Assembly (NCBI GenBank): GCA_021730285.1
Contig: CP082962.1
Span: 3,162,001 to 3,226,000 of the forward strand
Reading direction: 5' to 3'
DNA from: Desulfovibrio sp. JY
GTDB lineage: Bacteria; Desulfobacterota; Desulfovibrionia; Desulfovibrionales; Desulfovibrionaceae
DNA length: 64,000 nucleotides
In this document: positions 1-64,000 of the stretch, in pieces
How the letters are laid out: every line of letters begins with the position of its first letter
How positions within the stretch are numbered: the stretch's first letter is position 1
Notes under the pieces: generated by a model
The model's database searches: none
Told to the model about the DNA's origin: nothing
What the model saw: only the letters and a program-made list of their open reading frames with translations
Translations under genes and position numbers: made by a program

Positions 1-2
1 CC

Positions 3-257
3 GAGGAAAACCTGGCGGCCCGCCGTTTCGCCGCTGACAGGAACCTGCTGGCGGTCTGCGGCTCCGATGCCCACAGCCTGGAGGAGCTCGGTCGCGTGCC
101 GGTGCGGATCGAGGCCACGGTGCGCTGCCGGGGTGATTTCGTGGCCGCGCTTCTGGCCGGTAACTGCCGTTTGGTCGGGGATTTGCCGCATTGCGGGGCT
201 GTCGCCAGCCCCAAAGATCGGCGGGATCGGCCCGGGACGGCGGCGTGCACGGTCTGA
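3..257 (+). CDS. PHP-domain protein, C-terminal fragment (5' end outside window)
   Basis: An open frame enters from the left edge and stops with TGA at 255-257, giving about 84 residues. The stretch VCGSDAHSLEELGRVPVRI matches the last metal-binding segment of PHP-family phosphoesterases (GSDAH), usually followed by a helix and a short strand near the C-terminus, as here (AALLAGNCRLVGD). PHP proteins hydrolyse phosphoesters with a cluster of metal ions; the substrate cannot be told from this fragment. The last 15 or so residues are basic and low in complexity. Confidence 0.7.
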   Translation, partial: EENLAARRFAADRNLLAVCGSDAHSLEELGRVPVRIEATVRCRGDFVAALLAGNCRLVGDLPHCGAVASPKDRRDRPGTAACTV

Positions 258-636
258 CTGCGGTGTTTTGACGCTGTTATAGTAGAAACGCCCTATTCCC
301 GGGAAGGCTGAACGCATCCATCTTGAGAGGAGCGGATCTTTCCATGGTAGTGGTGGGGCGCCTCATCTTTGTAAAATGATGCGCTTGTTCCCCTCTCGCC
401 TCCCGTCATCGCAGCTATTCCCCTCATTCCCCAAGTTTCCTTTTTCTGCAGTCTTCATTTCTCCTTCTCCCACGCTTCGAAAACGAGCCAAGGGATCTTT
501 GACCTATGCCTGAATGGATTGGCTTCCGTGACCGCTTGTCGGGGCTCACTGTTACGTGATGCAATCCCGGCGGCCTTCGTTAGAGCAAAATTCATGGATG
601 GTGTGATGGTTATTTACGGGGGTGCACCTTTTTTGT
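258..636. other. non-coding stretch before the AT-rich gene
   Basis: About 380 bases with no convincing gene. GC content falls from left to right, from typical host composition to the AT-richer gene that follows. There is a weak imperfect hairpin around 345-385 (GCGCCTCAT...ATGATGCGC). No tRNA, direct repeat or integrase remnant is visible that would mark an attachment site. Confidence 0.5.
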
Positions 637-642
637 TATAAT
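613..642 (+). promoter_or_regulatory. sigma-70 type promoter for the receiver-like gene
   Basis: A perfect -10 box TATAAT lies at 637-642, with TTTACG at 613-618 (4 of 6 matches to TTGACA) and an 18-base spacer. Transcription would start near 649, leaving a leader of about 39 bases before the ATG at 688. This argues against translation starting at the upstream in-frame ATG at 622. Confidence 0.55.
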
Positions 643-687
643 CGATTCAATCTGTTTTTTATGTTCATTGTGACAAAGGAAAAAAAG

Positions 688-1401
688 ATGGGAAAAGTCA
701 AGAATATTATTATAGCTGACGATGAAGCGGAGTGCAGAGAAGAATTTACTTCCAGGCCTGAGCATTTTAAGGTTCTCGAAGTTGATAATGCAAATAATCT
801 TGTTGATGAACTCAAGAAGCTATTTGCAATAAATCAAAGTCCAGACCTTGTGTTGCTTGATATTTGGCGGCCTGCTGACCGTATACCGCCTGATCAGGCG
901 GAGCGTGAAGACCGTGCCAAGAAAAGTTTACAGGATTTGACCGCTCAATTGGAACTGACACGCAGTATTGTTAAGGAGGCATGGATTCCACGAGGCTTTC
1001 ATGTCCTCAGTGAAATTCGTAAAGAGTGGCCTGATCCAACGGAATTGCCTGTCGCCCTGTATTCCAAGCGCGGCTACTTTTTAGCTACCCCTGAGCAATT
1101 GGAGCAAGTTGAGAACCAAAATGCACATTGGATTCTCAAGAATGATGAGAATGAGTTTTTCGAGTACGTGCAAGACCGCATCGATCGCCTTGTTGGCATT
1201 TACAAAAAGAACAGGAAGACGAAAAAACAAATTTTCAAGATGCGTATTATTTCAATTTCTGCAATTTTTATATCAATTGCTGTTCTGGCCCTCTTCGTCG
1301 GGAAGCATCTTCTTGGAGCGAATTCTTTCCCAGAAACAGTGGCCTCGTGTATTCTGAGCGTCATTTTGACATATGGCCTTGACCGCCTCCTCTTGCGCTG
1401 A
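688..1401 (+). CDS. membrane-anchored receiver-like protein
   Basis: A 237-residue protein. The N-terminus looks like a response-regulator receiver domain: acidic pair D11-D12 after the first strand (IIIADDE), a candidate phosphorylated aspartate D58 in LVLLDIW, and a later strand PVALYS followed by K127. About 45 charged residues (60-103) are inserted after the D58 strand. There is no DNA-binding output domain; the C-terminus has two hydrophobic segments (about 187-206 and 216-235), so it is probably membrane-bound. ATG 688 was chosen because AAGGA lies just upstream and the predicted promoter is at 613-642. Base composition is clearly AT-richer than all neighbours, suggesting horizontal transfer. 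No partner kinase is adjacent. The receiver assignment is by motif; the function is unknown. Confidence 0.7.
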   Translation: MGKVKNIIIADDEAECREEFTSRPEHFKVLEVDNANNLVDELKKLFAINQSPDLVLLDIWRPADRIPPDQAEREDRAKKSLQDLTAQLELTRSIVKEAWIPRGFHVLSEIRKEWPDPTELPVALYSKRGYFLATPEQLEQVENQNAHWILKNDENEFFEYVQDRIDRLVGIYKKNRKTKKQIFKMRIISISAIFISIAVLALFVGKHLLGANSFPETVASCILSVILTYGLDRLLLR

Positions 1402-1494
1402 ACCGTAAGGGAGAAAGACGGGAGCGGATGAACTGGAGGGCAAAGTCCGTTCGACAACGCGCGAGGCTTCTTCTCCAGGCGCCTGCCGCCTCTT

Positions 1495-2739
1495 TTAAAA
1501 CGACGACAAGATTCCCACCACCGTTCCGGTCATAAGCGAGGCCAATACGCCGGCCACCAAGGCGCGCCCGCCAAGGGCCGTGATCTCGTGCTTGCGCGAC
1601 GGGCAAAGCGAGGTGAGCCCGGCGAGCAGGATGCCCACGCTGCCGCAGTTGGCGAAGCTGCACATGGCATAGGTCATAATCAGGCGGCTGTGCTCGGAAA
1701 GCGCCCCGGCCGGCAGCTTGGCCATGTCGATGAAGGCGATGAATTCGTTGAGCACGATCTTGGTCCCCAGCAGCGAACCGGCCGTGGCGGCTTCGGCCCA
1801 GGGCACGCCGAGCAGCCAGGCCGCCGGGGCCAGCAGGAAGCCGAGCATGCGCTCGAGGGTCAACGGCGCGCCGGCCACTTCCGGAAAGAGCGCAAGCATG
1901 ATGTTGGCCAGCTTGACCAGGGCCACGAACACAAGCAGCGTGGCCACGATGCTCCAGAAGAGCTTCAGCCCGTCGGCCGTGCCCGAAACGATGGCGTCCA
2001 TGGCTCCCGAGGCCGGCGAGGCGGGCAGCTTGCGGCCCAGGGTCGGTGGTTCGCTCTCCGGAATCATCAGCGCCGCCATCACCAGCGCCGCCGGGGCGTG
2101 GATGACCGAGGCGGTGAGGATGTGCCCCACGGCGTCGGGAATGACGGATTTGAGCACCGTGGCGTAGAGCATGAGCATGGTGCCGGCGATGCAGGACATG
2201 CCTGTGGCCATCATGGCGAAAAGCTCGCTTCGGGTCATGCGCTCCATGTAGGGGCGGATGAGAAGCGGCGCTTCGATCATGCCGAGAAAGACGCAGCCCG
2301 CCGAACCCACCCCGAGCACTCCGCCGATGCCCATGCTCTTTTCCAGGATCAGCGAAAAGCCCCGCACCACCTTGGGCAGAATTTTCCAGTAATAGAGCAG
2401 GGCGGTCAACGCCGCGATGACGATGACCAGGGGCAGCGCCTGAAAGCCGAGTATAAACGCCGAGGACTGGTCGGTGACGGCAAAGGGAGCCGGACCGCCG
2501 CCCACGTAGCCGAACACGAAGGCCGTGCCGGCCCGCGTGGCCTCGTCCATGGCCGCGACCAGGGCGTTTAGGGCCATGAACAGGCCGCGCAGAAACGGCG
2601 CCTTGAGCATGAAGGCGGCGATGGCCACCTGCAACCCCAATCCCCCCAGAACCAACCGCCAGGGAATCACACCCCGACGTTCACTGAGCGCCATGGCGAC
2701 CAGAACAAGCGCCGCCAGCCCAAGCAGGCTTTGTCCCAT
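1495..2739 (-). CDS. CNT-family (NupC-like) nucleoside transporter
   Basis: A 414-residue polytopic membrane protein. It resembles concentrative nucleoside transporters, which import nucleosides with a sodium or proton gradient. Family features include the GxGGVLG...GCVFLGMIEAPLLIRPY segment near the middle, the re-entrant loop region TRSELFAMMATGMSCIAGTM, and the late segment GTKIVLNEFIAFIDM with the conserved NEF. Length matches the family (about 400). The ATG is preceded by AAAAGGA. The gene stands alone, facing the receiver-like gene with 93 bases between the two stops. Confidence 0.85.
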   Translation of the reverse strand: MGQSLLGLAALVLVAMALSERRGVIPWRLVLGGLGLQVAIAAFMLKAPFLRGLFMALNALVAAMDEATRAGTAFVFGYVGGGPAPFAVTDQSSAFILGFQALPLVIVIAALTALLYYWKILPKVVRGFSLILEKSMGIGGVLGVGSAGCVFLGMIEAPLLIRPYMERMTRSELFAMMATGMSCIAGTMLMLYATVLKSVIPDAVGHILTASVIHAPAALVMAALMIPESEPPTLGRKLPASPASGAMDAIVSGTADGLKLFWSIVATLLVFVALVKLANIMLALFPEVAGAPLTLERMLGFLLAPAAWLLGVPWAEAATAGSLLGTKIVLNEFIAFIDMAKLPAGALSEHSRLIMTYAMCSFANCGSVGILLAGLTSLCPSRKHEITALGGRALVAGVLASLMTGTVVGILSSF

Positions 2740-2765
2740 GGACGTTCCTTTTAAGAGGTGAAGAG

Positions 2766-2820
2766 ATGGGGGAAACCTTTCTGGAGAAAGGTTTCCCCCA
2801 TGCCCCCTTCCAAAGACTTT
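2766..2820 (+). repeat. 3'-end hairpin element (plus orientation)
   Basis: A perfect 16-bp stem (2766-2781 with 2786-2801, loop TGGA) is followed by GCCCCCTTCCAAAGACTTTT, the tail typical of this repeat family. No plus-strand gene ends just before it; it lies 27 bases upstream of the minus-strand transporter gene. With the opposing copy at 2868-2925 it forms a two-hairpin unit of about 160 bases like the one at 38627-38788. Confidence 0.7.
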
Positions 2821-2867
2821 TAATAGTAATAGTGCGTTACTGGAAAATTATTTGTTACGTTAAGAAG

Positions 2868-2925
2868 TTTAGGAAGGGGAGAGCGCGAGAGGGGAGAACC
2901 CTTTTTAAAGGGTTTCCCCTCTCGC
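2868..2925 (-). repeat. 3'-end hairpin element after the tauE-like gene
   Basis: Stem arms 2885-2904 and 2907-2925 pair almost perfectly, with one bulged G at 2896. Read on the minus strand the hairpin begins 23 bases after the stop of the sulfite-exporter gene and is followed by CTCTCCCCTTCCTAAACTT, the family tail. Nearly identical copies occur at 38730-38788 and 55072-55132, and a variant with compensating changes at 45165-45232. Confidence 0.75.
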
Positions 2926-2947
2926 ATCCTCTTCCCTCTTCTCCACC

Positions 2948-3751
2948 TTAAAACATACTCCACAGCATGCGCGTGGCCATGGCCAGGAGGAACAGGGCGA
3001 AGACGCGTTTGAGCGTCCCCACGGGCAGGGCGTGGGCGAGTTTAGCCCCGTATTTGGCCGTCAGCATGCTGGTGGCCACGATGCCGATGAGGGCCGGCAG
3101 GTAGATGTAGCCGATGCTCATGCCCGGCAGGTCGGCCTTGCCCAGGCCGTTGGCGATATAGCCGATGACCCCGGCCACGGCGATGGGGAAGCCGATGGCC
3201 GAGGCCGTGCCCACGGCCACGTGGATGGGGATATTGCACCAGGTCATAAACGGCACGGTGATGGTGCCGCCGCCGATGCCGACCATGTTGGAGATGAGCC
3301 CCACGCCGCCGCCGGTGGCGAACATGCCGGCCGTTCCCGGGATGCTCCGTGTGGGCTTGGGCTTGATGTTGAGGATCATCTGGATGGAAACGTAATACAG
3401 GAAAGCGACGAAAAATCCCTTGAGAAATTTGGTGGACAGTTGGGCCGCCACCCAGGCTCCCAGAAACGAGCCGATGAGGATGCCGGGGGTGATGCTCTTG
3501 AAGATGTCCCAGCGCACCGCGCCGCGCTTGTCGTGGGCGCGAAAGCTGGCCACGGAGGTGAAGACGATGGTGGCCAGCGACGTGCCGAGCGCCATCTGCA
3601 TGATGTGCGCATGGGGCAGTCCCTGGGCTGTGAAGAGGAAATACAGGGCCGGAACGACGACGATGCCTCCACCCACCCCGAGCAGGCCGGCGATGATGCC
3701 GGCGGCGCAACCGAACGCGAGATAGGCGAGCCAGAACGAAACGGACGGCAT
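2948..3751 (-). CDS. TauE/SafE-family sulfite/anion exporter
   Basis: A 267-residue integral membrane protein. It has the two repeated glycine-rich motifs of the TauE/SafE family: GLLGVGGGIVVVPAL near the N-terminus and NMVGIGGGTITVPFM in the middle. Members export sulfite, sulfoacetate or related anions, which is plausible in a sulfate reducer, though the substrate is not proven. The ATG at 3751 was chosen for an AAGGAG site seven bases upstream; the open frame runs further upstream but overlaps the YihY-type gene and has no motif. Between the two genes lie 77 bases. Confidence 0.85.
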   Translation of the reverse strand: MPSVSFWLAYLAFGCAAGIIAGLLGVGGGIVVVPALYFLFTAQGLPHAHIMQMALGTSLATIVFTSVASFRAHDKRGAVRWDIFKSITPGILIGSFLGAWVAAQLSTKFLKGFFVAFLYYVSIQMILNIKPKPTRSIPGTAGMFATGGGVGLISNMVGIGGGTITVPFMTWCNIPIHVAVGTASAIGFPIAVAGVIGYIANGLGKADLPGMSIGYIYLPALIGIVATSMLTAKYGAKLAHALPVGTLKRVFALFLLAMATRMLWSMF

Positions 3752-3828
3752 GGCGAAACTCCTTGCGGGTACTGATAGGGCTGGAGGTTGCCTGTAACGG
3801 AAAAAGTCGGGAAAGAAAAGAGGTTGCG

Positions 3829-5175
3829 TTATATTTTGGCGGGAAACGCCGCGTCCAGGTCCGCCGCGAAGCGTGCTTCCAGGGTGGCGAGGCTTTCCGT
3901 GCGGTCGGACTGGCCGGCCAGGGCGCAAAGCTGCGTGAGCAGGGGATAGTCCCGGACCAAGCCGGCCGGAGGCTGGGCGTCGTCCCCGTCCACGGCCCGG
4001 GCCACGTCGGCCAGGGTCACGTCCTGCGCCGGGGCCAGGGGCACGAAGGTGCGGCCGTTGGCCCCGGCGGCCGCGACCGCCAGTCCGGCGTCGGCGAGCG
4101 ACTGCCACAGTCCGGTCATGGTCTCCTCGGGCAGGCCCAGGAGCGCCGCCTGGCGGGTGATGTCCGGGAGCTGACGGCGTTTGGCGGCGGCCCGCGCGGC
4201 GAGCAGAAGCAGGAAAAGGGCCAGGGCGTGGCGGTGGGACTGGGCTAGGCCGTCGGCACGGGACTGGCGCAAAAAAACGTCGTAGCGTTGGGCGGTGTGG
4301 CTGATCTGGGCTCCGAGCAGCACGATGGCCCAGCTGATGTAGAGCCACAGGAGCAGCAAGGGAATCTGGGCAAAGCTGCCGTAAATGGCATTGTAGCCGG
4401 CGGCTCCGAACTGGAATTTGAGATAGGTCCACTGCACGAGCTGCCACAGTGTCCCGGCGCAAAGCGCCCCGATAACGGCGCATCGCGGTTTGACCCGGGT
4501 ATTGGGCAAAAACTGATAGAGCACGAAAAAGACCGTCCAGACGATGAGCACCGGGGCCACGGACAAGACAATGCGCTCGACGTCCTGGATCAGGGAAAAT
4601 TCCAGCAGCCGGCGGGTGAGGCTTGCCTCCTGGACCGCGGCCATGGCGCTTACGGCGGCGAAAAGCAGCGGCGGGCAGATGATGATCAAAAGCAGATAGC
4701 TGGTGAAGCGGGTAACAAGGCTGCGCTTGACGCCGATGTCCCAGGCGGCGTTTATCGCGCCCTCGATGGTGGAGACCAGGGACACGGCCGTGACCAGCAA
4801 CAGCACCGTACCGATGGCCCCGAGTGTCTTGACGTTGGTGTTCTGGATGTAGAGCAGGATCTGCTCCACCACTTCCGCGCGGCCGGCGGTGACGCGCATG
4901 AGCAGGTCATGGACCTGGGGCGAGTCGTAGAAGCCGAGGCCCTTGGCCACGGAAAAAGCCACGGCCAGAAACGGCACGATGGACAGCACCGTGGTGTAGG
5001 ACAGCGCGGCGGCGAGACTCAGGCTGTGATTTTTGAGAAACGAGCGCAGGGCGTGGAATATCGGCCCCAACCAGGCCGGCAGGGGGCACTGGTCCGGGAC
5101 GCGGCCCGTGGCATAGGCCCGGCCGATGGCGGCCGCCAGGGATGCGGCGGGATGGGAAGCGTCGGAGTCGGGCAC
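3829..5175 (-). CDS. YihY/BrkB-family membrane protein
   Basis: A 448-residue protein of the YihY/virulence factor BrkB family (once misnamed ribonuclease BN). The N-terminal 300 residues hold about six hydrophobic segments, with family motifs SLAAALSYTTVLSIVPFLA, GAINAAWDI and the late LLLLWLYISWAIVLLGA. The C-terminal 140 residues are soluble and resemble a winged-helix arrangement (LPDITRQAALLGLPEETMTGLWQSL). It starts with GTG at 5175 with no clear ribosome-binding site, so the exact start is uncertain. The molecular role of the family is not settled. Confidence 0.8.
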   Translation of the reverse strand: MPDSDASHPAASLAAAIGRAYATGRVPDQCPLPAWLGPIFHALRSFLKNHSLSLAAALSYTTVLSIVPFLAVAFSVAKGLGFYDSPQVHDLLMRVTAGRAEVVEQILLYIQNTNVKTLGAIGTVLLLVTAVSLVSTIEGAINAAWDIGVKRSLVTRFTSYLLLIIICPPLLFAAVSAMAAVQEASLTRRLLEFSLIQDVERIVLSVAPVLIVWTVFFVLYQFLPNTRVKPRCAVIGALCAGTLWQLVQWTYLKFQFGAAGYNAIYGSFAQIPLLLLWLYISWAIVLLGAQISHTAQRYDVFLRQSRADGLAQSHRHALALFLLLLAARAAAKRRQLPDITRQAALLGLPEETMTGLWQSLADAGLAVAAAGANGRTFVPLAPAQDVTLADVARAVDGDDAQPPAGLVRDYPLLTQLCALAGQSDRTESLATLEARFAADLDAAFPAKI

Positions 5176-5195
5176 GGTAACGTCGTGCCGGCCGC

Positions 5196-5223
5196 TGCGA
5201 CCCGGAGGCGCTTCCGGGTCGCA
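5196..5223 (-). terminator. hairpin after the 87-aa gene
   Basis: An 11-bp perfect stem (5196-5206 with 5213-5223) lies 20 bases past the stop of the small minus-strand gene and before the YihY-type gene. No T-run follows, so it may be a processing or stability hairpin rather than a true intrinsic terminator. Confidence 0.35.
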
Positions 5224-5242
5224 GGCACGGCGGGAGCGGCGC

Positions 5243-5506
5243 TTAGGCGATGCCGTAACCGCTGATGTGCTTCATGTATTCGTCGACTTCCTTGGACAGG
5301 TGGTCGAACAGCTTGCTGACGCCTTTGTCCGGCTCGGAGCCGATCTTGCTGAAGATGTTGCCGGCCTTGGCGTAGGCTTCCTCGAAATGGGTCTCGTCGA
5401 GGCCGCATAATTCCTTGGCTTCCTCCCGGGTCAGGTAGCCGGTATGGGCGAAATAGGCGCAGACGACGGCGTTGACCTTTTTGACGTGCTCAACTTTGGT
5501 GGACAT
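5243..5506 (-). CDS. unknown small protein (87 aa)
   Basis: A soluble, mostly helical protein (MSTKVEHVKKVNAVVCAYF...YMKHISGYGIA) with balanced charge, two cysteines and no signal peptide or membrane segment. A strong AAAGGAG site lies six bases before the ATG, and the amino-acid mix looks like a real protein rather than a GC-driven false frame. I do not recognise a family. It is separated from YihY by a hairpin and from trmO by 117 bases, so it may be its own transcription unit. Confidence 0.75.
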   Translation of the reverse strand: MSTKVEHVKKVNAVVCAYFAHTGYLTREEAKELCGLDETHFEEAYAKAGNIFSKIGSEPDKGVSKLFDHLSKEVDEYMKHISGYGIA

Positions 5507-5623
5507 GCGGGACTCCTTTGATGGGATCGGTGGTCGACAGTGGTTTTGCTAAAGCATTTCCCCGGTGCTCGGCAAGCCTTGGACGGAAAAAAACATGGCC
5601 GTGCGGATTGTTGCCTGTCGCAC

Positions 5624-6031
5624 TCAGGTATTTTTTTGACGGTCGGCCAGCGGTTTGATGTCGATGACCGGGGTACCGTCAATGGCCTCCAGGGCTTCGA
5701 CGGTGATGGTATCGCCATTGATGGCGGCGATGCGCACCTTGTGCAATCCGATGGGGTTGGGCCGGTCCGGCGAGCGGGTGGAAAAAACGCCGGTCAGGGG
5801 ACGGGCCTTGTCCCGGCGGGGGTGGACCTGCTGGCAGGACCGGTCGGCTAGGTGGAGCCAGGTGAAAACCAGGATTTCCTGCCCGACCTCGAGGGATTCG
5901 GCCGCGGCGTGGTAGGCGGGGTCCAGGACCAGCTCGGCGGATGGGGCGTTTTCGGTCTCGAAGCGCGGGGCCGTGGCCGGGTCGGTGAGCTTCGAGCGCA
6001 CCGTGCCGAGTACGCGAAGGGTCAGGTCCAT
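5624..6031 (-). CDS. trmO: TrmO-family tRNA m6t6A37 methyltransferase
   Basis: A 135-residue protein of the TsaA/TrmO (UPF0066) fold, which uses S-adenosylmethionine to N6-methylate threonylcarbamoyl-adenosine 37 in some tRNAs. Diagnostic motifs are VFSTRSPDRPNPIGLHKVRI and GTPVIDIKPL. The protein is shorter than E. coli TrmO (about 235 residues), lacking the C-terminal domain, as in many short homologues, so the biochemical activity is inferred. The ATG at 6031 has AAAGGAG seven bases upstream. It follows the EamA transporter gene by 13 bases, probably in one operon with thiL. Confidence 0.75.
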   Translation of the reverse strand: MDLTLRVLGTVRSKLTDPATAPRFETENAPSAELVLDPAYHAAAESLEVGQEILVFTWLHLADRSCQQVHPRRDKARPLTGVFSTRSPDRPNPIGLHKVRIAAINGDTITVEALEAIDGTPVIDIKPLADRQKNT

Positions 6032-6044
6032 GGGGAACGCTCCT

Positions 6045-6905
6045 TTAAGGTTTGTCGGCGAAGCGGACGGAACCGAGATAGATGCCGCCAAGGGCCAGTA
6101 CCACTCCGCATAGTTCCACCGGACCGGTGGCTTTGTCAAAAAAGAGTACGTCCCAAAGATACGACAGCGTGGGCTGGAGCAGCAGGATGAGCCCGGCCAG
6201 GGCGGGACGCACGCCGGCCAGACCGCTGGAGATGGCCAGCCAGCCCAGGCATTGGGCCAGGATGCCGAGCGCGACCAGGGACCAGACCGCCTGGAGCCCC
6301 GGCAGGGTGAAACTTGCATCCGTCGCGGCGACCACCGGAACAAGCAGCGCCGCTCCGAGAAAGGAAAGCACCGCCATGGTCGCCATGGGGCCGGCCCGGC
6401 CCTGGTCGGTGACGGCTTTTTTGAGGGTCAGGATAAAGAGCGCGTAAAAAACCGCCGCCGCCAGACCATAGCCCACGCCCAGGTGGAAATCGGACGACTG
6501 GGCGGCGAAATTCCTGCCGACCACAAGGTACAGCCCGAAAAGGGCCAGCCCCATGGACGCCAGAAACCCCGGCCGGGGCAGTCGGCGACCGGCCACGGCG
6601 GCCACGGCCGTCAGGGCGAACACCTGGAAGTTGGCCACCAGCGTGGCCAGTCCCGGTCCCACCCGGGCGATGCTGGCATGCCAGCACAACAGGTCGCACA
6701 CGAAAAAAACGGCGCAACCGACCGCCGGCCAGGACATCGCCCGGCGAAACGCCGGAAGGTTTTTTGTCGCGGTCAAAAGCGACAAGAGCGCCAACCCGCC
6801 GATGAGCAGCCGGTAAAACGCGGACACCGAGGTGGCGACGCCGGCCAGCTTGACGAACACGGCTGCGAAACTGATGCACGTCGCCCCGAATAAAAGAAGT
6901 CCCAT
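6045..6905 (-). CDS. EamA/DMT-family permease
   Basis: A 286-residue protein with about ten hydrophobic segments and the internal two-fold repeat typical of EamA (DMT) transporters; the second half contains LGILAQCLGWLAISSGLAGVRPALAGLILLLQPTLSYLWDVLFF-type family sequence. These permeases export small metabolites; the substrate here is unknown. The start is three bases after the thiL stop, which suggests translational coupling, and trmO follows 13 bases later. Confidence 0.85.
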   Translation of the reverse strand: MGLLLFGATCISFAAVFVKLAGVATSVSAFYRLLIGGLALLSLLTATKNLPAFRRAMSWPAVGCAVFFVCDLLCWHASIARVGPGLATLVANFQVFALTAVAAVAGRRLPRPGFLASMGLALFGLYLVVGRNFAAQSSDFHLGVGYGLAAAVFYALFILTLKKAVTDQGRAGPMATMAVLSFLGAALLVPVVAATDASFTLPGLQAVWSLVALGILAQCLGWLAISSGLAGVRPALAGLILLLQPTLSYLWDVLFFDKATGPVELCGVVLALGGIYLGSVRFADKP

Positions 6906-6908
6906 GAT

Positions 6909-7871
6909 TTATCCGAAATGATCGAAGCCGTTCATGGCGAAGGGCGCGCCGTTGAGCGTATAGCCCGGCTTGCCGCCGACCATGCCGATGGGGTTCGCCC
7001 CGGGGAGGGCGGCGCGCACCGCTTTCCAGCCTTCGGGCGTGGCGCTGGCCACGAGCGCGTAATCCTCGCCGCCGAAAATCGCCTCTTTCTCCGGCTGCCG
7101 GCCATGCCCGGCGGCATAGGCCGTCACCTCGGGATGCAGCAGCCCCGGCGGCAGGAAAAGATCCGCCCCCATGCCCGGCGGCAACAGGCGGGGCAGGTCC
7201 CGGGCCAGGCCGTCGGACACGTCCATGCAGGCCGTGACCCCTGGTATCTCGGCCAGGATGAGCCCCTCTTCCACCCGGGGCGTCGGGCGCAGATGGGCGG
7301 CCACAGCGGCCGGGAAAGACTCCCTCGCGCTGCGTCCGTCTTTTTCCAGCAGAGCCAGTCCCACCCTGGCCAGGCCGATTTCCCCCACAACGAACAAAAT
7401 ATCCCCCGGCTTGGCCGTGCCCCGGGTCAGGAACCGGCCCGACGGCCCGGCCTCGCCCCAGATGGTCACCGTCAGCCCGACCTTGTCGCCCCGGCTCAAA
7501 TCACCACCCACCAGCGGCAACGCATACGCTCCCGCCAGCTCGGCCATGCCCGCCAGGACCTCGTCCCAATACTCCCGGTCGGCCTCGCCAGGACTCACAA
7601 GCCCCAGCACGAACCCCAGCGGCCGCGCGCCCATGGCGGCCACATCGCTTATATTGACGGCCAGCGCCTTGTACCCGACATCCCCGGGCGAAAAGTACGA
7701 GCGCCGGAAATGCACGTCCTCCAAAAAAAGATCTGTGGTGACGCACATCCGGCCGGGACAGGAAATCACCGCCGCGTCGTCGCCGCGCGAAAGCGCCACC
7801 GACTCCCCGCCACGCGGGAAATGCCGGTCGACCAAAGCCAGGAAATCATCCTCGGAGCGTAAATGCGGCAT
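6909..7871 (-). CDS. thiL: thiamine-monophosphate kinase
   Basis: A 320-residue ThiL, which phosphorylates thiamine monophosphate to the active cofactor. Visible family motifs are the metal/ATP sites LSRGDDAAVI, VNISDVAAMGARP, VGGDLSRGD, CMDVSDGLARDL and FGGEDYALV, all in the expected order. Length matches the family (about 320-330). I chose the ATG at 7871; a GTG further out at 7949 would begin inside a palindromic repeat and is unlikely. It heads a thiL-eamA-trmO run. No thiamine riboswitch was recognised upstream, where repeats fill the 435-base gap to the kinase gene. Confidence 0.9.
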   Translation of the reverse strand: MPHLRSEDDFLALVDRHFPRGGESVALSRGDDAAVISCPGRMCVTTDLFLEDVHFRRSYFSPGDVGYKALAVNISDVAAMGARPLGFVLGLVSPGEADREYWDEVLAGMAELAGAYALPLVGGDLSRGDKVGLTVTIWGEAGPSGRFLTRGTAKPGDILFVVGEIGLARVGLALLEKDGRSARESFPAAVAAHLRPTPRVEEGLILAEIPGVTACMDVSDGLARDLPRLLPPGMGADLFLPPGLLHPEVTAYAAGHGRQPEKEAIFGGEDYALVASATPEGWKAVRAALPGANPIGMVGGKPGYTLNGAPFAMNGFDHFG

Positions 7872-7895
7872 GGTGTGGTGTGCGGGGGGGAGGAA

Positions 7896-7970
7896 CCGGG
7901 GGAGGGAACCCCTTTTTGAAAAAAGGGGTTCCCTCCCCCGGACCCCCACCCTCCCGAAAAATTTTAAAGG
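7896..7970 (+). repeat. 3'-end hairpin element (plus orientation)
   Basis: A perfect 22-bp stem (7896-7917 with 7920-7941) with a two-base loop, followed by GGACCCCCACCCTCCCGAAA and a TTTTAAA tract, the tail of this repeat family. No plus-strand gene ends before it. It sits just upstream of thiL and could affect that gene's leader. Confidence 0.7.
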
Positions 7971-8071
7971 GGTGAAGTGGCGAGGGCCGCGACATCGGGA
8001 GCCAAGAAATATCGAACGATTTCGTTGAAAATGGAAGCTCTTTTAAAAGGGGGAGGAAGAGACTTTCTTAT

Positions 8072-8280
8072 TTCGCCCCGAAGGGGCGACGGCGTGGTGG
8101 CGGCGGAATTTGCCTGGGACGAGCTTGTCGCGAAGCGACATGCACCGTCCCGACAAATTCCGCCGCCATCTTCCACTCTCCGCCCTCCCGGCAACCCGCG
8201 AAACCTCCGCCCGGCCAAAGCCGAATCGGGGGGTCCGGGGGGCCCGTGGCCTCCCGGTGGGGTCCGGGGCAGAGCCCCGG
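8072..8280 (-). repeat. long structured 3' element, copy 1
   Basis: About 210 bases, ending 26 bases after the stop of the minus-strand PfkB kinase gene. On the plus strand it has a TCGCCCC/GGGGCGA hairpin, a long stem with 14-base perfect arms (8099-8112 and 8154-8167), an inner stem GGGACG/CGTCCC, an apical GTCGC-GAA-GCGAC hairpin, and a final CCGGGGC-AGA-GCCCCGG hairpin. The copy at 14012-14222 has the same architecture with compensating changes in the paired arms. Part of it can be translated, but the sequence behaves as a structure rather than a gene. Confidence 0.8.
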
Positions 8281-8306
8281 CCTATGGGCGGCACCGCTAC
8301 TCTTCG

Positions 8307-9242
8307 CTACGCCAGTTCGCCGAATGTCGCGGCGTAGCGGGCGCGGAATGCGTCCCAGGTGAAGTGGTGTTCCTGGGTGCCGTGTTTTTCCACGGCGTAG
8401 GCGGCGGAGACCGATCCGATTTTTGCGGCGTCCACCGGGGATTTGCCCAGGCACAGGCCTTTGATGAATCCGGCCCGGAAGGCATCGCCCGCGCCGGTCG
8501 GGTCCTGGACATCGGCGACAGGGCAGGGGGCGATGTGGTCTTCCTGCGCGCCCTGGCGGATGGTGGAGCCGTTTTCGCCGAGGGTGGTGATGACGGTCTT
8601 GGCCCGGCCGACGATTTCGGCCAGGGTGAGTTTGGTGGTATTTTCGATCAGTTGCAGCTCGTAGTCGTTGCTGACAAGGTAGTCGGCGCCGGTGAGCATC
8701 TCGGTGAGTTGTTCCCCGGACAGGGCGGTGATGTTCTGGCCGGGGTCGACGATGACGGGGATGCCCTTGGCTTTGCAGATGCGGGGATATTCCTGCATGT
8801 CGTCCAGGTTGCCGGGGGCGGCGATGGCGATGGTGTCGGCCGGGTCGCACTCGGCCACGGGATACTGGGCGCCGTGTTTCATGGCGCCGGGGTTGAAGCC
8901 CGTGATCTGGTTGTCGGAACGGTCGGTGGTGATGTAGGCCCCGGCGGTGAACTCGCTGCCGATGCGGCGGATGCCTTGCAGGGAGAGGCCGCAGTGGCGC
9001 AGCCAGGCTTCGTAGGCGGCGAAGTCCTTGCCGGCGGCGGCTACGATGGTCGGGTCCTCGCCGAGGAGCTTCAGGCAATAGGCGATGTTGCCGGCTGTGC
9101 CGCCGAATTTTTCCTCCAGCCCGTCGACCAGGAAGCAAACGTTGAGAATATGGATTTTGTCGGGCAGGATATGGTCGGCGAAGCTGCCGGGAAAGCTCAT
9201 GATGCGGTCATAGGCCAGGGAGCCCGAGACGAGGATGCGCAT
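8307..9242 (-). CDS. PfkB-family carbohydrate/nucleoside kinase (adenosine-kinase-like)
   Basis: A 311-residue ribokinase-like sugar or nucleoside kinase. The C-terminal signature DPTGAGDAFRAGFIKGL carries the catalytic aspartate and anion hole; the N-terminal GG segment (EKFGGTAGNIAYCLKLLG) matches the substrate-binding motif. The overall pattern is nearest to adenosine-kinase-type members of the PfkB family, but substrate cannot be fixed by eye. AAAGGAG precedes the ATG. It lies 18 bases after cutA and is followed by the long structured element at 8072-8280. Confidence 0.85.
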   Translation of the reverse strand: MRILVSGSLAYDRIMSFPGSFADHILPDKIHILNVCFLVDGLEEKFGGTAGNIAYCLKLLGEDPTIVAAAGKDFAAYEAWLRHCGLSLQGIRRIGSEFTAGAYITTDRSDNQITGFNPGAMKHGAQYPVAECDPADTIAIAAPGNLDDMQEYPRICKAKGIPVIVDPGQNITALSGEQLTEMLTGADYLVSNDYELQLIENTTKLTLAEIVGRAKTVITTLGENGSTIRQGAQEDHIAPCPVADVQDPTGAGDAFRAGFIKGLCLGKSPVDAAKIGSVSAAYAVEKHGTQEHHFTWDAFRARYAATFGELA

Positions 9243-9260
9243 GGGCGGGGTTCTCCTTTA

Positions 9261-9584
9261 TTATGCGATTGGGGCGGTTTCGTCGTCGATCCAGCGCAGA
9301 AATTCCGGCAGCCCGGAGACAATGGGCACCACCACCGCGCAGGGGACCTCGTAGTCGTGCAGTTCCTTGACCCGGGCGGTGAGCGCGTCGGCCAGCTCCA
9401 GGCGGGTTTTGGCGATGAGCACGGTTTCCTCGGCGGTCTCGATGGCGCCCTTCCAGCGGTAGATCGAGCTCATGCCCGGCAGGATGTTGGCGCAGGCGGC
9501 AAGGCGCTCGGTGACCAGGGCGCGTCCGATGGCTGCGGCGGCCTCGGGCGACGGGGCGGTGATGTAGACCATGGCGGCGGACAT
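9261..9584 (-). CDS. cutA: CutA1 divalent-cation tolerance protein
   Basis: A 107-residue CutA, a small trimeric ferredoxin-like-fold protein linked to copper/divalent-metal tolerance. It shows the expected pattern VYITAPSPEAAAAIGRALVTERLAAC-N, then YRWKGAIE and the late YEVPCAVVVPI. GGAGG lies four bases upstream of the ATG. It is the first gene of a two-gene run with the PfkB kinase and is divergent from the DNA glycosylase gene across a 173-base gap. Confidence 0.93.
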   Translation of the reverse strand: MSAAMVYITAPSPEAAAAIGRALVTERLAACANILPGMSSIYRWKGAIETAEETVLIAKTRLELADALTARVKELHDYEVPCAVVVPIVSGLPEFLRWIDDETAPIA

Positions 9585-9757
9585 GGCATCCTCCAGGCCG
9601 GCTGGCGGCGTTACGACATTCGGGCTGATGGCTTACACGAGGGTTATGGCGTTTGCAAAGCCGCCGACAGTGGACCGGAGGCGGATGCGGCGAACATGGA
9701 GATTGCGGCATTGACGGGAGGGCGACGCGTGGGCACGGAAACCGGCCGGTTTGCGGT

Positions 9758-10408
9758 ATGAAGCGGCGGGAACTTTTTTTGGCCATGCACCGGGCCATGC
9801 TCGATGCCCTTGGTCAAAGCGGCTGGTGGCCGGCGGATTCGGCCTTCGAGATGGCGGTGGGTGCGATTTTGACCCAGAACACCAACTGGGCCAACGTGGT
9901 GCGCGCCATCGACACTCTGAAAACCGCGGGCCGGTTTTCGGCCGAGGCGCTCTACGCCCTGCCGGCGGACGAGCTGGCGGAGCTGATCAAGCCGGCGGGC
10001 TATTTCCGGGTCAAGGCGGCCCGGCTGCGAAACCTTCTGGCACTTATCGTGCAAGAACTTGGCGGCGACATCACGACCCTGGCCGAGAGAGGGCTCGATG
10101 CGGCCCGGGAGCGGTTGCTTGCGGTCAAGGGCGTGGGGCCGGAGACGGCGGACAGCATTCTGCTCTACGGTCTTTCGCTGCCGAGCTTCGTTGTCGACAC
10201 CTACACGGCGCGCATCTGCAACCGGCACGCCCTGGCCCCGGAAGACGCGGGATACGAGGAATTGCGGGAACTGTTCATGGACGCCTTGCCCGAGGATACG
10301 GCCTTGTACAATGAATTCCACGCCCTGCTCGTGCGTGTGGGCAACGGCTGGTGCCGGCCGCGCGCGCCGCGTTGCGATACTTGCCCGCTGGGAGCGTTTC
10401 TGCCATGA
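9758..10408 (+). CDS. HhH-GPD DNA glycosylase, MagIII-like
   Basis: A 216-residue base-excision repair enzyme of the endonuclease III superfamily. The helix-hairpin-helix reads LLAVKGVGPETADSILLYG, followed by the catalytic aspartate in VVDTYTARI. The lysine that gives endonuclease III its lyase activity (GVGRKTA) is replaced by glutamate (GVGPETA), the pattern of MagIII-type monofunctional glycosylases that remove alkylated adenine. At the C-terminus only three of the four iron-sulfur cysteines remain (WC...RC..C), so a normal cluster is doubtful. The stop overlaps the next ATG by four bases, suggesting coupled translation with the envC-like gene. Confidence 0.8.
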   Translation: MKRRELFLAMHRAMLDALGQSGWWPADSAFEMAVGAILTQNTNWANVVRAIDTLKTAGRFSAEALYALPADELAELIKPAGYFRVKAARLRNLLALIVQELGGDITTLAERGLDAARERLLAVKGVGPETADSILLYGLSLPSFVVDTYTARICNRHALAPEDAGYEELRELFMDALPEDTALYNEFHALLVRVGNGWCRPRAPRCDTCPLGAFLP

Positions 10409-11217
10409 GGCTGTGGACACTTCTGGTTGCCGTCGTCATCTTTTTGACGACAACCGGATGGGCCGTGGCCCGGGAGTCGACCCGGTCCCATGCCGTCCGG
10501 CCCGCTGGCGCCCGTGACGATGCGGCCCGGGAGGCGGCCAACAGGCGTCAGGCCGCGCTCCTGGCCGCGCTGTGGCCCGGCCGGGTGGCCGTTTTGACCG
10601 GGGAACCCGGTGCCGGCGGGGATTGGGCCGAGGCGGACCGGCTCTATGTATGGATGCGGACGCTTTTCCGGGATGCGGGACTGCCCGGCGCGGCGGCGGC
10701 CCCGGCTTTTTTGCCGCCGGAACTCCTTGCACCGCCGAAGACGTCCGTTCCATCGCCGTCGGCGCGGGCCAAGAGCCTTGCCCCGGTCGATGCGCTGTCG
10801 GAGAACCCTGAGGACGTCCCGGACGTGTTCGCGCCGCCGGAGGGGGGACTTTCCTGGCCGGCGACCGGCCGGGTGGCCGCCGCCTTCGCTCCGGCGGAGA
10901 ATCCGCCACGCCAGGGGCTGGTGTTGGCCGTGCCCGAAGGCACGCCCGTCAAAGCCGCCGCCGCCGGCCGGGTCGTTTTTATCGGAGCGCTCATGGGCCT
11001 TGGCCGGGTGCTTATTTTGTCCCATGGCGGGCGCCGCCACACGGTCTACGCCTGTCTGGAGCGTCTCGATGCGGCCGAGGGGGACATGCTCGCCCAGGGA
11101 ACGGTTCTCGGGCAGGCGGGATATTGCGGCCCCATTCGCAAACCAGGCGTCTATTTCGAATTGCGTTTTCGTGAAAAAGCTCTTAATCCGGCGGAGTGGC
11201 TCGCCGTGAGGCGATAG
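10405..11217 (+). CDS. EnvC-like protein with degenerate LytM/M23 domain
   Basis: A 270-residue exported protein with a signal peptide (residues about 1-21), a proline/alanine-rich linker and a C-terminal LytM (M23-like) domain from about residue 150. Zinc-binding residues are missing: RQGLVLAVP replaces the HxGxD segment, VYACL replaces the usual YAHL, and YFELR replaces the HxH segment, as in EnvC. EnvC-type proteins do not cut cell wall but activate amidases at division. The coiled coil usual in EnvC is short or absent. ctpA and a YibQ-like gene follow, a neighbourhood often seen for envC. Confidence 0.78.
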   Translation: MRLWTLLVAVVIFLTTTGWAVARESTRSHAVRPAGARDDAAREAANRRQAALLAALWPGRVAVLTGEPGAGGDWAEADRLYVWMRTLFRDAGLPGAAAAPAFLPPELLAPPKTSVPSPSARAKSLAPVDALSENPEDVPDVFAPPEGGLSWPATGRVAAAFAPAENPPRQGLVLAVPEGTPVKAAAAGRVVFIGALMGLGRVLILSHGGRRHTVYACLERLDAAEGDMLAQGTVLGQAGYCGPIRKPGVYFELRFREKALNPAEWLAVRR

Positions 11218-11296
11218 GGTCTTTTCGGACGAGAGCGAGGGAAACGGCTGCGCGGGAAATTAAGGGCGCGGCCTGTCATGTTCCGTGGAGGAAGGT

Positions 11297-12583
11297 ATGC
11301 GTCTTTTGACCAAGGTGTCCTGTTCCCTGATCGTCTGCCTGGCCGTCGGCTCCGTTGCCCTGGCCGCCAAGAACGACGAAGACCGCTTTGCCCCGCTCAA
11401 GCGCTTCAGCCAGGTCATGGACCTGGTGGAGAACCATTACGTCAAGCCCGTCACCCGAAACGAACTCATCGACGGGGCCATCGTCGGCATGCTCCAGCAG
11501 CTCGATCCGCACTCCAGCTTCCTGTCCAAGGAAGAATTCAAGGAGATGCAGGTCAGCACTTCGGGCGAATTCGGTGGTATCGGCATCGAGATCAGCATGG
11601 AGAACGGCCGGCTGACCGTCATCTCGCCCATCGACGACACTCCGGCTGATAAAGCCGGCCTCAAGGCCGGTGACGTGATCCTGGAGATCGACGGACAGCC
11701 GACCCAGGACATGACCCTGATCGACGCGGTGCAAAAGATCCGCGGCCCCAAGGGCAAGCCCGTGTCCCTGACCGTCATCCACAAGGACCAGCAAAAGCCC
11801 TTCAAGGTCAGTGTGGTGCGCGACACCATTCCGATCATCAGCGTGAAGAGCAATGAGGTGGAACCCGGCTACCTCTATATCCGTCTCAGCCGCTTCAACG
11901 AAAATACCACCAACGAGCTCAATCAGGCCCTGGTCGATTATAAAAAGGGCGGGAAGCAGCTCAAGGGCGTCATCCTCGATCTGCGCAACAACCCCGGCGG
12001 GCTGTTGGAACAGGCCGTCAACGTCGCGGACGTCTTTTTGCCCTCGGGCCAGATCGTGTCCATCAAGGGCAAGAACGCGGACCAGGAAAAGGTGTTCAGC
12101 GCCAAGGGCGACGGCGCAGATCAGACCTCGCCGCTGGTGGTGCTCATCAACGCCGGCTCAGCCTCGGCCTCGGAAATCGTGGCCGGTGCGCTCAAGGACC
12201 ACAAGCGTGCCTTGCTCGTTGGGGAAAAGACCTTCGGCAAGGGCTCGGTGCAGACCGTCATCCCGCTCTCCGACGGCTCGGGCATCAAGCTGACCACGGC
12301 CTTGTACTACACGCCCAACGGCCGTTCCATCCAGGCCGAGGGCATCGAACCCGACTTCATGGTGCCGCTCCAGGACAATGGCTCGGACGGCGACAAGCTG
12401 GCCGCCAACCACCAGTTCCGGGAGCGCGACCTGTCCCGGCACCTGGAAAACAAGCGCAAGAAAAAGGCCGGGACCTCCGACGATCCCAAGCAGAAGCTGC
12501 TCGAGCAACTTGCCCGGGACAATCAGCTCAAACTCGCTTTGGAACTGGTGAAGTATTTCCCGATCAAGACCTACACGCCCTAG
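11297..12583 (+). CDS. ctpA: carboxyl-terminal processing protease CtpA (S41)
   Basis: A 428-residue exported serine protease. A signal peptide occupies residues 1-24; a PDZ domain lies about 80-170 (GEFGGIGIEI...KAGDVILEIDG); the S41 protease core follows, with the catalytic serine in AGSASASE (286-293) and the catalytic lysine K315 in TFGKGSVQ. Such enzymes trim C-termini of periplasmic proteins and, in several bacteria, control cell-wall hydrolases. The ATG at 11297 directly follows GGAGGAAGG, making it preferable to the GTG at 11285. It sits between envC-like and yibQ-like genes. Confidence 0.93.
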   Translation: MRLLTKVSCSLIVCLAVGSVALAAKNDEDRFAPLKRFSQVMDLVENHYVKPVTRNELIDGAIVGMLQQLDPHSSFLSKEEFKEMQVSTSGEFGGIGIEISMENGRLTVISPIDDTPADKAGLKAGDVILEIDGQPTQDMTLIDAVQKIRGPKGKPVSLTVIHKDQQKPFKVSVVRDTIPIISVKSNEVEPGYLYIRLSRFNENTTNELNQALVDYKKGGKQLKGVILDLRNNPGGLLEQAVNVADVFLPSGQIVSIKGKNADQEKVFSAKGDGADQTSPLVVLINAGSASASEIVAGALKDHKRALLVGEKTFGKGSVQTVIPLSDGSGIKLTTALYYTPNGRSIQAEGIEPDFMVPLQDNGSDGDKLAANHQFRERDLSRHLENKRKKKAGTSDDPKQKLLEQLARDNQLKLALELVKYFPIKTYTP

Positions 12584-12608
12584 CACGCGCAAGCAGAAAT
12601 CGGCTTCC

Positions 12609-13745
12609 ATGAAACCCGCCAAGGGGCCGGGGAAAGCTCCGGCGCGCTCCAAGGCCGGGGGGAAACGAAAAGTCGTTCTCCCCGGCCGACCTTATCTCGC
12701 GGTCATTGCCGGGCTGGTCCTGGCCGTGTCCCTGGGCGTGCTGGCCATGCTGCTTTTCGGGCCATTCCCGCCGCTGCCGGCGGACCATGCCGTTCGGAGA
12801 GCCAAGGTCGGACACGTCCGCCAGCCCGCGACTGCCGCCGCTGCCGTAACGCAGCGCCAGCCGTCCAAGCCCGTCCGGGAGCAGGCCGTGGCCCATGCCG
12901 CCCGCCCGGCCGCGTTGCCTTTCGAGGAACATCTGCCCGGTACGGACGCGTCTCCCGACGGTTCGCAGATGCGGGCCAAGGTCGAACCGGCCGCTCCGGC
13001 CACATCGGCAACGCCCCTGACGCCTCCGGCCACCGGGCCCACGACGCCATCTCCTGCCACGCCCGAGGAAACCGCCAAGGGGCCGCGCATGGTGGTGGTC
13101 ATCGACGACATCGGCGACAATCCGGCCATGGCCAGAAAAATCATGGAACTGCCGTTCCCCGTGACCCTGGCCATCCTGCCCGACCGACCGCACACCCGTT
13201 CCCTGGCGGCCGAGATCACCGCCCACGGCAACGAAACCATCCTGCACCAGCCCATGCAGCCGATCTCCTACCCCCGGGTCAATCCCGGCCCGGGAGCGCT
13301 TTTCACAGACATGGACACCCGGCGCATCCAGGACACCGTGTCCGAAAACATCGCCCAGCTGCCGCATATCGTCGGCATCAACAACCATATGGGCTCGGCC
13401 TTCACCAGCGATCAGGCCGGCATGGACGCCGTCATGCCCGTGCTCAAGGCCCATGGCCTCTTTTTCATGGACTCCGTCACCTCGCCCACCAGCGCCGCCG
13501 CCGCCGCCGCCCGCAAAGCCGGCGTGCACTACTACCGGCGGGCCGTCTTCCTCGATAACGTCCGCAATGTCCGCACCATCCTCGGCCAACTCAAAACCGC
13601 CGAGCGCCACGCCCTCAAACACGGCCACGCCATAGCCATCGGCCACCCCTACAACGAAACCTACGAAGCCTTGCTCCTCTGGGCCAAGGAACGCGATCCC
13701 CACGTCACCCTTGTTACGTTGACCGAACTCGGCCCCGAGTTTTAG
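12609..13745 (+). CDS. divergent polysaccharide deacetylase (YibQ family)
   Basis: A 378-residue protein with a cytoplasmic basic N-terminus, one membrane segment (about 30-55), a long proline/alanine-rich linker (about 65-155), and a C-terminal YibQ-type domain beginning at GPRMVVVIDDIGDN. Family motifs include LPFPVTLAILPDRPHT, the ETILHQPMQP segment and GINNHMGSAFT. The fold is related to polysaccharide deacetylases, so a role in modifying envelope glycans is possible, but activity is unproven. It follows ctpA by 25 bases and ends just before a 3' hairpin element. Confidence 0.85.
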   Translation: MKPAKGPGKAPARSKAGGKRKVVLPGRPYLAVIAGLVLAVSLGVLAMLLFGPFPPLPADHAVRRAKVGHVRQPATAAAAVTQRQPSKPVREQAVAHAARPAALPFEEHLPGTDASPDGSQMRAKVEPAAPATSATPLTPPATGPTTPSPATPEETAKGPRMVVVIDDIGDNPAMARKIMELPFPVTLAILPDRPHTRSLAAEITAHGNETILHQPMQPISYPRVNPGPGALFTDMDTRRIQDTVSENIAQLPHIVGINNHMGSAFTSDQAGMDAVMPVLKAHGLFFMDSVTSPTSAAAAAARKAGVHYYRRAVFLDNVRNVRTILGQLKTAERHALKHGHAIAIGHPYNETYEALLLWAKERDPHVTLVTLTELGPEF

Positions 13746-13756
13746 GCGGCATGCGG

Positions 13757-13830
13757 CCTCCGGCGGCCAGGGAGGCTCTGCCTCCCCTGGACCCCACCGC
13801 CGGGGGACTTGATGTCCCCCGGACCCCCTT
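13757..13830 (+). repeat. 3'-end hairpin element after the yibQ-like gene
   Basis: It begins 11 bases after the stop codon with CCTCCGGCGGCCAGG, then a stem with core GGGAGGC-TCT-GCCTCCC, then GGACCCCACCGCCGGGGG, a second hairpin (GGGGGACTTGATGTCCCCC) and GGACCCCC. The copy at 45000-45075 has the same order of parts. Confidence 0.75.
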
Positions 13831-13888
13831 TTACCGGGTTGGGATGGTGGGTGGCGGTGAAGTCGGGGGAGGACGGGACGAGGGATGT

Positions 13889-13959
13889 TTGTCGCCGCAA
13901 TCGGCCCGGCGGCACGAGGGGCTTTCGCCCCTCGACGCCGGACGCGATTGCGGCAACAA
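13889..13959. repeat. 71-base composite inverted repeat
   Basis: Outer arms 13889-13903 and 13945-13959 pair at 14 of 15 positions. Inside are CCGGCG (13906-13911) with CGCCGG (13936-13941), and CGAGGGG (13915-13921) with CCCCTCG (13928-13934). It sits in the 501-base gap between the converging yibQ-like and acyltransferase genes, between two hairpin elements. No protein-coding signal is evident. Confidence 0.7.
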
Positions 13960-14011
13960 CCGCGCCAGCGGCGAAGCGCCGCATTTTAAGAAGAAGATAG
14001 TTCTCCGAATG

Positions 14012-14222
14012 TCGCCCCCTTGGGGCGACCGGCGTGGTGGAGGCGGAATTTGCTTGGGACGAGCCTGCCGCGAAGCGGCGGCATCGTCCCGACAAATTCC
14101 GCCTCCATCTTCCCCCAACCGCCTGACCGTTTCTCCGTCAAAGTCCCGCCCAGCCAAAGCCGAGAAGGGGGGCCCGGGGGGCCCATGGCCTCCCGGCGGG
14201 GGGGCGGGGGCAGAGCCCCCGC
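14012..14222 (-). repeat. long structured 3' element, copy 2
   Basis: About 211 bases, ending 24 bases after the stop of the minus-strand acyltransferase gene. Same order of stems as copy 1: TCGCCCC/GGGGCGA, long stem 14039-14052 with 14093-14106, inner GGGACGA/TCGTCCC, apical GCCGC-GAA-GCGGC, and a terminal GCGGGGGC-AGA-GCCCCCGC hairpin. Differences from copy 1 fall as matching pairs in opposite arms, which supports a conserved fold. Confidence 0.8.
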
Positions 14223-14246
14223 TGTCTCCTCTCCTCTCCGCTCCGT

Positions 14247-15347
14247 CTACCCCCTGCCGCGGCCGCGTGCTTCGAAGGCGGCCACGAGCTTGTCCTGGTA
14301 GCGGGCCAGGATGGCGGCCAGGGGCAGGCTTATGGCGGCGAGCAGGCACAGGGCGACAAAGGGGCGCATGTGGGGGCGCAGGAGGTCCGCGCCGTAGCCG
14401 AGGATGGGCTGGTGGAGCAGGTAGAAGCTGTAGGAGGCGGCGGCCGCGGCGGCGATGCGGGGCTTGGCGCCGAGTCGGGCCATGGCGGGCCAGGCGAAGA
14501 GCGAGCCGGCCACGCCGATGCAGGCGGCGACGAGGAGGATATGGGCAAGGGGTATGGGTAGGGCGGTTTTGAAGAGGATGGCCAGGGGCAGGCAGAAGTA
14601 GGCCAGTGCGGCGAATCCCATGCGCCAGGAGGCGGGGACGCCGGTGGGGTCGTCGCCGGAGAGGAGCGCGGCCCGGGGCTTCCAGGCCAGGGCGAAGGCC
14701 ATGCCCAGGGCGAATTCCGGCAGGCGGTAGGGCAGGTTGAAGTAGAGCATGTAGTCGAGCAGGGCGGCGGTGCCGCTTATTTTGGCCAGAAGGGACAGCA
14801 GCAGCCACAGGCCCCAGCCGAAGGCCAGGCAGGAGATGAGGGCGCGTTTGGTGCCGAGCTTGCGGAAAAGGCGCAGCAGCAAGGGGTAGGTCAGGTAGAA
14901 CTGGGCGAGCAGCCCCATCCACCATAGGGCGGGCTCCAGGCAGAAGAAGCGGGCCGGGTCGAAGGTCTGGGCGAAGATGATTTTTTCGCCCACGCAGGCG
15001 GCCAGGGCGGCGAAGGGCATGGTCCCGGCGACAAGGGCGACGAGGCTCCACAGGGCCAGGGACAGGTAGTATTGGGGCACGATGCGGCCGAAGCGGCGCA
15101 GGAAGAAGTCGCGATAGCGCATGGGCGGCTTGCCGCCGGGATCGGCGTGGGGCAGGGTGAGGACGAAACCGGTGATGGCGTTGAAGACCACGACGCCGAG
15201 GTAACCCTGGCTCAGGACGTCGCCGAGGATGGGGCCGAAGGGGTTTTGGGCGCCTGCGTCGGGCAGCACGGTCCACAGGTGGTAGAAGAAGATGCCGGCC
15301 ATGGCCAGGACCCGGATGCTTTCGATCTGGGTGACGCGCCGCTGCAT
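14247..15347 (-). CDS. acyltransferase family 3 membrane protein
   Basis: A 366-residue integral membrane protein of the acyltransferase-3 family (OafA/NodX-like), which adds acetyl or other acyl groups to surface glycans or lipids. Typical features are the N-terminal IESIRVLAMAGIFFYHLW with the family's histidine after the first hydrophobic stretch, DFFLRRFGRIVPQYYLSL soon after, and about ten membrane segments. AAAGGAG lies six bases before the ATG at 15347. It is divergent from the MBL-fold gene and faces the yibQ-like gene across a repeat-filled gap. The acceptor substrate is unknown. Confidence 0.85.
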   Translation of the reverse strand: MQRRVTQIESIRVLAMAGIFFYHLWTVLPDAGAQNPFGPILGDVLSQGYLGVVVFNAITGFVLTLPHADPGGKPPMRYRDFFLRRFGRIVPQYYLSLALWSLVALVAGTMPFAALAACVGEKIIFAQTFDPARFFCLEPALWWMGLLAQFYLTYPLLLRLFRKLGTKRALISCLAFGWGLWLLLSLLAKISGTAALLDYMLYFNLPYRLPEFALGMAFALAWKPRAALLSGDDPTGVPASWRMGFAALAYFCLPLAILFKTALPIPLAHILLVAACIGVAGSLFAWPAMARLGAKPRIAAAAAASYSFYLLHQPILGYGADLLRPHMRPFVALCLLAAISLPLAAILARYQDKLVAAFEARGRGRG

Positions 15348-15449
15348 GGGAGCTCCTTTCGTGGTCATGGTTATGCGTGGCGGGCAAAAGGGGTAGCCAA
15401 GTCGGGAACTTGGCGGAAATGCGGCCTTTTCGCAAGAGAGGAGTCGGGG

Positions 15450-16244
15450 ATGCGGGTGACGTTTGTCGGTGTGGGCGAGGCTTTCGACGAGCGGTTTCCC
15501 AACACGAGCCTGTTGGTGGAAGGCGCGGGCGCGGATGGGCCGCGCACGGTCCTTCTGGATTGCGGTTTCACGGCGGCGGCCGCGTTTTTCGGTTGCGGGG
15601 CGTTGCCGGCGGCGCTTCGGGAGCGGGGCCCGGACGCGATCTGGATCTCCCATTTCCATGGCGACCATTATTTCGGCCTGCCGTATGCGTTGACGCGCTG
15701 GCACGAGCAGGGGCGTCGCGAACCGCTCGCGGTCTATGGCGGCGAGGGGATGGCGGAAAAGCTCGCGGCCCTGGTGGACATGGCTTATCCGAATGTGCGG
15801 GGAAAGCTCACGTATCCGTTGCAGGCCGTGGCCGTATCCGACGGCGAGGCGTTTTCACTGGCCGGTATCCCGGCCCGGGCGGCGCTGACCGGGCATGGCG
15901 CGCCGTGTCTGGCCTTGCGCTTGGAAACGGTGGACGGCGGGCTCTATTACAGCGGCGACGGCGCGCCGACCGAGGCGTGTGGGGAATTGGCCCGTGGCTG
16001 CGGGCTTGTCGTGCAGGAGGCGTATGGCATCGCGGCCGGCATTCCCGGTCACGGCTCCGTCGCGCAGGCGATCGAACTGGCGCGTGAGGCCGGGGCCGGG
16101 GCGTTGGCCGTTGTCCATGTGCGCCGGGAAGTGCGCCGGGACCAAAGCGAGGCTATCCGGCGGATGCTCGGGGAGTGCGACATGAGGGCAATGATGCCCG
16201 AGCCCGGGGACGTCCTGCCGGGTGGTCAGCGCGAGGCGCTGTAA
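15450..16244 (+). CDS. MBL-fold metallohydrolase (RNase Z-like)
   Basis: A 264-residue metallo-beta-lactamase-fold hydrolase. The metal-binding HxHxDH motif is SHFHGDHYFG; a later aspartate is in YYSGDGAPT, and the final histidines occur in IPGHGSV and AVVHVRRE. The N-terminus MRVTFVGVGEAFDERFPNTS resembles RNase Z/arylsulfatase-type members, which act on RNA ends or sulfate and phosphate esters; substrate is not predictable here. GAGAGGAG precedes the ATG. Its last 19 bases overlap the 3' end of the convergent L,D-transpeptidase gene. Confidence 0.82.
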   Translation: MRVTFVGVGEAFDERFPNTSLLVEGAGADGPRTVLLDCGFTAAAAFFGCGALPAALRERGPDAIWISHFHGDHYFGLPYALTRWHEQGRREPLAVYGGEGMAEKLAALVDMAYPNVRGKLTYPLQAVAVSDGEAFSLAGIPARAALTGHGAPCLALRLETVDGGLYYSGDGAPTEACGELARGCGLVVQEAYGIAAGIPGHGSVAQAIELAREAGAGALAVVHVRREVRRDQSEAIRRMLGECDMRAMMPEPGDVLPGGQREAL

Positions 16245-17257
16245 TTCGAGGAATCGCCGACCACGAGGTAGCTGCCGGGGTTGCCCACGGGCGTGCGGTC
16301 GGCCCGCAACTGCCACATGTCCTTGTCGGGCTCGCTTGCGGCCAGGGCCTCGTAATGCCGGTCCAGGATCGAATGGCCATCCAGAAAGGCGTTGGAAGCG
16401 GCGGAAATCCGCACGCAGCCCTTGGAGTCCGTGCCGCCCAGACGCGGTTCGCCCTGGTCCGGGTCGGTTGCGTGCATGAGAAGCCGCATCTGGCTGTCGT
16501 AGACGCCCTGGCGGAATTTGCGCGGGGCCTGCTGGAAGCCGAAATCCCACACCCGGCTGCCCTTGGCTCCGAGTCCCCGCCATCCCTTGCTGTTTTTCGT
16601 GCCCTGGGCGCGGTAACTCCAGTTTTCGGTGGTATTCTCGAAGACGCCGGCCGGTGTGATGAAGGAATCCTCATGGGCGCGCAGTTTGCCCGTGGAGATG
16701 AAATCCACGCCAAGAAGCAGCACTTTTTTCGCCCCGGCATCGTAAAAGGCCAGAAAGGCCAGCTGGGCCGCCGGATTGCGGTCGGCATAGAGGAAGAACT
16801 GGCTGGCGGAAAGGTCGGCTCCGGCAGCCCTAAGCCGGTTTAGGGCGTCGAGGCGGATGTCGTCGCGGTACTGGCTGCTTGGGGCGCGCAGCATATCCAC
16901 CCGGTGGTGGCGCGGAGAGCGGCTGACGCGGGCCAGGGTCTTGGCCGTGACCGTGGCGGCGTAGTCGCCGGCGATGCGGGCAAGTTCCTGGCGCAGGACC
17001 GGCGTGGAGGCTTCGCCGGCCTCGATGACGCCGAAGTCCGAGGGCGCGGTGCGGGGCTTTTTTTTCTGGGCGGCCTGGGCGGGAAGGAGCAGGGCCAGAA
17101 AAAGGACGGCCAGAAAAAAGGTTCCGGCGACGAACCCGGGTCCCCGCCTTGCCGGGAGAACAAAAAGCGGGCTCCCCGTTCGTGGGAAACCCGCTTGTCT
17201 GGCAAGGAGGAAATTCGGGACGCCCAAGGGCCTAGAAGACCCGGCGACCTCCGGCAT
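16226..17257 (-). CDS. L,D-transpeptidase (YkuD domain) family protein
   Basis: A protein of up to 343 residues. A membrane/signal segment lies at about residues 42-62 (GFVAGTFFLAVLFLALLLPAQA), with a C-terminal YkuD-type catalytic domain: the histidine in RLLMHATDP and the nucleophile cysteine in GGTDSKGCVRIS. These enzymes cross-link peptidoglycan or anchor proteins to it. The start is unusual: ATG 17257 has GGAGA eight bases upstream but lies inside the end of the NlpC/P60 gene, and the frame then crosses a terminator-like hairpin (17162-17195). No ATG, GTG or TTG exists in frame between that hairpin and the signal segment. Confidence 0.85.
   Translation of the reverse strand: MPEVAGSSRPLGVPNFLLARQAGFPRTGSPLFVLPARRGPGFVAGTFFLAVLFLALLLPAQAAQKKKPRTAPSDFGVIEAGEASTPVLRQELARIAGDYAATVTAKTLARVSRSPRHHRVDMLRAPSSQYRDDIRLDALNRLRAAGADLSASQFFLYADRNPAAQLAFLAFYDAGAKKVLLLGVDFISTGKLRAHEDSFITPAGVFENTTENWSYRAQGTKNSKGWRGLGAKGSRVWDFGFQQAPRKFRQGVYDSQMRLLMHATDPDQGEPRLGGTDSKGCVRISAASNAFLDGHSILDRHYEALAASEPDKDMWQLRADRTPVGNPGSYLVVGDSSNYSASR
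17162..17195 (-). terminator. terminator-like hairpin after the NlpC/P60 gene
   Basis: On the minus strand, arms 17195-17184 and 17177-17166 pair at 11 of 12 positions (counting one G-T pair) and are followed directly by TTTTTG. It begins about 37 bases after the NlpC/P60 stop, inside the apparent N-terminal coding part of the L,D-transpeptidase gene. It could attenuate transcription into that gene. Confidence 0.55.
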
Positions 17258-17918
17258 AATGCGTTCTCCAGTAATCTTCTTCGAGGTTGCTTATGGTCAC
17301 GGTCTTGCCGTGGCTGGCGCTGTGGATGAACTTGCCGTTTTCAAGATAGATGCCGACGTGGCTGATGCCGCGCTTGGAGCGGAAAAAGACCAGATCGCCC
17401 TTGCGCAGCCTGTTTTTGGCCACCATCTTGCCGACATGGTACTGCTCGCGCGAAGAGCGGGGCAGATGGATGCCGTAGCGGTTGAAAACCCAGGTGGTAA
17501 AGCCCGAGCAGTCGAAGCCGCTGTTGGGATTGCAGCCTCCGGAGCGGTAGGGAGTGCCGATCTGGGTGTTGGCGGTGCGCAGCATGCGTTCGTAGACGCT
17601 GCCCTTGCGCTGCACGGCAGCCAGTTCGAAAAGATTTTCGCTCAGGAGTTGTTTGGAGCCGGACGCGACCTTGGGCGTGGAGCCCTGGTCGAAAAGGTTG
17701 CCTGAAAGCAGATTGTTTTCGGCGTCGGCCTTGAGGCGTTCTTCGGGAGCCGTATCGTGGGTGATAAAGTCATTTCTGGCGTTAAAACCCTGGTACTCTT
17801 CGAATTTATACGAATAGGTTTTTTGTTTCGAAGAGCAGCCGGCAGCCAATAGGGCGAGCAGGGCTACGAAGATGACCGGTTTGAGTTTGTGTCTGACGTG
17901 TGCATGCGCGTCGGTCAA
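17232..17918 (-). CDS. NlpC/P60-family lipoprotein endopeptidase
   Basis: A 228-residue predicted lipoprotein: a short basic N-terminus, hydrophobic stretch and lipobox LLALLAAGC, then a linker and a C-terminal NlpC/P60 domain from about residue 110. The catalytic cysteine is in NSGFDCSGFTTWVF, the histidine in KRGISHVGIYLENG and a third polar residue in FIHSAS. Such enzymes cut peptide stems of peptidoglycan. I place the start at TTG 17918 because AAGGAGG lies seven bases upstream and the signal peptide follows at once; a longer frame upstream has no such site. It overlaps the L,D-transpeptidase gene by 26 bases. Confidence 0.85.
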   Translation of the reverse strand: MTDAHAHVRHKLKPVIFVALLALLAAGCSSKQKTYSYKFEEYQGFNARNDFITHDTAPEERLKADAENNLLSGNLFDQGSTPKVASGSKQLLSENLFELAAVQRKGSVYERMLRTANTQIGTPYRSGGCNPNSGFDCSGFTTWVFNRYGIHLPRSSREQYHVGKMVAKNRLRKGDLVFFRSKRGISHVGIYLENGKFIHSASHGKTVTISNLEEDYWRTHYAGGRRVF

Positions 17919-18162
17919 AACCGTTCCTCCTTGCTGGAGTTTCTGGCCGGGGCAGCTTTTCGCTGTGTTCACGACAACCTTTCGCGCCGCAAGAGCACAT
18001 TCATAACACTTCGTCCGATTCGCGTGACGCCACGCGGGACGTGCTCTCAATTCGCCAGATTCTCTACGAAAGGTTAGGCGTTTTCTAAAAGAGTCGCTTT
18101 TTTTCGTCAAGGTCATTTTGACAATTTAATAAATTGAAACCAAAATCGTTGTTGGGTAAACC
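17919..18162. other. divergent intergenic region, AT-rich
   Basis: About 280 bases separate the divergent NlpC/P60 and RACo-like genes; the part nearest the latter is AT-rich. Besides the promoter at 18163-18191, a second TTGACA occurs at 18118-18123 without a good -10 box at the right distance. No gene is evident. Confidence 0.5.
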
Positions 18163-18191
18163 TTGTCCGTTTGTTGGATGCGAGGTATAAT
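18163..18191 (+). promoter_or_regulatory. sigma-70 promoter next to the start codon
   Basis: TTGTCC (18163-18168), a 17-base spacer and a perfect TATAAT (18186-18191). Transcription would begin at about 18197-18199, directly at the ATG (18200), and no ribosome-binding site is present, so the mRNA is probably leaderless. Confidence 0.6.
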
Positions 18192-18199
18192 TAGTTGAA

Positions 18200-19777
18200 A
18201 TGAAAAAATATTTTACAGTTGCAACCACCGAGGGCGAGCGACCGGTTTCAGTCGTTGCCGGCGAGGTCATGGCCCGTTCCCTGTTCCGGGCCGGATATTT
18301 CGTCGGCGCGCCGCTCTGCGCCGGGTTGGGGCGCTGCGGCCGGTGCCGGGTGCGCTACCTTTCGCCGCCGCCACAGCCCCTGCCGCCCGAAATTCGTCGG
18401 CTTGGCGACGCCGCCCTGGCCGACGGCTGGCGGCTGTCCTGTCTGCGACCGGCCCAGGGCGGCGAACGGCTGGCCCTGGGCGCGACCGGACCCGCGCCGG
18501 CCTACGATCCGGCCGCCGTCACCGGAAGCCTTGGCGGCGACGGCCCCCTTGGGCTGGCGGTCGATATCGGCACCACCGGCCTGGCCTGGCGGCTGGTGGG
18601 TCTTGCCGACGGGAGCGTTGCGGCCGAAGGGCGCGGCGTCAATCCCCAGCTCGGGGCCGGGGGGGAGGTCGTCTCCCGTCTGGCCTTCGCCCTGGAGCCC
18701 GGCGGCGGGGCCTATCTGCGCGATCTGGTCCTCGACGTCATAAGCCAAAAAGCCGCTCTGGCCGGGGATCGGCTCGCCGGGCTGTGCGTGGCCGGCAACT
18801 CGGCCATGGTGTCCATCCTGTGCGGCAAGGAACTTTCCGGTCTGGCCCATGCCCCGTATGGCCTCGTCTGGCGGGCGGGGGAGGAGGTGCCCCTTGGCCG
18901 GGGCCTGCCGCCGGCCTACATCCCGCCGCTTTTGGGCCCGTTCGTCGGCGCGGATTTGAGCGCCGGGCTGACCGCGCTCTTGCGGCAAAAGCCCGCCTAT
19001 CCCTTTTTGCTGGTCGACCTCGGCACCAACGCCGAGATGATCCTGGGGCTCGCCCCGGACCGGTTTCTGGCCGCCAGCGCCCCGTTGGGCCCGGCCCTTG
19101 AAGGCGTGGGCCTCAGCCAGGGGGCGCTGGCCGGGCCGGGCGTTGCCGTCTCCTTCGAGTTGACGCCGGCTGGCCTCGCGCCGGTGCTGTTCCCGGGGAG
19201 CGACGCGCCGGCAACCTCCCGCGGCATCGCCGGACCGGGCTATCTGGCCCTGGCCGCGCTGCTTGCGGAGCAGGGCGTGCTTGACACCGACGGCCGTTTC
19301 GCCCAAACCCCTGCGCCGACCCCGCTTGGCGCGCGACTGCGCCGGATGGTCGCGACCGACCACGGCGAACCCGTGTTCGAGACGGCCGGCTATCGCCTGT
19401 TCGCCTCGGATGTGGAAGAGTTGCTCAAGGTCAAGGCGGCCTGCAATCTGGCCGTGGCCTCGCTTTTGGGCGCGGCCGGGCTGACCACGGCCGATCTGGC
19501 CGGTGTGCATCTGGCCGGGGCGTTCGGGGCCAAGGTCGCGCCGGACGACCTGGAAACGCTCGGCTTTTTCCCGCCGGGCCTGGCCGGCCGGGTCCAGGTG
19601 GCCGGCAACCTGTCCCTGGCCGGGGCGTCGCTTTTCCTGACCGAGCCGGAAAGCCGGACTACGGCCGAGGCGCTGCCCGCCGTGACCACGATCGTGCCCC
19701 TTGTCGACGCAAGCCCCGGAACTTCCGACGCTTCCGACGCCTTTATCCGCAGGATGGTTTTTACCTATGTCCCCTGA
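18200..19777 (+). CDS. ASKHA/2Fe-2S protein, RACo-like corrinoid activator
   Basis: A 525-residue two-domain protein. Residues 1-95 form a plant-type [2Fe-2S] ferredoxin domain with cysteines in APLCAGLGRCGRC and a distal LSCLRP. From about residue 115 (LGLAVDIGTTGLAWRL) it becomes an ASKHA ATPase-like domain with DLGTNAEM and GLSQGALAGPG motifs and the late VHLAGAFGAKV, as in RACo (DUF4445). RACo proteins use ATP and a reductant to return the cobalt of corrinoid methyltransferase proteins to Co(I). No methyltransferase lies next to it here, so the partner is unknown. The start lies at the transcription start of a sigma-70 promoter with no Shine-Dalgarno site. Confidence 0.85.
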   Translation: MKKYFTVATTEGERPVSVVAGEVMARSLFRAGYFVGAPLCAGLGRCGRCRVRYLSPPPQPLPPEIRRLGDAALADGWRLSCLRPAQGGERLALGATGPAPAYDPAAVTGSLGGDGPLGLAVDIGTTGLAWRLVGLADGSVAAEGRGVNPQLGAGGEVVSRLAFALEPGGGAYLRDLVLDVISQKAALAGDRLAGLCVAGNSAMVSILCGKELSGLAHAPYGLVWRAGEEVPLGRGLPPAYIPPLLGPFVGADLSAGLTALLRQKPAYPFLLVDLGTNAEMILGLAPDRFLAASAPLGPALEGVGLSQGALAGPGVAVSFELTPAGLAPVLFPGSDAPATSRGIAGPGYLALAALLAEQGVLDTDGRFAQTPAPTPLGARLRRMVATDHGEPVFETAGYRLFASDVEELLKVKAACNLAVASLLGAAGLTTADLAGVHLAGAFGAKVAPDDLETLGFFPPGLAGRVQVAGNLSLAGASLFLTEPESRTTAEALPAVTTIVPLVDASPGTSDASDAFIRRMVFTYVP

Positions 19778-21170
19778 TGCCGCACCCGCGACCGTGCCCC
19801 CACGGCACCTTTTTCGTCCCTTGCTTCCCGAGGCGACCACAACCCTGGCCGGCTATGCCGCCCTGCTGCGCCGCGCCCTCGGGATGACTCCCGGTCGGGA
19901 GCGCGAATTGCCGTGGCGCATCCGCGACCTGTCGCTGTCGCTGACCGCCGAGCGCGAGGGCGGCCCCAAGCCCGGCTATTTGAGCGATCCGCGCACCCTG
20001 GCCGCCTATGCCTGGTATTTTCTGCCCTGGAATTTGCTGCGCCTCTCAAGGCTGCTGCCGGGGCTCGACCTCGATATCCCCGACGGCGGGCTGGTGTGCG
20101 ACGTGGGTTCCGGACCGCTGACCTTTGTCCAGGCCCTTTGGCTGTCGCGCCCCGATCTGCGCCGCAAGCGGCTGCGCTTTACCTGCGTGGACCGCTCCCG
20201 GCGCGCCTTGGACCTTGGCTTGACGCTTTTCTCCGGGCTTGCCGGCTTCGATCCGTCGGCACCGGACGCGCCCTGGCGCATCCGGACCGTGCGCGGCGAA
20301 TACTGGCAGGGCCTTGCCGAGGGGGCGCAGCTTACCGCCATGGTCAATGTGGCCAACGAACTGGCCGACTCGGGTCGGGAACCCCTCGATATCCGCATGG
20401 AACGCCTGGCCGCCCAGCTGGCCGATTCCCTGGCCCCGGGCGGGATTGCCCTGGTGGTCGAGCCGGGCACGCGCCTGGGCTGGCGTTGTCTGGCCGCCAT
20501 GCGCACGGCCCTTGTCGAGATGGGACTGGGGCTGTCCGCTCCCTGTCCCCACGGCGAGGAGTGTCCCTTTTCCACGAGCAAGGTGCGGGCCTGGTGCCAT
20601 TTCACCATGTCCCTTGCCGGCGCGCCGGCCTGGCTCACCAAGCTTTCCGAGCGGGCGGAGCTTGGCAAGCAGCGCCTGAGCCTGTCCTTTCTCGCCGCCC
20701 GGGCCGCGCCGCCGGTCTATGCGAAGCCCGCCATCCGCGTCGTCTCCGGCCCCTTCTCCCTGGACGACGCGCCCGGAACGGCCGCGTACGGCTGCACGGA
20801 AAAGGGGCTGGCCGTGGTGGTCGCGCCGGATGGCCGCGCGCCGCGTCCGGGCGACCTGCTCTGCCGCGACATTCCCCCCGACGCCCCAAGCGACGTCAAA
20901 TCCGGCGCTCCCCGGGTGATCCTCGAGGTCCGACCCGGATCCGCACCGGCTCCCGTGCCGGAGAAGGGAAAGACGGAACGGCCCGGGGCAAAGCCGTCGC
21001 GACGGGAGCCCCGTTCCGACTCCGGGAACGCGGCGGCCTCGTCGGGGCAGCGGGAACGGTCGGGCCGGCCGGCCAAACCGCGCCCCAGGACCGCGCGCGG
21101 CTCCGGCCCGGATCGCGGGGCCGGCGGGGGCAAACATCCCGGGGGCGGGAAAAGGAGCCGGAAGGCATGA
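19767..21170 (+). CDS. Rsm22-family ribosome-associated methyltransferase-like protein
   Basis: A 467-residue protein. The Rossmann methyltransferase core has the SAM-binding GLVCDVGSGPLTFVQAL at about residue 110, followed by VDRSRRALDLG. The family's cysteine cluster appears as APCPHGEECPF and AWCHF, thought in homologues to bind an iron-sulfur cluster. In mitochondria Rsm22/METTL17 helps assemble the small ribosomal subunit. The last 80 or so residues are very basic and disordered (KPRPRTARGSG...KRSRKA), consistent with RNA binding. It overlaps the end of the RACo-like gene by 11 bases and the lipA start by four, so the three are probably co-transcribed and coupled. Confidence 0.85.
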   Translation: MSPDAAPATVPPRHLFRPLLPEATTTLAGYAALLRRALGMTPGRERELPWRIRDLSLSLTAEREGGPKPGYLSDPRTLAAYAWYFLPWNLLRLSRLLPGLDLDIPDGGLVCDVGSGPLTFVQALWLSRPDLRRKRLRFTCVDRSRRALDLGLTLFSGLAGFDPSAPDAPWRIRTVRGEYWQGLAEGAQLTAMVNVANELADSGREPLDIRMERLAAQLADSLAPGGIALVVEPGTRLGWRCLAAMRTALVEMGLGLSAPCPHGEECPFSTSKVRAWCHFTMSLAGAPAWLTKLSERAELGKQRLSLSFLAARAAPPVYAKPAIRVVSGPFSLDDAPGTAAYGCTEKGLAVVVAPDGRAPRPGDLLCRDIPPDAPSDVKSGAPRVILEVRPGSAPAPVPEKGKTERPGAKPSRREPRSDSGNAAASSGQRERSGRPAKPRPRTARGSGPDRGAGGGKHPGGGKRSRKA

Positions 21171-22078
21171 GCGAAGAGGATCACAGCGAAGGCCGGCCCG
21201 GCCCGGCCGGGCGCCTGCCGTCCTGGCTGCGGGTCAAACTGCCGAAAGACGCCGCCTTCGGCGCGACAGCCCATACCGTGGCCGCCGGCGGACTGCGCAC
21301 GGTCTGCCGGGGGGCGCGCTGCCCGAACATCTTCGAGTGTTTTTCCCGGGGCACGGCCACCTTTTTGATTCTCGGCGGCGTGTGCACGCGCGGCTGCGCC
21401 TTTTGCAACATCAGCGCCGGCACGCCCGATCCCGTGGACCCGGACGAGCCCGCGCGCCTGGCCGCGGCCGTGGCGGAGCTGGGGCTCACCCACGCCGTGG
21501 TCACCTCGGTTACCCGCGACGACCTGCCGGACGGCGGCGCGGCCCATTTCGCCGCAACCATCGCCGCCCTGCGCCAGGCTTGCCCGGGTACCACCGTCGA
21601 GGTGCTCACCCCGGATTTCGGCGGCGACCCGGCCGCCCTGGATATCGTACTGGCGGCCCGGCCCGACGTCTTCAACCACAATGTCGAGACCGTGCCGCGC
21701 CTCTATCCGATCGCCAGAGCCCGGGCCGATTATGCCGGCAGCCTTGGCGTGCTCGCCCGGGCGGCGGCTTCCGGCGCGGCGGTCGTCAAAAGCGGGCTCA
21801 TGGTGGGGCTTGGCGAGACCCGTGAGGAATTGGCCACGGTGTTTGCCGATCTTTCGCGGGCCGGCTGCCGGGTGGTCACGGTGGGGCAGTACCTGCGGCC
21901 GTCGCGGCGCAACCTGCCGGTGGTCCGCTACGTGCCGCCGGAGGAATTCGATGCCCTGGCCGCTTTGGGCCGTGATTGCGGCATCGCGGAAATGGTGTGC
22001 GCGCCGTTGGTGCGCAGCTCCTACAAGGCCGGCAGCACGGCCGCGGTCGCCTCCCTTCGCTGTTGTCCGCACTCCTGA
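21167..22078 (+). CDS. lipA: lipoyl synthase
   Basis: A 303-residue radical-SAM enzyme that inserts two sulfur atoms into protein-bound octanoyl groups to make lipoyl cofactor. Both clusters are visible: the auxiliary cluster cysteines in TVCRGARCPNIFECF and the radical-SAM motif CTRGCAFCNI; the C-terminal RSSYKAG serine that ligates the auxiliary cluster is also present. Length matches the family. The ATG overlaps the stop of the Rsm22-family gene. No lipB is present in the window, so the octanoyl donor enzyme is elsewhere or is a different ligase. Confidence 0.95.
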   Translation: MSEEDHSEGRPGPAGRLPSWLRVKLPKDAAFGATAHTVAAGGLRTVCRGARCPNIFECFSRGTATFLILGGVCTRGCAFCNISAGTPDPVDPDEPARLAAAVAELGLTHAVVTSVTRDDLPDGGAAHFAATIAALRQACPGTTVEVLTPDFGGDPAALDIVLAARPDVFNHNVETVPRLYPIARARADYAGSLGVLARAAASGAAVVKSGLMVGLGETREELATVFADLSRAGCRVVTVGQYLRPSRRNLPVVRYVPPEEFDALAALGRDCGIAEMVCAPLVRSSYKAGSTAAVASLRCCPHS

Positions 22079-22141
22079 AATGGGGTAGGGACTGCGGCAT
22101 CCACGTTTCCAAGCAGAAAACCGTTCATCAGGAGGTTCCGC

Positions 22142-22699
22142 GTGGAGGTGTCACAAACCGGCATCCCCGGGCTTGTCACGATCAAACCCAAGGTGTTTGG
22201 CGACAACCGGGGATTTTTTCTTGAAACCTACAGCCGCGCCGCCTTTGCCGCAGCCGGCCTCGATTATGATTTCGTCCAGGACAACCATGCCCGGTCGGGC
22301 CCCAAGGGCGTGCTGCGGGGACTGCATTTCCAGCGTCCGCCCTCGACCCAGGCCAAGCTCGTCTGGGTGGTGCGCGGGGCTGTGCTCGACGTGGTCGTGG
22401 ACCTGCGGGTGGGATCGCCGACCTACAAGAAATGGTACGGCATCGAGTTGACCGAGGAAAACTTCATGCGGCTGATGGTGCCGCGCGGGTTAGCCCACGG
22501 CTACGTGACCCTGACCGAGAACGCGGAGTTCATGTACAAGGTCGACGCGCCCTATGCTCCGGCCGACGATGCCGGCATTGCCTGGAACGACCCGGACATC
22601 GGCATCGACTGGCCCGTGACCGACCCCATTTTATCCGAGAAGGACGCCCGGCAGCCGACTTTGGCCGTCTTGGGTTCGCCTTTTGTCTATGACCGTTGA
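22142..22699 (+). CDS. rfbC: dTDP-4-dehydrorhamnose 3,5-epimerase
   Basis: A 185-residue cupin-fold epimerase that makes dTDP-L-rhamnose precursor for surface polysaccharide. Signature segments are GVLRGLHFQRPP (catalytic histidine), LDVVVDLRVGSPTYKKW, MVPRGLAHGYVTL and the C-terminal GIAWNDPDIGIDWPV. It begins with GTG at 22142, six bases after a good AGGAGG. It lies 63 bases after lipA and 24 bases before manC. The other rhamnose genes (rfbA, rfbB, rfbD) are not in this window. Confidence 0.95.
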   Translation: MEVSQTGIPGLVTIKPKVFGDNRGFFLETYSRAAFAAAGLDYDFVQDNHARSGPKGVLRGLHFQRPPSTQAKLVWVVRGAVLDVVVDLRVGSPTYKKWYGIELTEENFMRLMVPRGLAHGYVTLTENAEFMYKVDAPYAPADDAGIAWNDPDIGIDWPVTDPILSEKDARQPTLAVLGSPFVYDR

Positions 22700-22723
22700 C
22701 GCCGCTTCGAGCGGGGAGGACGC

Positions 22724-24193
22724 ATGACGGAAACTGCCTGTTGCACCGGAGGCAAGGGCCGCTATGCCCTGATTTTGGCCGGCGGATCGGGGACGCGGCT
22801 GTGGCCGCTGTCCCGGACATTGCTGCCCAAGCAATTGCTGGATCTCGGCGAGGGCGAGACGCTGTTGCAGTCCACCGCCCTGCGGGTGTGCGAGTCGTTT
22901 GCCCCGGATCATGTGCTGGTGATCACCAACGAGGAACACCGGTTCGAGGTTCGCACCCAGCTCCAAGCCGTTTTGCCGGACGCCGGCACGCGCGTTCTGG
23001 CCGAGCCCATGGGGAAAAACACGCTGCCCGCCATCATGCTTGGCCTCGAATCCATCGTGGCCGCCGATCCGAAGGCCGTTGTCGGCGTCTTTCCGGCCGA
23101 CCACCGCATCCATGACCACGCCGCGCTCAAGGCGGCCATGGACCGGGCCGCGGCCCTGGCCGAAGAGGGCTGGTTCGTCACCTTCGGCATCCCCCCCCAC
23201 GCGCCGGAAACCGGCTACGGCTACATCCACCGGGGCGAACCGCTGGGGCAGGGCGCGCACAAGGTGGCGGGTTTCACCGAGAAGCCCGACCTTCCCACGG
23301 CCGAAAAGCTCGTGGCCGGCGGCGAACACTTCTGGAACAGCGGCATGTTCGTCTTCCGGGCCGACAAGTTTCTTGCGGCCGTGGCCGCCCATGCGCCGGC
23401 GATCCACGCCTGGTGGGAGAGCCGCGGCGAGCGGCCCTTGACGGCCGGCTACGCCGGACTCCCGGACATCTCCGTGGACTACGGCGTGGTGGAGAAGATG
23501 GACGACATCGCCATGGTCGAGGCCCCCTTCGACTGGGACGACCTCGGCAGTTGGGAGGCGCTCTACCGCCTGGGCAAGAAGGATGGTTCGGGCTGCGTCA
23601 CCACGGGCGAGGTCCTGGCGCTCGACTGCGCGGATTCGCTGTTCTTTTCCCAGGGCAGTTCCCTGGCCGTGGCCGGGGTCAAGGACATGATCGTCATCCA
23701 GACCCGCGACGCGACCCTGGTCTGCCCGGTGGCCGAAGCCCAGCGGGTCAAGGACGTGGTGGGGCGGCTCAAGTCCCAGGGCAGCAAGCTCGTCGAGGCC
23801 CACGTCACGGTGCGCCGGCCCTGGGGCAGCTACACGGTGCTCGAGGGTGGTCCCGGCTACAAGATCAAGCGTATCGAGGTTCCGCCGGCCGGGCGGCTGT
23901 CGCTGCAGATGCATCACCACCGGGCCGAACACTGGGTGGTGGTCTCGGGCACGGCGCTGGTGCAGCTCGGGGACACGGAGCGGATCCTGATCGAGAACCA
24001 GTCCGTGGACATCCCCAAGGGCACGGTGCACCGGCTGTCCAACCCGGGCAAGATTCCGGTGGAAATCATCGAGATCCAGTCCGGGCCGTATCTCGAGGAG
24101 GACGACATCGTGCGTTTCGATGACGTCTATGGGCGCAAGGTCGGCGATGGCGGGGCGAAGGCCGCGGCATCGGAAGATGTCGGGGATTCGTGA
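22724..24193 (+). CDS. manC: mannose-1-phosphate guanylyltransferase / mannose-6-phosphate isomerase
   Basis: A 489-residue bifunctional enzyme making GDP-mannose for surface glycans. The N-terminal nucleotidyltransferase has LILAGGSGTRLWPLSR, GFTEKPDLPTAEKLV and FDWDDLGSWEAL. The C-terminal cupin (about 360-470) holds the isomerase segment RPWGSYTVLEGG...SLQMHHHRAEHWVVVSG with metal-binding histidines. GGGAGGA precedes the ATG. With rfbC it forms a sugar-nucleotide pair downstream of lipA, probably read from the same transcript, and it ends about 205 bases before qrcA. Confidence 0.93.
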   Translation: MTETACCTGGKGRYALILAGGSGTRLWPLSRTLLPKQLLDLGEGETLLQSTALRVCESFAPDHVLVITNEEHRFEVRTQLQAVLPDAGTRVLAEPMGKNTLPAIMLGLESIVAADPKAVVGVFPADHRIHDHAALKAAMDRAAALAEEGWFVTFGIPPHAPETGYGYIHRGEPLGQGAHKVAGFTEKPDLPTAEKLVAGGEHFWNSGMFVFRADKFLAAVAAHAPAIHAWWESRGERPLTAGYAGLPDISVDYGVVEKMDDIAMVEAPFDWDDLGSWEALYRLGKKDGSGCVTTGEVLALDCADSLFFSQGSSLAVAGVKDMIVIQTRDATLVCPVAEAQRVKDVVGRLKSQGSKLVEAHVTVRRPWGSYTVLEGGPGYKIKRIEVPPAGRLSLQMHHHRAEHWVVVSGTALVQLGDTERILIENQSVDIPKGTVHRLSNPGKIPVEIIEIQSGPYLEEDDIVRFDDVYGRKVGDGGAKAAASEDVGDS

Positions 24194-24209
24194 ATTTTTT
24201 CATTAAACC

Positions 24210-24239
24210 TTGACACGGAAGTTGTGGCCTGGGTAAAAA
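24210..24239 (+). promoter_or_regulatory. possible promoter of the qrc operon
   Basis: TTGACA (24210-24215) is followed after 18 bases by TAAAAA (24234-24239), a weak -10 box. It is the best match in the gap before qrcA and would give a GC-rich leader of about 150 bases that includes an imperfect GCCGGGG/CCCCGGC hairpin at about 24260-24286. Confidence 0.4.
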
Positions 24240-24398
24240 GCGCGGTGCGGCGCTCCATGCCGGGGTGAGGGGACAGCCCCCGGCAAATGCCGCATCCGCA
24301 ACCGTTTCCTTTTTTCCGACCGCGCCCCGGGGGCGGCGGGGCGTCGCGCGGCATTGCCCGCGGCGGTAAACCAGCAACGGCACATGGGCAGGGGAAGT

Positions 24399-24968
24399 AT
24401 GGAGGAGAACAGATCGAATTCGGCCGGCGGCGTTGGCGGCATGGTGCTTTGTGCCCTGATCGGCTTCGTCGGCGCCCTTGTGGTAGGGTGGGTCATCTTT
24501 CCGAAACTGCTTTACAGCGAAAAGACACAGCCCATTCGTTTCAGTCACACGGTCCATGCGCAGCTGGGCATAGAGTGCGAACAGTGCCATCATCTTGGCC
24601 CTGACGGCCGGCTTGCCGGCCTGCCCACGACCGAATCCTGCGCCGAATGCCATGGCGATGAAACCGGGGACAAGTCGCCAAACGGCAAGGAAATCGACAA
24701 GTTCGTCAAGGACTACGTCAAGACCGGCGCCCAGGTCCCCTGGCTCGTCTACCAGTATCAGCCCGACAACGTGTTCTTCTCCCATGCCGCTCACAAGGGA
24801 TTCGAGTGCACCAAGTGCCATCCCGACGTGGCCAAGATGGACAATCCTCCGGCGTATTACGAGAACCGGATCAGCGGCTATAGCAAAGACACGATGAAGA
24901 TGTGGCAGTGTGAACGTTGTCACGCCTCCATGGGCACCAGCAACGCCTGCTACGTTTGTCATAAATAA
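24399..24968 (+). CDS. qrcA: menaquinone reductase, multiheme cytochrome c subunit QrcA
   Basis: A 189-residue membrane-anchored periplasmic cytochrome. An N-terminal hydrophobic anchor lies at about residues 12-35, followed by five CXXCH heme sites: CEQCH, CAECH, CTKCH, CERCH and CYVCH. As the first subunit of Qrc it should take electrons from the periplasmic cytochrome c3 pool. QrcA is described as hexaheme, so one heme is either absent here or bound by a non-standard site. ATG 24399 was chosen for AGGGGA five bases upstream; ATG 24384 is an alternative. It is followed by qrcB ten bases later. Confidence 0.92.
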   Translation: MEENRSNSAGGVGGMVLCALIGFVGALVVGWVIFPKLLYSEKTQPIRFSHTVHAQLGIECEQCHHLGPDGRLAGLPTTESCAECHGDETGDKSPNGKEIDKFVKDYVKTGAQVPWLVYQYQPDNVFFSHAAHKGFECTKCHPDVAKMDNPPAYYENRISGYSKDTMKMWQCERCHASMGTSNACYVCHK

Positions 24969-24978
24969 GGGGGGAGAA

Positions 24979-27132
24979 ATGGGAGTTGATCGCAGAGCTT
25001 TCCTCGGGCTTGTGGCGGGTGGCGCCGTGGGCACCATGTTCACCCCCATCCCGTGGAAATTGTTGGATGATGTTTCCATCTGGACCCAGAACTGGCCCTG
25101 GATTCCCAAAGTGCCCAAGGGCCAGATCGATTATGTGACCACGACGAGCAAGTTGTGTCCGGCCGGCGAAGGCCTCAAAATCATGCGCGTGGCCGGCAAT
25201 CCGATCACGGCATCCGGCAACCCGGCTCACCCCCTGTCCAGCGGCGGCGTCTCGGCCCTGGCCCGCTCCGAAGTCTACATGCTGTACAGCCCGGCCCGGG
25301 TCAAATCGCCCATGAAAAAGTCGGGCAAGGCCTTCGTGCCGATCACCTGGGAACAGGCGCTGATCGAAATGGCCGACAAGCTCGGCGCGGCCAAGGGCTC
25401 GGTCGCCTGCATCTCCGGCGACCAGTCCGGCACCGTAAACGAGGTGCTTTCGGCGTTCGTCGGCAAGCTCGGCACGGCCGGCTACTTCATGATGCCCTCC
25501 GAGGCCACCACCGCCGCCAAGGGCATGCAGGTCATGGGCGGCAAGGGCCAGGCCGGCTACGACTTCGAGAACGCCGACACCGTGCTGGTTCTTGGCGCGG
25601 ACATCTTCGAAACCTGGGGCACCTCCACCCGCAACCGCAAGGCGTTTAGCGCCAAGCGGCCGGTCGGGGTCAAGCCCGCTTCCAATTATATCTACGTCGG
25701 TCCGACCAGGAACAACACCGCCGCCGTGTGCGACCAGTGGATTCCGGCCTCGGCCGCCGACCTCGGCGTGGTGGCCCTCGGCATCGCCTGGCACCTGATC
25801 AAGGCCGGGGCCACAAGTGCCGCGCCTGGTTTCGACACCCTGCGCGCCGTGGTCAACGGCGGTTTCGGTCCGGACGACGTGAAGCGCGCCACGGGCATCG
25901 AGCCCGCCGTGCTCGCCGGCGTGGCCAAGGCCCTGGCGTCCTCCAAGGCCGCCATGGTGGTCACGGGATCGCCGTTCGGCCAGGGACTGGGCGCCGGAGC
26001 CTTCATGGCCGGCATGGCGCTCAACATCCTGCTCGGCCGCATCAACAAGCCCGGCGGCGTCTACGCCCTGCCGGAGCTGGCCACGGTCGTGCCCGGCGCC
26101 ATGACCCGCGAGGCCATGCTCAAGGCCGACCTGCCCGGCTTCCTCAAGGCCGTGGCCGACGGCAAGAAGCCGGCGCCCAAGGCCTTGCTGGTCTACGACG
26201 CCAACCCGGCCTACGGCCTGCCCGAGGCCGCGACCATGGCCAAGGCCCTGGAAAAAATCCCGTACAAGGTCAGCTTCTCCTCCTTCATGGACGAGACGGC
26301 GGCCATGTGCGACCTCGTGCTGCCCAATTCCCTGACCCTGGAGCGCTACGACGACGTGGTCACGCCCTATGGTTCGGGCTTTTGCATCTACAGCCTTGTC
26401 ACGCCCTACCAGAAACCGGTGCACGATACCCGGCCGACCGGCGACGTGATCCTGGCGCTGGCCCGCAAACTGAGCATTGAACTCAAGTTCGACAACTTCC
26501 TGCAGGTGCTCAAGGAGAAGGTGGCCTCTCTGGCCAAGACCTCCGGCGGGTTTGTCGCCAAGGACGTCATGCCCTGGCAGGTGGCGGCGGGCAAGCCCGC
26601 GCCCGCGCTTGCCGGCGGCGACCTGTGGAAGGCCCTTTCCGCCGGTTACGCCTGGACCATGGTCGGCTCCGTGACCCAGACCGGACTCGGCTTTGCCCCC
26701 GAGGTGCTGGCCAAGGCGGTCAAACCCGGCAAGACTTCCGGCAAGACCGTGACCCTGGCCCCCTATGCCCAGCTGCGTACCGGCACCCCGACCACCGGCA
26801 TCCCCTGTCAGGACCTGACCATGGTGCCCGACACGGAGCTTCTCGGCGAAACCACCATGGTGCGCATGGGTAGCGCCACGGCCAAGGCGCTCGGCGTCAA
26901 GCCCGGCGCGATGGTCAAGCTCACCGGCGCCGGAACGCACTGCAAGGCCCAGGTCCACATCTTCGAGAGCGTCATGACCGGCGTTGTGTCGGCTCCCTTG
27001 GGCTTCGGCCATACCGCCTTCGACATCTTCAGCAAGGGCAAAGGAGCCAATTACCTGGCGCTTTTACCCGTGACCGAGGAGCCGGGCACCGGCATGTCCA
27101 TGTGGGCCGCCGCTGAAGTCAAAATCGCCTAA
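24979..27132 (+). CDS. qrcB: menaquinone reductase, molybdopterin-oxidoreductase-like subunit QrcB
   Basis: A 717-residue periplasmic subunit of the molybdopterin oxidoreductase superfamily. The N-terminus carries a twin-arginine motif (DRRAFLGLVAGG), so it is exported folded with QrcC as a likely passenger. The usual N-terminal [4Fe-4S] cysteine motif is missing: only one cysteine (SKLCPAGEG) is found there. This fits published descriptions of QrcB as a structural relative lacking the normal cofactor chemistry. GGGGAG lies three bases before the ATG. Confidence 0.93.
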   Translation: MGVDRRAFLGLVAGGAVGTMFTPIPWKLLDDVSIWTQNWPWIPKVPKGQIDYVTTTSKLCPAGEGLKIMRVAGNPITASGNPAHPLSSGGVSALARSEVYMLYSPARVKSPMKKSGKAFVPITWEQALIEMADKLGAAKGSVACISGDQSGTVNEVLSAFVGKLGTAGYFMMPSEATTAAKGMQVMGGKGQAGYDFENADTVLVLGADIFETWGTSTRNRKAFSAKRPVGVKPASNYIYVGPTRNNTAAVCDQWIPASAADLGVVALGIAWHLIKAGATSAAPGFDTLRAVVNGGFGPDDVKRATGIEPAVLAGVAKALASSKAAMVVTGSPFGQGLGAGAFMAGMALNILLGRINKPGGVYALPELATVVPGAMTREAMLKADLPGFLKAVADGKKPAPKALLVYDANPAYGLPEAATMAKALEKIPYKVSFSSFMDETAAMCDLVLPNSLTLERYDDVVTPYGSGFCIYSLVTPYQKPVHDTRPTGDVILALARKLSIELKFDNFLQVLKEKVASLAKTSGGFVAKDVMPWQVAAGKPAPALAGGDLWKALSAGYAWTMVGSVTQTGLGFAPEVLAKAVKPGKTSGKTVTLAPYAQLRTGTPTTGIPCQDLTMVPDTELLGETTMVRMGSATAKALGVKPGAMVKLTGAGTHCKAQVHIFESVMTGVVSAPLGFGHTAFDIFSKGKGANYLALLPVTEEPGTGMSMWAAAEVKIA

Positions 27133-27155
27133 CCACGAGTCAAAGGGAAGCCGTT

Positions 27156-27926
27156 ATGTCCGGACACAGTTTCAAAGAATTCCCGATCACCTGGGGCATG
27201 GTGATCGATATCGACAAGTGCACCGGCTGCGGGGCCTGCATGGCCTCCTGCCAGACGGAGAACAACGTCAATCCCCAGCCCGAGGCCACCAACAAGCTGC
27301 GTTCCACCTCCTGGATGCTGGTTTACGAGCTGACCAACGACAAGGCCTTTCCCGACCATGACGTGGCCTTTCTGCCCCGTCCCTGTCAGCAGTGCGGCAA
27401 CCCGCCCTGCGTGTCCGTGTGCCCGGTCGTGGCCACGGATAAAAACGAGGACGGCGGCATTGTCAGCCAGATCTACCCGCGCTGCATCGGCTGCCGGTAC
27501 TGCGTGGCCGCCTGCCCCTACCATGTCCGTTACTTCGGCTGGTACGACCCGATCTGGCCCGAAGGCATGACCAAGACCCTGTCGCCCCTGACCTCGGTGC
27601 GGCCGCGCGGCGTGGTGGAGAAGTGCACCTTTTGCCACCACCGCTGGAACCTGGCCAAGGACGCCGCCCGGGCCGCCGGCAAGGACCCCGAGGATCTTGA
27701 AGACGGCGCCTACGTCACCGCCTGCGTCCAGAACTGCCCCTCCGGGGCGCTGTCCTTCGGGGATCTCAAAAATCCCAAGCACAAGGTGCATGAGCTCATC
27801 AAGAGCCCCTACGCTTTCCGGCTGCTCGAACGCCTGGGCACCAAACCCCAGGTCTACTACATCAGCCGGCGGGAGTGGGTGCGCAAACTCGGCGATAACT
27901 ACCTCAAGAGCGAAAAAACCGAGTAA
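27156..27926 (+). CDS. qrcC: menaquinone reductase, iron-sulfur subunit QrcC
   Basis: A 256-residue ferredoxin-type electron-transfer subunit with four cysteine groups: CTGCGACMASC, CQQCGNPPCVSVC, CIGCRYCVAAC and the split pair CTFC...CVQNC. This is the arrangement of DMSO-reductase/PsrB-type subunits carrying four clusters in a wire. It has no export signal of its own and probably travels with the Tat substrate QrcB. It would pass electrons from QrcA/B to the quinone site in QrcD. Confidence 0.94.
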   Translation: MSGHSFKEFPITWGMVIDIDKCTGCGACMASCQTENNVNPQPEATNKLRSTSWMLVYELTNDKAFPDHDVAFLPRPCQQCGNPPCVSVCPVVATDKNEDGGIVSQIYPRCIGCRYCVAACPYHVRYFGWYDPIWPEGMTKTLSPLTSVRPRGVVEKCTFCHHRWNLAKDAARAAGKDPEDLEDGAYVTACVQNCPSGALSFGDLKNPKHKVHELIKSPYAFRLLERLGTKPQVYYISRREWVRKLGDNYLKSEKTE

Positions 27927-27940
27927 TTCCGGGGGATGCA

Positions 27941-29185
27941 ATGAGCTTTATTGATATTGAGAAAAATTGGTATCCCGAGGGTGTGACGCGTTGCGGCCTG
28001 GGGAAGTTCATGGGGTGGCTGGGGTTCCTTGGCGTGATTGCCCTTTTTGGCCTCATCGCCATGCTGGTCTGCTTCTATTACGGCCTGGGCGTCACCGGGC
28101 TTGACAACTACTTCGGGTTCGGCCTGTGGATCACCTTCGATCTGGCCGTCATCGCCCTGGGCGCGGGAGCCTTTTTCACCGGGCTCATCCGTTACATCAT
28201 CGGCGTCGATGAACTCAAAAACATCATCAACCTGACGGTGATCAAGGGGTTCATCTGCTACTCCGGGGCCATGCTCATCCTGTCCCTGGACGTCGGCCAG
28301 CCGATACGGTCGTGGTTCGGCTACTGGCACCCCAACGTCCACTCCATGCTCACCGAAGTTATCTTCTGCATCACCTGTTACCTGATGGTGCTCATCATCG
28401 AGTACGTCCCGCTGATCCTTGAGCAGAAGCAACTCAATAAGATCCCGTTCCTGCACAATCTGGCCCACCAGATGCACGTCGTCATGCCGCTTTTCGCCGG
28501 CATCGGCGCGTTTCTGTCCACCTTCCACCAGGGCTCGCTCGGCGGCATGTACGGCGTCATGTTCGCCCGTCCCTACGCCTTCCGCGAAGGGTTCTTCATC
28601 TGGCCGTGGACGTTCTTCCTGTTCGTCCTGTCGGCCATCTCCTCGGGCCCGTGCCTCACGGTGCTGATCTGCGGCTTCATGGAGAAGCTCTCCGGCCGCA
28701 AGCTCACCACCTACCGCATCAAGTCGCTGATGGCCAAGATCGGCGGCACCATGCTGCTGATCTACATGGTCTTCAAGTACCTGGACACCTGGGCCTGGAT
28801 CAACGGCGTGCTGCCCCGGGCCGGCCTGACCTTCGACCAGATGTTTTACGGGCTGGTCTACGGCAAGTGGTTGTTCTTTACGGAAATCGTCCTGTGCCTG
28901 CCGGTGCCGGTCATCTTCCTGCTCACGCCGCTGCGCAAGAAGCCGGCGTTCATGTACACCGGCGCCATCCTGGCCTGCCTCGGCGTTATCATCAACCGCT
29001 ACGTCTTCACCGTCCAGGCCCTGGCCCAGCCGGTCCTGCCCTTCACCAAGTGGGTGGTCTATTCCCCCAACTGGGCTGAATGGGCGACCTCGGGCATGGT
29101 CATTGCCTACGGATTCATCATCATGAGCCTTTCCTACCGCTACCTGCCGATCTTCCCGCAGGAAGTGGGGCTCAACAAGAAATAG
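27941..29185 (+). CDS. qrcD: menaquinone reductase, NrfD-type membrane subunit QrcD
   Basis: A 414-residue integral membrane protein with about ten hydrophobic segments, of the NrfD/PsrC family that binds menaquinone without heme. Family sequence includes GLWITFDLAVIALGAGAFFTG near the first helices and VDELKNIINLTVIKGFICYSG after the second. It starts 14 bases after qrcC and ends 22 bases before a strong terminator, closing the operon. Confidence 0.94.
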   Translation: MSFIDIEKNWYPEGVTRCGLGKFMGWLGFLGVIALFGLIAMLVCFYYGLGVTGLDNYFGFGLWITFDLAVIALGAGAFFTGLIRYIIGVDELKNIINLTVIKGFICYSGAMLILSLDVGQPIRSWFGYWHPNVHSMLTEVIFCITCYLMVLIIEYVPLILEQKQLNKIPFLHNLAHQMHVVMPLFAGIGAFLSTFHQGSLGGMYGVMFARPYAFREGFFIWPWTFFLFVLSAISSGPCLTVLICGFMEKLSGRKLTTYRIKSLMAKIGGTMLLIYMVFKYLDTWAWINGVLPRAGLTFDQMFYGLVYGKWLFFTEIVLCLPVPVIFLLTPLRKKPAFMYTGAILACLGVIINRYVFTVQALAQPVLPFTKWVVYSPNWAEWATSGMVIAYGFIIMSLSYRYLPIFPQEVGLNKK

Positions 29186-29207
29186 TCCCCGGGCGCTCTT
29201 GCCCGAC

Positions 29208-29242
29208 AAAGCCCGGTCGTTTCGCGCGACCGGGCTTTTTTA
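29208..29242 (+). terminator. intrinsic terminator of qrcABCD
   Basis: Perfect stem GCCCGGTCG (29211-29219) with CGACCGGGC (29227-29235), extended by AA/TT and followed by a run of T residues. It starts 22 bases after the qrcD stop. Confidence 0.9.
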
Positions 29243-29316
29243 TATCCGCTGGCGGGAGGTTCTGCGGGCTGCCCCGTGGTGGGGAGGATTCGGTCGCTGA
29301 AAGTGCGGCGCTAAAA

Positions 29317-29332
29317 TGGCATGCCGGTTGCT
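29317..29332 (+). promoter_or_regulatory. sigma-54 type (-24/-12) promoter
   Basis: TGGCATG-CCGG-TTGCT matches the consensus TGGCACG-N4-TTGCW at 11 of 12 fixed positions, with exactly ten bases between the GG and GC. It lies between the qrc terminator and the sugar transferase gene, with transcription predicted near 29343. No activator-binding site was identified. Confidence 0.55.
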
Positions 29333-29381
29333 AATCAATCCGGATATGCCTAAAATAAAAATGCCATTTTTTCCCGGGCAG

Positions 29382-30884
29382 ATGTTTGGGCTGCGGGAAC
29401 GACACCATGACGGCCTCTTGTCGTTTGAAGCGGCCCCAACCTCCGCGCGGGGGGAAAGCTTGGCTTTCAAAACCAGAAAAGGCGCCATCACGTGGCTGCG
29501 CGTCGTGGACCTGGCTGTGGCCGCCGTGGCCTTGCTCATCGCCGGCGGCGTGGCCGCGGCCGAGTCGCCCGAGGCGTCCCTGCGCCTCGACCTTCCCACC
29601 CTGGCGCTTTTCGCCTGGCTGCTTACGGCCACGGCCAGCGTGTTTCCGCTTTTTGCCCTCTATACCGAGGTGGCGCTTTTCCAGTGGCGCGAATCGGTCA
29701 AGGCCACGGTCAAGGCCGTCACCGCCGTGCTGCTGATCCTGGTCGCGGGCGCGGCGGTGCTCGATCCGCCGCTCATCACGGCGACGCTTTTGATCCTCTA
29801 TTGGATTTCGGCCTGCGCCGGCGGCATTGCCGCCCGACTGGCCACGCGCCGGCTGCTTTTCCTCACCGAGGCCCAGGGCATCGCCGCCCGCCGCACCCTC
29901 ATTGTCGGCACGGGCGCGCGAGCCCAGGAAATCGCCCTGCGCATGCTCGCCCAACCCGGCCACGGCTACCGCTTCTGCGGTTTCGTCGGCAATGGCTGGG
30001 AAAAGGAGCCGCCGTCGCCCTTGCCGGGGCGTTTCGATCTGGTGGCCGACATGGCCGGTTTCGCCGGTTATTTGCGGGAGCACGTGGTGGACGAGGTCCT
30101 GGTCTGCCTGCCGTTGACCGAGCTGAGTGAAAAGGCCACGGCGCTCGTTTCGGAGTGCGAGGAGCAGGGGGTGGCCGTGACCGTGATCACGCGCCTTTTC
30201 GAGCTGAAAAACCCGCGCCACCGTCCGGGCAGCCACGGCGGGGAGCTGGTGGTGACCATCTCCAACACCCTGGCCGACGAGCGCGAGCTGATCCTCAAGC
30301 GTTTCCTCGACGTGTCCGTGGCCATGGCCATGTTGGTGGTGCTTTCCCCGCTGTTGCTCGTGGTCTGGGCGCTGATCCGGTTGACCTCGCCCGGGCCGGC
30401 CCTGTTCGCCCAGGAGCGGGTGGGGCTCAACAAGCGGGTGTTCAAATTCTACAAATTTCGCACCATGGTCCAAAACGCCGAGGCCCTGCAGGCGGATCTC
30501 GAATGCCGCAACGAGACCAACGGCGCGACGTTCAAGATCAAAAACGATCCGCGCGTGACGAGGCTCGGCCGCATCCTGCGCAAGACCAGCATCGACGAGC
30601 TGCCCCAGCTGGTCAATGTGCTCAAAGGCGAGATGAGCCTCGTCGGCCCAAGGCCGCTGCCCATGCGCGACGTCGTGCGTATCGAAAAAGACTGGCCGCG
30701 CCGCCGGTTCGGGGTCAAGCCCGGCATCACCTGCCTGTGGCAGATATGCGGCCGCAACAAGCTGCCGTTCGAGCGGATGATGCAGCTCGACATCGAGTAC
30801 GTGGACACCTGGTCCGTGCTGCTCGACATCAAGATCCTGCTGCGCACCGTGCCGGTGGTGTGCAGCATGCGCGGCGCGTATTGA
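29382..30884 (+). CDS. polyprenyl-phosphate sugar phosphotransferase (exopolysaccharide initiation)
   Basis: A protein of about 500 residues. The N-terminal half has four membrane segments and a Rossmann-like CoA-binding-type domain (TLIVGTGARAQEIALRML). The C-terminal bacterial sugar transferase domain begins at LILKRFLDVSVAMAMLVVLSPLLL and includes KFYKFRTMVQNAE, RVTRLGRILRKTSIDELPQLVNVL and MSLVGPRPLPM. Such enzymes attach the first sugar to undecaprenyl phosphate at the membrane. The start is uncertain: in-frame ATGs at 29346, 29361 and 29382 and TTG 29460 (after GGGGGAAAG) all lack or have weak ribosome sites; 29382 is compatible with the predicted sigma-54 transcription start. Confidence 0.88.
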   Translation: MFGLRERHHDGLLSFEAAPTSARGESLAFKTRKGAITWLRVVDLAVAAVALLIAGGVAAAESPEASLRLDLPTLALFAWLLTATASVFPLFALYTEVALFQWRESVKATVKAVTAVLLILVAGAAVLDPPLITATLLILYWISACAGGIAARLATRRLLFLTEAQGIAARRTLIVGTGARAQEIALRMLAQPGHGYRFCGFVGNGWEKEPPSPLPGRFDLVADMAGFAGYLREHVVDEVLVCLPLTELSEKATALVSECEEQGVAVTVITRLFELKNPRHRPGSHGGELVVTISNTLADERELILKRFLDVSVAMAMLVVLSPLLLVVWALIRLTSPGPALFAQERVGLNKRVFKFYKFRTMVQNAEALQADLECRNETNGATFKIKNDPRVTRLGRILRKTSIDELPQLVNVLKGEMSLVGPRPLPMRDVVRIEKDWPRRRFGVKPGITCLWQICGRNKLPFERMMQLDIEYVDTWSVLLDIKILLRTVPVVCSMRGAY

Positions 30885-30965
30885 GCCACGCCGGCCGGCT
30901 AGCTTGCCCGCAAGCGCCCCCTGGCCTATAGTGCCGCAACCAGAAAGCCGGGGGACACGCGACGG

Positions 30966-32390
30966 ATGCGCATTATAAAGCCTTTCAAGGGACGCCGGGG
31001 TTTCGGTCCGGTTTTCTTCCTTCTGGCCGGGGCTCTGCTTTTGGCACCCCTGGCCGCGGCCGGGTTTGCCGGCTACTACCTGTTTCTCAAGGACGCCCAC
31101 AAGCCCGAGGTCGCCTTGCTGCCCGAGGCCGACGCCTCGTCGCTGAGGCGCCCTTTCACCGTGACCGCCGCCGATCCGCAGTCGGGCATCCGTTCGATCA
31201 CCGTCACCGTCACCCAGGGCCAGCGTCGCAACACGATACTGCACAAGACCTATGATCCGCCCAAGGACAAGGTGGCCGAACGCTTCAACCTGGAAAACTC
31301 CGAACTTCGCGGCGGAGCCTTCGAACTGCAGGTCGCGGCCTACGACGGTTCTTACGCCAACCTCGGCGCGGGCAACACGGCCCGCATTTCCCGGCGCATG
31401 CTCCTCGACCTCGTGGCCCCCACGGTCAAGGCTCTGACCCCGGCCCATTACGTGCGCCAGGGCGGCGTGGGGCTGGTCGTCTACGAGGTCAACAAGGACG
31501 CCGTCAGAAGCGGGGTGATGGTCGGGGACAAGTTCTACCCCGGCTATAAGCAACCGGGCGGCCAGTATGCCTGCCTGTTCGCCTTTCCCGCAGACATGGA
31601 CGCCAAGGACTTCAAGCCGCGCCTTGTCGTGGAGGACGCCGCCGGCAACGAACGCACCGGATTTTTCGTCAATATGGCCATAAAGCGGCGTTTTCGTGAG
31701 GAGCGGGTGGACATCTCCGACGAGTACCTGGCCTCGCGGCTGCCGGCTTTTGCCAAGCTGTATCCGGAAATCCACGATCCCGTGGCCCGGTTTCAGAAGA
31801 TCAACGATGCCCTGCGCCGCCAAAACGAGGCCGTGCCGGCCGCCCTTTCCAGGGAGAGCCCTCCGGAAGCGCTTTGGGACGGGGCGTTTATCTACATGCC
31901 GCGCTCCATTGTGCGCGGTTCGTTCGGCGCGGACCGCGTCTATGTCTACGACGGCCGGGAGATCGGTCGGGAAACGAGCGCGGGCATCGATCTCGCCTCG
32001 GTCCCCCATGCCCCGGTGCCGGCGGCCAACAACGGCAAGGTGGTCTATGCCGGACCGCTCGGCGTCTACGGCAACACCGTCATCATCGACCACGGCCTGG
32101 GGCTTTTGAGCCTCTACGGCAATCTGTCCTCCATGGCCGTGCGCCGGGGAGAGACCGTGAAAAAGGGGGCGGTGATCGGCGCCACCGGCACAACCGGCCT
32201 GACGACCGGCGATCAGGTGCATTTCGCCATGTATCTCGACGGCCAGCCGGTCATTCCCATCGAATGGTGGGACGCCCACTGGCTGGAGGACAACGTCACG
32301 GCCAAGCTCAAGCGCTATGCCCCGGCCCCGGAGGGTGCGGCCGCGAAGACTTCCCCGGCTCCCGCCCCGGCCCCTGCGCCCCGGTCGTGA
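30966..32390 (+). CDS. M23-family protein with inactivated catalytic site
   Basis: A 474-residue protein with one N-terminal membrane segment (about 15-40), a large extracytoplasmic region with Ig-like sequence (KPEVALLPEA...), and a C-terminal M23/LytM domain. It is a clear paralogue of the protein encoded at 55149-56447. Where that protein has the zinc and catalytic residues H322, H370 and H401, this one has S338 (ETSAGIDLA), N386 (YGNL) and Q417 (DQVHF); D342 and H419 are kept. It is therefore probably not a peptidase but a binding or regulatory protein, as in EnvC. A proline/alanine tail ends the protein. It lies between the sugar transferase and icd. Confidence 0.85.
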   Translation: MRIIKPFKGRRGFGPVFFLLAGALLLAPLAAAGFAGYYLFLKDAHKPEVALLPEADASSLRRPFTVTAADPQSGIRSITVTVTQGQRRNTILHKTYDPPKDKVAERFNLENSELRGGAFELQVAAYDGSYANLGAGNTARISRRMLLDLVAPTVKALTPAHYVRQGGVGLVVYEVNKDAVRSGVMVGDKFYPGYKQPGGQYACLFAFPADMDAKDFKPRLVVEDAAGNERTGFFVNMAIKRRFREERVDISDEYLASRLPAFAKLYPEIHDPVARFQKINDALRRQNEAVPAALSRESPPEALWDGAFIYMPRSIVRGSFGADRVYVYDGREIGRETSAGIDLASVPHAPVPAANNGKVVYAGPLGVYGNTVIIDHGLGLLSLYGNLSSMAVRRGETVKKGAVIGATGTTGLTTGDQVHFAMYLDGQPVIPIEWWDAHWLEDNVTAKLKRYAPAPEGAAAKTSPAPAPAPAPRS

Positions 32391-32507
32391 CAAGGGCCGC
32401 GAGCCGCCTTTTGCCGGAACTTCCCGGAGGCCTTGGTTGACAAAGTCCTCTGTCCCTTTTTAACGTCGCAAGTTGTTCAAAATTTCTCATTCGAGGAGCA
32501 CAGGCGC

Positions 32508-33659
<1,152 letters not shown>

Positions 33660-33849
33660 CGATTGCCGTGTGAAAGGCGGGGGGGACGCCGTCCGGGACC
33701 GCATGGCCCGCGTTCCCCCCGCATTTTCCCGCCGCCTGGGTGTGGCCGCGCGTTGGTGGAGAAACCTGCCGCGCCGGACGACGTGACGTTGTACCCGCTT
33801 GGAAACAAGATGAAAGTCCTCTTCGCGGCCGAAGGGGGAAGGGGGCCAG

Positions 33850-35829
33850 ATGGCCGTTGTCGGCGTGGATACCGGTGGCACTTTCACGGACATCATCTGC
33901 TGGCGCGATGGCGCGTTTGTGGTGGTCAAGCTGCTTTCGACCCCGGACAATCCCGCCCGCGCCGTGCTTGCGGGGCTTGAGCGGTTGGGATTCGCCGCGA
34001 ATCGCGTGCTGCACGGTTCGACCGTGGCCACCAACGCGATTTTGGAGCACAAGGGCGCGCCCACGGCTTTCGTCGCCAATGCGGGCTTTGAGGACATCAT
34101 CGCCATCGGCCGCCAGAACCGGCCCGAGCTGTACGACCTGGCCAGCCGCAAGGAGCCCTGCCTTGTGCCCGAGGAACTGCGCTTCGGCGCGCCGGGGCGC
34201 GTTTCGGCCGAAGGCAAGGTGCTTGAGGACCTGACTCCCGAACAGGCGTCCGAACTGGCCCGGGCCGTGGCCGATGCCGGCGCGACCTCGGCCGCCGTGT
34301 GCCTGCTTTTTTCCTTTCTCAAACCGGAGCACGAACGACTCCTTGGCGAGGCGCTGGCCGACTGCGGCCTGTCCGTCTCCCTGTCCAGCGACATCCTGGC
34401 CGAATTTCGGGAATACGAACGCGCGGCCACCACGGTGGCCAACGCCTATGTGGCCCCGGTCATGGACGCCTACCTCGGCGACCTGGAGGCCGGATTGGGC
34501 CAGGATGCGGCGCTTTCGGTCATGCAGTCGAGCGGCGGGCTCATCACCGCCAGGACGGCCCGCCACGAACCGGTGCGCACGATTCTCTCCGGCCCGGCCG
34601 GCGGGGTGGTGGCGGCTTTGGCCGTGGGCAAGGCCGCCGGCTTCGACAGGCTCATCACCTTCGACATGGGCGGCACCTCCACCGACGTCTCGCTCCTCGA
34701 CGGCGGCCTGTCCATGGCCATGGAGACGCGGCTTGCCGGCCTGCCGATCAAGACGCCCATGCTCGACATCCACACCGTGGGCGCGGGCGGCGGCTCGCTG
34801 GCCGCCCTCGACGCCGGCGGGGCGCTGACCGTCGGGCCGCAAAGCGCCGGGGCCGATCCCGGGCCGGCCTGCTACGGCCAGGGCGACGGGCTGACCGTCA
34901 CCGACGCCAATCTGTTTCTCGGCCGGCTTGCTCCGGACCATTTCCTTGGCGGCGGCATGTCCCTTGCCCCCGATCGTCTGCCGCCGCTTTTTGAGGCGTT
35001 GGGTGCGGCGGCCGGCCTGACCCCGGTCGAGGCGGCCGAGGGCATCGTGGCCGTGGCCGAAGCGGCCATGGAGCGGGCCATCCGGGTCATCTCCGTGGAG
35101 CGTGGGCACGACCCGGCGGATTTCGCGCTGCTCTCCTACGGCGGCGCGGGTGGGTTGCACGCCGTGTCCCTGGCCCGGCTCCTCGGCGTCCAGACGGTCG
35201 TCGTGCCGCGCCATCCCGGCCTTTTTTCGGCCCTGGGCATGCTCCATGCCGACGTGGTCAAGGATTTTTCCGAGACGGTCATGTTGTCTTCGGACAAGAT
35301 CGATGTTTTCGAGCTGGCCGGGCTTTTCGGCTCCCTGGAGGACAAGGCCCGCCAGGGCATGGCGGCCGAGGGCCTGGACGGGGGCGACATGGTGCTCGAA
35401 CGCCAGCTCGACATGCGCTACCGGGGCCAGTCCCACGAGTTGCCCATTCGCTTCGTGGCCGACCCGTTCACCGCCTTCCACAACCGCCACGAGGATATTT
35501 TCGGCTTCAAGGAGCCCAGGGCCGTCATCGAGGTGGTCACGCTGCGCATCCGGGCGCGCGCCATCCAGGAAAAGCCGCCGTTTAAGGAAGCCGAGCATCT
35601 TGTCGCGGCGGTGTCCGAGGACGCGGTGCTTGGCGAACGGCTGCTTGTCTGGCGCACCCGCGAGATCGCGGCGAAGTGGTACGACCGGGAGAAGCTCGTC
35701 CCCGGCAACCGCATCCTCGGTCCGGCGCTCATCGCCGAGATTTCCGCCACCACCTTCGTTCCGCCCAAGGCTGAGGCCCGCGTGGACGGCTTCGGCAATA
35801 TCGTCATCGACACGCATGCCGCAGGATGA
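33850..35829 (+). CDS. hyuA: hydantoinase/5-oxoprolinase-type subunit A
   Basis: A 659-residue HyuA-type subunit, the ATP-using half of hydantoinase, oxoprolinase and acetone/acetophenone carboxylase-like enzymes. It begins VVGVDTGGTFTDIICW (actin-like ATP site), with HGSTVATNAILEHKGA, ILSGPAGGVVAAL, TFDMGGTSTDVSLL and GAGGGSLAALDAGG in order. The second subunit, hyuB, is not next to it: a repeat-bearing gap and a glycosyltransferase-like gene lie between. The substrate is not predictable from sequence alone. Confidence 0.9.
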   Translation: MAVVGVDTGGTFTDIICWRDGAFVVVKLLSTPDNPARAVLAGLERLGFAANRVLHGSTVATNAILEHKGAPTAFVANAGFEDIIAIGRQNRPELYDLASRKEPCLVPEELRFGAPGRVSAEGKVLEDLTPEQASELARAVADAGATSAAVCLLFSFLKPEHERLLGEALADCGLSVSLSSDILAEFREYERAATTVANAYVAPVMDAYLGDLEAGLGQDAALSVMQSSGGLITARTARHEPVRTILSGPAGGVVAALAVGKAAGFDRLITFDMGGTSTDVSLLDGGLSMAMETRLAGLPIKTPMLDIHTVGAGGGSLAALDAGGALTVGPQSAGADPGPACYGQGDGLTVTDANLFLGRLAPDHFLGGGMSLAPDRLPPLFEALGAAAGLTPVEAAEGIVAVAEAAMERAIRVISVERGHDPADFALLSYGGAGGLHAVSLARLLGVQTVVVPRHPGLFSALGMLHADVVKDFSETVMLSSDKIDVFELAGLFGSLEDKARQGMAAEGLDGGDMVLERQLDMRYRGQSHELPIRFVADPFTAFHNRHEDIFGFKEPRAVIEVVTLRIRARAIQEKPPFKEAEHLVAAVSEDAVLGERLLVWRTREIAAKWYDREKLVPGNRILGPALIAEISATTFVPPKAEARVDGFGNIVIDTHAAG

Positions 35830-35845
35830 GGGTGAGGGAAGGGGG

Positions 35846-35911
35846 CCTCCGGCGGCCAGGGGGAAACTTTTTGAAAAAAGTTTCCCCCTGGACCCCCTTT
35901 AAAAACTTTCA
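35846..35911 (+). repeat. 3'-end hairpin element after hyuA
   Basis: It starts 17 bases after the hyuA stop with CCTCCGGCGG, then a long stem CCAGGGGGAAACTTTTT with its complement, then GGACCCCCTTTAAAAACTTT. The copy at 54862-54926 differs at only a few positions. Confidence 0.8.
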
Positions 35912-36094
35912 ATGGGTGGAGGGATGAATGGCTTTTTCGTTCCTTCGAGACGTATGGAAAGCTGTGCCTTGACGGGGTAGGCTATATCCCCGGGCCTTTC
36001 AACGTTCGGCCATGTTATGACGGGCAGGATCGCTCCCGGGCATGCCGCGCGGTCAGGCCAGATCTTGCTTCCGGTGATGGGGCGTTGTGCCTGG

Positions 36095-36174
36095 GGTCGG
36101 CGGGGGGCAGGGCGGACGCGAAGGCGTATTCTTCAAATATGCGCCGCGCGCGGCTGTCCTGCCCCCCGCCGACC
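36095..36174. repeat. 80-base palindromic element between hyuA and the glycosyltransferase-like gene
   Basis: Outer arms 36095-36111 and 36158-36174 are a perfect 17-bp inverted repeat rich in G/C. An inner imperfect hairpin (GGCGTATT/AAATATGCGCC) lies between them. It belongs to a 457-base gap without a gene. Its arms differ from the 3'-end hairpin family, so it looks like a separate element. Confidence 0.7.
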
Positions 36175-36195
36175 CGCCAAAGAAACCGGACCCGG

Positions 36196-36230
36196 CAGAG
36201 CGGAGCAGAGCAGAGCAGAGCAGGGCAGGG
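36196..36230. repeat. GAGCA-type short tandem repeat
   Basis: About six imperfect copies of a 5-base unit (agagc/agggc) just after the palindrome. It is non-coding and lies 55 bases before the glycosyltransferase-like gene, where replication slippage could change the distance between the palindrome and that gene. Confidence 0.75.
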
Positions 36231-36286
36231 TGGCGGAAAATTGGGCAACAGCGCCTTGAAATTGGGCAACTGACGGGGGCGTCGGG

Positions 36287-37030
36287 ATGCTTGTTATCGG
36301 CACGCCATGTTATGGCGGGGTGGTCACGCTGCCCTACATGCTCTCCATGTTGGCGCTCAAGGATGTGCTCAACGCCGCGAAGGTTCCGTTTCGCCTGCTG
36401 ACGCCCGCCAACGACAGTCTCATTACCCGGGTCCGCAATTCCATCGCCAATACCTTCCTGCGCGACGAGCGGGCCACGCATCTGCTTTTCATCGACGCGG
36501 ACATCGAATTCGTGCCGGCCATGGTGCCCCGGCTGCTTGGCAGCGGCCATGACGTTGTCTGCGGCGTCTACCCGGTCAAGGGCCTGCGTCTGGACCGCGT
36601 CATGGGGCAACCGGCGGGGACCACGCCCCAGGCGGCCGAGGCGGCGAGCCTGGATTACGCGGTCAAGCTGAAACCCGGCTGCCACATGGACGCCCAGGGT
36701 TATCTGGAAGTGGACTACGCGGCCACGGGGTTCATGATGGTGAGCCGCCAGGCGCTGACGCGCCTGATGGACGCCTATCCGGACTTGCGCTATCGCTATA
36801 GTTGCACCAATGAGGAGCCGGCGGACAATTTCGCCTTTTTCGACACGACCATAGATCCGCAAACGCTCGACTATCTGCCCGAGGATTATGCCTTTTGCAA
36901 ACGCTGGCGCGACATCGGCGGACAGGTGTTCGTCAGCGTGCCGGGCCGCTTCGCCCACCACGGGGGAAGAGCATATCTTGGAGATTTTGCGGCCTTTCTG
37001 GCCCGACACGGTGCCAAGCCGAAGCCCTAA
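36287..37030 (+). CDS. glycosyltransferase-like (GT-A fold) protein
   Basis: A 247-residue soluble protein that looks like a small GT-A glycosyltransferase. It begins MLVIGTPCYGGVVTLPYM, has the donor-binding helix region DSLITRVRNSIANTFL and an acidic DxD-like motif in HLLFIDADIEF, and ends with YAFCKRWRDIGGQVFVSVPG, as in enzymes that bind nucleotide-sugar with a metal. It is set between hyuA and hyuB, 15 bases before hyuB, so it may be translated with it. Acceptor and donor are unknown. A link to the hydantoinase reaction is not obvious. Confidence 0.7.
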   Translation: MLVIGTPCYGGVVTLPYMLSMLALKDVLNAAKVPFRLLTPANDSLITRVRNSIANTFLRDERATHLLFIDADIEFVPAMVPRLLGSGHDVVCGVYPVKGLRLDRVMGQPAGTTPQAAEAASLDYAVKLKPGCHMDAQGYLEVDYAATGFMMVSRQALTRLMDAYPDLRYRYSCTNEEPADNFAFFDTTIDPQTLDYLPEDYAFCKRWRDIGGQVFVSVPGRFAHHGGRAYLGDFAAFLARHGAKPKP

Positions 37031-37045
37031 CGCAATGGAACGCGC

Positions 37046-38617
37046 ATGAATATCACTCCCATCACCCTGGAAGTCTTCAAGAACAAGTTCGCTTCGGTGG
37101 CCGAGGAAATGGGCATGGCGCTCACCCGCGCCGCCTTTTCCCCGAACATCAAGGAACGCCGCGACTTCTCCTGCGCCGTGTTCGACGCCAAGGGCGACAT
37201 GGTGGCCCAGGCCGCCCACATCCCCGTCCACCTCGGCTCCATGCCGCTTTCCGTGGCCTCGATCATCGAGGCGCTGGAACTGGCCCCGGGCGAAATGGCC
37301 ATGCTTAACGATCCGTTTCGGGGCGGCACCCACCTGCCCGACATCACGCTGGTGGCCCCGGTCTATGCCGGCACCGACGCCCCGGTCTTTTACGTCGCCA
37401 GCCGCGCCCACCACGCCGACGTCGGCGGCATGGCCCCGGGGTCCATGCCCCTTTCCACCTCCATCTTCCAGGAAGGCCTCGTCATACCGCCGGTGAAGAT
37501 CGTCGTGGGCGGCGAAATCGTCCCGGACGTCATGAACCTTTTTCTGGCCAACGTGCGCACCCCGTCCGAGCGTCAAGGCGACTTTTCCGCCCAGATCATG
37601 GCCAACCGCACCGGCGTCGCCCGCATGGAAGCCCTGGTCAAAGCCCACAGCCTGGAGACCGTGACCGCCATGGCCGAGGCGCTCATGGACTACGCCGAGC
37701 GGCTCATGATCGCGACCATCGCCGCCATGCCCGACGGCTCCTATGAAGCCGAGGACAGCCTGGACGACGACGGCGTCGGCGGCCAGGACGTGACCGTGCG
37801 CCTGACGCTTTCCATCGGCGGCGAGGAGGCGGAACTCGATTTTACCGACAGCGACGAGCAGACGGCCGGCTGCGTCAATGCGGTCAAGGCCATTGCCGTC
37901 TCGGCCGCGCTCTACGCGTTCCGTTGTCTGGCCGGCGGCGATGCCCCGACCAATGCCGGCTGCCTGCGGCCCATCACCGTGCGCACCAAGGCCGGCACTG
38001 TGGTCGACGCCCGCTTTCCCGCGGCCGTGGCCGGCGGCAACGTCGAAACCTCCCAGCGTATCGTGGACGTGATCCTGGCCGCCCTGGCCAAGGCGCTGCC
38101 CGGTCGCATCCCCGCCGCCTCCCAGGGCACCATGAACAACGTGGCCGTGGGAGGCTTCGATCCGCGCGTCAAAAAATCCTTCACCTACTACGAGACCCTC
38201 GCCGGCGGAGCCGGGGCCGATGCCCAGGGGCCCGGCCAGTCGGCCGTGCATTCCCACATGACCAATACCCTCAATACGCCTATCGAGGCGCTGGAATACG
38301 CCTATCCGATGCGCGTCACACGCTATGCCATCCGCCATGGTTCCGGTGGGGCGGGCGAAAATCCCGGCGGTGACGGGCTGGTGCGCGAGATCGAAGCCTT
38401 GACGCTCATGGAAGTGACCGTGCTGTCCGACCGGCGCTTTCGCGGCCCCTGGGGGCTGGCCGGCGGCGGGGAAGGGGGGCATGGCGTCAATACCGTGACA
38501 CGGCGAAACGGCGAGATGGTCATGCCCGGCAAGTTCCACGTGCGCTTGCGTAAAGGTGACAAGCTGCGTATCGAGACGCCCGGCGGCGGCGGTTATGGAA
38601 GGAAGGGGGAAGATTAA
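37046..38617 (+). CDS. hyuB: hydantoinase/5-oxoprolinase-type subunit B
   Basis: A 523-residue HyuB-type subunit, the partner of hyuA. Family sequence includes SVAEEMGMALTRAAFSPNIKERRDFSCAVFD at the N-terminus, GGTHLPDITLVAPVY, HADVGGMAPGSMP, ASQGTMNNVAVGG and the late GSGGAGENPGGDGLVREIE. Such complexes hydrolyse cyclic amides or carboxylate substrates with ATP. It starts 15 bases after the glycosyltransferase-like gene and ends before a two-hairpin repeat unit. Confidence 0.9.
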   Translation: MNITPITLEVFKNKFASVAEEMGMALTRAAFSPNIKERRDFSCAVFDAKGDMVAQAAHIPVHLGSMPLSVASIIEALELAPGEMAMLNDPFRGGTHLPDITLVAPVYAGTDAPVFYVASRAHHADVGGMAPGSMPLSTSIFQEGLVIPPVKIVVGGEIVPDVMNLFLANVRTPSERQGDFSAQIMANRTGVARMEALVKAHSLETVTAMAEALMDYAERLMIATIAAMPDGSYEAEDSLDDDGVGGQDVTVRLTLSIGGEEAELDFTDSDEQTAGCVNAVKAIAVSAALYAFRCLAGGDAPTNAGCLRPITVRTKAGTVVDARFPAAVAGGNVETSQRIVDVILAALAKALPGRIPAASQGTMNNVAVGGFDPRVKKSFTYYETLAGGAGADAQGPGQSAVHSHMTNTLNTPIEALEYAYPMRVTRYAIRHGSGGAGENPGGDGLVREIEALTLMEVTVLSDRRFRGPWGLAGGGEGGHGVNTVTRRNGEMVMPGKFHVRLRKGDKLRIETPGGGGYGRKGED

Positions 38618-38626
38618 AGCGATGAA

Positions 38627-38690
38627 CCGGGGGGGAACTTTGTCTTACGAAAAGTTTCCCCCCGGGCCCCTTTCCAAAGACTTTAATGAA
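38627..38690 (+). repeat. 3'-end hairpin element after hyuB
   Basis: It begins nine bases after the hyuB stop: an imperfect stem GGGGGGGAACTTT / AAAGTTTCCCCCC, then CGGGCCCCTTTCCAAAGACT, the family tail. It pairs with the opposing element at 38730-38788 into a unit of about 160 bases resembling 2766-2925. Confidence 0.7.
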
Positions 38691-38729
38691 ATGAGTTTGT
38701 TGCGGTAACGAATATCCCTGTTAAAAAGT

Positions 38730-38788
38730 TTAGGAAGGGGAGAGCGCGAGAGGGGAGAACCCTTTTCAAAGGGTTTCCCCTCTCGCAG
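38730..38788 (-). repeat. 3'-end hairpin element (minus orientation, no minus-strand gene)
   Basis: Nearly identical to 2868-2925 and 55072-55132 (AGGAAGGGGAGAGCGCGAGA and its paired arm). Here no minus-strand gene ends nearby; the neighbours are hyuB and tig, both on the plus strand. Confidence 0.7.
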
Positions 38789-38962
38789 CATCTTTCCTCC
38801 ATTCCTTCTCCGCCTCCGATCATGGTGGCCGTGGTTTTTGTTCTTCCCTTTCTCTCTTTCTTCGTGTAGTATTGCCTATTTCGTATTCGCAAAATCACGC
38901 CCCGATCGAACCGAAATCCGCCCCGCCAGACCCGGAGAGGGGCGATAATCCTGGAGGAAGCC

Positions 38963-40294
38963 TTGGAATATACCGTCAATCAGATTTCGCCTGTCAAAAC
39001 GCAGGTCAACGTCACCGTCCCCGCCGAGGAAGCGGATGCCGCCCTGGCCACTGCCGTCGCCCTCTACCGCTCCAAGGCCGACATCAAGGGCTTCCGCAAG
39101 GGCAAGGTGCCCTCCAGCGTCATCGAGTCGCGGTTTAAAAAGGAAATCACCGCCGAAGCCACCACCGATCTGATAAACGTCCATGTCAATGAGATCATGG
39201 GCGAACTCAAGCTGTCGCCGCTCTCCGGCCTGGACGTGGGCGACGCCGCGCTGCAAAAAGGCGAGCCCCTGGACTACAGCTTCACCTTCGAGCACGCCCC
39301 GGCATTCGATCTGCCCGATTACAAGGGCCAGGCCATCGAGGAAGAGGAAGTCGTGGTCGGCGACGGCGAAATCGATGTCGTGGTCGAGCGCGTGCGCAAG
39401 AACCTGGCCGAGGTGAAGCCCATTGCCGACGCCCGTCCGGCCAAGGATGGCGAGGTCGTTTCCGTCACCTTCGAGGCTTTTGAAAACGACGCGCCCATTC
39501 CCGGCGTGCGGGCCGAGAACTTCGAACTGACCCTTGGCGAAGGCCAGGCCCTGCCCGAGTTCGAGGCGCTCATCAAGACCGTGCCGGCCGGCGAGGAGGG
39601 CTCTTCCGAGATGACCTTCCCGTCCGACTTCATCAATACCGACCTGGCCGGCCGTACCGTGCTCATGAAAGTGGCCGTGCATGTCATCAAGGAACGCCTC
39701 CTGCCCGAGGTGGACGACGAGCTTGCCAAGAAAGCCGGCAACTTCGAAAACCTGGACAAGATGCGCGAAGCCATTACCATGTCCTACAAGAAGTCCCGAG
39801 AGGACCTGCACCGGTCCTCGGCCCAGAAAAAGTTGCTGGACAACCTCCTGGCCCAGGTGGAGTTCCCCCTGCCGGAGTCCGTGGTCGAGCAGCAGCTTTC
39901 CAGCATGGCCGACGATTTCGTGCAGAAGTTGGAGCGGCAGGGCAAGAGCCTCGCCGGCGTGGGCAAGACCATGGCTGACCTGGAAGCCGATCTCAAGCCC
40001 AAGGCCGAGGAACTGGTCAAGACCCAGATTTTCCTCGCCGCGGTGGCCGCCAAGGAGGAGCTCTCCGTCAGCCCGCAGGAGATGGACGCGTTTTTCTACC
40101 GCCTGTCCACCCAGACCGGGCAGGATGTGGTGCTGCTCAAGCGCTACTACGAGGATAACGGGCTCATGATCATGGTCCGTGACAAGCTGCTGGCGGACAA
40201 AGCTGCCGATTTCATTTACGCCAATGCCCTGGTGACCAAGGTGCCGGCTGTTGAAAATCCGGCCGATGCGCAGGGATACGGCGTGCGCGACTAG
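38963..40294 (+). CDS. tig: trigger factor
   Basis: A 443-residue ribosome-associated folding chaperone. The N-terminal ribosome-binding domain has the signature [19 protein letters not shown]; the central FKBP-like domain (about 160-240) and the helical C-terminal substrate-binding arms follow. It starts with TTG at 38963, six bases after GGAGG; the homologous N-terminus ([20 protein letters not shown]) begins there. It opens the tig-clpP-clpX-lon proteostasis run. Confidence 0.93.
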
Positions 40295-40306
40295 CGCGTT
40301 ACGATT

Positions 40307-40333
40307 TGGCTTCTTTTTTGCATGGCCTACAAT
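40307..40333 (+). promoter_or_regulatory. candidate promoter before clpP (sigma-54-like or sigma-70)
   Basis: TGGC-N7-TTGCA (40307-40322) has the GG-N10-GC spacing of a -24/-12 promoter but lacks the ACG block. Alternatively TTGGCT (40306-40311) and TACAAT (40328-40333) with a 16-base spacer form a sigma-70 promoter. The two readings overlap. A GAAACGGCGG/CCGCCGTTTC hairpin follows in the leader. Confidence 0.45.
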
Positions 40334-40466
40334 GCGGTCATGGTGGGTGAAACGGCGGGGATGCCGCCGTTTCGCCCGAAACCCCCAACCCCCTGCGGTC
40401 GCGGCGAAGGCGGCTGGCGACGAAAATGTCGCACCGTGTCGCCCTCCGGCGCAAAAAGGGAGCGCA

Positions 40467-41081
40467 ATGACTACCGTCCCTATTGTCATCGAGACCACCG
40501 GCCGTTCCGAACGGGCCTACGACATTTATTCGCGCCTTTTAAAGGACCGCATCATTTTGCTCGGCAGCGCGGTGGACGATTACGTGGCCAACCTGATCTG
40601 CGCCCAGCTGCTCTTTCTCGAGTCCGAGGACCCGGAGAAGGAAATTTTCATGTACATCAACTCCCCGGGCGGCGTCGTCTCGGCGGGGCTGGCCATCTAC
40701 GACACCATGCAGTTCATCCTGCCGCCGGTGTCCACCCTGTGCATGGGCCAGGCCGCCAGCATGGGCGCGCTGCTCCTTTGCGCCGGCGCGACCGGCATGC
40801 GCTATGCCCTGCCCCATAGCCGCATCATGATCCACCAGCCTTCGGGCGGCTTCCAGGGCCAGGCCACGGATATCGAGATCCATGCCAAGGAAACCAAGCG
40901 CACCCGCGAGGCGCTCAACGAAATCATGGCCAAGCACACCGGCCAGCCCATCGAGAAGATCCAGGTCGACACCGAGCGCGACAATTTCATGAGCGCCGAG
41001 GAAGCCATGGCCTATGGCCTCATCGATAAGGTGTTGACCTCCAGGGAACCTGTTGCAAAAACGGAACCCCGGGACGCCTAG
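40467..41081 (+). CDS. clpP: ATP-dependent Clp protease proteolytic subunit
   Basis: A 204-residue serine protease that forms the two-ring degradation chamber. The catalytic serine is in [11 protein letters not shown], the histidine in [11 protein letters not shown] and the aspartate in [11 protein letters not shown]. Family openings [22 protein letters not shown] and [16 protein letters not shown] are complete. The ATG at 40467 follows AAAAAGGGAG. It is preceded by a 172-base gap with its own possible promoter and is followed by clpX 57 bases later. Confidence 0.97.
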
Positions 41082-41138
41082 GCGCGTCTGGGTTTCGCTT
41101 AAATGGCCCGGAGGCCCGGGCAAAGTGGGTTTTCCCGT

Positions 41139-42392
<1,254 letters not shown>

Positions 42393-42526
42393 CGATGTTG
42401 CCGCCTCCCGTTTGACATCGTTTTTTTCGGCCTTACCTTGAGCATTCGCCGCATCCGCCCGTCGGGCCGGACAGTCTCCGGTCCGGCGGGCGAAAGCCGA
42501 TGCCAACCCCGAAAACGGGAGGTTTC

Positions 42527-44986
42527 ATGACGGGTTTTACCTTCGACACCGACCGGTTTGCCGCCGAGTCCATACGCCTGCCCATGATGAGCCTGCGGGA
42601 AGTGGTCATGTTCCCGCGCTCCATCGCGCCGCTTTTCGTCGGCCGCGAGGCGTCCATCAAGGCCATCGAACAGGCCGTTGCCGTCCACGACAAGAAGATC
42701 TTCCTCGTCGCCCAGCGCTCGCCGGAAACGGAAAAACCGAGCGCCGAGGACCTCTTCGAGATGGGCACGGTCAGCAAGATTCTCCAGATGCTGCGCCTGC
42801 CCGACGGCACGATCAAGGTTCTTTTCGAGGGCCTGTACCGGGCCGAGTGGGAGCCGCAGACCATGGGCGTCGGCGAGGATGCCGACTATCCCATGGTCAC
42901 CGTGACCCGGGTTCCGGAAGAGGAATCCCACGGTCCGGAATCCGACGCGCTGATCCGGGCCACCCAGGAGGCCCTGGAGCATTACGGCCGCATCAACAAG
43001 AAGCTGGCCCCCGAGACCATCCTGGCGATCAATTCCATCACCTCGCCGGGTCGGCTCGCCGACGCCGTCATGCCCCACCTCAAGGTGGACTACATCAAGA
43101 AGCAAAGCGTCCTTGAAGAGCTCGAGCCGGTCAAGCGCCTGGAAGAGACCTATGCCTTCCTCCAGGGCGAGATCGAAATCTCCTCCATCGAGAAGCGGAT
43201 CAAAAACCGCGTCAAGCAGCAGATGGAGAAGAACCAGAAGGAATATTACCTTAACGAGCAGATCAAGGCGATCAACAAGGAGATGGGCCGCGAGGACGAT
43301 CCCGGGGCCGAGGCCGCCGAATTCGAGACGCGCCTGGGCGAGAAGAACATGTCCGACGAGGCCCGGGAGAAGACCCTGCGCGAGATCAAAAAGCTGCGCC
43401 AGATTCCGCCCTCGTCTGCCGAGTACACGGTGGTGCGCAACTACGTGGAGTGGATTCTGGATTTGCCGTGGAACGTCTACAAGGAGACGGACCTCGACAT
43501 CGCCGCTGCGGAAAAAGTGCTCAACGAAGACCACTTTGGCCTGGAAAAGCCCAAGGAACGCATCCTGGAATACCTGGCCGTGCAGAAACTGGTCGAGCGC
43601 ATCAAGGGCCCCATCCTCTGTCTGGTCGGTCCCCCCGGCGTCGGTAAGACGTCCCTTGCCAAGTCCATCGCCCGGGCCATGGATCGGGAGTTCGTGCGCT
43701 TGTCCCTTGGCGGCGTGCGCGACGAGGCCGAGATTCGCGGCCATAGGCGGACCTATGTCGGGGCGCTGCCCGGCAAGATCATCCAGTCGCTTAAGCGCGT
43801 GAAGTTCAACAATCCCGTTTTCTGCCTGGACGAAGTGGACAAGATGAGCACGGATTTCCGCGGCGATCCCTCGTCCGCGCTTCTGGAAGTCCTCGATCCC
43901 GAGCAGAACTACGCCTACAACGACCATTATCTGGATCTGGACTACGACCTGTCCAAGATCTTTTTCATCACCACGGCCAACTCCCTGCATTCTATCCCGC
44001 TGCCCCTCCAGGACCGCATGGAGATCATCCGCATCCCCGGCTACCTGGAAACGGAAAAGATGGAGATCGGCAGCCGGTTCCTGATGCCCAAGAACATCGA
44101 GCAGCACGGCCTGAAACCCGAGAACCTGGATTTTGCCAACGATGCGCTGCTTGAGGTCATTCGGCGCTATACCCGCGAGGCCGGGGTGCGTAACCTCGAG
44201 CGCGAGCTGGCCTCGGTCTGCCGCAAGGTGGCCCGCAAGTTGGTCGAGGGCAAGGACAACGACGGGGCATTTCCCGTCACCACCGAAAACCTCGAATCGT
44301 ACCTCGGCGTGCCCAAGCACCGCCATGGCGAGATGGAGGCCGCGCCGCGCGTCGGGCTTTGCACAGGCATGGCCTACACCGAAGTCGGCGGCGAGATTCT
44401 CATGGTCGAGGCCGCCATCATGCCCGGCACGGGCAAGGTGGAGATCACGGGCAAACTCGGCGACGTGATGCAGGAATCGGCCCGGGCGGCGCTGTCCTAC
44501 CTGCGCTCCCGTTCGGGGCTCTACGGCCTCAAGCCCGATTTCCACAAGGAAATCGACATCCACATCCACGTGCCCGAGGGCGCCATTCCCAAGGACGGCC
44601 CGTCGGCCGGCATCACGCTGGCCACGACCATCATCTCGGCGCTGCTCAATATCCCGGTGCGAAACGACCTGGCCATGACCGGCGAAATAACGCTTCGCGG
44701 CCGGGTGCTGCCCATCGGCGGTCTGCGCGAGAAGCTCCTCGCCGCCCACCGGGGCCTTATCCGCACGGCGATCATTCCGGCGGAAAACGAAAAGGACTTG
44801 AAGGAGGTGCCCGAGGCCATCCTCAAGGACATGAAGATCATCACGGTCGAGAGCATGGACGAGGTGCTGTCCAAGGCGCTCGTCTGCCAGGAGCCGGAAA
44901 AGGTGTTCTGTCGCAGCCTCGGCAACGACGTGCCCCTGGCCGAGTCGTTGCTCAAGGAAGAGTTCCGCCCCGAGCCCCGGCATTAG
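42527..44986 (+). CDS. lon: ATP-dependent protease Lon
   Basis: An 819-residue AAA+ serine protease that degrades damaged and regulatory proteins in the cytoplasm. The N-terminal LON domain starts [16 protein letters not shown]; Walker A is [15 protein letters not shown]; the protease domain carries the catalytic serine in [12 protein letters not shown] and the lysine in [13 protein letters not shown]. Full length for LonA. GGGAGG lies six bases before ATG 42527. It closes the proteostasis run and is followed by a hairpin element and a strong terminator. Confidence 0.97.
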
Positions 44987-44999
44987 CCGGTTGGATGTG

Positions 45000-45075
45000 C
45001 CTCCGGCGGCCAGGGGAGGCTCCGCCTCCCCTGGACCCCACCGCCGGGGGGCTTGATGCCCCCCGGTCCCCCCTT
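45000..45075 (+). repeat. 3'-end hairpin element after lon
   Basis: It begins 14 bases after the lon stop with CCTCCGGCGGCC, a stem AGGGGAGGC-TCC-GCCTCCCCT, GGACCCCACCGCC and a second hairpin. The order of parts is the same as at 13757-13830, with changes mostly in loops or compensating pairs. Confidence 0.75.
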
Positions 45076-45080
45076 TCCCG

Positions 45081-45124
45081 CCATAAAAAAGCGAGGGCTG
45101 CAAGCAGCCCTCGCTTTTTTATGG
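45081..45124. terminator. bidirectional terminator between lon and cca
   Basis: A near-perfect palindrome with stem GCGAGGGCTGC/GCAGCCCTCGC, flanked by A6 and T6 runs, so it can stop transcription from both converging genes. Confidence 0.92.
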
Positions 45125-45164
45125 CGAAGAGCGGTCGAAAGTTTCGCCGCCCCGCTTACCCCTT

Positions 45165-45232
45165 GAAAAGTTTTGGGGAGGGGAGAGCGCGAGAGGGGGA
45201 CCCTTTTTTCCAAAAAGGGTCCCCCTCTCGCA
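45165..45232 (-). repeat. 3'-end hairpin element after cca
   Basis: On the minus strand it begins five bases after the cca stop. Stem arms GCGAGAGGGGGACCCTTTTT and complement pair without the bulge seen in the copies at 2868 and 55072; the changed bases compensate. The tail CCCCTCCCCAAAACTTTTC follows. Confidence 0.75.
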
Positions 45233-45236
45233 CTTC

Positions 45237-46388
45237 TTATTCCGAATCCGACGCCTCTTCTTCGCGTTGCCGGTCCAGCTCGGCCAGCTTCTGGCAGCGC
45301 AGTTTGCGCAGCTTTTCGCCGGACACCGGGCCGCGCATGCGCTGTTTGCCGGGCAGATGCACCGACAGCATGTCGCGCAGGTCCCGCTTAGCCAGCGGCC
45401 AGACGTCCGCGCCGCAATCGGCGGCCACGACCTCGAACAGCGGTTCGACCAGTTCGTGCTTGTGCAGCCAGGTGAGCATGTCCACCCGGGTGCCGGCCCG
45501 CAGCTCCCCGTAGTGCGCCGCCTTCATGTGCAGTCTTGCCGCCGCCACGCCGGCCTCGCGCACCCGGTTGGGGAGCTTGAGGCGTTTGCCGAGTTCCTCG
45601 GCCACGTCGGCCCCGACGTCGTCATGGCCGTGGTGGCTCGGCCACTGGCTTTCCGGCGTCAGCGTCTTGCCCAGGTCGTGGCATACGGCCATCCAGCCGG
45701 CGATGGGCTTGCCGGCGAGAATGTCGACCAGATCGCACAGGTGGGTGAACACGCTGCCGTCATGATGCTCGGGTGGGCCGGCCGGCACGTTTCGCGCGGC
45801 TTCGAGTTCGGGCATCCAGGGCAGCAGACAGCCGGTTTCGGCCAGCAGGCTGAAAAAGCGCGAGGGTTTGGCCGCGTCCAGGGCCTTGCGTACTTCCTGG
45901 GCCACGCGTTCGGCGAAAACGTCGTCGAGCGCCCCGCAGGCGGCCACGGCCCGCATCTGGGCGATCAGTTCCGGGTGGGGCGAAAAATCGGGCAACGAGG
46001 CCGCGAACCGGGCCGCTCGGAAGACGCGCAGCGGATCGTCGAACATGGACATCTCGCCGCACGGGCGCAAAATCCGGTCGCGCAGATCGGGCAGGGCCAG
46101 GGGATGGAAGTGCAGCCGGCCGGCGATATGGCTCGAATCGCCCATGGCGATGGCGTTTATGGTGAGGTCCCGGGCCAGCAGATCCTCATGGATATCCCCG
46201 CCGCGCGGCCAGGCGTACTGGGCGCTGCCGAGCATGAAAACCGGAAAGGTCTTGCCGACTTGCCGGGCTCTCCGATACCTTCGCATAAACGCCTCGGGCG
46301 TGGCGTCGACAATGAGATAATCCTGATCCATCACAGGGCGGCCCAGCAGAATGTCGCGGACCGCGCCGCCTACGAGATACCGTTTCAT
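45237..46388 (-). CDS. cca: CCA-adding tRNA nucleotidyltransferase with HD domain
   Basis: A 383-residue enzyme that adds or repairs the 3' CCA of tRNAs. The class II nucleotidyltransferase core starts YLVGGAVRDILLGRPVMDQDY; then RDLTINAIAMG and the RILRPCGEMSMFDDPLRVFRAARFAA region. A C-terminal HD domain (HHDGSVFTHLCDL, CHDLGKTLTP) resembles the E. coli Cca type, which also has phosphatase/phosphodiesterase activity. The ATG at 46388 has GGAG seven bases upstream. It is divergent from birA. Confidence 0.9.
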   Translation of the reverse strand: MKRYLVGGAVRDILLGRPVMDQDYLIVDATPEAFMRRYRRARQVGKTFPVFMLGSAQYAWPRGGDIHEDLLARDLTINAIAMGDSSHIAGRLHFHPLALPDLRDRILRPCGEMSMFDDPLRVFRAARFAASLPDFSPHPELIAQMRAVAACGALDDVFAERVAQEVRKALDAAKPSRFFSLLAETGCLLPWMPELEAARNVPAGPPEHHDGSVFTHLCDLVDILAGKPIAGWMAVCHDLGKTLTPESQWPSHHGHDDVGADVAEELGKRLKLPNRVREAGVAAARLHMKAAHYGELRAGTRVDMLTWLHKHELVEPLFEVVAADCGADVWPLAKRDLRDMLSVHLPGKQRMRGPVSGEKLRKLRCQKLAELDRQREEEASDSE

Positions 46389-46449
46389 GCATGACTCCGG
46401 TGCGGACATTGGCCCAAAAAGCCTGAAAAATCCAGGGGGCGAAGGCTCC

Positions 46450-47403
46450 ATGCCGCAAAACCCCTTCGCGGGGGGGGGCATCTGGCTTTGGCGCGACGGT
46501 GCGCCGGAGCTGGCCGGGGCGCTTTCTCCTGAAATTCTGGCGGGTTCCCATCCACTGTGGGCGGCCGACATGGCGCGGCTGGCCCCGTGGCGCGAGGTCG
46601 CCCTCGGCCCGGAGTATGGCCCCGCCGCCGGAAGGTGGCTCGTGGCCGAAGGGGATGCCGGCCAGGTGGCCGATGCCGTTTTGTGCGTGGGACGCTGCGG
46701 CTCGAGCCTGGATGTGGCCCGCGTCTTCGTCGCGGCCGGATTTTTGCCGCCTTTTTCCTCGGTGCTGGCGCTTACCCAGACCAGCGGCCGGGGCCAGATG
46801 CGTCGGGACTGGGTTTCCCCGCCGGGAAACCTTTATGCCGCGCTTTCCTGGCCCGCCGATTCCGGCCCGCTTGGCAACGCCGCGCCGGTTGTCGTCGGGG
46901 CCTGCCTGGCCGATGCGCTCTATGACAAGGGGCTCGCGGCCCGGGTCAAGTGGCCCAACGACCTGCTGGTGGACGGTTGCAAGGTGGGCGGCATATTGCT
47001 CGAAGAGCAGGGCGGGGCGGTTGTGGCCGGCATCGGGATCAATCTGTCCAGTGCCCCGGATGCGGCCTTTTTACGCCGGGAACATGCCGCCCCGGCGGCG
47101 GCGCTTGGCGCTTTTGGCGAGGTCCCCGGCGCTGTTACGCTGTGGGCCGAACTTGTGAAGTCCGGGCAAACCTGCTATCGGCAGTGCGTTGCGGTATCGG
47201 GCGCGCGGGAGTTATCCCGTTTCCTGGAGGGCCGTCTGGCCTGGATGGGGCGGGAGGTGCTCGTGCGTGAAAGCGATGCGGACGGTTTTCGGGCGCGGAT
47301 CGTTGGTTTGACCGAGGACGGGGGGCTTCGGCTGCGGCGTGACGATCAGGGCCCCGGGCAGGATATGACGCTTCTCAGCGGGAGCATCTCCCTCCTTTTA
47401 TAG
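46450..47403 (+). CDS. birA: biotin-[acetyl-CoA-carboxylase] ligase, without DNA-binding domain
   Basis: A 317-residue biotin protein ligase. The catalytic domain holds TQTSGRGQMRRDWVSPPGNL (ATP/biotin loop), VKWPNDLLVDGCKVGGILLE and GIGINLSSAP. The N-terminus is unlike the winged helix of E. coli BirA, so it should not be a repressor. The next gene encodes pyruvate carboxylase, which carries a biotin site, so that enzyme is its likely main target. The start at 46450 is the best of several ATGs. Confidence 0.88.
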   Translation: MPQNPFAGGGIWLWRDGAPELAGALSPEILAGSHPLWAADMARLAPWREVALGPEYGPAAGRWLVAEGDAGQVADAVLCVGRCGSSLDVARVFVAAGFLPPFSSVLALTQTSGRGQMRRDWVSPPGNLYAALSWPADSGPLGNAAPVVVGACLADALYDKGLAARVKWPNDLLVDGCKVGGILLEEQGGAVVAGIGINLSSAPDAAFLRREHAAPAAALGAFGEVPGAVTLWAELVKSGQTCYRQCVAVSGARELSRFLEGRLAWMGREVLVRESDADGFRARIVGLTEDGGLRLRRDDQGPGQDMTLLSGSISLLL

Positions 47404-47420
47404 CCGGCCCCCGCCGGAAA

Positions 47421-47432
47421 GTCACACGTGAC
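47421..47432. promoter_or_regulatory. possible operator upstream of pyc
   Basis: GTCACACGTGAC is a short inverted repeat (GTCAC-AC-GTGAC) 37 bases before the pyc start, in a position suited to a regulator of the CRP/FNR type or similar. No consensus match is certain. Confidence 0.3.
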
Positions 47433-47468
47433 AATAGGATTGGTCGCCCCCTGGGGTGAGAGGACAGC

Positions 47469-50400
47469 ATGATCGCCAAGACGTTCCTTGAAGTCCTTTC
47501 CGAAGTGGAAGGGAAAAAGATTCTCGTCGCCAACCGGGGGATTTCCGCCCGGCGGGTGTTGCGTTCCATTCGCGAACGGCTCCACGCCATTCCGGTTTTG
47601 ACCGTCACCGATGTGGACATGACGTCTCCGGCCACCGCCGGCGCTCACGAACTCATCACGTTGGGGGCCGACCCGCGGGCCTACCTCGATATCGACGGCA
47701 TCATCAAAAAAGCCAAGGCCCACGGTGTGGTGGCTATCCACCCCGGCTGGGGCTTCGCTTCGGAAGACGAGGAATTTCCGCGCAAATGCGCCGAAGCCGG
47801 CATCATCTTCATCGGTTCCTCGGCCGAGGCCATGAAAAAGCTCGGCAACAAGGTCGAGGTACGCAAGATCGCCATGTCCCTCGGCGTCCCGGTCGTACCC
47901 GGCTCCGAAGGTTCGGTCACCATCCCCGAGGCCCGCGAGATCGCGGCCAAGATCGGCTTTCCCATCATGCTCAAGGCCGAGGGCGGCGGCGGCGGCCGAG
48001 GCATCTACGAAATTTATTCCGAAGCTCAGCTCGAATCCGCTTTTTCCAAGGCCTCGGCCATGGCCCAGGCCTCGTTCGGCAATCCGCGCCTGTTCGTGGA
48101 AAAGCTGCTTACGTCCGTACGCCATATCGAAATCCAGGTGGCGGCCGACATGCACGGCAACATTTTCGCTTTTGACGAGCGCGATTGTTCCGTGCAGCGC
48201 AACCACCAGAAACTCGTCGAGATCACGCCCTCGCCCTGGCGCGGCATGACCGACGAACTGCGCCAGCGCCTCAAGGACTACGCCGAACGCCTCGTACGCG
48301 AGACGGGCTATTATTCCCTGGCCACGGTGGAATTTCTGGTCGACGCCGACGGCGAACCGTACCTCATCGAGGTCAACACCCGGTTGCAGGTGGAGCATGG
48401 CATCACCGAGTGTCGCTATGGCGTCGATTTGGTGGAAGAGCAGATCAACATCGCCTTCGGCGGCAAGCTGCGGTTCAACTGCGGCGATACGCAGCCGTTT
48501 TTGCACGCCATGCAGCTGCGCATCAACTGCGAGGACCCCAAGCAGAACTTTACGCCCAACGCCGGGCTCATCGCCCGCTACCTGTCCCCCGGCGGCCAGG
48601 GCATCCGCCTCGATTCCTGCCTGTCCGCCGGCTACGAGTTCCCCACCCAGTACGATTCGGCCGGGGCGCTCCTTATCGCCTATGGCCGCAATTGGCCCAA
48701 GGTGGTGGCTGTCATGGAGCGGGCGCTGCGCGAGTACATCATCGGCGGGCTCAAGACCACGATCCCGTTCCACCGCCAGATTTTGAGCAACCAGGATTTC
48801 ATCAAGGGCGATTTCGACACCAAGTTCATCGCCGCCAATCCCTATCTGCTCAATTACCGCGACGAGGAACCGGAATCGCTTCGCCTGTCGTGGCTGGTGG
48901 CCGACATTGCCGCCCGGGGCTACAACCCCCACGTCATGCTCGGCAAATACCGGGGCCGCGAGGATTACCGCCTGGGCCGCTTCAGGCCCCACCTGCCCGA
49001 AGTCGATTTCCGCAAGCACGAAAGCCCCTATCCGCGCGGCGACCGCCAGGGCATCCTCGACTACGTGCGCGATTCCGGCAAGGTCCACTTCGTGGACACG
49101 ACCACCCGCGACATCACCCAGTCCAACAGCGGCAACCGCTTCCGCCTGGCCGAGGACGAGTTGGTCGGGCCCTATCTCGACAACTGCGGCTTCCTTTCCC
49201 TGGAGAACGGTGGCGGCGCGCACTTCCACGTGGCCATGATGGCCAACATGACCTACCCCTTCACCGAGGCGGCCCAGTGGAACCAGTTCGCGCCCAAGAC
49301 CCTCAAGCAGCTGCTTATCCGTTCGACCAACGTGCTCGGCTACAAGCCCCAGCCGCGAAACCTCATGCGGCTGACCGGCGAGATGATCTGCGAGCACTAC
49401 GACATCATCCGCTGCTTCGACTTCCTCAATCATATCGATAATATGTACCCATTTGCCGAGGTGGCCCTGTCGCGCCCCGGCATCATCTTCGAGCCGGCCA
49501 TCTCGTTCTCCTTCGCCAAGGGCTTTGACGTGCACCATTACATGGGCGTGCTCGAGGCCATCCTGGACCAGATCGCCAAGGCCGGCGGCATGACCAAGAC
49601 CAAGGCCGCCAAAAGCATCATCCTGTGCCTCAAGGACATGGCCGGCATGTGCCCGCCGCGTTTCGTGCGGGAGATGGTGAAAGCCATCCGCACAGCCTAC
49701 CCGGACCTGGTGCTCGACTACCATCGCCACTACACGGACGGCCTCTTCGTGCCGGCGGTCGGGGCGGCGGCCGAGGCCGGCTGCCATATCGTCGACACGG
49801 CCATCGGCGCTTCCGTGCGCTGGTACGGCCAGGGCGAGGTCCTTTCCACCGCGGCCTACATCGAGGAAGACCTCGGCGTGCCCGTGGCCCTGACCAAGGA
49901 CAACAAGGACATGATCCGGGCCGCCAACTTCGTGCTCAAGCAGATCATGCCCTACTACGACCGTTACACCGCCCCGTACTTCCAGGGCATCGACTACGAC
50001 GTGGTCGAGCACGCCATGCCCGGCGGCGCCACGTCTTCGTCCCAGGAAGGGGCCATGAAGCAGGGCTACATCCATCTGCTTCCCTATATGCTCAAGTTCC
50101 TGGCCGGCACCCGCAAGATCGTGCGCTACCACGACGTCACCCCTGGTTCCCAGATCACCTGGAACACGGCCTTTCTGGCCGTGACCAGCGCCTATAAGGC
50201 CGGCGGCGAACGGGCGGTCAAGGACATGCTCGAGGTGCTCGAGGCCGTGGGCGAAACGCCGGAAGAATGCCTGACCCAGGCAGCCCGGCATGACCGGTTG
50301 CTGCTCTACGCCAACTGCAACGACGCCTTCCGCAACCTGCTGCTCGGCAAGTTCGGCAAGATGCCTCTTGGCTTCCCGCCCGACTGGGTCTACGAAAGCG

Positions 50401-51164
50401 CCTTTGGCGCGGAGTGGAAGAAGGCCATCGCCGAGCGCACCGAGGAGTCGCCCCTGGACGCCCTGGGCGAAGTCGACATGGCGGCGGAGCGGGCGGCGCT
50501 CACCGGCCAGATCGGTCGCGAACCCACGGACGAGGAATTCGTGCTGTATCTGAACCATCCGGGCGATGCCTTAAAGACTATTGAATTTCGCAAGAAATTC
50601 GGCGATCCTAACAAACTTCCCCTGGACGTCTGGTTCGAGGGTCTCGAACCGGGCGAGGAACTGCTGTTTAGCGACAGCCAGGGCAAGCCGCATCATATGT
50701 CCATACTCAACATCTCGCGCCCCGATGAAGCCGGCGCCGCCACTGTGCGCTACGCCCTGGATTCGGAAATCCTGAGCCACCGCGTGGCTGTGGCCGCGCC
50801 CCAGGGCGGCACCGCGCCGCAGGTGGAGATGGCCGACCCGAACAATCCCTACCATGTGGGCGCGCCGGTCTCCGGCGATCTGTGGGTCATGCAGGTCAGT
50901 CCCAACGACTACGTCAAGGCCGGGGAGGAACTCTTCAACATCTCGGTCATGAAGCAGGAGAAATCCGTGGCCGCCCCTCTGGACGCCACGGTCAAACGGG
51001 TGCTCAAAAGCGCCGATTACGCCAACGACCGCAAGATGGTCCCTGTCAAGGAAGGCGAGTTGCTGGTGGAACTGGGACCCGTCACCAAGGACTGCCCGTC
51101 CTGTCGGCAGCCCGTGCCCGACGAGCGTTTCAAGTTCTGCCCCAACTGCGGCCAAGAGGTGTGA
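47469..51164 (+). CDS. pyc: pyruvate carboxylase with C-terminal zinc ribbon
   Basis: A 1231-residue single-chain enzyme that makes oxaloacetate from pyruvate, ATP and bicarbonate. It has a biotin carboxylase domain (about 15-470; ATP-grasp loop AEGGGGGRGIYEIY and FLVDADGEPYLIEVNTRLQVEHG), a carboxyltransferase barrel (about 530-830; VHFVDTTTRDITQS, CLKDMAGM with the metal lysine), and a biotin-carrier domain with K1162 in ISVMKQEKS. The last 23 residues are an added zinc ribbon: cysteines 1209, 1212, 1224 and 1227 (CPSC...CPNC), not usual in this family. GAGAGGA precedes the ATG. It follows birA by 65 bases and is 73 bases before the PEP-synthase-like gene. Confidence 0.95.
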   Translation: MIAKTFLEVLSEVEGKKILVANRGISARRVLRSIRERLHAIPVLTVTDVDMTSPATAGAHELITLGADPRAYLDIDGIIKKAKAHGVVAIHPGWGFASEDEEFPRKCAEAGIIFIGSSAEAMKKLGNKVEVRKIAMSLGVPVVPGSEGSVTIPEAREIAAKIGFPIMLKAEGGGGGRGIYEIYSEAQLESAFSKASAMAQASFGNPRLFVEKLLTSVRHIEIQVAADMHGNIFAFDERDCSVQRNHQKLVEITPSPWRGMTDELRQRLKDYAERLVRETGYYSLATVEFLVDADGEPYLIEVNTRLQVEHGITECRYGVDLVEEQINIAFGGKLRFNCGDTQPFLHAMQLRINCEDPKQNFTPNAGLIARYLSPGGQGIRLDSCLSAGYEFPTQYDSAGALLIAYGRNWPKVVAVMERALREYIIGGLKTTIPFHRQILSNQDFIKGDFDTKFIAANPYLLNYRDEEPESLRLSWLVADIAARGYNPHVMLGKYRGREDYRLGRFRPHLPEVDFRKHESPYPRGDRQGILDYVRDSGKVHFVDTTTRDITQSNSGNRFRLAEDELVGPYLDNCGFLSLENGGGAHFHVAMMANMTYPFTEAAQWNQFAPKTLKQLLIRSTNVLGYKPQPRNLMRLTGEMICEHYDIIRCFDFLNHIDNMYPFAEVALSRPGIIFEPAISFSFAKGFDVHHYMGVLEAILDQIAKAGGMTKTKAAKSIILCLKDMAGMCPPRFVREMVKAIRTAYPDLVLDYHRHYTDGLFVPAVGAAAEAGCHIVDTAIGASVRWYGQGEVLSTAAYIEEDLGVPVALTKDNKDMIRAANFVLKQIMPYYDRYTAPYFQGIDYDVVEHAMPGGATSSSQEGAMKQGYIHLLPYMLKFLAGTRKIVRYHDVTPGSQITWNTAFLAVTSAYKAGGERAVKDMLEVLEAVGETPEECLTQAARHDRLLLYANCNDAFRNLLLGKFGKMPLGFPPDWVYESAFGAEWKKAIAERTEESPLDALGEVDMAAERAALTGQIGREPTDEEFVLYLNHPGDALKTIEFRKKFGDPNKLPLDVWFEGLEPGEELLFSDSQGKPHHMSILNISRPDEAGAATVRYALDSEILSHRVAVAAPQGGTAPQVEMADPNNPYHVGAPVSGDLWVMQVSPNDYVKAGEELFNISVMKQEKSVAAPLDATVKRVLKSADYANDRKMVPVKEGELLVELGPVTKDCPSCRQPVPDERFKFCPNCGQEV

Positions 51165-51237
51165 TCGCTGCCACGAACATGTTGACGGCGGCCGGCCGGA
51201 CCGGCGCGCCGAGCCGGAAGATATCAAGGAGGGGAAA

Positions 51238-54200
51238 ATGGCCAAGACCAAAGCCAAAGACCAACCGCGCCAGGACGACGCCACGTCCGCCAAAAAGGAA
51301 GGCGCGGCCATCGATACCGCCACCACGATCATCCTCACCGGGGCCGATATTGTCGGCATGGGCGAGGATGCCGAGATTCTCGTCGGCGGCAAGAACTACA
51401 ATACCGCTCTCATAAGCCAGATCGGAGGCATCCGCGCGCCCCAGTTTAGGGCCGTATCCTCCGTGGCCTTCCACCGGGTGCTCGACGAGACCCGGGTCAA
51501 CGCGGCGCTCATCCGCGAGGTGGTCAACGACGGCTATCGCCGCGTCAACTGGAATGACGAAGACGTCAACAGTGACCCGGAATATATGAAGAACCTCGTT
51601 CGCGATCTGGCCGATGAAGTCAGGGCCAAGATCGCCGACGCCTCGGGTTCCTCCATCATGCTGCGCACGTTCATAAACAACGTGGTCGAGGGCTTCGCCA
51701 CCTCTCCCGAAGGCATCGACCAGCTGCGCAAACGCTCCGTGCTCGTCCAGGTCGCCATCCTCGCCGTGGACATGCCGGCCGAGGTCCGGGAAGCCGTTTC
51801 CAACGCCTACAACGATATCTGCCGCGACGCCGGTCTCGAGGACGTGCCCGTGGCCGTGCGCTCCTCGGCCGCCGGCGAGGACAGCCGCAAGAAGGCTTTC
51901 GCCGGCCTGCAGGACACCTATCTCAATATCGTCGGCGCCGCCCACGCGGTCACGGCCTATCAGTGGGACTGCGCCTCGGCCTATAACCTGCGCTCCATGA
52001 CCTACCGCCGCGAGGCCATTCTCGACGCCGTGGCCCTGGCCGAACGCACCGGCGACAATTCCATCGCCGAGACGGCCAAGCAGGAATGGGCCATCGAGAA
52101 CACCTCGCTGTCCGTGTGCATCATGCGCATGATCAATCCCGTGATCTCCGGCACGGCCTTTGCCGCGGACACGGCCACCGGCTGCCGGGGCACCTCCCGC
52201 AACGACCTCGTCTCCATCGACGCCAGCTACGGCCTCGGCGAGGCCGTGGTCGGCGGCATGGTCACCCCGGACAAGCTCTATGTCTTTCAGCGCGACGACG
52301 GCTCCGAAGTCGTCATCCGCAACATGGGCTACAAGGACAAGAAGATCGTCTACGACGAGGCCGGCGGCACCAAGCTGGTCAAGGTCAGCGACGAGGAGGC
52401 CTATCGCTGGGCGTTGTCCCTGGCCCAGGCCGAGGAAGTGGCCCGGGGCGTGCGGGCGATCAGCGTCGCCTACGGCGGCTGCATCATGGACACCGAGTTC
52501 TGCATCGACCAGTCCGACCGCCTGTGGTTCGTCCAGGCCCGGCCCGAGACGCGGTGGAACGAGGAACTCGAGCGCCATCCCCACACCATCTTCATGCGCC
52601 GCATGGAAGTGGAGAAAAAGGCCGTGGCCTCGGCCGAGGTGATCCTCGAGGGCAACGGCGCTTCGCGCGGGGCCGGTCAGGGCATGGTCCGCTTTCTGCG
52701 TTCCGCCCTGGAACTCAACAAGATTCAGAAGGGCGACATCCTGGCCGCCGAGCGCACCGATCCGGACATGGTGCCGGGCATGCGCGTGGCTTCGGCCATC
52801 CTGGCCGATGCCGGCGGCGACACCAGCCACGCCGCCATCACCTCGCGCGAACTCGGCATCCCGGCCGTCATCGGCATCCAGCGCGCCGAGACCCTGCGCG
52901 CCCTCGACGGGCAGTACGTCACCGTCGACGGTTCGCGCGGCTGTGTCTACCGCGGGCTTTTGCCCCTGGAGGAAGTCGGCGGCGAGATGGACATCGCCAA
53001 GCTCCCGCCCACCAAGACCAAGGTCGGCTTGATCCTGGCCGACGTGGGACAGGCTCTTTTCCTGTCGCGGCTGCGCACCGTTTCCGATTTTGAGGTGGGG
53101 CTGCTTCGCGCCGAGTTCATGCTCGGCAACATCGGCGTCCATCCCCAGGCCCTCGAGGCCTACGACAACGGCACCCTGCCGGCGCTGATCGAAAGCAAGG
53201 TCAAGGAATTCGACGCCAAGCTGACCAAGATCGTGCGCGAGCAGATGGCCGCCGGCTACATCAACGTCCAGATCAAGCTTCGCAGCTACGTGGGGCTCAT
53301 CACCGGCCTGACCAGCGAGCTCGACGCCCTGGCCGACCATGCCGGCGCCCGGGGCACGGACGAGGTCATGGCCGTGCACCGTCGCATCCGCGAACTGGAG
53401 AAGAAGCTCGATCACCACCTGGAAGAGGTCACCCGCCGCCTGGACCTGCTCAAGACCTCGGCCGACCTCGCCACCCATGTGGCCATTGTGCTCGGCTACT
53501 GGGACGAGCTCCAGGAAAAGGCCGTCGATCCCGACGCGATCAAGCGCCGCTACGAGATCAAGGCGCATATCGACGATCGCGTGGCCGCCGTGGCCGAAGA
53601 GCCCATCATCAAGGATACCCTGGCCAAGATCGTGGCCATGCGCCAGGAAGTCGCGCGGCAAATCGGCATCAAGGGCCAGATCGACGACCTCACCGCGCTT
53701 TTGGCCAAGATTCGCAAGCAGCTCTTCTCCCGGGGCTTCCGCTCCGGCAAGGAACTCTACGTCCAGACCCTGTCCCAGGGGTTGGGGCTTTTCGCCATGG
53801 CCTTCCACGGCAAGCCCATCCTTTACCGGACCACGGATTTCAAGTCCAACGAGTACAGAAACCTGCTCGGCGGCAACTTGTTCGAGACCGTGGAGGACAA
53901 CCCCATGCTCGGCTACCGGGGCGTGTCGCGCAACATCCACGACTGGGAGATCGAGTCGTTCAAGCTTGCCCGCGGCATCTTCGGCGGCAAGAACCTGCAT
54001 ATCATGCTGCCCTTCGTGCGCACCGTGGAGGAGGCCACCTCCATGAAGCGCTACCTGGAGCAGGTGCACAACCTCCATTCCGGCGACGACGGGCTCAAGA
54101 TGTTCATCATGTCCGAGATCCCGAGCAACGCCATCCTGGCCAAGCAGTACATCCAGGAGTTCGACGGCTTCTCCATCGGTTCCAATGACATGACCCAGAT

Positions 54201-54822
54201 GGTGCTCGGCACCGACCGCGACAACCCGGCCTTGCGCCACATCTACGACGAGGAGGACCCGGCCGTGGTCTGGGCGCTTCTGGTCACCATCTTCGCCGGC
54301 CAGAAATACGGCAAGAAGGTGGGCTTTTGCGGCCAGGGCGTGTCCAACAGCCTCATCCTGCGCGGTCTGGTCGCCATCGCCGGCATCGTGTGCGCCTCTG
54401 TCGTGCCCGACACCTACTACCGCACGAAGTTCGACCTGGCCCATGTGGAGTCCGAGGAGATCCCGGTCAGCCGGCTCGGCGAATGGTTGGCCGCCCAGCA
54501 TCTGGAACGCCTCAAGACCGTCTTGATCGAGAACAAGTACGAGCACATCGTCAAGAAATACGACACCGCCACCGACATCAAGGACTGGTACGACGGCGAA
54601 ATGACCAGACTCGCCGAGCAGCTGCGCGAGAATCTGGAAAGCGCCAAGGCCCATTTCTACCATCAGGAGATGGAGAGCTTCCGGCGGTTGTTCCACAAGC
54701 CGGTGCTCTACGCCACCTGGGACTGGTCCGGCACGGTCTTCGACGCCCTGCGTCAGGCCGGCTTCGATTCCTACAAGGAACAGGCCGAGGCCCTGGCCAC
54801 CCAGCGCGCCAAGAAGTGGTAG
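51238..54822 (+). CDS. ppsA: PEP synthase-like pyruvate,water dikinase, enlarged
   Basis: A 1194-residue enzyme, about 400 longer than E. coli PpsA. The N-terminal ATP-binding part contains VGGKNYNTALISQIGG and VAVRSSAAGEDSRKKAFAGL; the swivel domain has the phospho-histidine H531 in GGDTSHAAITSRELG; the C-terminal barrel has the catalytic cysteine C1031 in GFCGQGVSN. There is extra sequence of about 170 residues between H531 and C1031, partly coiled-coil (about 695-830), and over 100 extra residues at each end. It probably converts pyruvate and ATP to PEP beside pyruvate carboxylase, though a regulatory or different dikinase role is possible. Confidence 0.85.
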   Translation: MAKTKAKDQPRQDDATSAKKEGAAIDTATTIILTGADIVGMGEDAEILVGGKNYNTALISQIGGIRAPQFRAVSSVAFHRVLDETRVNAALIREVVNDGYRRVNWNDEDVNSDPEYMKNLVRDLADEVRAKIADASGSSIMLRTFINNVVEGFATSPEGIDQLRKRSVLVQVAILAVDMPAEVREAVSNAYNDICRDAGLEDVPVAVRSSAAGEDSRKKAFAGLQDTYLNIVGAAHAVTAYQWDCASAYNLRSMTYRREAILDAVALAERTGDNSIAETAKQEWAIENTSLSVCIMRMINPVISGTAFAADTATGCRGTSRNDLVSIDASYGLGEAVVGGMVTPDKLYVFQRDDGSEVVIRNMGYKDKKIVYDEAGGTKLVKVSDEEAYRWALSLAQAEEVARGVRAISVAYGGCIMDTEFCIDQSDRLWFVQARPETRWNEELERHPHTIFMRRMEVEKKAVASAEVILEGNGASRGAGQGMVRFLRSALELNKIQKGDILAAERTDPDMVPGMRVASAILADAGGDTSHAAITSRELGIPAVIGIQRAETLRALDGQYVTVDGSRGCVYRGLLPLEEVGGEMDIAKLPPTKTKVGLILADVGQALFLSRLRTVSDFEVGLLRAEFMLGNIGVHPQALEAYDNGTLPALIESKVKEFDAKLTKIVREQMAAGYINVQIKLRSYVGLITGLTSELDALADHAGARGTDEVMAVHRRIRELEKKLDHHLEEVTRRLDLLKTSADLATHVAIVLGYWDELQEKAVDPDAIKRRYEIKAHIDDRVAAVAEEPIIKDTLAKIVAMRQEVARQIGIKGQIDDLTALLAKIRKQLFSRGFRSGKELYVQTLSQGLGLFAMAFHGKPILYRTTDFKSNEYRNLLGGNLFETVEDNPMLGYRGVSRNIHDWEIESFKLARGIFGGKNLHIMLPFVRTVEEATSMKRYLEQVHNLHSGDDGLKMFIMSEIPSNAILAKQYIQEFDGFSIGSNDMTQMVLGTDRDNPALRHIYDEEDPAVVWALLVTIFAGQKYGKKVGFCGQGVSNSLILRGLVAIAGIVCASVVPDTYYRTKFDLAHVESEEIPVSRLGEWLAAQHLERLKTVLIENKYEHIVKKYDTATDIKDWYDGEMTRLAEQLRENLESAKAHFYHQEMESFRRLFHKPVLYATWDWSGTVFDALRQAGFDSYKEQAEALATQRAKKW

Positions 54823-54861
54823 GATAGGGTAGGGTAGGAATAGAAGAAGGGAGGGAGGATG

Positions 54862-54926
54862 CCTCCGGCGGCCAGGGGGAAACTTTTTGAAAAAAGTTTC
54901 CCCCTGGACCCCCTTCAAAAACTTTA
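54862..54926 (+). repeat. 3'-end hairpin element after ppsA
   Basis: It begins 40 bases after the ppsA stop: CCTCCGGCGG, long stem CCAGGGGGAAACTTTTT with its complement, GGACCCCCTTCAAAAACTTT. Nearly identical to 35846-35911. Confidence 0.8.
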
Positions 54927-54950
54927 GCGGGGTGTTGGTTCAAATGCCCC

Positions 54951-55008
54951 GGCCATCATGAAAGAGGCCGCCCGGTTTTTTTACCGGGCGGCCTCTTTCA
55001 TGATGGCC
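54951..55008. terminator. 26-bp perfect palindrome between converging genes
   Basis: Arms 54951-54976 and 54983-55008 are perfectly complementary over 26 bases, with a loop of six T residues. It lies between the converging ppsA and M23 genes, so a bidirectional stop is likely, though the T-run is in the loop and only a CTCTTTC stretch follows the core. Confidence 0.7.
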
Positions 55009-55071
55009 GACAAAGGTGTCGCAGCTTCTTCTTAGAGCAAACTGACGGCGATAACCTGATAAAAAAATAAA

Positions 55072-55132
55072 AGATTTAGGAAGGGGAGAGCGCGAGAGGG
55101 GAGAACCCTTTTTAAAGGGTTTCCCCTCTCGC
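55072..55132 (-). repeat. 3'-end hairpin element after the M23 gene
   Basis: On the minus strand it begins 17 bases after the M23 peptidase stop. Same sequence as 2868-2925 and 38730-38788, including the CTCTCCCCTTCCTAAA tail. Confidence 0.75.
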
Positions 55133-55148
55133 ATTCTCTTCTCATTCC

Positions 55149-56447
55149 TTACATCTTATTGAGAATATTATCGTCGATCCAGTGCTGATCCCACCATTCG
55201 ACAGGGGAGGTGGGGTGGCCGAAGACCAGGACGCCGAAGTGCAGGTGGTCGCCGCCGGCGAGTCCGGTGGCCCCGGTCTTGGCGATGATCTGGCCCTTTT
55301 TGACGTCCTGCCCTTCCTTGACGTCGATTTCCCGGAGGTGGGCGTAGAGCGTTTGCAGTCCGAGCCCGTGGTCGATGATGATGGCGTTGCCGTAGATGCC
55401 GAAAAAGCCGGTGAAAACGACTTTGCCGCTGTTGGCCGCCGGCACCGGCGCGGCCTCGAGGGAGGCCAGGTCCACGCCCAGGTGGGTCTCCTGGTCGATT
55501 TCCTTGCCATTGTAATAGTAGGTCCGGTGATCGCCGAAACCGGCCTTGGGCGCGGCGTTGGGCAGGCGCAGGAAGGCCTTTTTGTCCCAGAGCATGGTCG
55601 GGGCCGTTGCCATGGCCAGATCGTGCAGCTTGGCCCGGTTTTTCTTGCGCAGTTCCTTGTTGACCCGCAGGTAGATTTCGAGATTGTCGCGAGTGTCGGT
55701 GATGATATTGTAATACTGGGGCATCTTGGACTCGAGAAAGTTGTCCGAGATGTTGATCCTGTCCTGGCGGAATTTCCGGGGAATGGCCTGGTAGCGGAAC
55801 GAGGCGTAGGCGGTGTTGCCGGCCTTGTCCACGGCCTTGACCTTGGGCACGAAATCCTTGGGGTCCATGTCGTAGGGAAAGACGAACAGCCCGAAATACT
55901 TTCCGTTTTCCTGCTTGAACGCGGGATAGAAGTCGTCGCCGACCACCACCCCGGCGCTTTCGGGGTCTTCGCTCAGCTGAAAGGACACCGCGCCAACGCC
56001 GCCTTGGCGGACGTTGTGGGCGAGGCTCAGCACGTCGATGCGCGGCGGAATGGTGTCCAGGGTGACGTCCTTGCTCAGCTTGACCGTGTTGCCGGCCCCG
56101 AAGTTGGCCAGGGAGCGGTCGGTGGCCGTGGCCACGAGCGTGAACGGGCCGTCGTGCAGTCCCGCCGGCTCCAGGGTGAATTTCTCCTCCGCCGTCTTGA
56201 CGGGCATGGCGTAGGTTTTGTCGAGCAGGGTGATCTGCTTGTCGCCCTGGGTCACGATGACCTTGGCGTTTTTGAGCCCCGCGCCGGCGTCCTTGAGCGT
56301 CAGGGTGAATTCCCGTTTGGGCGCGGCCACGGCGTTGTCCGGGGACAGCGCGATTTCGGGCTTGACGGTGTCGGTCAGGAAAAAATAGGCGGCCGCGCCG
56401 GCGGCCACGACCAAGATCAGAAAAAGGACAAAAACGAGTTTCTTCAT
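55149..56447 (-). CDS. M23-family metallopeptidase, intact active site
   Basis: A 432-residue membrane-anchored or exported protein: hydrophobic N-terminus (about 3-24), an Ig-like extracytoplasmic region and a C-terminal M23 peptidase domain. The zinc and catalytic residues are complete: H322 and D326 in ETHLGVDLA, H370 in YAHL, H401 and H403 in DHLHF. It should cut peptidoglycan cross-bridges. It is the paralogue of the inactive M23 protein at 30966-32390; the two match along their length. GAGGA precedes the ATG at 56447. It is divergent from the MscS-family gene across 148 bases. Confidence 0.9.
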   Translation of the reverse strand: MKKLVFVLFLILVVAAGAAAYFFLTDTVKPEIALSPDNAVAAPKREFTLTLKDAGAGLKNAKVIVTQGDKQITLLDKTYAMPVKTAEEKFTLEPAGLHDGPFTLVATATDRSLANFGAGNTVKLSKDVTLDTIPPRIDVLSLAHNVRQGGVGAVSFQLSEDPESAGVVVGDDFYPAFKQENGKYFGLFVFPYDMDPKDFVPKVKAVDKAGNTAYASFRYQAIPRKFRQDRINISDNFLESKMPQYYNIITDTRDNLEIYLRVNKELRKKNRAKLHDLAMATAPTMLWDKKAFLRLPNAAPKAGFGDHRTYYYNGKEIDQETHLGVDLASLEAAPVPAANSGKVVFTGFFGIYGNAIIIDHGLGLQTLYAHLREIDVKEGQDVKKGQIIAKTGATGLAGGDHLHFGVLVFGHPTSPVEWWDQHWIDDNILNKM

Positions 56448-56595
56448 GCTGGCTTCCTCACGTGTGCCGACCGCTTCATACCGGCCGGGCCGGGAAGGCG
56501 CAACCCCGCTTCCGGGCGATACAGGGCTTGCCCCGAGAGGCGTTTGCAGGCTACTGCCTTGGTATGCCTGCAAATGGTCGGTCCCAGGAGCCTTT

Positions 56596-58944
56596 ATGAA
56601 CGCCTTGCGCCTGTCGTGCCTGACGCTCTGCTGCCTGTGTGGCCTGGCCCTGTCGTGGGGGCCGTCTTCCGCCTTGGCCGACCGCGAGGATCCGACGCTG
56701 TGGAGTTCTATCGCGGAGGGGCTGCGCCAGAGCATCGTCTTAAAAAGACGTGAGCTTGCGCATATCAAGGAAAAGTTGCCGGCGGCCAGGGCCGCCCTGG
56801 CCCAGACCCTGGCCCAGGAGAGCAGCCGCCTCGATCAGGTGTTGCTGTTGCGGGGCGTGGCCGGGGAAACGCCCTGGGCCAGCCGCACGCTCATCATGCA
56901 GTTGCGCGAGATCGACAACGCCGTGGACGCGGCCAGCGGCTCCCTGGAGGACATGCACGACAGGCTGGCCCGCACCAAGGAGGAATACGCCACCCTGCGC
57001 CAGATACGGCTTCAGAACGCCAGTCGGGAATACACCGATCTGGTGAATGAGGAGCTGGCCGGCCCCGGGCGGGATTTCAAGGCGCTCAAGGACGAGGTGG
57101 ACACGGTCAAGACGGAAGTGGATGCCGCCTTGTCCCAGGCGTCGGGCCTGAAAAAGGATGTCCGCGAGGCCAGAACAAACGAAGTCGAGCGTTTCGTGCG
57201 CCTTTTCGGCGAGACCTATTTCGCTTCTTCCGGTTCCTTGCTGCGGCTGGGCAATCTTCGCGGCGCCATGGACGATCTGCGCCAATGGATCGATACCGCG
57301 CCGCGTTTTTGGGGGCCCATCCTGGCCTGGACCGATTGGGGCCGGTTTTGGCTGACCGGGCTTTTCGGCTTCGCGGCCTTTGGGGCGGTCATCACCCTGG
57401 CCCGGCGGCATTGGCCGACGGTCGGCGAGCTTTCCCGCCCGGGGCTTTTCTGGCTCGCCGTCGGCCTGGGGCTGGGCCTGGCCCGCCACACCGTCCTTTT
57501 CGCCGGAAACCAGTTCACGTCGCTCCCCTGGGTGCTGGCGACCTGCTGGGGGCTTGTGCTGCTGATGCCCCATGGGCCGGTGCTGTCCGTGCTTTTCGGG
57601 TGTTTCACCGCCGCCGCCTGTCTGGACGTCGTCAATACGCCGGCCAGCATCGTCGGCGCGCTCTGGCTGGTGGTGGCCGCCTTCGCCATCGTGCGGTTGC
57701 GCCGCGCCGGGTCCGCCGGGCCCTCGATCGTCGGTTTTTTTGCCGCCACGGCGGCGGCCGGTCTTTTCGGCTTTGGCCCGCAGGCGACCGCCCTGACCGA
57801 AGCGCTTTTCATGCTGCTTTTGGCCCTCGGGCTCACGGCGGCCATCCAACGCCGCCTGGACGGGCTGGCCGCCGGGCGCAAGCATTCCCTGGCCGGTCTG
57901 GCCGGGCCGCTGGCCGTGACGCTGATGGCCACGCTGTATGTGGTCTGGGTGCTGGTCTTCATGGGCGGCCCGGGACTTATGGACCGCGTCTTTGGCATGC
58001 GTTTTTCCATCGGCAAGGCGACCTTTTCCCTGGACGCCCTGGCCATGCTGTGCGTCGTCTTTTTCCTGTTGCGCCTGGTGCAGGCCTGGTTTGCCCAGTT
58101 GCTCGCTCTCGTGCGGCTGCGCGGCCGGACCGTGGAGCCCGCCTTGGCCCACACGATGGGCGCGGTCTTTTCCTATCTGACCTGGACGCTGTTCGTGCTG
58201 TTCGGCCTGCATCTCTTCGCCGTGCCGCTCGGGGCGCTGACCTGGATCGCCAGTGGCCTGTCGGTGGGCATCGGCTTTGGCCTCAAGGACATCGTCAACA
58301 ACTTCGTCAGCGGCCTGATCATCATGTTCGGCGGGGCGGTCAAGAAGGGGGACATCATCCAGCAGGGCAAGAATTTCGGCGAAGTGGTGGACTTGTCGGT
58401 GCGCAACACCATCATGCGCACCCTGGACAACACCACGGTCATCATTCCCAATTCGAGCTTTCTGCGCGGCGAGATCGTCAACCTCACCTACCAGGACGCT
58501 TCCATGCGCCTGACCATCCCCGTGACGGTGGCCCCCGGCACCAAGCTCAAGAAGGTGCGCAAAATCCTGCTCGCCGCGGCGAAGAAGCACCCCGACGTTT
58601 TGAAGAGTCCGCCGCCGGAGGTGGCGATGATCGCCTTCGCCCGTTTCGGGCTCCAGTTCGAGCTGTATGTCTGGATCGACAACTTCATGAAGAAGTTCCA
58701 GGTGCAGTCGGAACTGGCCACGACCATCGACCAGGAGTTCCAGGACAACAAGGTCATGCTGGCGTTCCAGGGCGTGAAGGTGAAGTACAAACCCAAGGGC
58801 ACGGAGGCCATGCAACTCGACGCCATGCGCGAGGAATTGCGGCGCAAGCGCTCGGAAACGTTCAAACGCTCGCGCACGCTGCGCCGGGTGCACGTCAGGA
58901 AACGCTGGCCGGCCCCGGCGGCGGCACGCTCCGGGGAGGCGTGA
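56596..58944 (+). CDS. large MscS-family mechanosensitive channel
   Basis: A 782-residue channel with a signal peptide (about 1-28), a periplasmic helical/coiled-coil region (about 35-225), eight or so membrane segments, and a C-terminal MscS core. The pore helix and beta domain read IASGLSVGIGFGLKDIVNNFVSG and GDIIQQGKNFGEVVDLSVRNTIMRTLDNTTVIIPNS. The size and periplasmic extension place it near MscK/YjeP-type members, which open under membrane tension to release solutes. ATG 56596 follows AGGAG. The stop overlaps the next ATG by one base. Confidence 0.9.
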   Translation: MNALRLSCLTLCCLCGLALSWGPSSALADREDPTLWSSIAEGLRQSIVLKRRELAHIKEKLPAARAALAQTLAQESSRLDQVLLLRGVAGETPWASRTLIMQLREIDNAVDAASGSLEDMHDRLARTKEEYATLRQIRLQNASREYTDLVNEELAGPGRDFKALKDEVDTVKTEVDAALSQASGLKKDVREARTNEVERFVRLFGETYFASSGSLLRLGNLRGAMDDLRQWIDTAPRFWGPILAWTDWGRFWLTGLFGFAAFGAVITLARRHWPTVGELSRPGLFWLAVGLGLGLARHTVLFAGNQFTSLPWVLATCWGLVLLMPHGPVLSVLFGCFTAAACLDVVNTPASIVGALWLVVAAFAIVRLRRAGSAGPSIVGFFAATAAAGLFGFGPQATALTEALFMLLLALGLTAAIQRRLDGLAAGRKHSLAGLAGPLAVTLMATLYVVWVLVFMGGPGLMDRVFGMRFSIGKATFSLDALAMLCVVFFLLRLVQAWFAQLLALVRLRGRTVEPALAHTMGAVFSYLTWTLFVLFGLHLFAVPLGALTWIASGLSVGIGFGLKDIVNNFVSGLIIMFGGAVKKGDIIQQGKNFGEVVDLSVRNTIMRTLDNTTVIIPNSSFLRGEIVNLTYQDASMRLTIPVTVAPGTKLKKVRKILLAAAKKHPDVLKSPPPEVAMIAFARFGLQFELYVWIDNFMKKFQVQSELATTIDQEFQDNKVMLAFQGVKVKYKPKGTEAMQLDAMREELRRKRSETFKRSRTLRRVHVRKRWPAPAAARSGEA

Positions 58945-60059
58945 TGCCACACCGCCCGATGTTGACGTTCATGCTGGCGATGGCGTGCCTGTGTGGCGCG
59001 CTGCTCCCGTCTGCCTGGGCTCGCAAGGCGCCCGCGGTCGCCCCGCCGAAGGTGGTCACCATCGGCATCGTCGAGGCGCCGCCCTTTGTCATAAAGGACG
59101 AGCACGGCCATTTCGTCGGCATCGCCATGGACCTGTGGCGCGACGTGGCCCGGGATATGGGGCTGGAATGGAAGGAGCGCGAGTACGACCTGGTCGGGCT
59201 GCTGGCGGCCCTGGAAAAAGGCTCGCTGGATGTCGGGGTTTCGGCGCTGTCCATAACGCCTGACCGCGAAGCGGTCATGGATTTCTCCCAGCCGTTTTAC
59301 TACACCGGCCTTGGCATCGCCGTGCCGGCCAAGGAGCATGTCGGGATCATCCGCCATGTGCTGCGCACGTTGTTTTCGTCGCAGGTCCTTCTCTATATCC
59401 TCTCACTTCTGACCTTGCTGTTGGCCGTGGGCACCCTCGTCTGGGCCATCGAACGCAAGCGCAATCCCGGGAATTTCCGGCCGGGCAAGCGGGGCATCGG
59501 CGACGGGTTGTGGTGGTCGGCCGTCACCATGACCTCGGTGGGCTATGGCGACTCCACGCCGAAAACGCTGTTCGGCCGCGCCGTGGCCCTGGTCTGGATG
59601 TTCGCTTCGGTCGCCTTGCTGGCTTCGTTTACCGCCGGCATCACCACCTCGCTGACCATGGCCTCCCTGGACACCGGCCAGGTGCATGACCAGGACGACC
59701 TGCACAAGGTCCGCACCGGCGTCAAGCGCGACTCCTCGGGCCAGGCGGAACTTGTCGCCTCCCACATCGGCGTGGTGCCCTACGATACGGCCATGCAGGG
59801 GCTTCAGGCGCTCGCGGCCGGCTCCCTCGACGCCTTTGTTTTCGACCAGCCCATACTCCGTTATTACGTACACAAGGATTTCCCCGGCCAGATCAAAATA
59901 TTGCCGGGCTTTTTCGATCCCCAGCTCTACGGTTTCGCTTTTTCCCGGGATTCCCCTTTGCGCAAGGCCGTCAATGTGGCCTTGCTGCGGCGGATGGAGG
60001 ATCACGAGTACCGGCTGAAGCTTTTCGGGCCCTACCTGGGCAAGGGCGCGGTGCATTAG
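58944..60059 (+). CDS. GluR0-type ligand-gated potassium channel
   Basis: A 371-residue protein with a signal peptide (about 1-26) and a periplasmic amino-acid-binding domain split by a channel: first lobe about 38-135 (the conserved arginine R108 in SITPDREAVMDFSQPF), first membrane helix about 146-168, potassium-selectivity loop SVGYGD (198-203), second helix about 211-233, then the second lobe to the C-terminus. This is the layout of bacterial ionotropic glutamate receptors such as GluR0, where ligand binding opens a potassium pore. The ligand is unknown. Its ATG overlaps the MscS stop, so both channels are probably made together. Confidence 0.88.
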   Translation: MPHRPMLTFMLAMACLCGALLPSAWARKAPAVAPPKVVTIGIVEAPPFVIKDEHGHFVGIAMDLWRDVARDMGLEWKEREYDLVGLLAALEKGSLDVGVSALSITPDREAVMDFSQPFYYTGLGIAVPAKEHVGIIRHVLRTLFSSQVLLYILSLLTLLLAVGTLVWAIERKRNPGNFRPGKRGIGDGLWWSAVTMTSVGYGDSTPKTLFGRAVALVWMFASVALLASFTAGITTSLTMASLDTGQVHDQDDLHKVRTGVKRDSSGQAELVASHIGVVPYDTAMQGLQALAAGSLDAFVFDQPILRYYVHKDFPGQIKILPGFFDPQLYGFAFSRDSPLRKAVNVALLRRMEDHEYRLKLFGPYLGKGAVH

Positions 60060-60342
60060 GTTTCCCCCGGTGATGCCGCAAAAGGGAAGGACGGGGGAAA
60101 GGGGAAGTGCGAAAGGGGCTACGGCTCTTTTCATAAGGTTTTTCCTCTCGTATATTCCTTCTCAAAGGAACGTGCCGGCCAAGTGCTCCTTTCAATGCGG
60201 CAATATAGCGACATCATCCGTTAATGCCTTGACTTTACCGCTTGAATGTTGGAAACAATCACTATTCCCAAACCAAGGATTTTTCCCAGCGCCCAGCCGC
60301 TTTTGCAGGCACGGTGCGTTTTAAAGAGAGGAGACCGCATTC
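60060..60342. other. gap with a degenerate hairpin copy
   Basis: 283 bases without a gene. 60085-60153 resembles a decayed copy of the minus-orientation 3'-end element (AGGGGAAGTGCGAAAGGGG...TTTTTCCTCTCGTA). A TTGACT at 60229-60234 with AACAAT 18 bases later is a weak promoter candidate for the efflux genes. Confidence 0.4.
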
Positions 60343-61563
60343 ATGCCTGTCGCACCCCCGCGCGTCGCTTCCCGGCCGAGAACCGCTTCCTGCCTGCTTA
60401 TCGTGCTGGCGCTGACCGTCGCCGCCCTTCTGGCGGGATGTGACCGGAAAAAGCCCCAGGCCGAAGCTCCGACCCCGGTCGAGGTTACGGTGGTGGAAGC
60501 CAAGGCCACCACCGCGCCGCTGGCCGTGGACGGCATCGGGCATGTGTACGCCCTGCGCACCGTCAATGTCCGCAGCCAGGTTTCGGGCGTGCTCAAGGAA
60601 ACCTATTTTGCCGAAGGCGACCTGGTCAAGGAAGGGCAGCCCCTGCTCCTGATCGACCCGGCCCCCTACAAGGCCCAGCTCGATGAGGCCACAAGCACGC
60701 TTGCCCGCGACCGGGTCACCGCCGCCCAGGCCCAGCGGGACTGGCTGCGCTATAAGGACCTCGTGGCCCAGGCCGTCATCAGCCAGGACGACTACGAACA
60801 GAAACGCACCGCCTACAGGCAGGATCTGGAGCAGGTCCGCGTGGACGAGGCGTCCGTGCAAAACGCCAAGGTCAACCTCGGCTACTGCTACATCAACGCC
60901 CCGTGCACGGGCGTGGTCGGCCTCCAGCAGTACAAGACCGGCAACCTGATCAAGTCCGAGGACTATATCATCGTCACCCTCAACCAGATCGAGCCCATAA
61001 ACGTCCAGTTCGCCGTGGCCGAGAAATACCTGCCCGACATCCGCAAGTATGCGGCCAAGGGCAAGCTGGCTGTGGAGGCGAGTCCTCCCACCCATCCAGA
61101 GCTGGTGGCCAAGGGCACGCTCACGGTCATCAACAACACCGTGGACGTGAATTCCGGCACCATCACCTTGCAGGGGGAATTCCAAAATAAGGACAAGGTG
61201 TTGTGGCCGGGACAATTCGTCAACGCCTCGGTCGTCCTGGCCGACACGGCCGACACCATCCTGCTGCCCTCGAGCGCCCTGGTCGAAACCCAGGACGGCT
61301 CTTCGGTTTTCATCGCCAAGCCCGACAACACGGTGGAGATGCGCACCATCACCGTCGGCCGCAAGATCGGCCCGGACACGGTGATCGAAAAGGGCGTGTC
61401 CGCGGGCGACAAAGTCATCACTTCCGGCCAGATCAAGCTGTTCCCCGGCGTTCCCGTCAAGATCGTCAGCGCGCAGAACTACAAGGAAGGTCCGGTTTCC
61501 CCCGCCGCCGTGGCGGGCAAGGGTAAGGCGGCCGGCGCGTCCAAGGAAGGCCAGGGGAACTAG
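60343..61563 (+). CDS. RND efflux periplasmic adaptor lipoprotein
   Basis: A 406-residue membrane-fusion protein with a signal peptide ending in the lipobox LLAGC (about residues 27-31), so it is probably lipid-anchored. Adaptor features follow: a barrel-sandwich hybrid domain (VNVRSQVSGVLKETYFAEGDLVKEGQPLLLID), a helical hairpin, and the returning strand CYINAPCTGVVGL. These proteins link an inner-membrane RND pump to an outer-membrane channel. The permease begins two bases after the stop. The outer-membrane partner is not in this window. Confidence 0.92.
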   Translation: MPVAPPRVASRPRTASCLLIVLALTVAALLAGCDRKKPQAEAPTPVEVTVVEAKATTAPLAVDGIGHVYALRTVNVRSQVSGVLKETYFAEGDLVKEGQPLLLIDPAPYKAQLDEATSTLARDRVTAAQAQRDWLRYKDLVAQAVISQDDYEQKRTAYRQDLEQVRVDEASVQNAKVNLGYCYINAPCTGVVGLQQYKTGNLIKSEDYIIVTLNQIEPINVQFAVAEKYLPDIRKYAAKGKLAVEASPPTHPELVAKGTLTVINNTVDVNSGTITLQGEFQNKDKVLWPGQFVNASVVLADTADTILLPSSALVETQDGSSVFIAKPDNTVEMRTITVGRKIGPDTVIEKGVSAGDKVITSGQIKLFPGVPVKIVSAQNYKEGPVSPAAVAGKGKAAGASKEGQGN

Positions 61564-61565
61564 AC

Positions 61566-64000
61566 ATGACCGACCTGTTTATCAAGCGGCCGGTCGCGAC
61601 CACGCTGCTCATGGCGGCGCTGATCTTTTTCGGCGTGGTGTCCTACTTCTCGCTGCCCATAAGCGAGATGCCGAGCATCGACTTCCCCACCATCCAGGTG
61701 ACGGCCAGCCTTCCTGGCGCGGACCCCCAGACCATGGCCTCGGCCGTGGCTACCCCCCTGGAGCGGCAGTTCACCTCCATCTCGGGCCTGCAGTCGATGA
61801 GCTCGAGCAACTCGCTCGGCACCACCACCATCACGCTCCAGTTCGACCTCTCGCGCAACATCGACGGCGCCGGCACCGACGTTTTGACCTACATCAACGC
61901 CGCCCAGGGCAGCCTGCCCAACAACATGCCGAGCCCCCCGACCTTCCAGAAGGTCAACCCGGCCGACATGCCCATCATCTACATCCGCGTGTCCAGCCAG
62001 ACCATGCCGCTGTACCGCGTGACCAACTACGCCAAGGTCTACATCGCCCAGCGCATTTCCATGATCAACGGCGTGGCCCAGGTGGCCGTGTACGGCGACC
62101 AGACTTATTCCCCGCGCGTGCAGGTCAATCCGGACAAGCTGGCGGCGCTCGGCATCGGCGTGGACGAGGTGGCCACCGCCTTCAACAACGAGACCGTGCT
62201 CCAGCCGACAGGCTCCCTCTATGGCCTCGACAAGCTGTACACCATCAAGGCCCAGGGCCAGCTGACCAGCGCCACGGCCTACAACCGCCAGATCATCGCC
62301 TACAGGAACGGCAATCCCGTGCGCCTCCAGGACGTGGGCCGGGCCATCAATTCCACGATAAACGACAAGAATGCGGCCTTTTTCGACCAGCAGCAGGGTA
62401 TCGTCATCGCGGTCAAGCGCGCGGCCGGCACCAACACCATCCAGCTCGTGGACGCCATCCGGGCCATGATACCGGGCATCGAGGCCACGCTGCCGCCCTC
62501 GGTCAAACTGGAATTCCTCTACGACCGCTCGACCTCCATCAAGGCGGCCATCGACGACGTCGAATTCACCCTGCTCATTTCCACCATCCTGGTGGTCATC
62601 GTCGTCTATCTCTTCCTCAACAACCTCCCCGCCACCATCATCGCCGGCCTGGCCCTGCCCACGGCCCTTATCGGCACCCTCTCGATCATGGTGGCCTTCA
62701 ACTTTTCCATCGACAACCTCTCGGCCATGGCCATCATACTCGCCGTCGGCTTCGTGGTGGATGACGCCATCGTCATGATCGAAAACGTGGTGCGCCACAC
62801 CGAGATGGGCAAAAAGATCATGCAGGCGTCCCTGGACGGGGCGCGTCAGATCGGCTTCACCATCGTGTCCATGACGCTGTCGCTGGTGGCGGTCTTTATC
62901 CCCATCATGTTCATGGCCGGCATCCTCGGCCGGGTGCTCAACGAGATGGCCGTGACCATCACCCTGTGCATCCTCGTCTCCGGCTTCGTCACCCTGTCCC
63001 TGACCCCTATGCTGTGCAGCCGGTTTCTTTCGGGCAAGATTTCCGAATCGGGCCGGCTCTTCAAATGGGTCGAGCTGGGCTACGAGAAATCCCTGCATTT
63101 CGCCCTGCGCTGGCGTTTTTTCGTCATGATCCTGTCCGTGGCCCTGCTCGGCCTCACGCTGTGGCTTTTTACCGTCATTCCCACGGGCTTTATTCCGGCC
63201 ACGGACTCGGGCATCTTCTACGCCTTCGGCATGGCCGAGCAGAGCGCTTCCTTCGAGACCATGAAGGAACGGGTGCTCAAGGTCGGCCGCGTGTTCATGG
63301 CCGACCCGGACATCTTCAAATTCATCGGCGTTGTCGGCGTCGGCGGCCCCAACACCTCCATGAACAACGCGGCCATGTTTCCGCTCTTGGCGCCCATGGA
63401 CAAGCGCAAGCACAGCGCCCAGGAGATCATCGACTACCTGCGGCCCAAGGTGGCCCAGATCCCGGACCTCTTCGTCTTCATGTACAATCCGCCCTCCATC
63501 CAGATCGGCGGCAAGCAGACCAAGGCCCTCTACCAGTTCACGCTGCTTTCCCCCGATCCGGACGAACTCTATCCCGTGGCCCGAAAGATGGCCGGGGCGA
63601 TGCACAAACTGCCCGAGATCACCGACGTCAACACCGACATGCAAAACGACGGGCCCCAGGTCTTTATCGACATCGACCGGGACAAGGCCCAGGCGCTCGG
63701 CATCAGCACCTCCTCCATCGAGACGGCGCTCATGACCGCTTATGCGGCCCGGCAGGTCACCAACCTCTACGGAGCCACAGACACCTACAAGGTCATCGTG
63801 GAGGTGCAGCCCGAATTCCAGCGGCGGCCGGACCTGCTCAACAAGCTCTACGTCAAGTCCAGCAACATGGACGCGAACGGCAATCCCATCATGGTGCCCT
63901 TAAACGGGCTGGTCAAAATGCACGAAGGCGTGGGGCCCCTCGTGGTCAACCACACCGGCCAGCTCACCTCGGTGACCATCTCGTTTAACACCGCAGGCAA
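61566..64000 (+). CDS. RND multidrug efflux permease (3' end outside window)
   Basis: The frame runs from ATG 61566 to the right edge without a stop: 811 codons are visible of about 1030 expected. It begins MTDLFIKRPVATTLLMAALI, with the porter-domain start LPISEMPSIDFPTIQVTASLPGADPQTM and the central membrane motif AIILAVGFVVDDAIVMIENVVRH carrying the proton-relay aspartates. This is the HAE1/MdtB-type subfamily that pumps drugs or other hydrophobic compounds out of the cell using the proton gradient. It forms a two-gene unit with the preceding adaptor. Confidence 0.94.
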   Translation, partial: MTDLFIKRPVATTLLMAALIFFGVVSYFSLPISEMPSIDFPTIQVTASLPGADPQTMASAVATPLERQFTSISGLQSMSSSNSLGTTTITLQFDLSRNIDGAGTDVLTYINAAQGSLPNNMPSPPTFQKVNPADMPIIYIRVSSQTMPLYRVTNYAKVYIAQRISMINGVAQVAVYGDQTYSPRVQVNPDKLAALGIGVDEVATAFNNETVLQPTGSLYGLDKLYTIKAQGQLTSATAYNRQIIAYRNGNPVRLQDVGRAINSTINDKNAAFFDQQQGIVIAVKRAAGTNTIQLVDAIRAMIPGIEATLPPSVKLEFLYDRSTSIKAAIDDVEFTLLISTILVVIVVYLFLNNLPATIIAGLALPTALIGTLSIMVAFNFSIDNLSAMAIILAVGFVVDDAIVMIENVVRHTEMGKKIMQASLDGARQIGFTIVSMTLSLVAVFIPIMFMAGILGRVLNEMAVTITLCILVSGFVTLSLTPMLCSRFLSGKISESGRLFKWVELGYEKSLHFALRWRFFVMILSVALLGLTLWLFTVIPTGFIPATDSGIFYAFGMAEQSASFETMKERVLKVGRVFMADPDIFKFIGVVGVGGPNTSMNNAAMFPLLAPMDKRKHSAQEIIDYLRPKVAQIPDLFVFMYNPPSIQIGGKQTKALYQFTLLSPDPDELYPVARKMAGAMHKLPEITDVNTDMQNDGPQVFIDIDRDKAQALGISTSSIETALMTAYAARQVTNLYGATDTYKVIVEVQPEFQRRPDLLNKLYVKSSNMDANGNPIMVPLNGLVKMHEGVGPLVVNHTGQLTSVTISFNTAG

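Follow-up and report, generated by a model that had tools for sequence, protein, structure and literature searches.

A family of interspersed palindromes in the 3' flanks of genes of Desulfovibrio sp. JY and its relatives, with stem arms possibly homogenised at the DNA level

The window, a stretch of 64,000 nucleotides of the genome of Desulfovibrio sp. JY, contains two copies of a repeat unit of approximately 210 bp, both on the minus strand. Copy a (8072 to 8282) lies behind a gene for a pfkB-family carbohydrate kinase (8307 to 9242, minus strand), the 3' end of which points towards it, with a gene of the AIR synthase family (6909 to 7871 with its predicted start, minus strand; thiL-like, a putative name) on its far side. 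Copy b (14009 to 14222) is situated between convergent genes, namely an acyltransferase gene (14247 to 15704, minus strand), whose 3' end is directed towards the repeat, and a gene for a divergent polysaccharide deacetylase (12609 to 13745, plus strand). All four genes were identified with Pfam.

Read in the direction of the neighbouring gene, the unit is a fixed array of T hairpins, a linker, a core palindrome of 71 bp and a hairpin named H1. The T module of copy a (8235 to 8280, with hairpins at approximately 8235-8257 and 8264-8280) adjoins the stop of the pfkB-family gene; the core palindrome is found at 8098 to 8168 (outer arms 8098-8112 and 8154-8168, plus-strand apical loop GAA at 8132-8134) and H1 at 8073 to 8089 (TCGCCCC-GAA-GGGGCGA). 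The corresponding elements of copy b are a T module at 14173 to 14222 (hairpins at approximately 14173-14196 and 14204-14222), a core at 14038 to 14107 (outer arms 14038-14052 and 14093-14107, plus-strand loop GAA at 14072-14074) and H1 at 14011 to 14029 (GTCGCCCC-CTT-GGGGCGAC). The H1 hairpin is preceded by the sequence CGTC, but the TC of this motif is paired.

A preliminary description of this DNA had placed two repeats at these positions, and their alignment from end to end (80% identity, E 2e-49) confirms them. The gaps that it gave to the stops of the minus-strand genes were correct (ORF ends at 8307 and 14247, repeat ends at approximately 8280 and 14222), both of these genes are real as judged by Pfam, and the position in the 3' flank is borne out. 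The paired changes that it described between the copies are also present, with TGGCGGCGG/CCGCCGCCA replaced by TGGAGGCGG/CCGCCTCCA in the long stem, GTCGC-GAA-GCGAC by GCCGC-GAA-GCGGC in the apical hairpin and CCGGGGC-AGA-GCCCCGG by GCGGGGGC-AGA-GCCCCCGC in the terminal hairpin.

The convergent gap at copy b additionally contains a T module belonging to the plus-strand gene (13768 to 13826, plus strand) and a palindrome of a second family, Z (13889 to 13959, plus strand; 15-bp arms and a 41-nt spacer), followed by a small hairpin, H2 (13968 to 13982; GCGGCG-AAG-CGCCGC). This Z palindrome, which neighbours copy b and comes after it on the minus strand, was missed in the preliminary description. 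A further long palindrome with arms that are 88% complementary and an A/T tract mid-way was observed at 7886 to 7951, just before the thiL-like gene, and palindromes resembling it come after several Z copies.

The initial observation was right and understated, as the window copies are two of at least 44 in the genome of 4.69 Mb. At least 40 full copies were found with BLAST, two more by a pattern search (giving 42) and two weaker ones with a covariance model of the core (R1); four other pattern matches (L071-L074) proved not to be copies. As judged by its relatives, the genome belongs to the genus Solidesulfovibrio. Using the covariance model, the core hairpin was detected in 13 of 14 genomes of this genus, that of JY included (the one lacking a match being G012), and in none of 26 genomes of other genera; 75 core matches were in eleven other species. 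When each GTDB species was represented by a single genome and scanned for the motif, carriers were identified in Solidesulfovibrio (S. alcoholivorans, S. aerotolerans and a bin) and in two genomes named Desulfovibrio sp. Motif matches outside the genus, in Salinicola, Verrucomicrobiia and Streptomyces, were taken to be chance, the model giving 33.5 bits, 27.8 bits and nothing, respectively; the Salinicola match has an E of 1e-5, but had been picked beforehand by motif.

A motif search of viral contigs and a blastn search of plasmid and phage records yielded no member of the family, and no Rfam 15 family matched within the window at its gathering score. The Y1/RAYT transposase family PF01797 had no match in the JY genome (G000), while matches were present in 8 of the 14 genomes of the genus. 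The T-hairpin part alone has matches that are common across the genus and that also occur in G018, a genome of another genus of the same family. Several draft contigs of G009, G001 and G011 start or stop in or beside repeats, which look like assembly break points. A literature search for repeats, palindromes or hairpins of Desulfovibrio, Solidesulfovibrio or convergent genes, whose scope included Desulfo- terms in the RepRanger paper and in a 2026 hairpin survey, gave no paper on the family among those listed.

The gene context of the copies was counted using gene calls from a home-made codon model, with a Pfam check covering five genes of the window; some copies had a gene call on one side only, and 19 of the 75 copies in other species had none downstream. 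A gene on the sense strand was found upstream of 36 of 42 JY copies, 35 of 40 copies of the nearest species (G011) and 65 of 75 others. Convergent gaps contain 26 of the 42 JY copies and co-directional gaps the other 16, with divergent gaps, in which promoter faces promoter, containing 0/42, 0/40 and 1/75 in the same three sets. The convergent share of 26/42 compares with 3 of 16 window gaps of at least 150 nt (Fisher p 0.007). T hairpins are found directly behind stop codons. The two halves of the contig gave no sign of a bias with respect to the replication strand (10 plus and 13 minus, 11 plus and 10 minus), no even spacing of the copies was evident (CV 1.19 against 0.97 at random, p 0.06), and a consensus scan identified no terminator-like site, consisting of a GC stem with a T run, inside copy a or b.

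The Z family comprises at least 40 copies in the JY genome, also behind genes, with 15-bp arms and a spacer of approximately 41 nt, then H2. Among the 44 core and 40 Z places, neighbours within 600 bp were core with Z in 21 cases, and in no case core with core or Z with Z (p 5e-7 if the types paired randomly in equal parts). The absence of neighbours of like type is probably due to the instability of the long inverted repeat that two such palindromes would make up if they stood opposite one another.

Comparison with G011 showed that 40 of the 44 JY copies occupy the same site in the same orientation, with flanks that are mostly 82-97% identical. Identity of the element was 84% between the 40 orthologs and 76% between 120 sampled non-orthologous pairs (L257, L263 and L271, which have no parsable core, being left out of the ortholog comparison), which indicates that the copies have been inherited but partly homogenised. 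Orthologous sites are occupied in several species with stems that are species-specific, for example at L008 and L012. G011 possesses 52 copies, twelve of which are without a partner in JY; ten of their flanks were searched for and eight located in the JY genome, where none has a full core and one has a shortened palindrome. At another of the eight, L328, the JY flank continues into different DNA downstream and is not a clean empty site. The JY site L327 (approximately 1836-1879) has a shortened core with its inner hairpin replaced by CCATGG, the G011 counterpart being full. At the site of copy a, the gene could be placed in 12 other genomes, of which only G011 has the core, the contig of G009 stopping 110 nt past the stop codon. 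This presence and absence at orthologous sites implies that whole composites are gained or lost. No target duplication was recognised by eye among the compared sites listed. T modules flank some of the convergent composites in inverse orientation.

As two copies alone cannot show covariation, the at least 44 copies of JY and the 75 matches in other species were used. Alignment A4 contained 41 of the 42 JY copies found first (L068, which has no H1, was omitted), and alignment A5 contained 34 of the 75 other-species matches, these being the higher scoring ones near 75 nt in length, aligned by sequence. In A4, 98.9% of cells were paired and both sides had changed at 8 of 36 stem pairs, and doubly changed cells numbered 63, where shuffles gave 20.6; in A5, 96.8% of cells were paired and both sides had changed at 16 of 31 stem pairs, with 94 doubly changed cells against 26.2. 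None of 500 shuffles reached either count. For another of the five covariation measures, which counts further pair types, 12 of 500 shuffles of A4 attained the observed value. Under a null that redistributes substitutions along the tree, three pairs were significant in A4 and two in A5, so that only five pairs reached significance out of 67 stem pairs in the two alignments; all five were stem pairs, and no off-structure pair was significant in either alignment. Covariation across further genomic copies, the check proposed in the preliminary description, is significant. The matching base changes are real, yet give the impression of being maintained at the level of DNA rather than selected in RNA.

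This was suggested by the type of the mismatches. With A5 pairs 20-61 and 21-60 excluded, A4 and A5 together contained 2,292 Watson-Crick cells; of the imperfect pairs, 17 were A·C, 7 were G·T and 16 were of other kinds. In the control, RNase P RNA of 13 genomes of the genus, there were 21 G·T against 5 A·C at pairs with a Watson-Crick majority (Fisher p 0.0005 for the difference from the repeat), although the structure of the control had itself been derived by prediction from these sequences, which biases it towards G·U relative to A·C. Looser counts (25 G·T against 77 A·C, and 39 against 37) were set aside, as they had been contaminated by conserved mismatch positions and by sequences out of register. 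G003 has two RNase P RNA matches of equal score (G003:C3:266680 and 402274). Within the 15-bp outer stem, 39 ortholog pairs of JY and G011 showed 20 double changes from one Watson-Crick pair to another and 20 single changes, or 26 and 23 with inclusion of a poorly registered 40th pair (L064/L269). Of the single changes between the 39 pairs, 8 were G·T, 5 were A·C and 7 were of other kinds; as evidence on wobble pairing, these are neutral for a DNA reading or weigh slightly against it.

Larger rearrangements and the loops were also compared. The inner segment of the G011 copy L117 is inverted relative to its JY ortholog L026, the only clear inversion, and the whole apical cassette differs in 6 of 40 ortholog pairs (L004, L005, L009, L012, L029 and L059). 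Template switching has been reported to homogenise arms and to invert spacers (PMC8604942), and it can create compensatory changes at once (PMC8794818). Of 138 apical loops that were parsed, read on the plus strand of the window, 135 were GNA or GNNA; the loops come from related copies and so are not independent, and 33 of the 75 genus loops were not parsed. GNA and GNNA loops form very stable mini-hairpins in DNA (PMC4686876), and 24 of 39 apical tetraloops were GNYA, which lies outside the GNRA rule of RNA. A UNCG tetraloop was considered for H1 and rejected, as it fits only 40 of 79 parsed loops (JY, G011 and other loci).

Interspersed palindromic repeats are a known kind of element, of which the paired composite described here and its evolution represent a new form. 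ERIC/IRU and NEMIS-type repeats are imperfect palindromes of a hundred-odd bp in the intergenic DNA of one clade, and the present family, likened to them by description only, is similar in build but belongs to a different clade. MITEs are recognised by terminal inverted repeats and a target-site duplication, and integron attC sites by RYYYAAC/GTTRRRY core sites and an integrase. REP and REPIN elements, tagged with GTAG or CGTC and associated with RAYT, are like this family dispersed extragenic palindromes that lie mostly behind genes. However, their unit is 20-40 bp, in contrast to a 71-bp palindrome in a fixed array of about 210 bp, their tag is unpaired whereas the TC of the CGTC here is paired, and a transposase is present in the genome whereas no Y1 transposase was found here; unlike REP/REPIN, the family also has sites common to different species. 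A CGTC class of REP without a dedicated transposase has been reported (PMC3733652), and the main text of that REP/RAYT paper makes no mention of Desulfovibrio. RNA hairpins shaped by template switching (PMC8794818) show the same simultaneous compensatory changes and loop inversion, though these are in RNA genes such as rRNA and the present repeats are known from DNA alone. Many copies have CGCGAAGCG at the tip of the core, as read on the plus strand of the window, and so resemble the d(GCGAAGC) mini-hairpins, which have been described for synthetic DNA (PMC4686876); a natural role for such a tip here would be conjectural.

The covariation could be explained by a structured 3'-UTR RNA, in which transcription continues from the gene into the repeat and selection acts on the folded transcript, for example because it protects the mRNA end or binds a protein. 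The gene-sense orientation (36/42 JY and 65/75 other copies), the near absence of copies from divergent gaps (0/42 and 1/75) and covariation above the phylogenetic null with no significant off-structure pair argue for this, but the imperfect pairs have no G·U excess, the stems are of 15-23 near-perfect pairs, the apical tetraloops are mostly GNYA, one ortholog carries an inverted inner segment and Rfam families are absent from the window. This explanation is rather unlikely. The preliminary description had taken the paired changes as a mark of selection on a fold; as an inference of selection on a folded RNA, this is not supported by the mismatch types, the equal numbers of double and single changes and the one inverted segment; of its suggestion of an undescribed structured RNA, the absence of an Rfam match in the window stands and RNA selection is not supported.

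Its other suggestion, a mobile DNA hairpin element, is the nearer reading, except that recent movement looks limited, since 40 of 44 sites are common with G011, and that the JY genome has no Y1 transposase. An active, non-autonomous element dependent on a transposase acting in trans, whether HUH/Y1 (RAYT-like) or another, would agree with the 44 copies found in JY and 52 in G011, with the eight located JY loci without a full core and with the restriction of the site a core to G011; the shared sites, the absence of PF01797 from this genome (present in 8/14 of the genus), the lack of members among plasmid and phage records or viral contigs and the lack of a target duplication recognised by eye among the compared sites listed make present activity improbable. 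Least probable is a role as a transcription terminator or as a boundary between convergent genes, for which the convergent excess (26/42 against 3/16 window gaps of at least 150 nt) and the T hairpins right behind stop codons would speak, as neither repeat contains a terminator-like site by consensus scan and 16 of 42 JY copies lie between co-directional genes.

With moderate confidence, we favour a genus-restricted, REP-like family of interspersed palindromes in gene 3' flanks, the arms of which are homogenised by template switching and gene conversion. This reading starts from the observed copy number, conserved order and sites, covariation and species-specific stems, from which we infer template switching and retention in 3' flanks. 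The palindrome would fold while replication leaves the region single-stranded at the fork, where the polymerase may sometimes copy one arm from the other, and copies would also exchange sequence by gene conversion. Both processes would leave the arms Watson-Crick perfect and the copies of one species alike without selection on RNA. The original spread would have needed some mobility, which may now be weak or gone. The 3' flanks may retain the copies or simply tolerate them; transcripts of the copies would include stable hairpins, which could impede read-through between convergent genes or shield mRNA ends. The orientation tied to the neighbouring gene is a point against homogenised DNA palindromes, as a passive DNA repeat need not show such a link; the small mismatch numbers are another, and the fixed architecture across the genus suggests selection of some kind.

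A more speculative possibility, which we regard as unlikely, is that paired core and Z DNA hairpins, oriented by the gene, mark gene ends, being read in trans when single-stranded through their GNA/GNNA tips and rewritten in concert throughout a species. If this were true, every species would have stems of its own at the sites it inherited. As a rule, the neighbours found in convergent gaps belong to two different types. In this family, strong covariation, which is normally taken as proof that an RNA fold is functional, occurs in nature alongside signs of arm homogenisation at the DNA level, and dozens of paired orthologs are available for measuring how compensatory changes arise.
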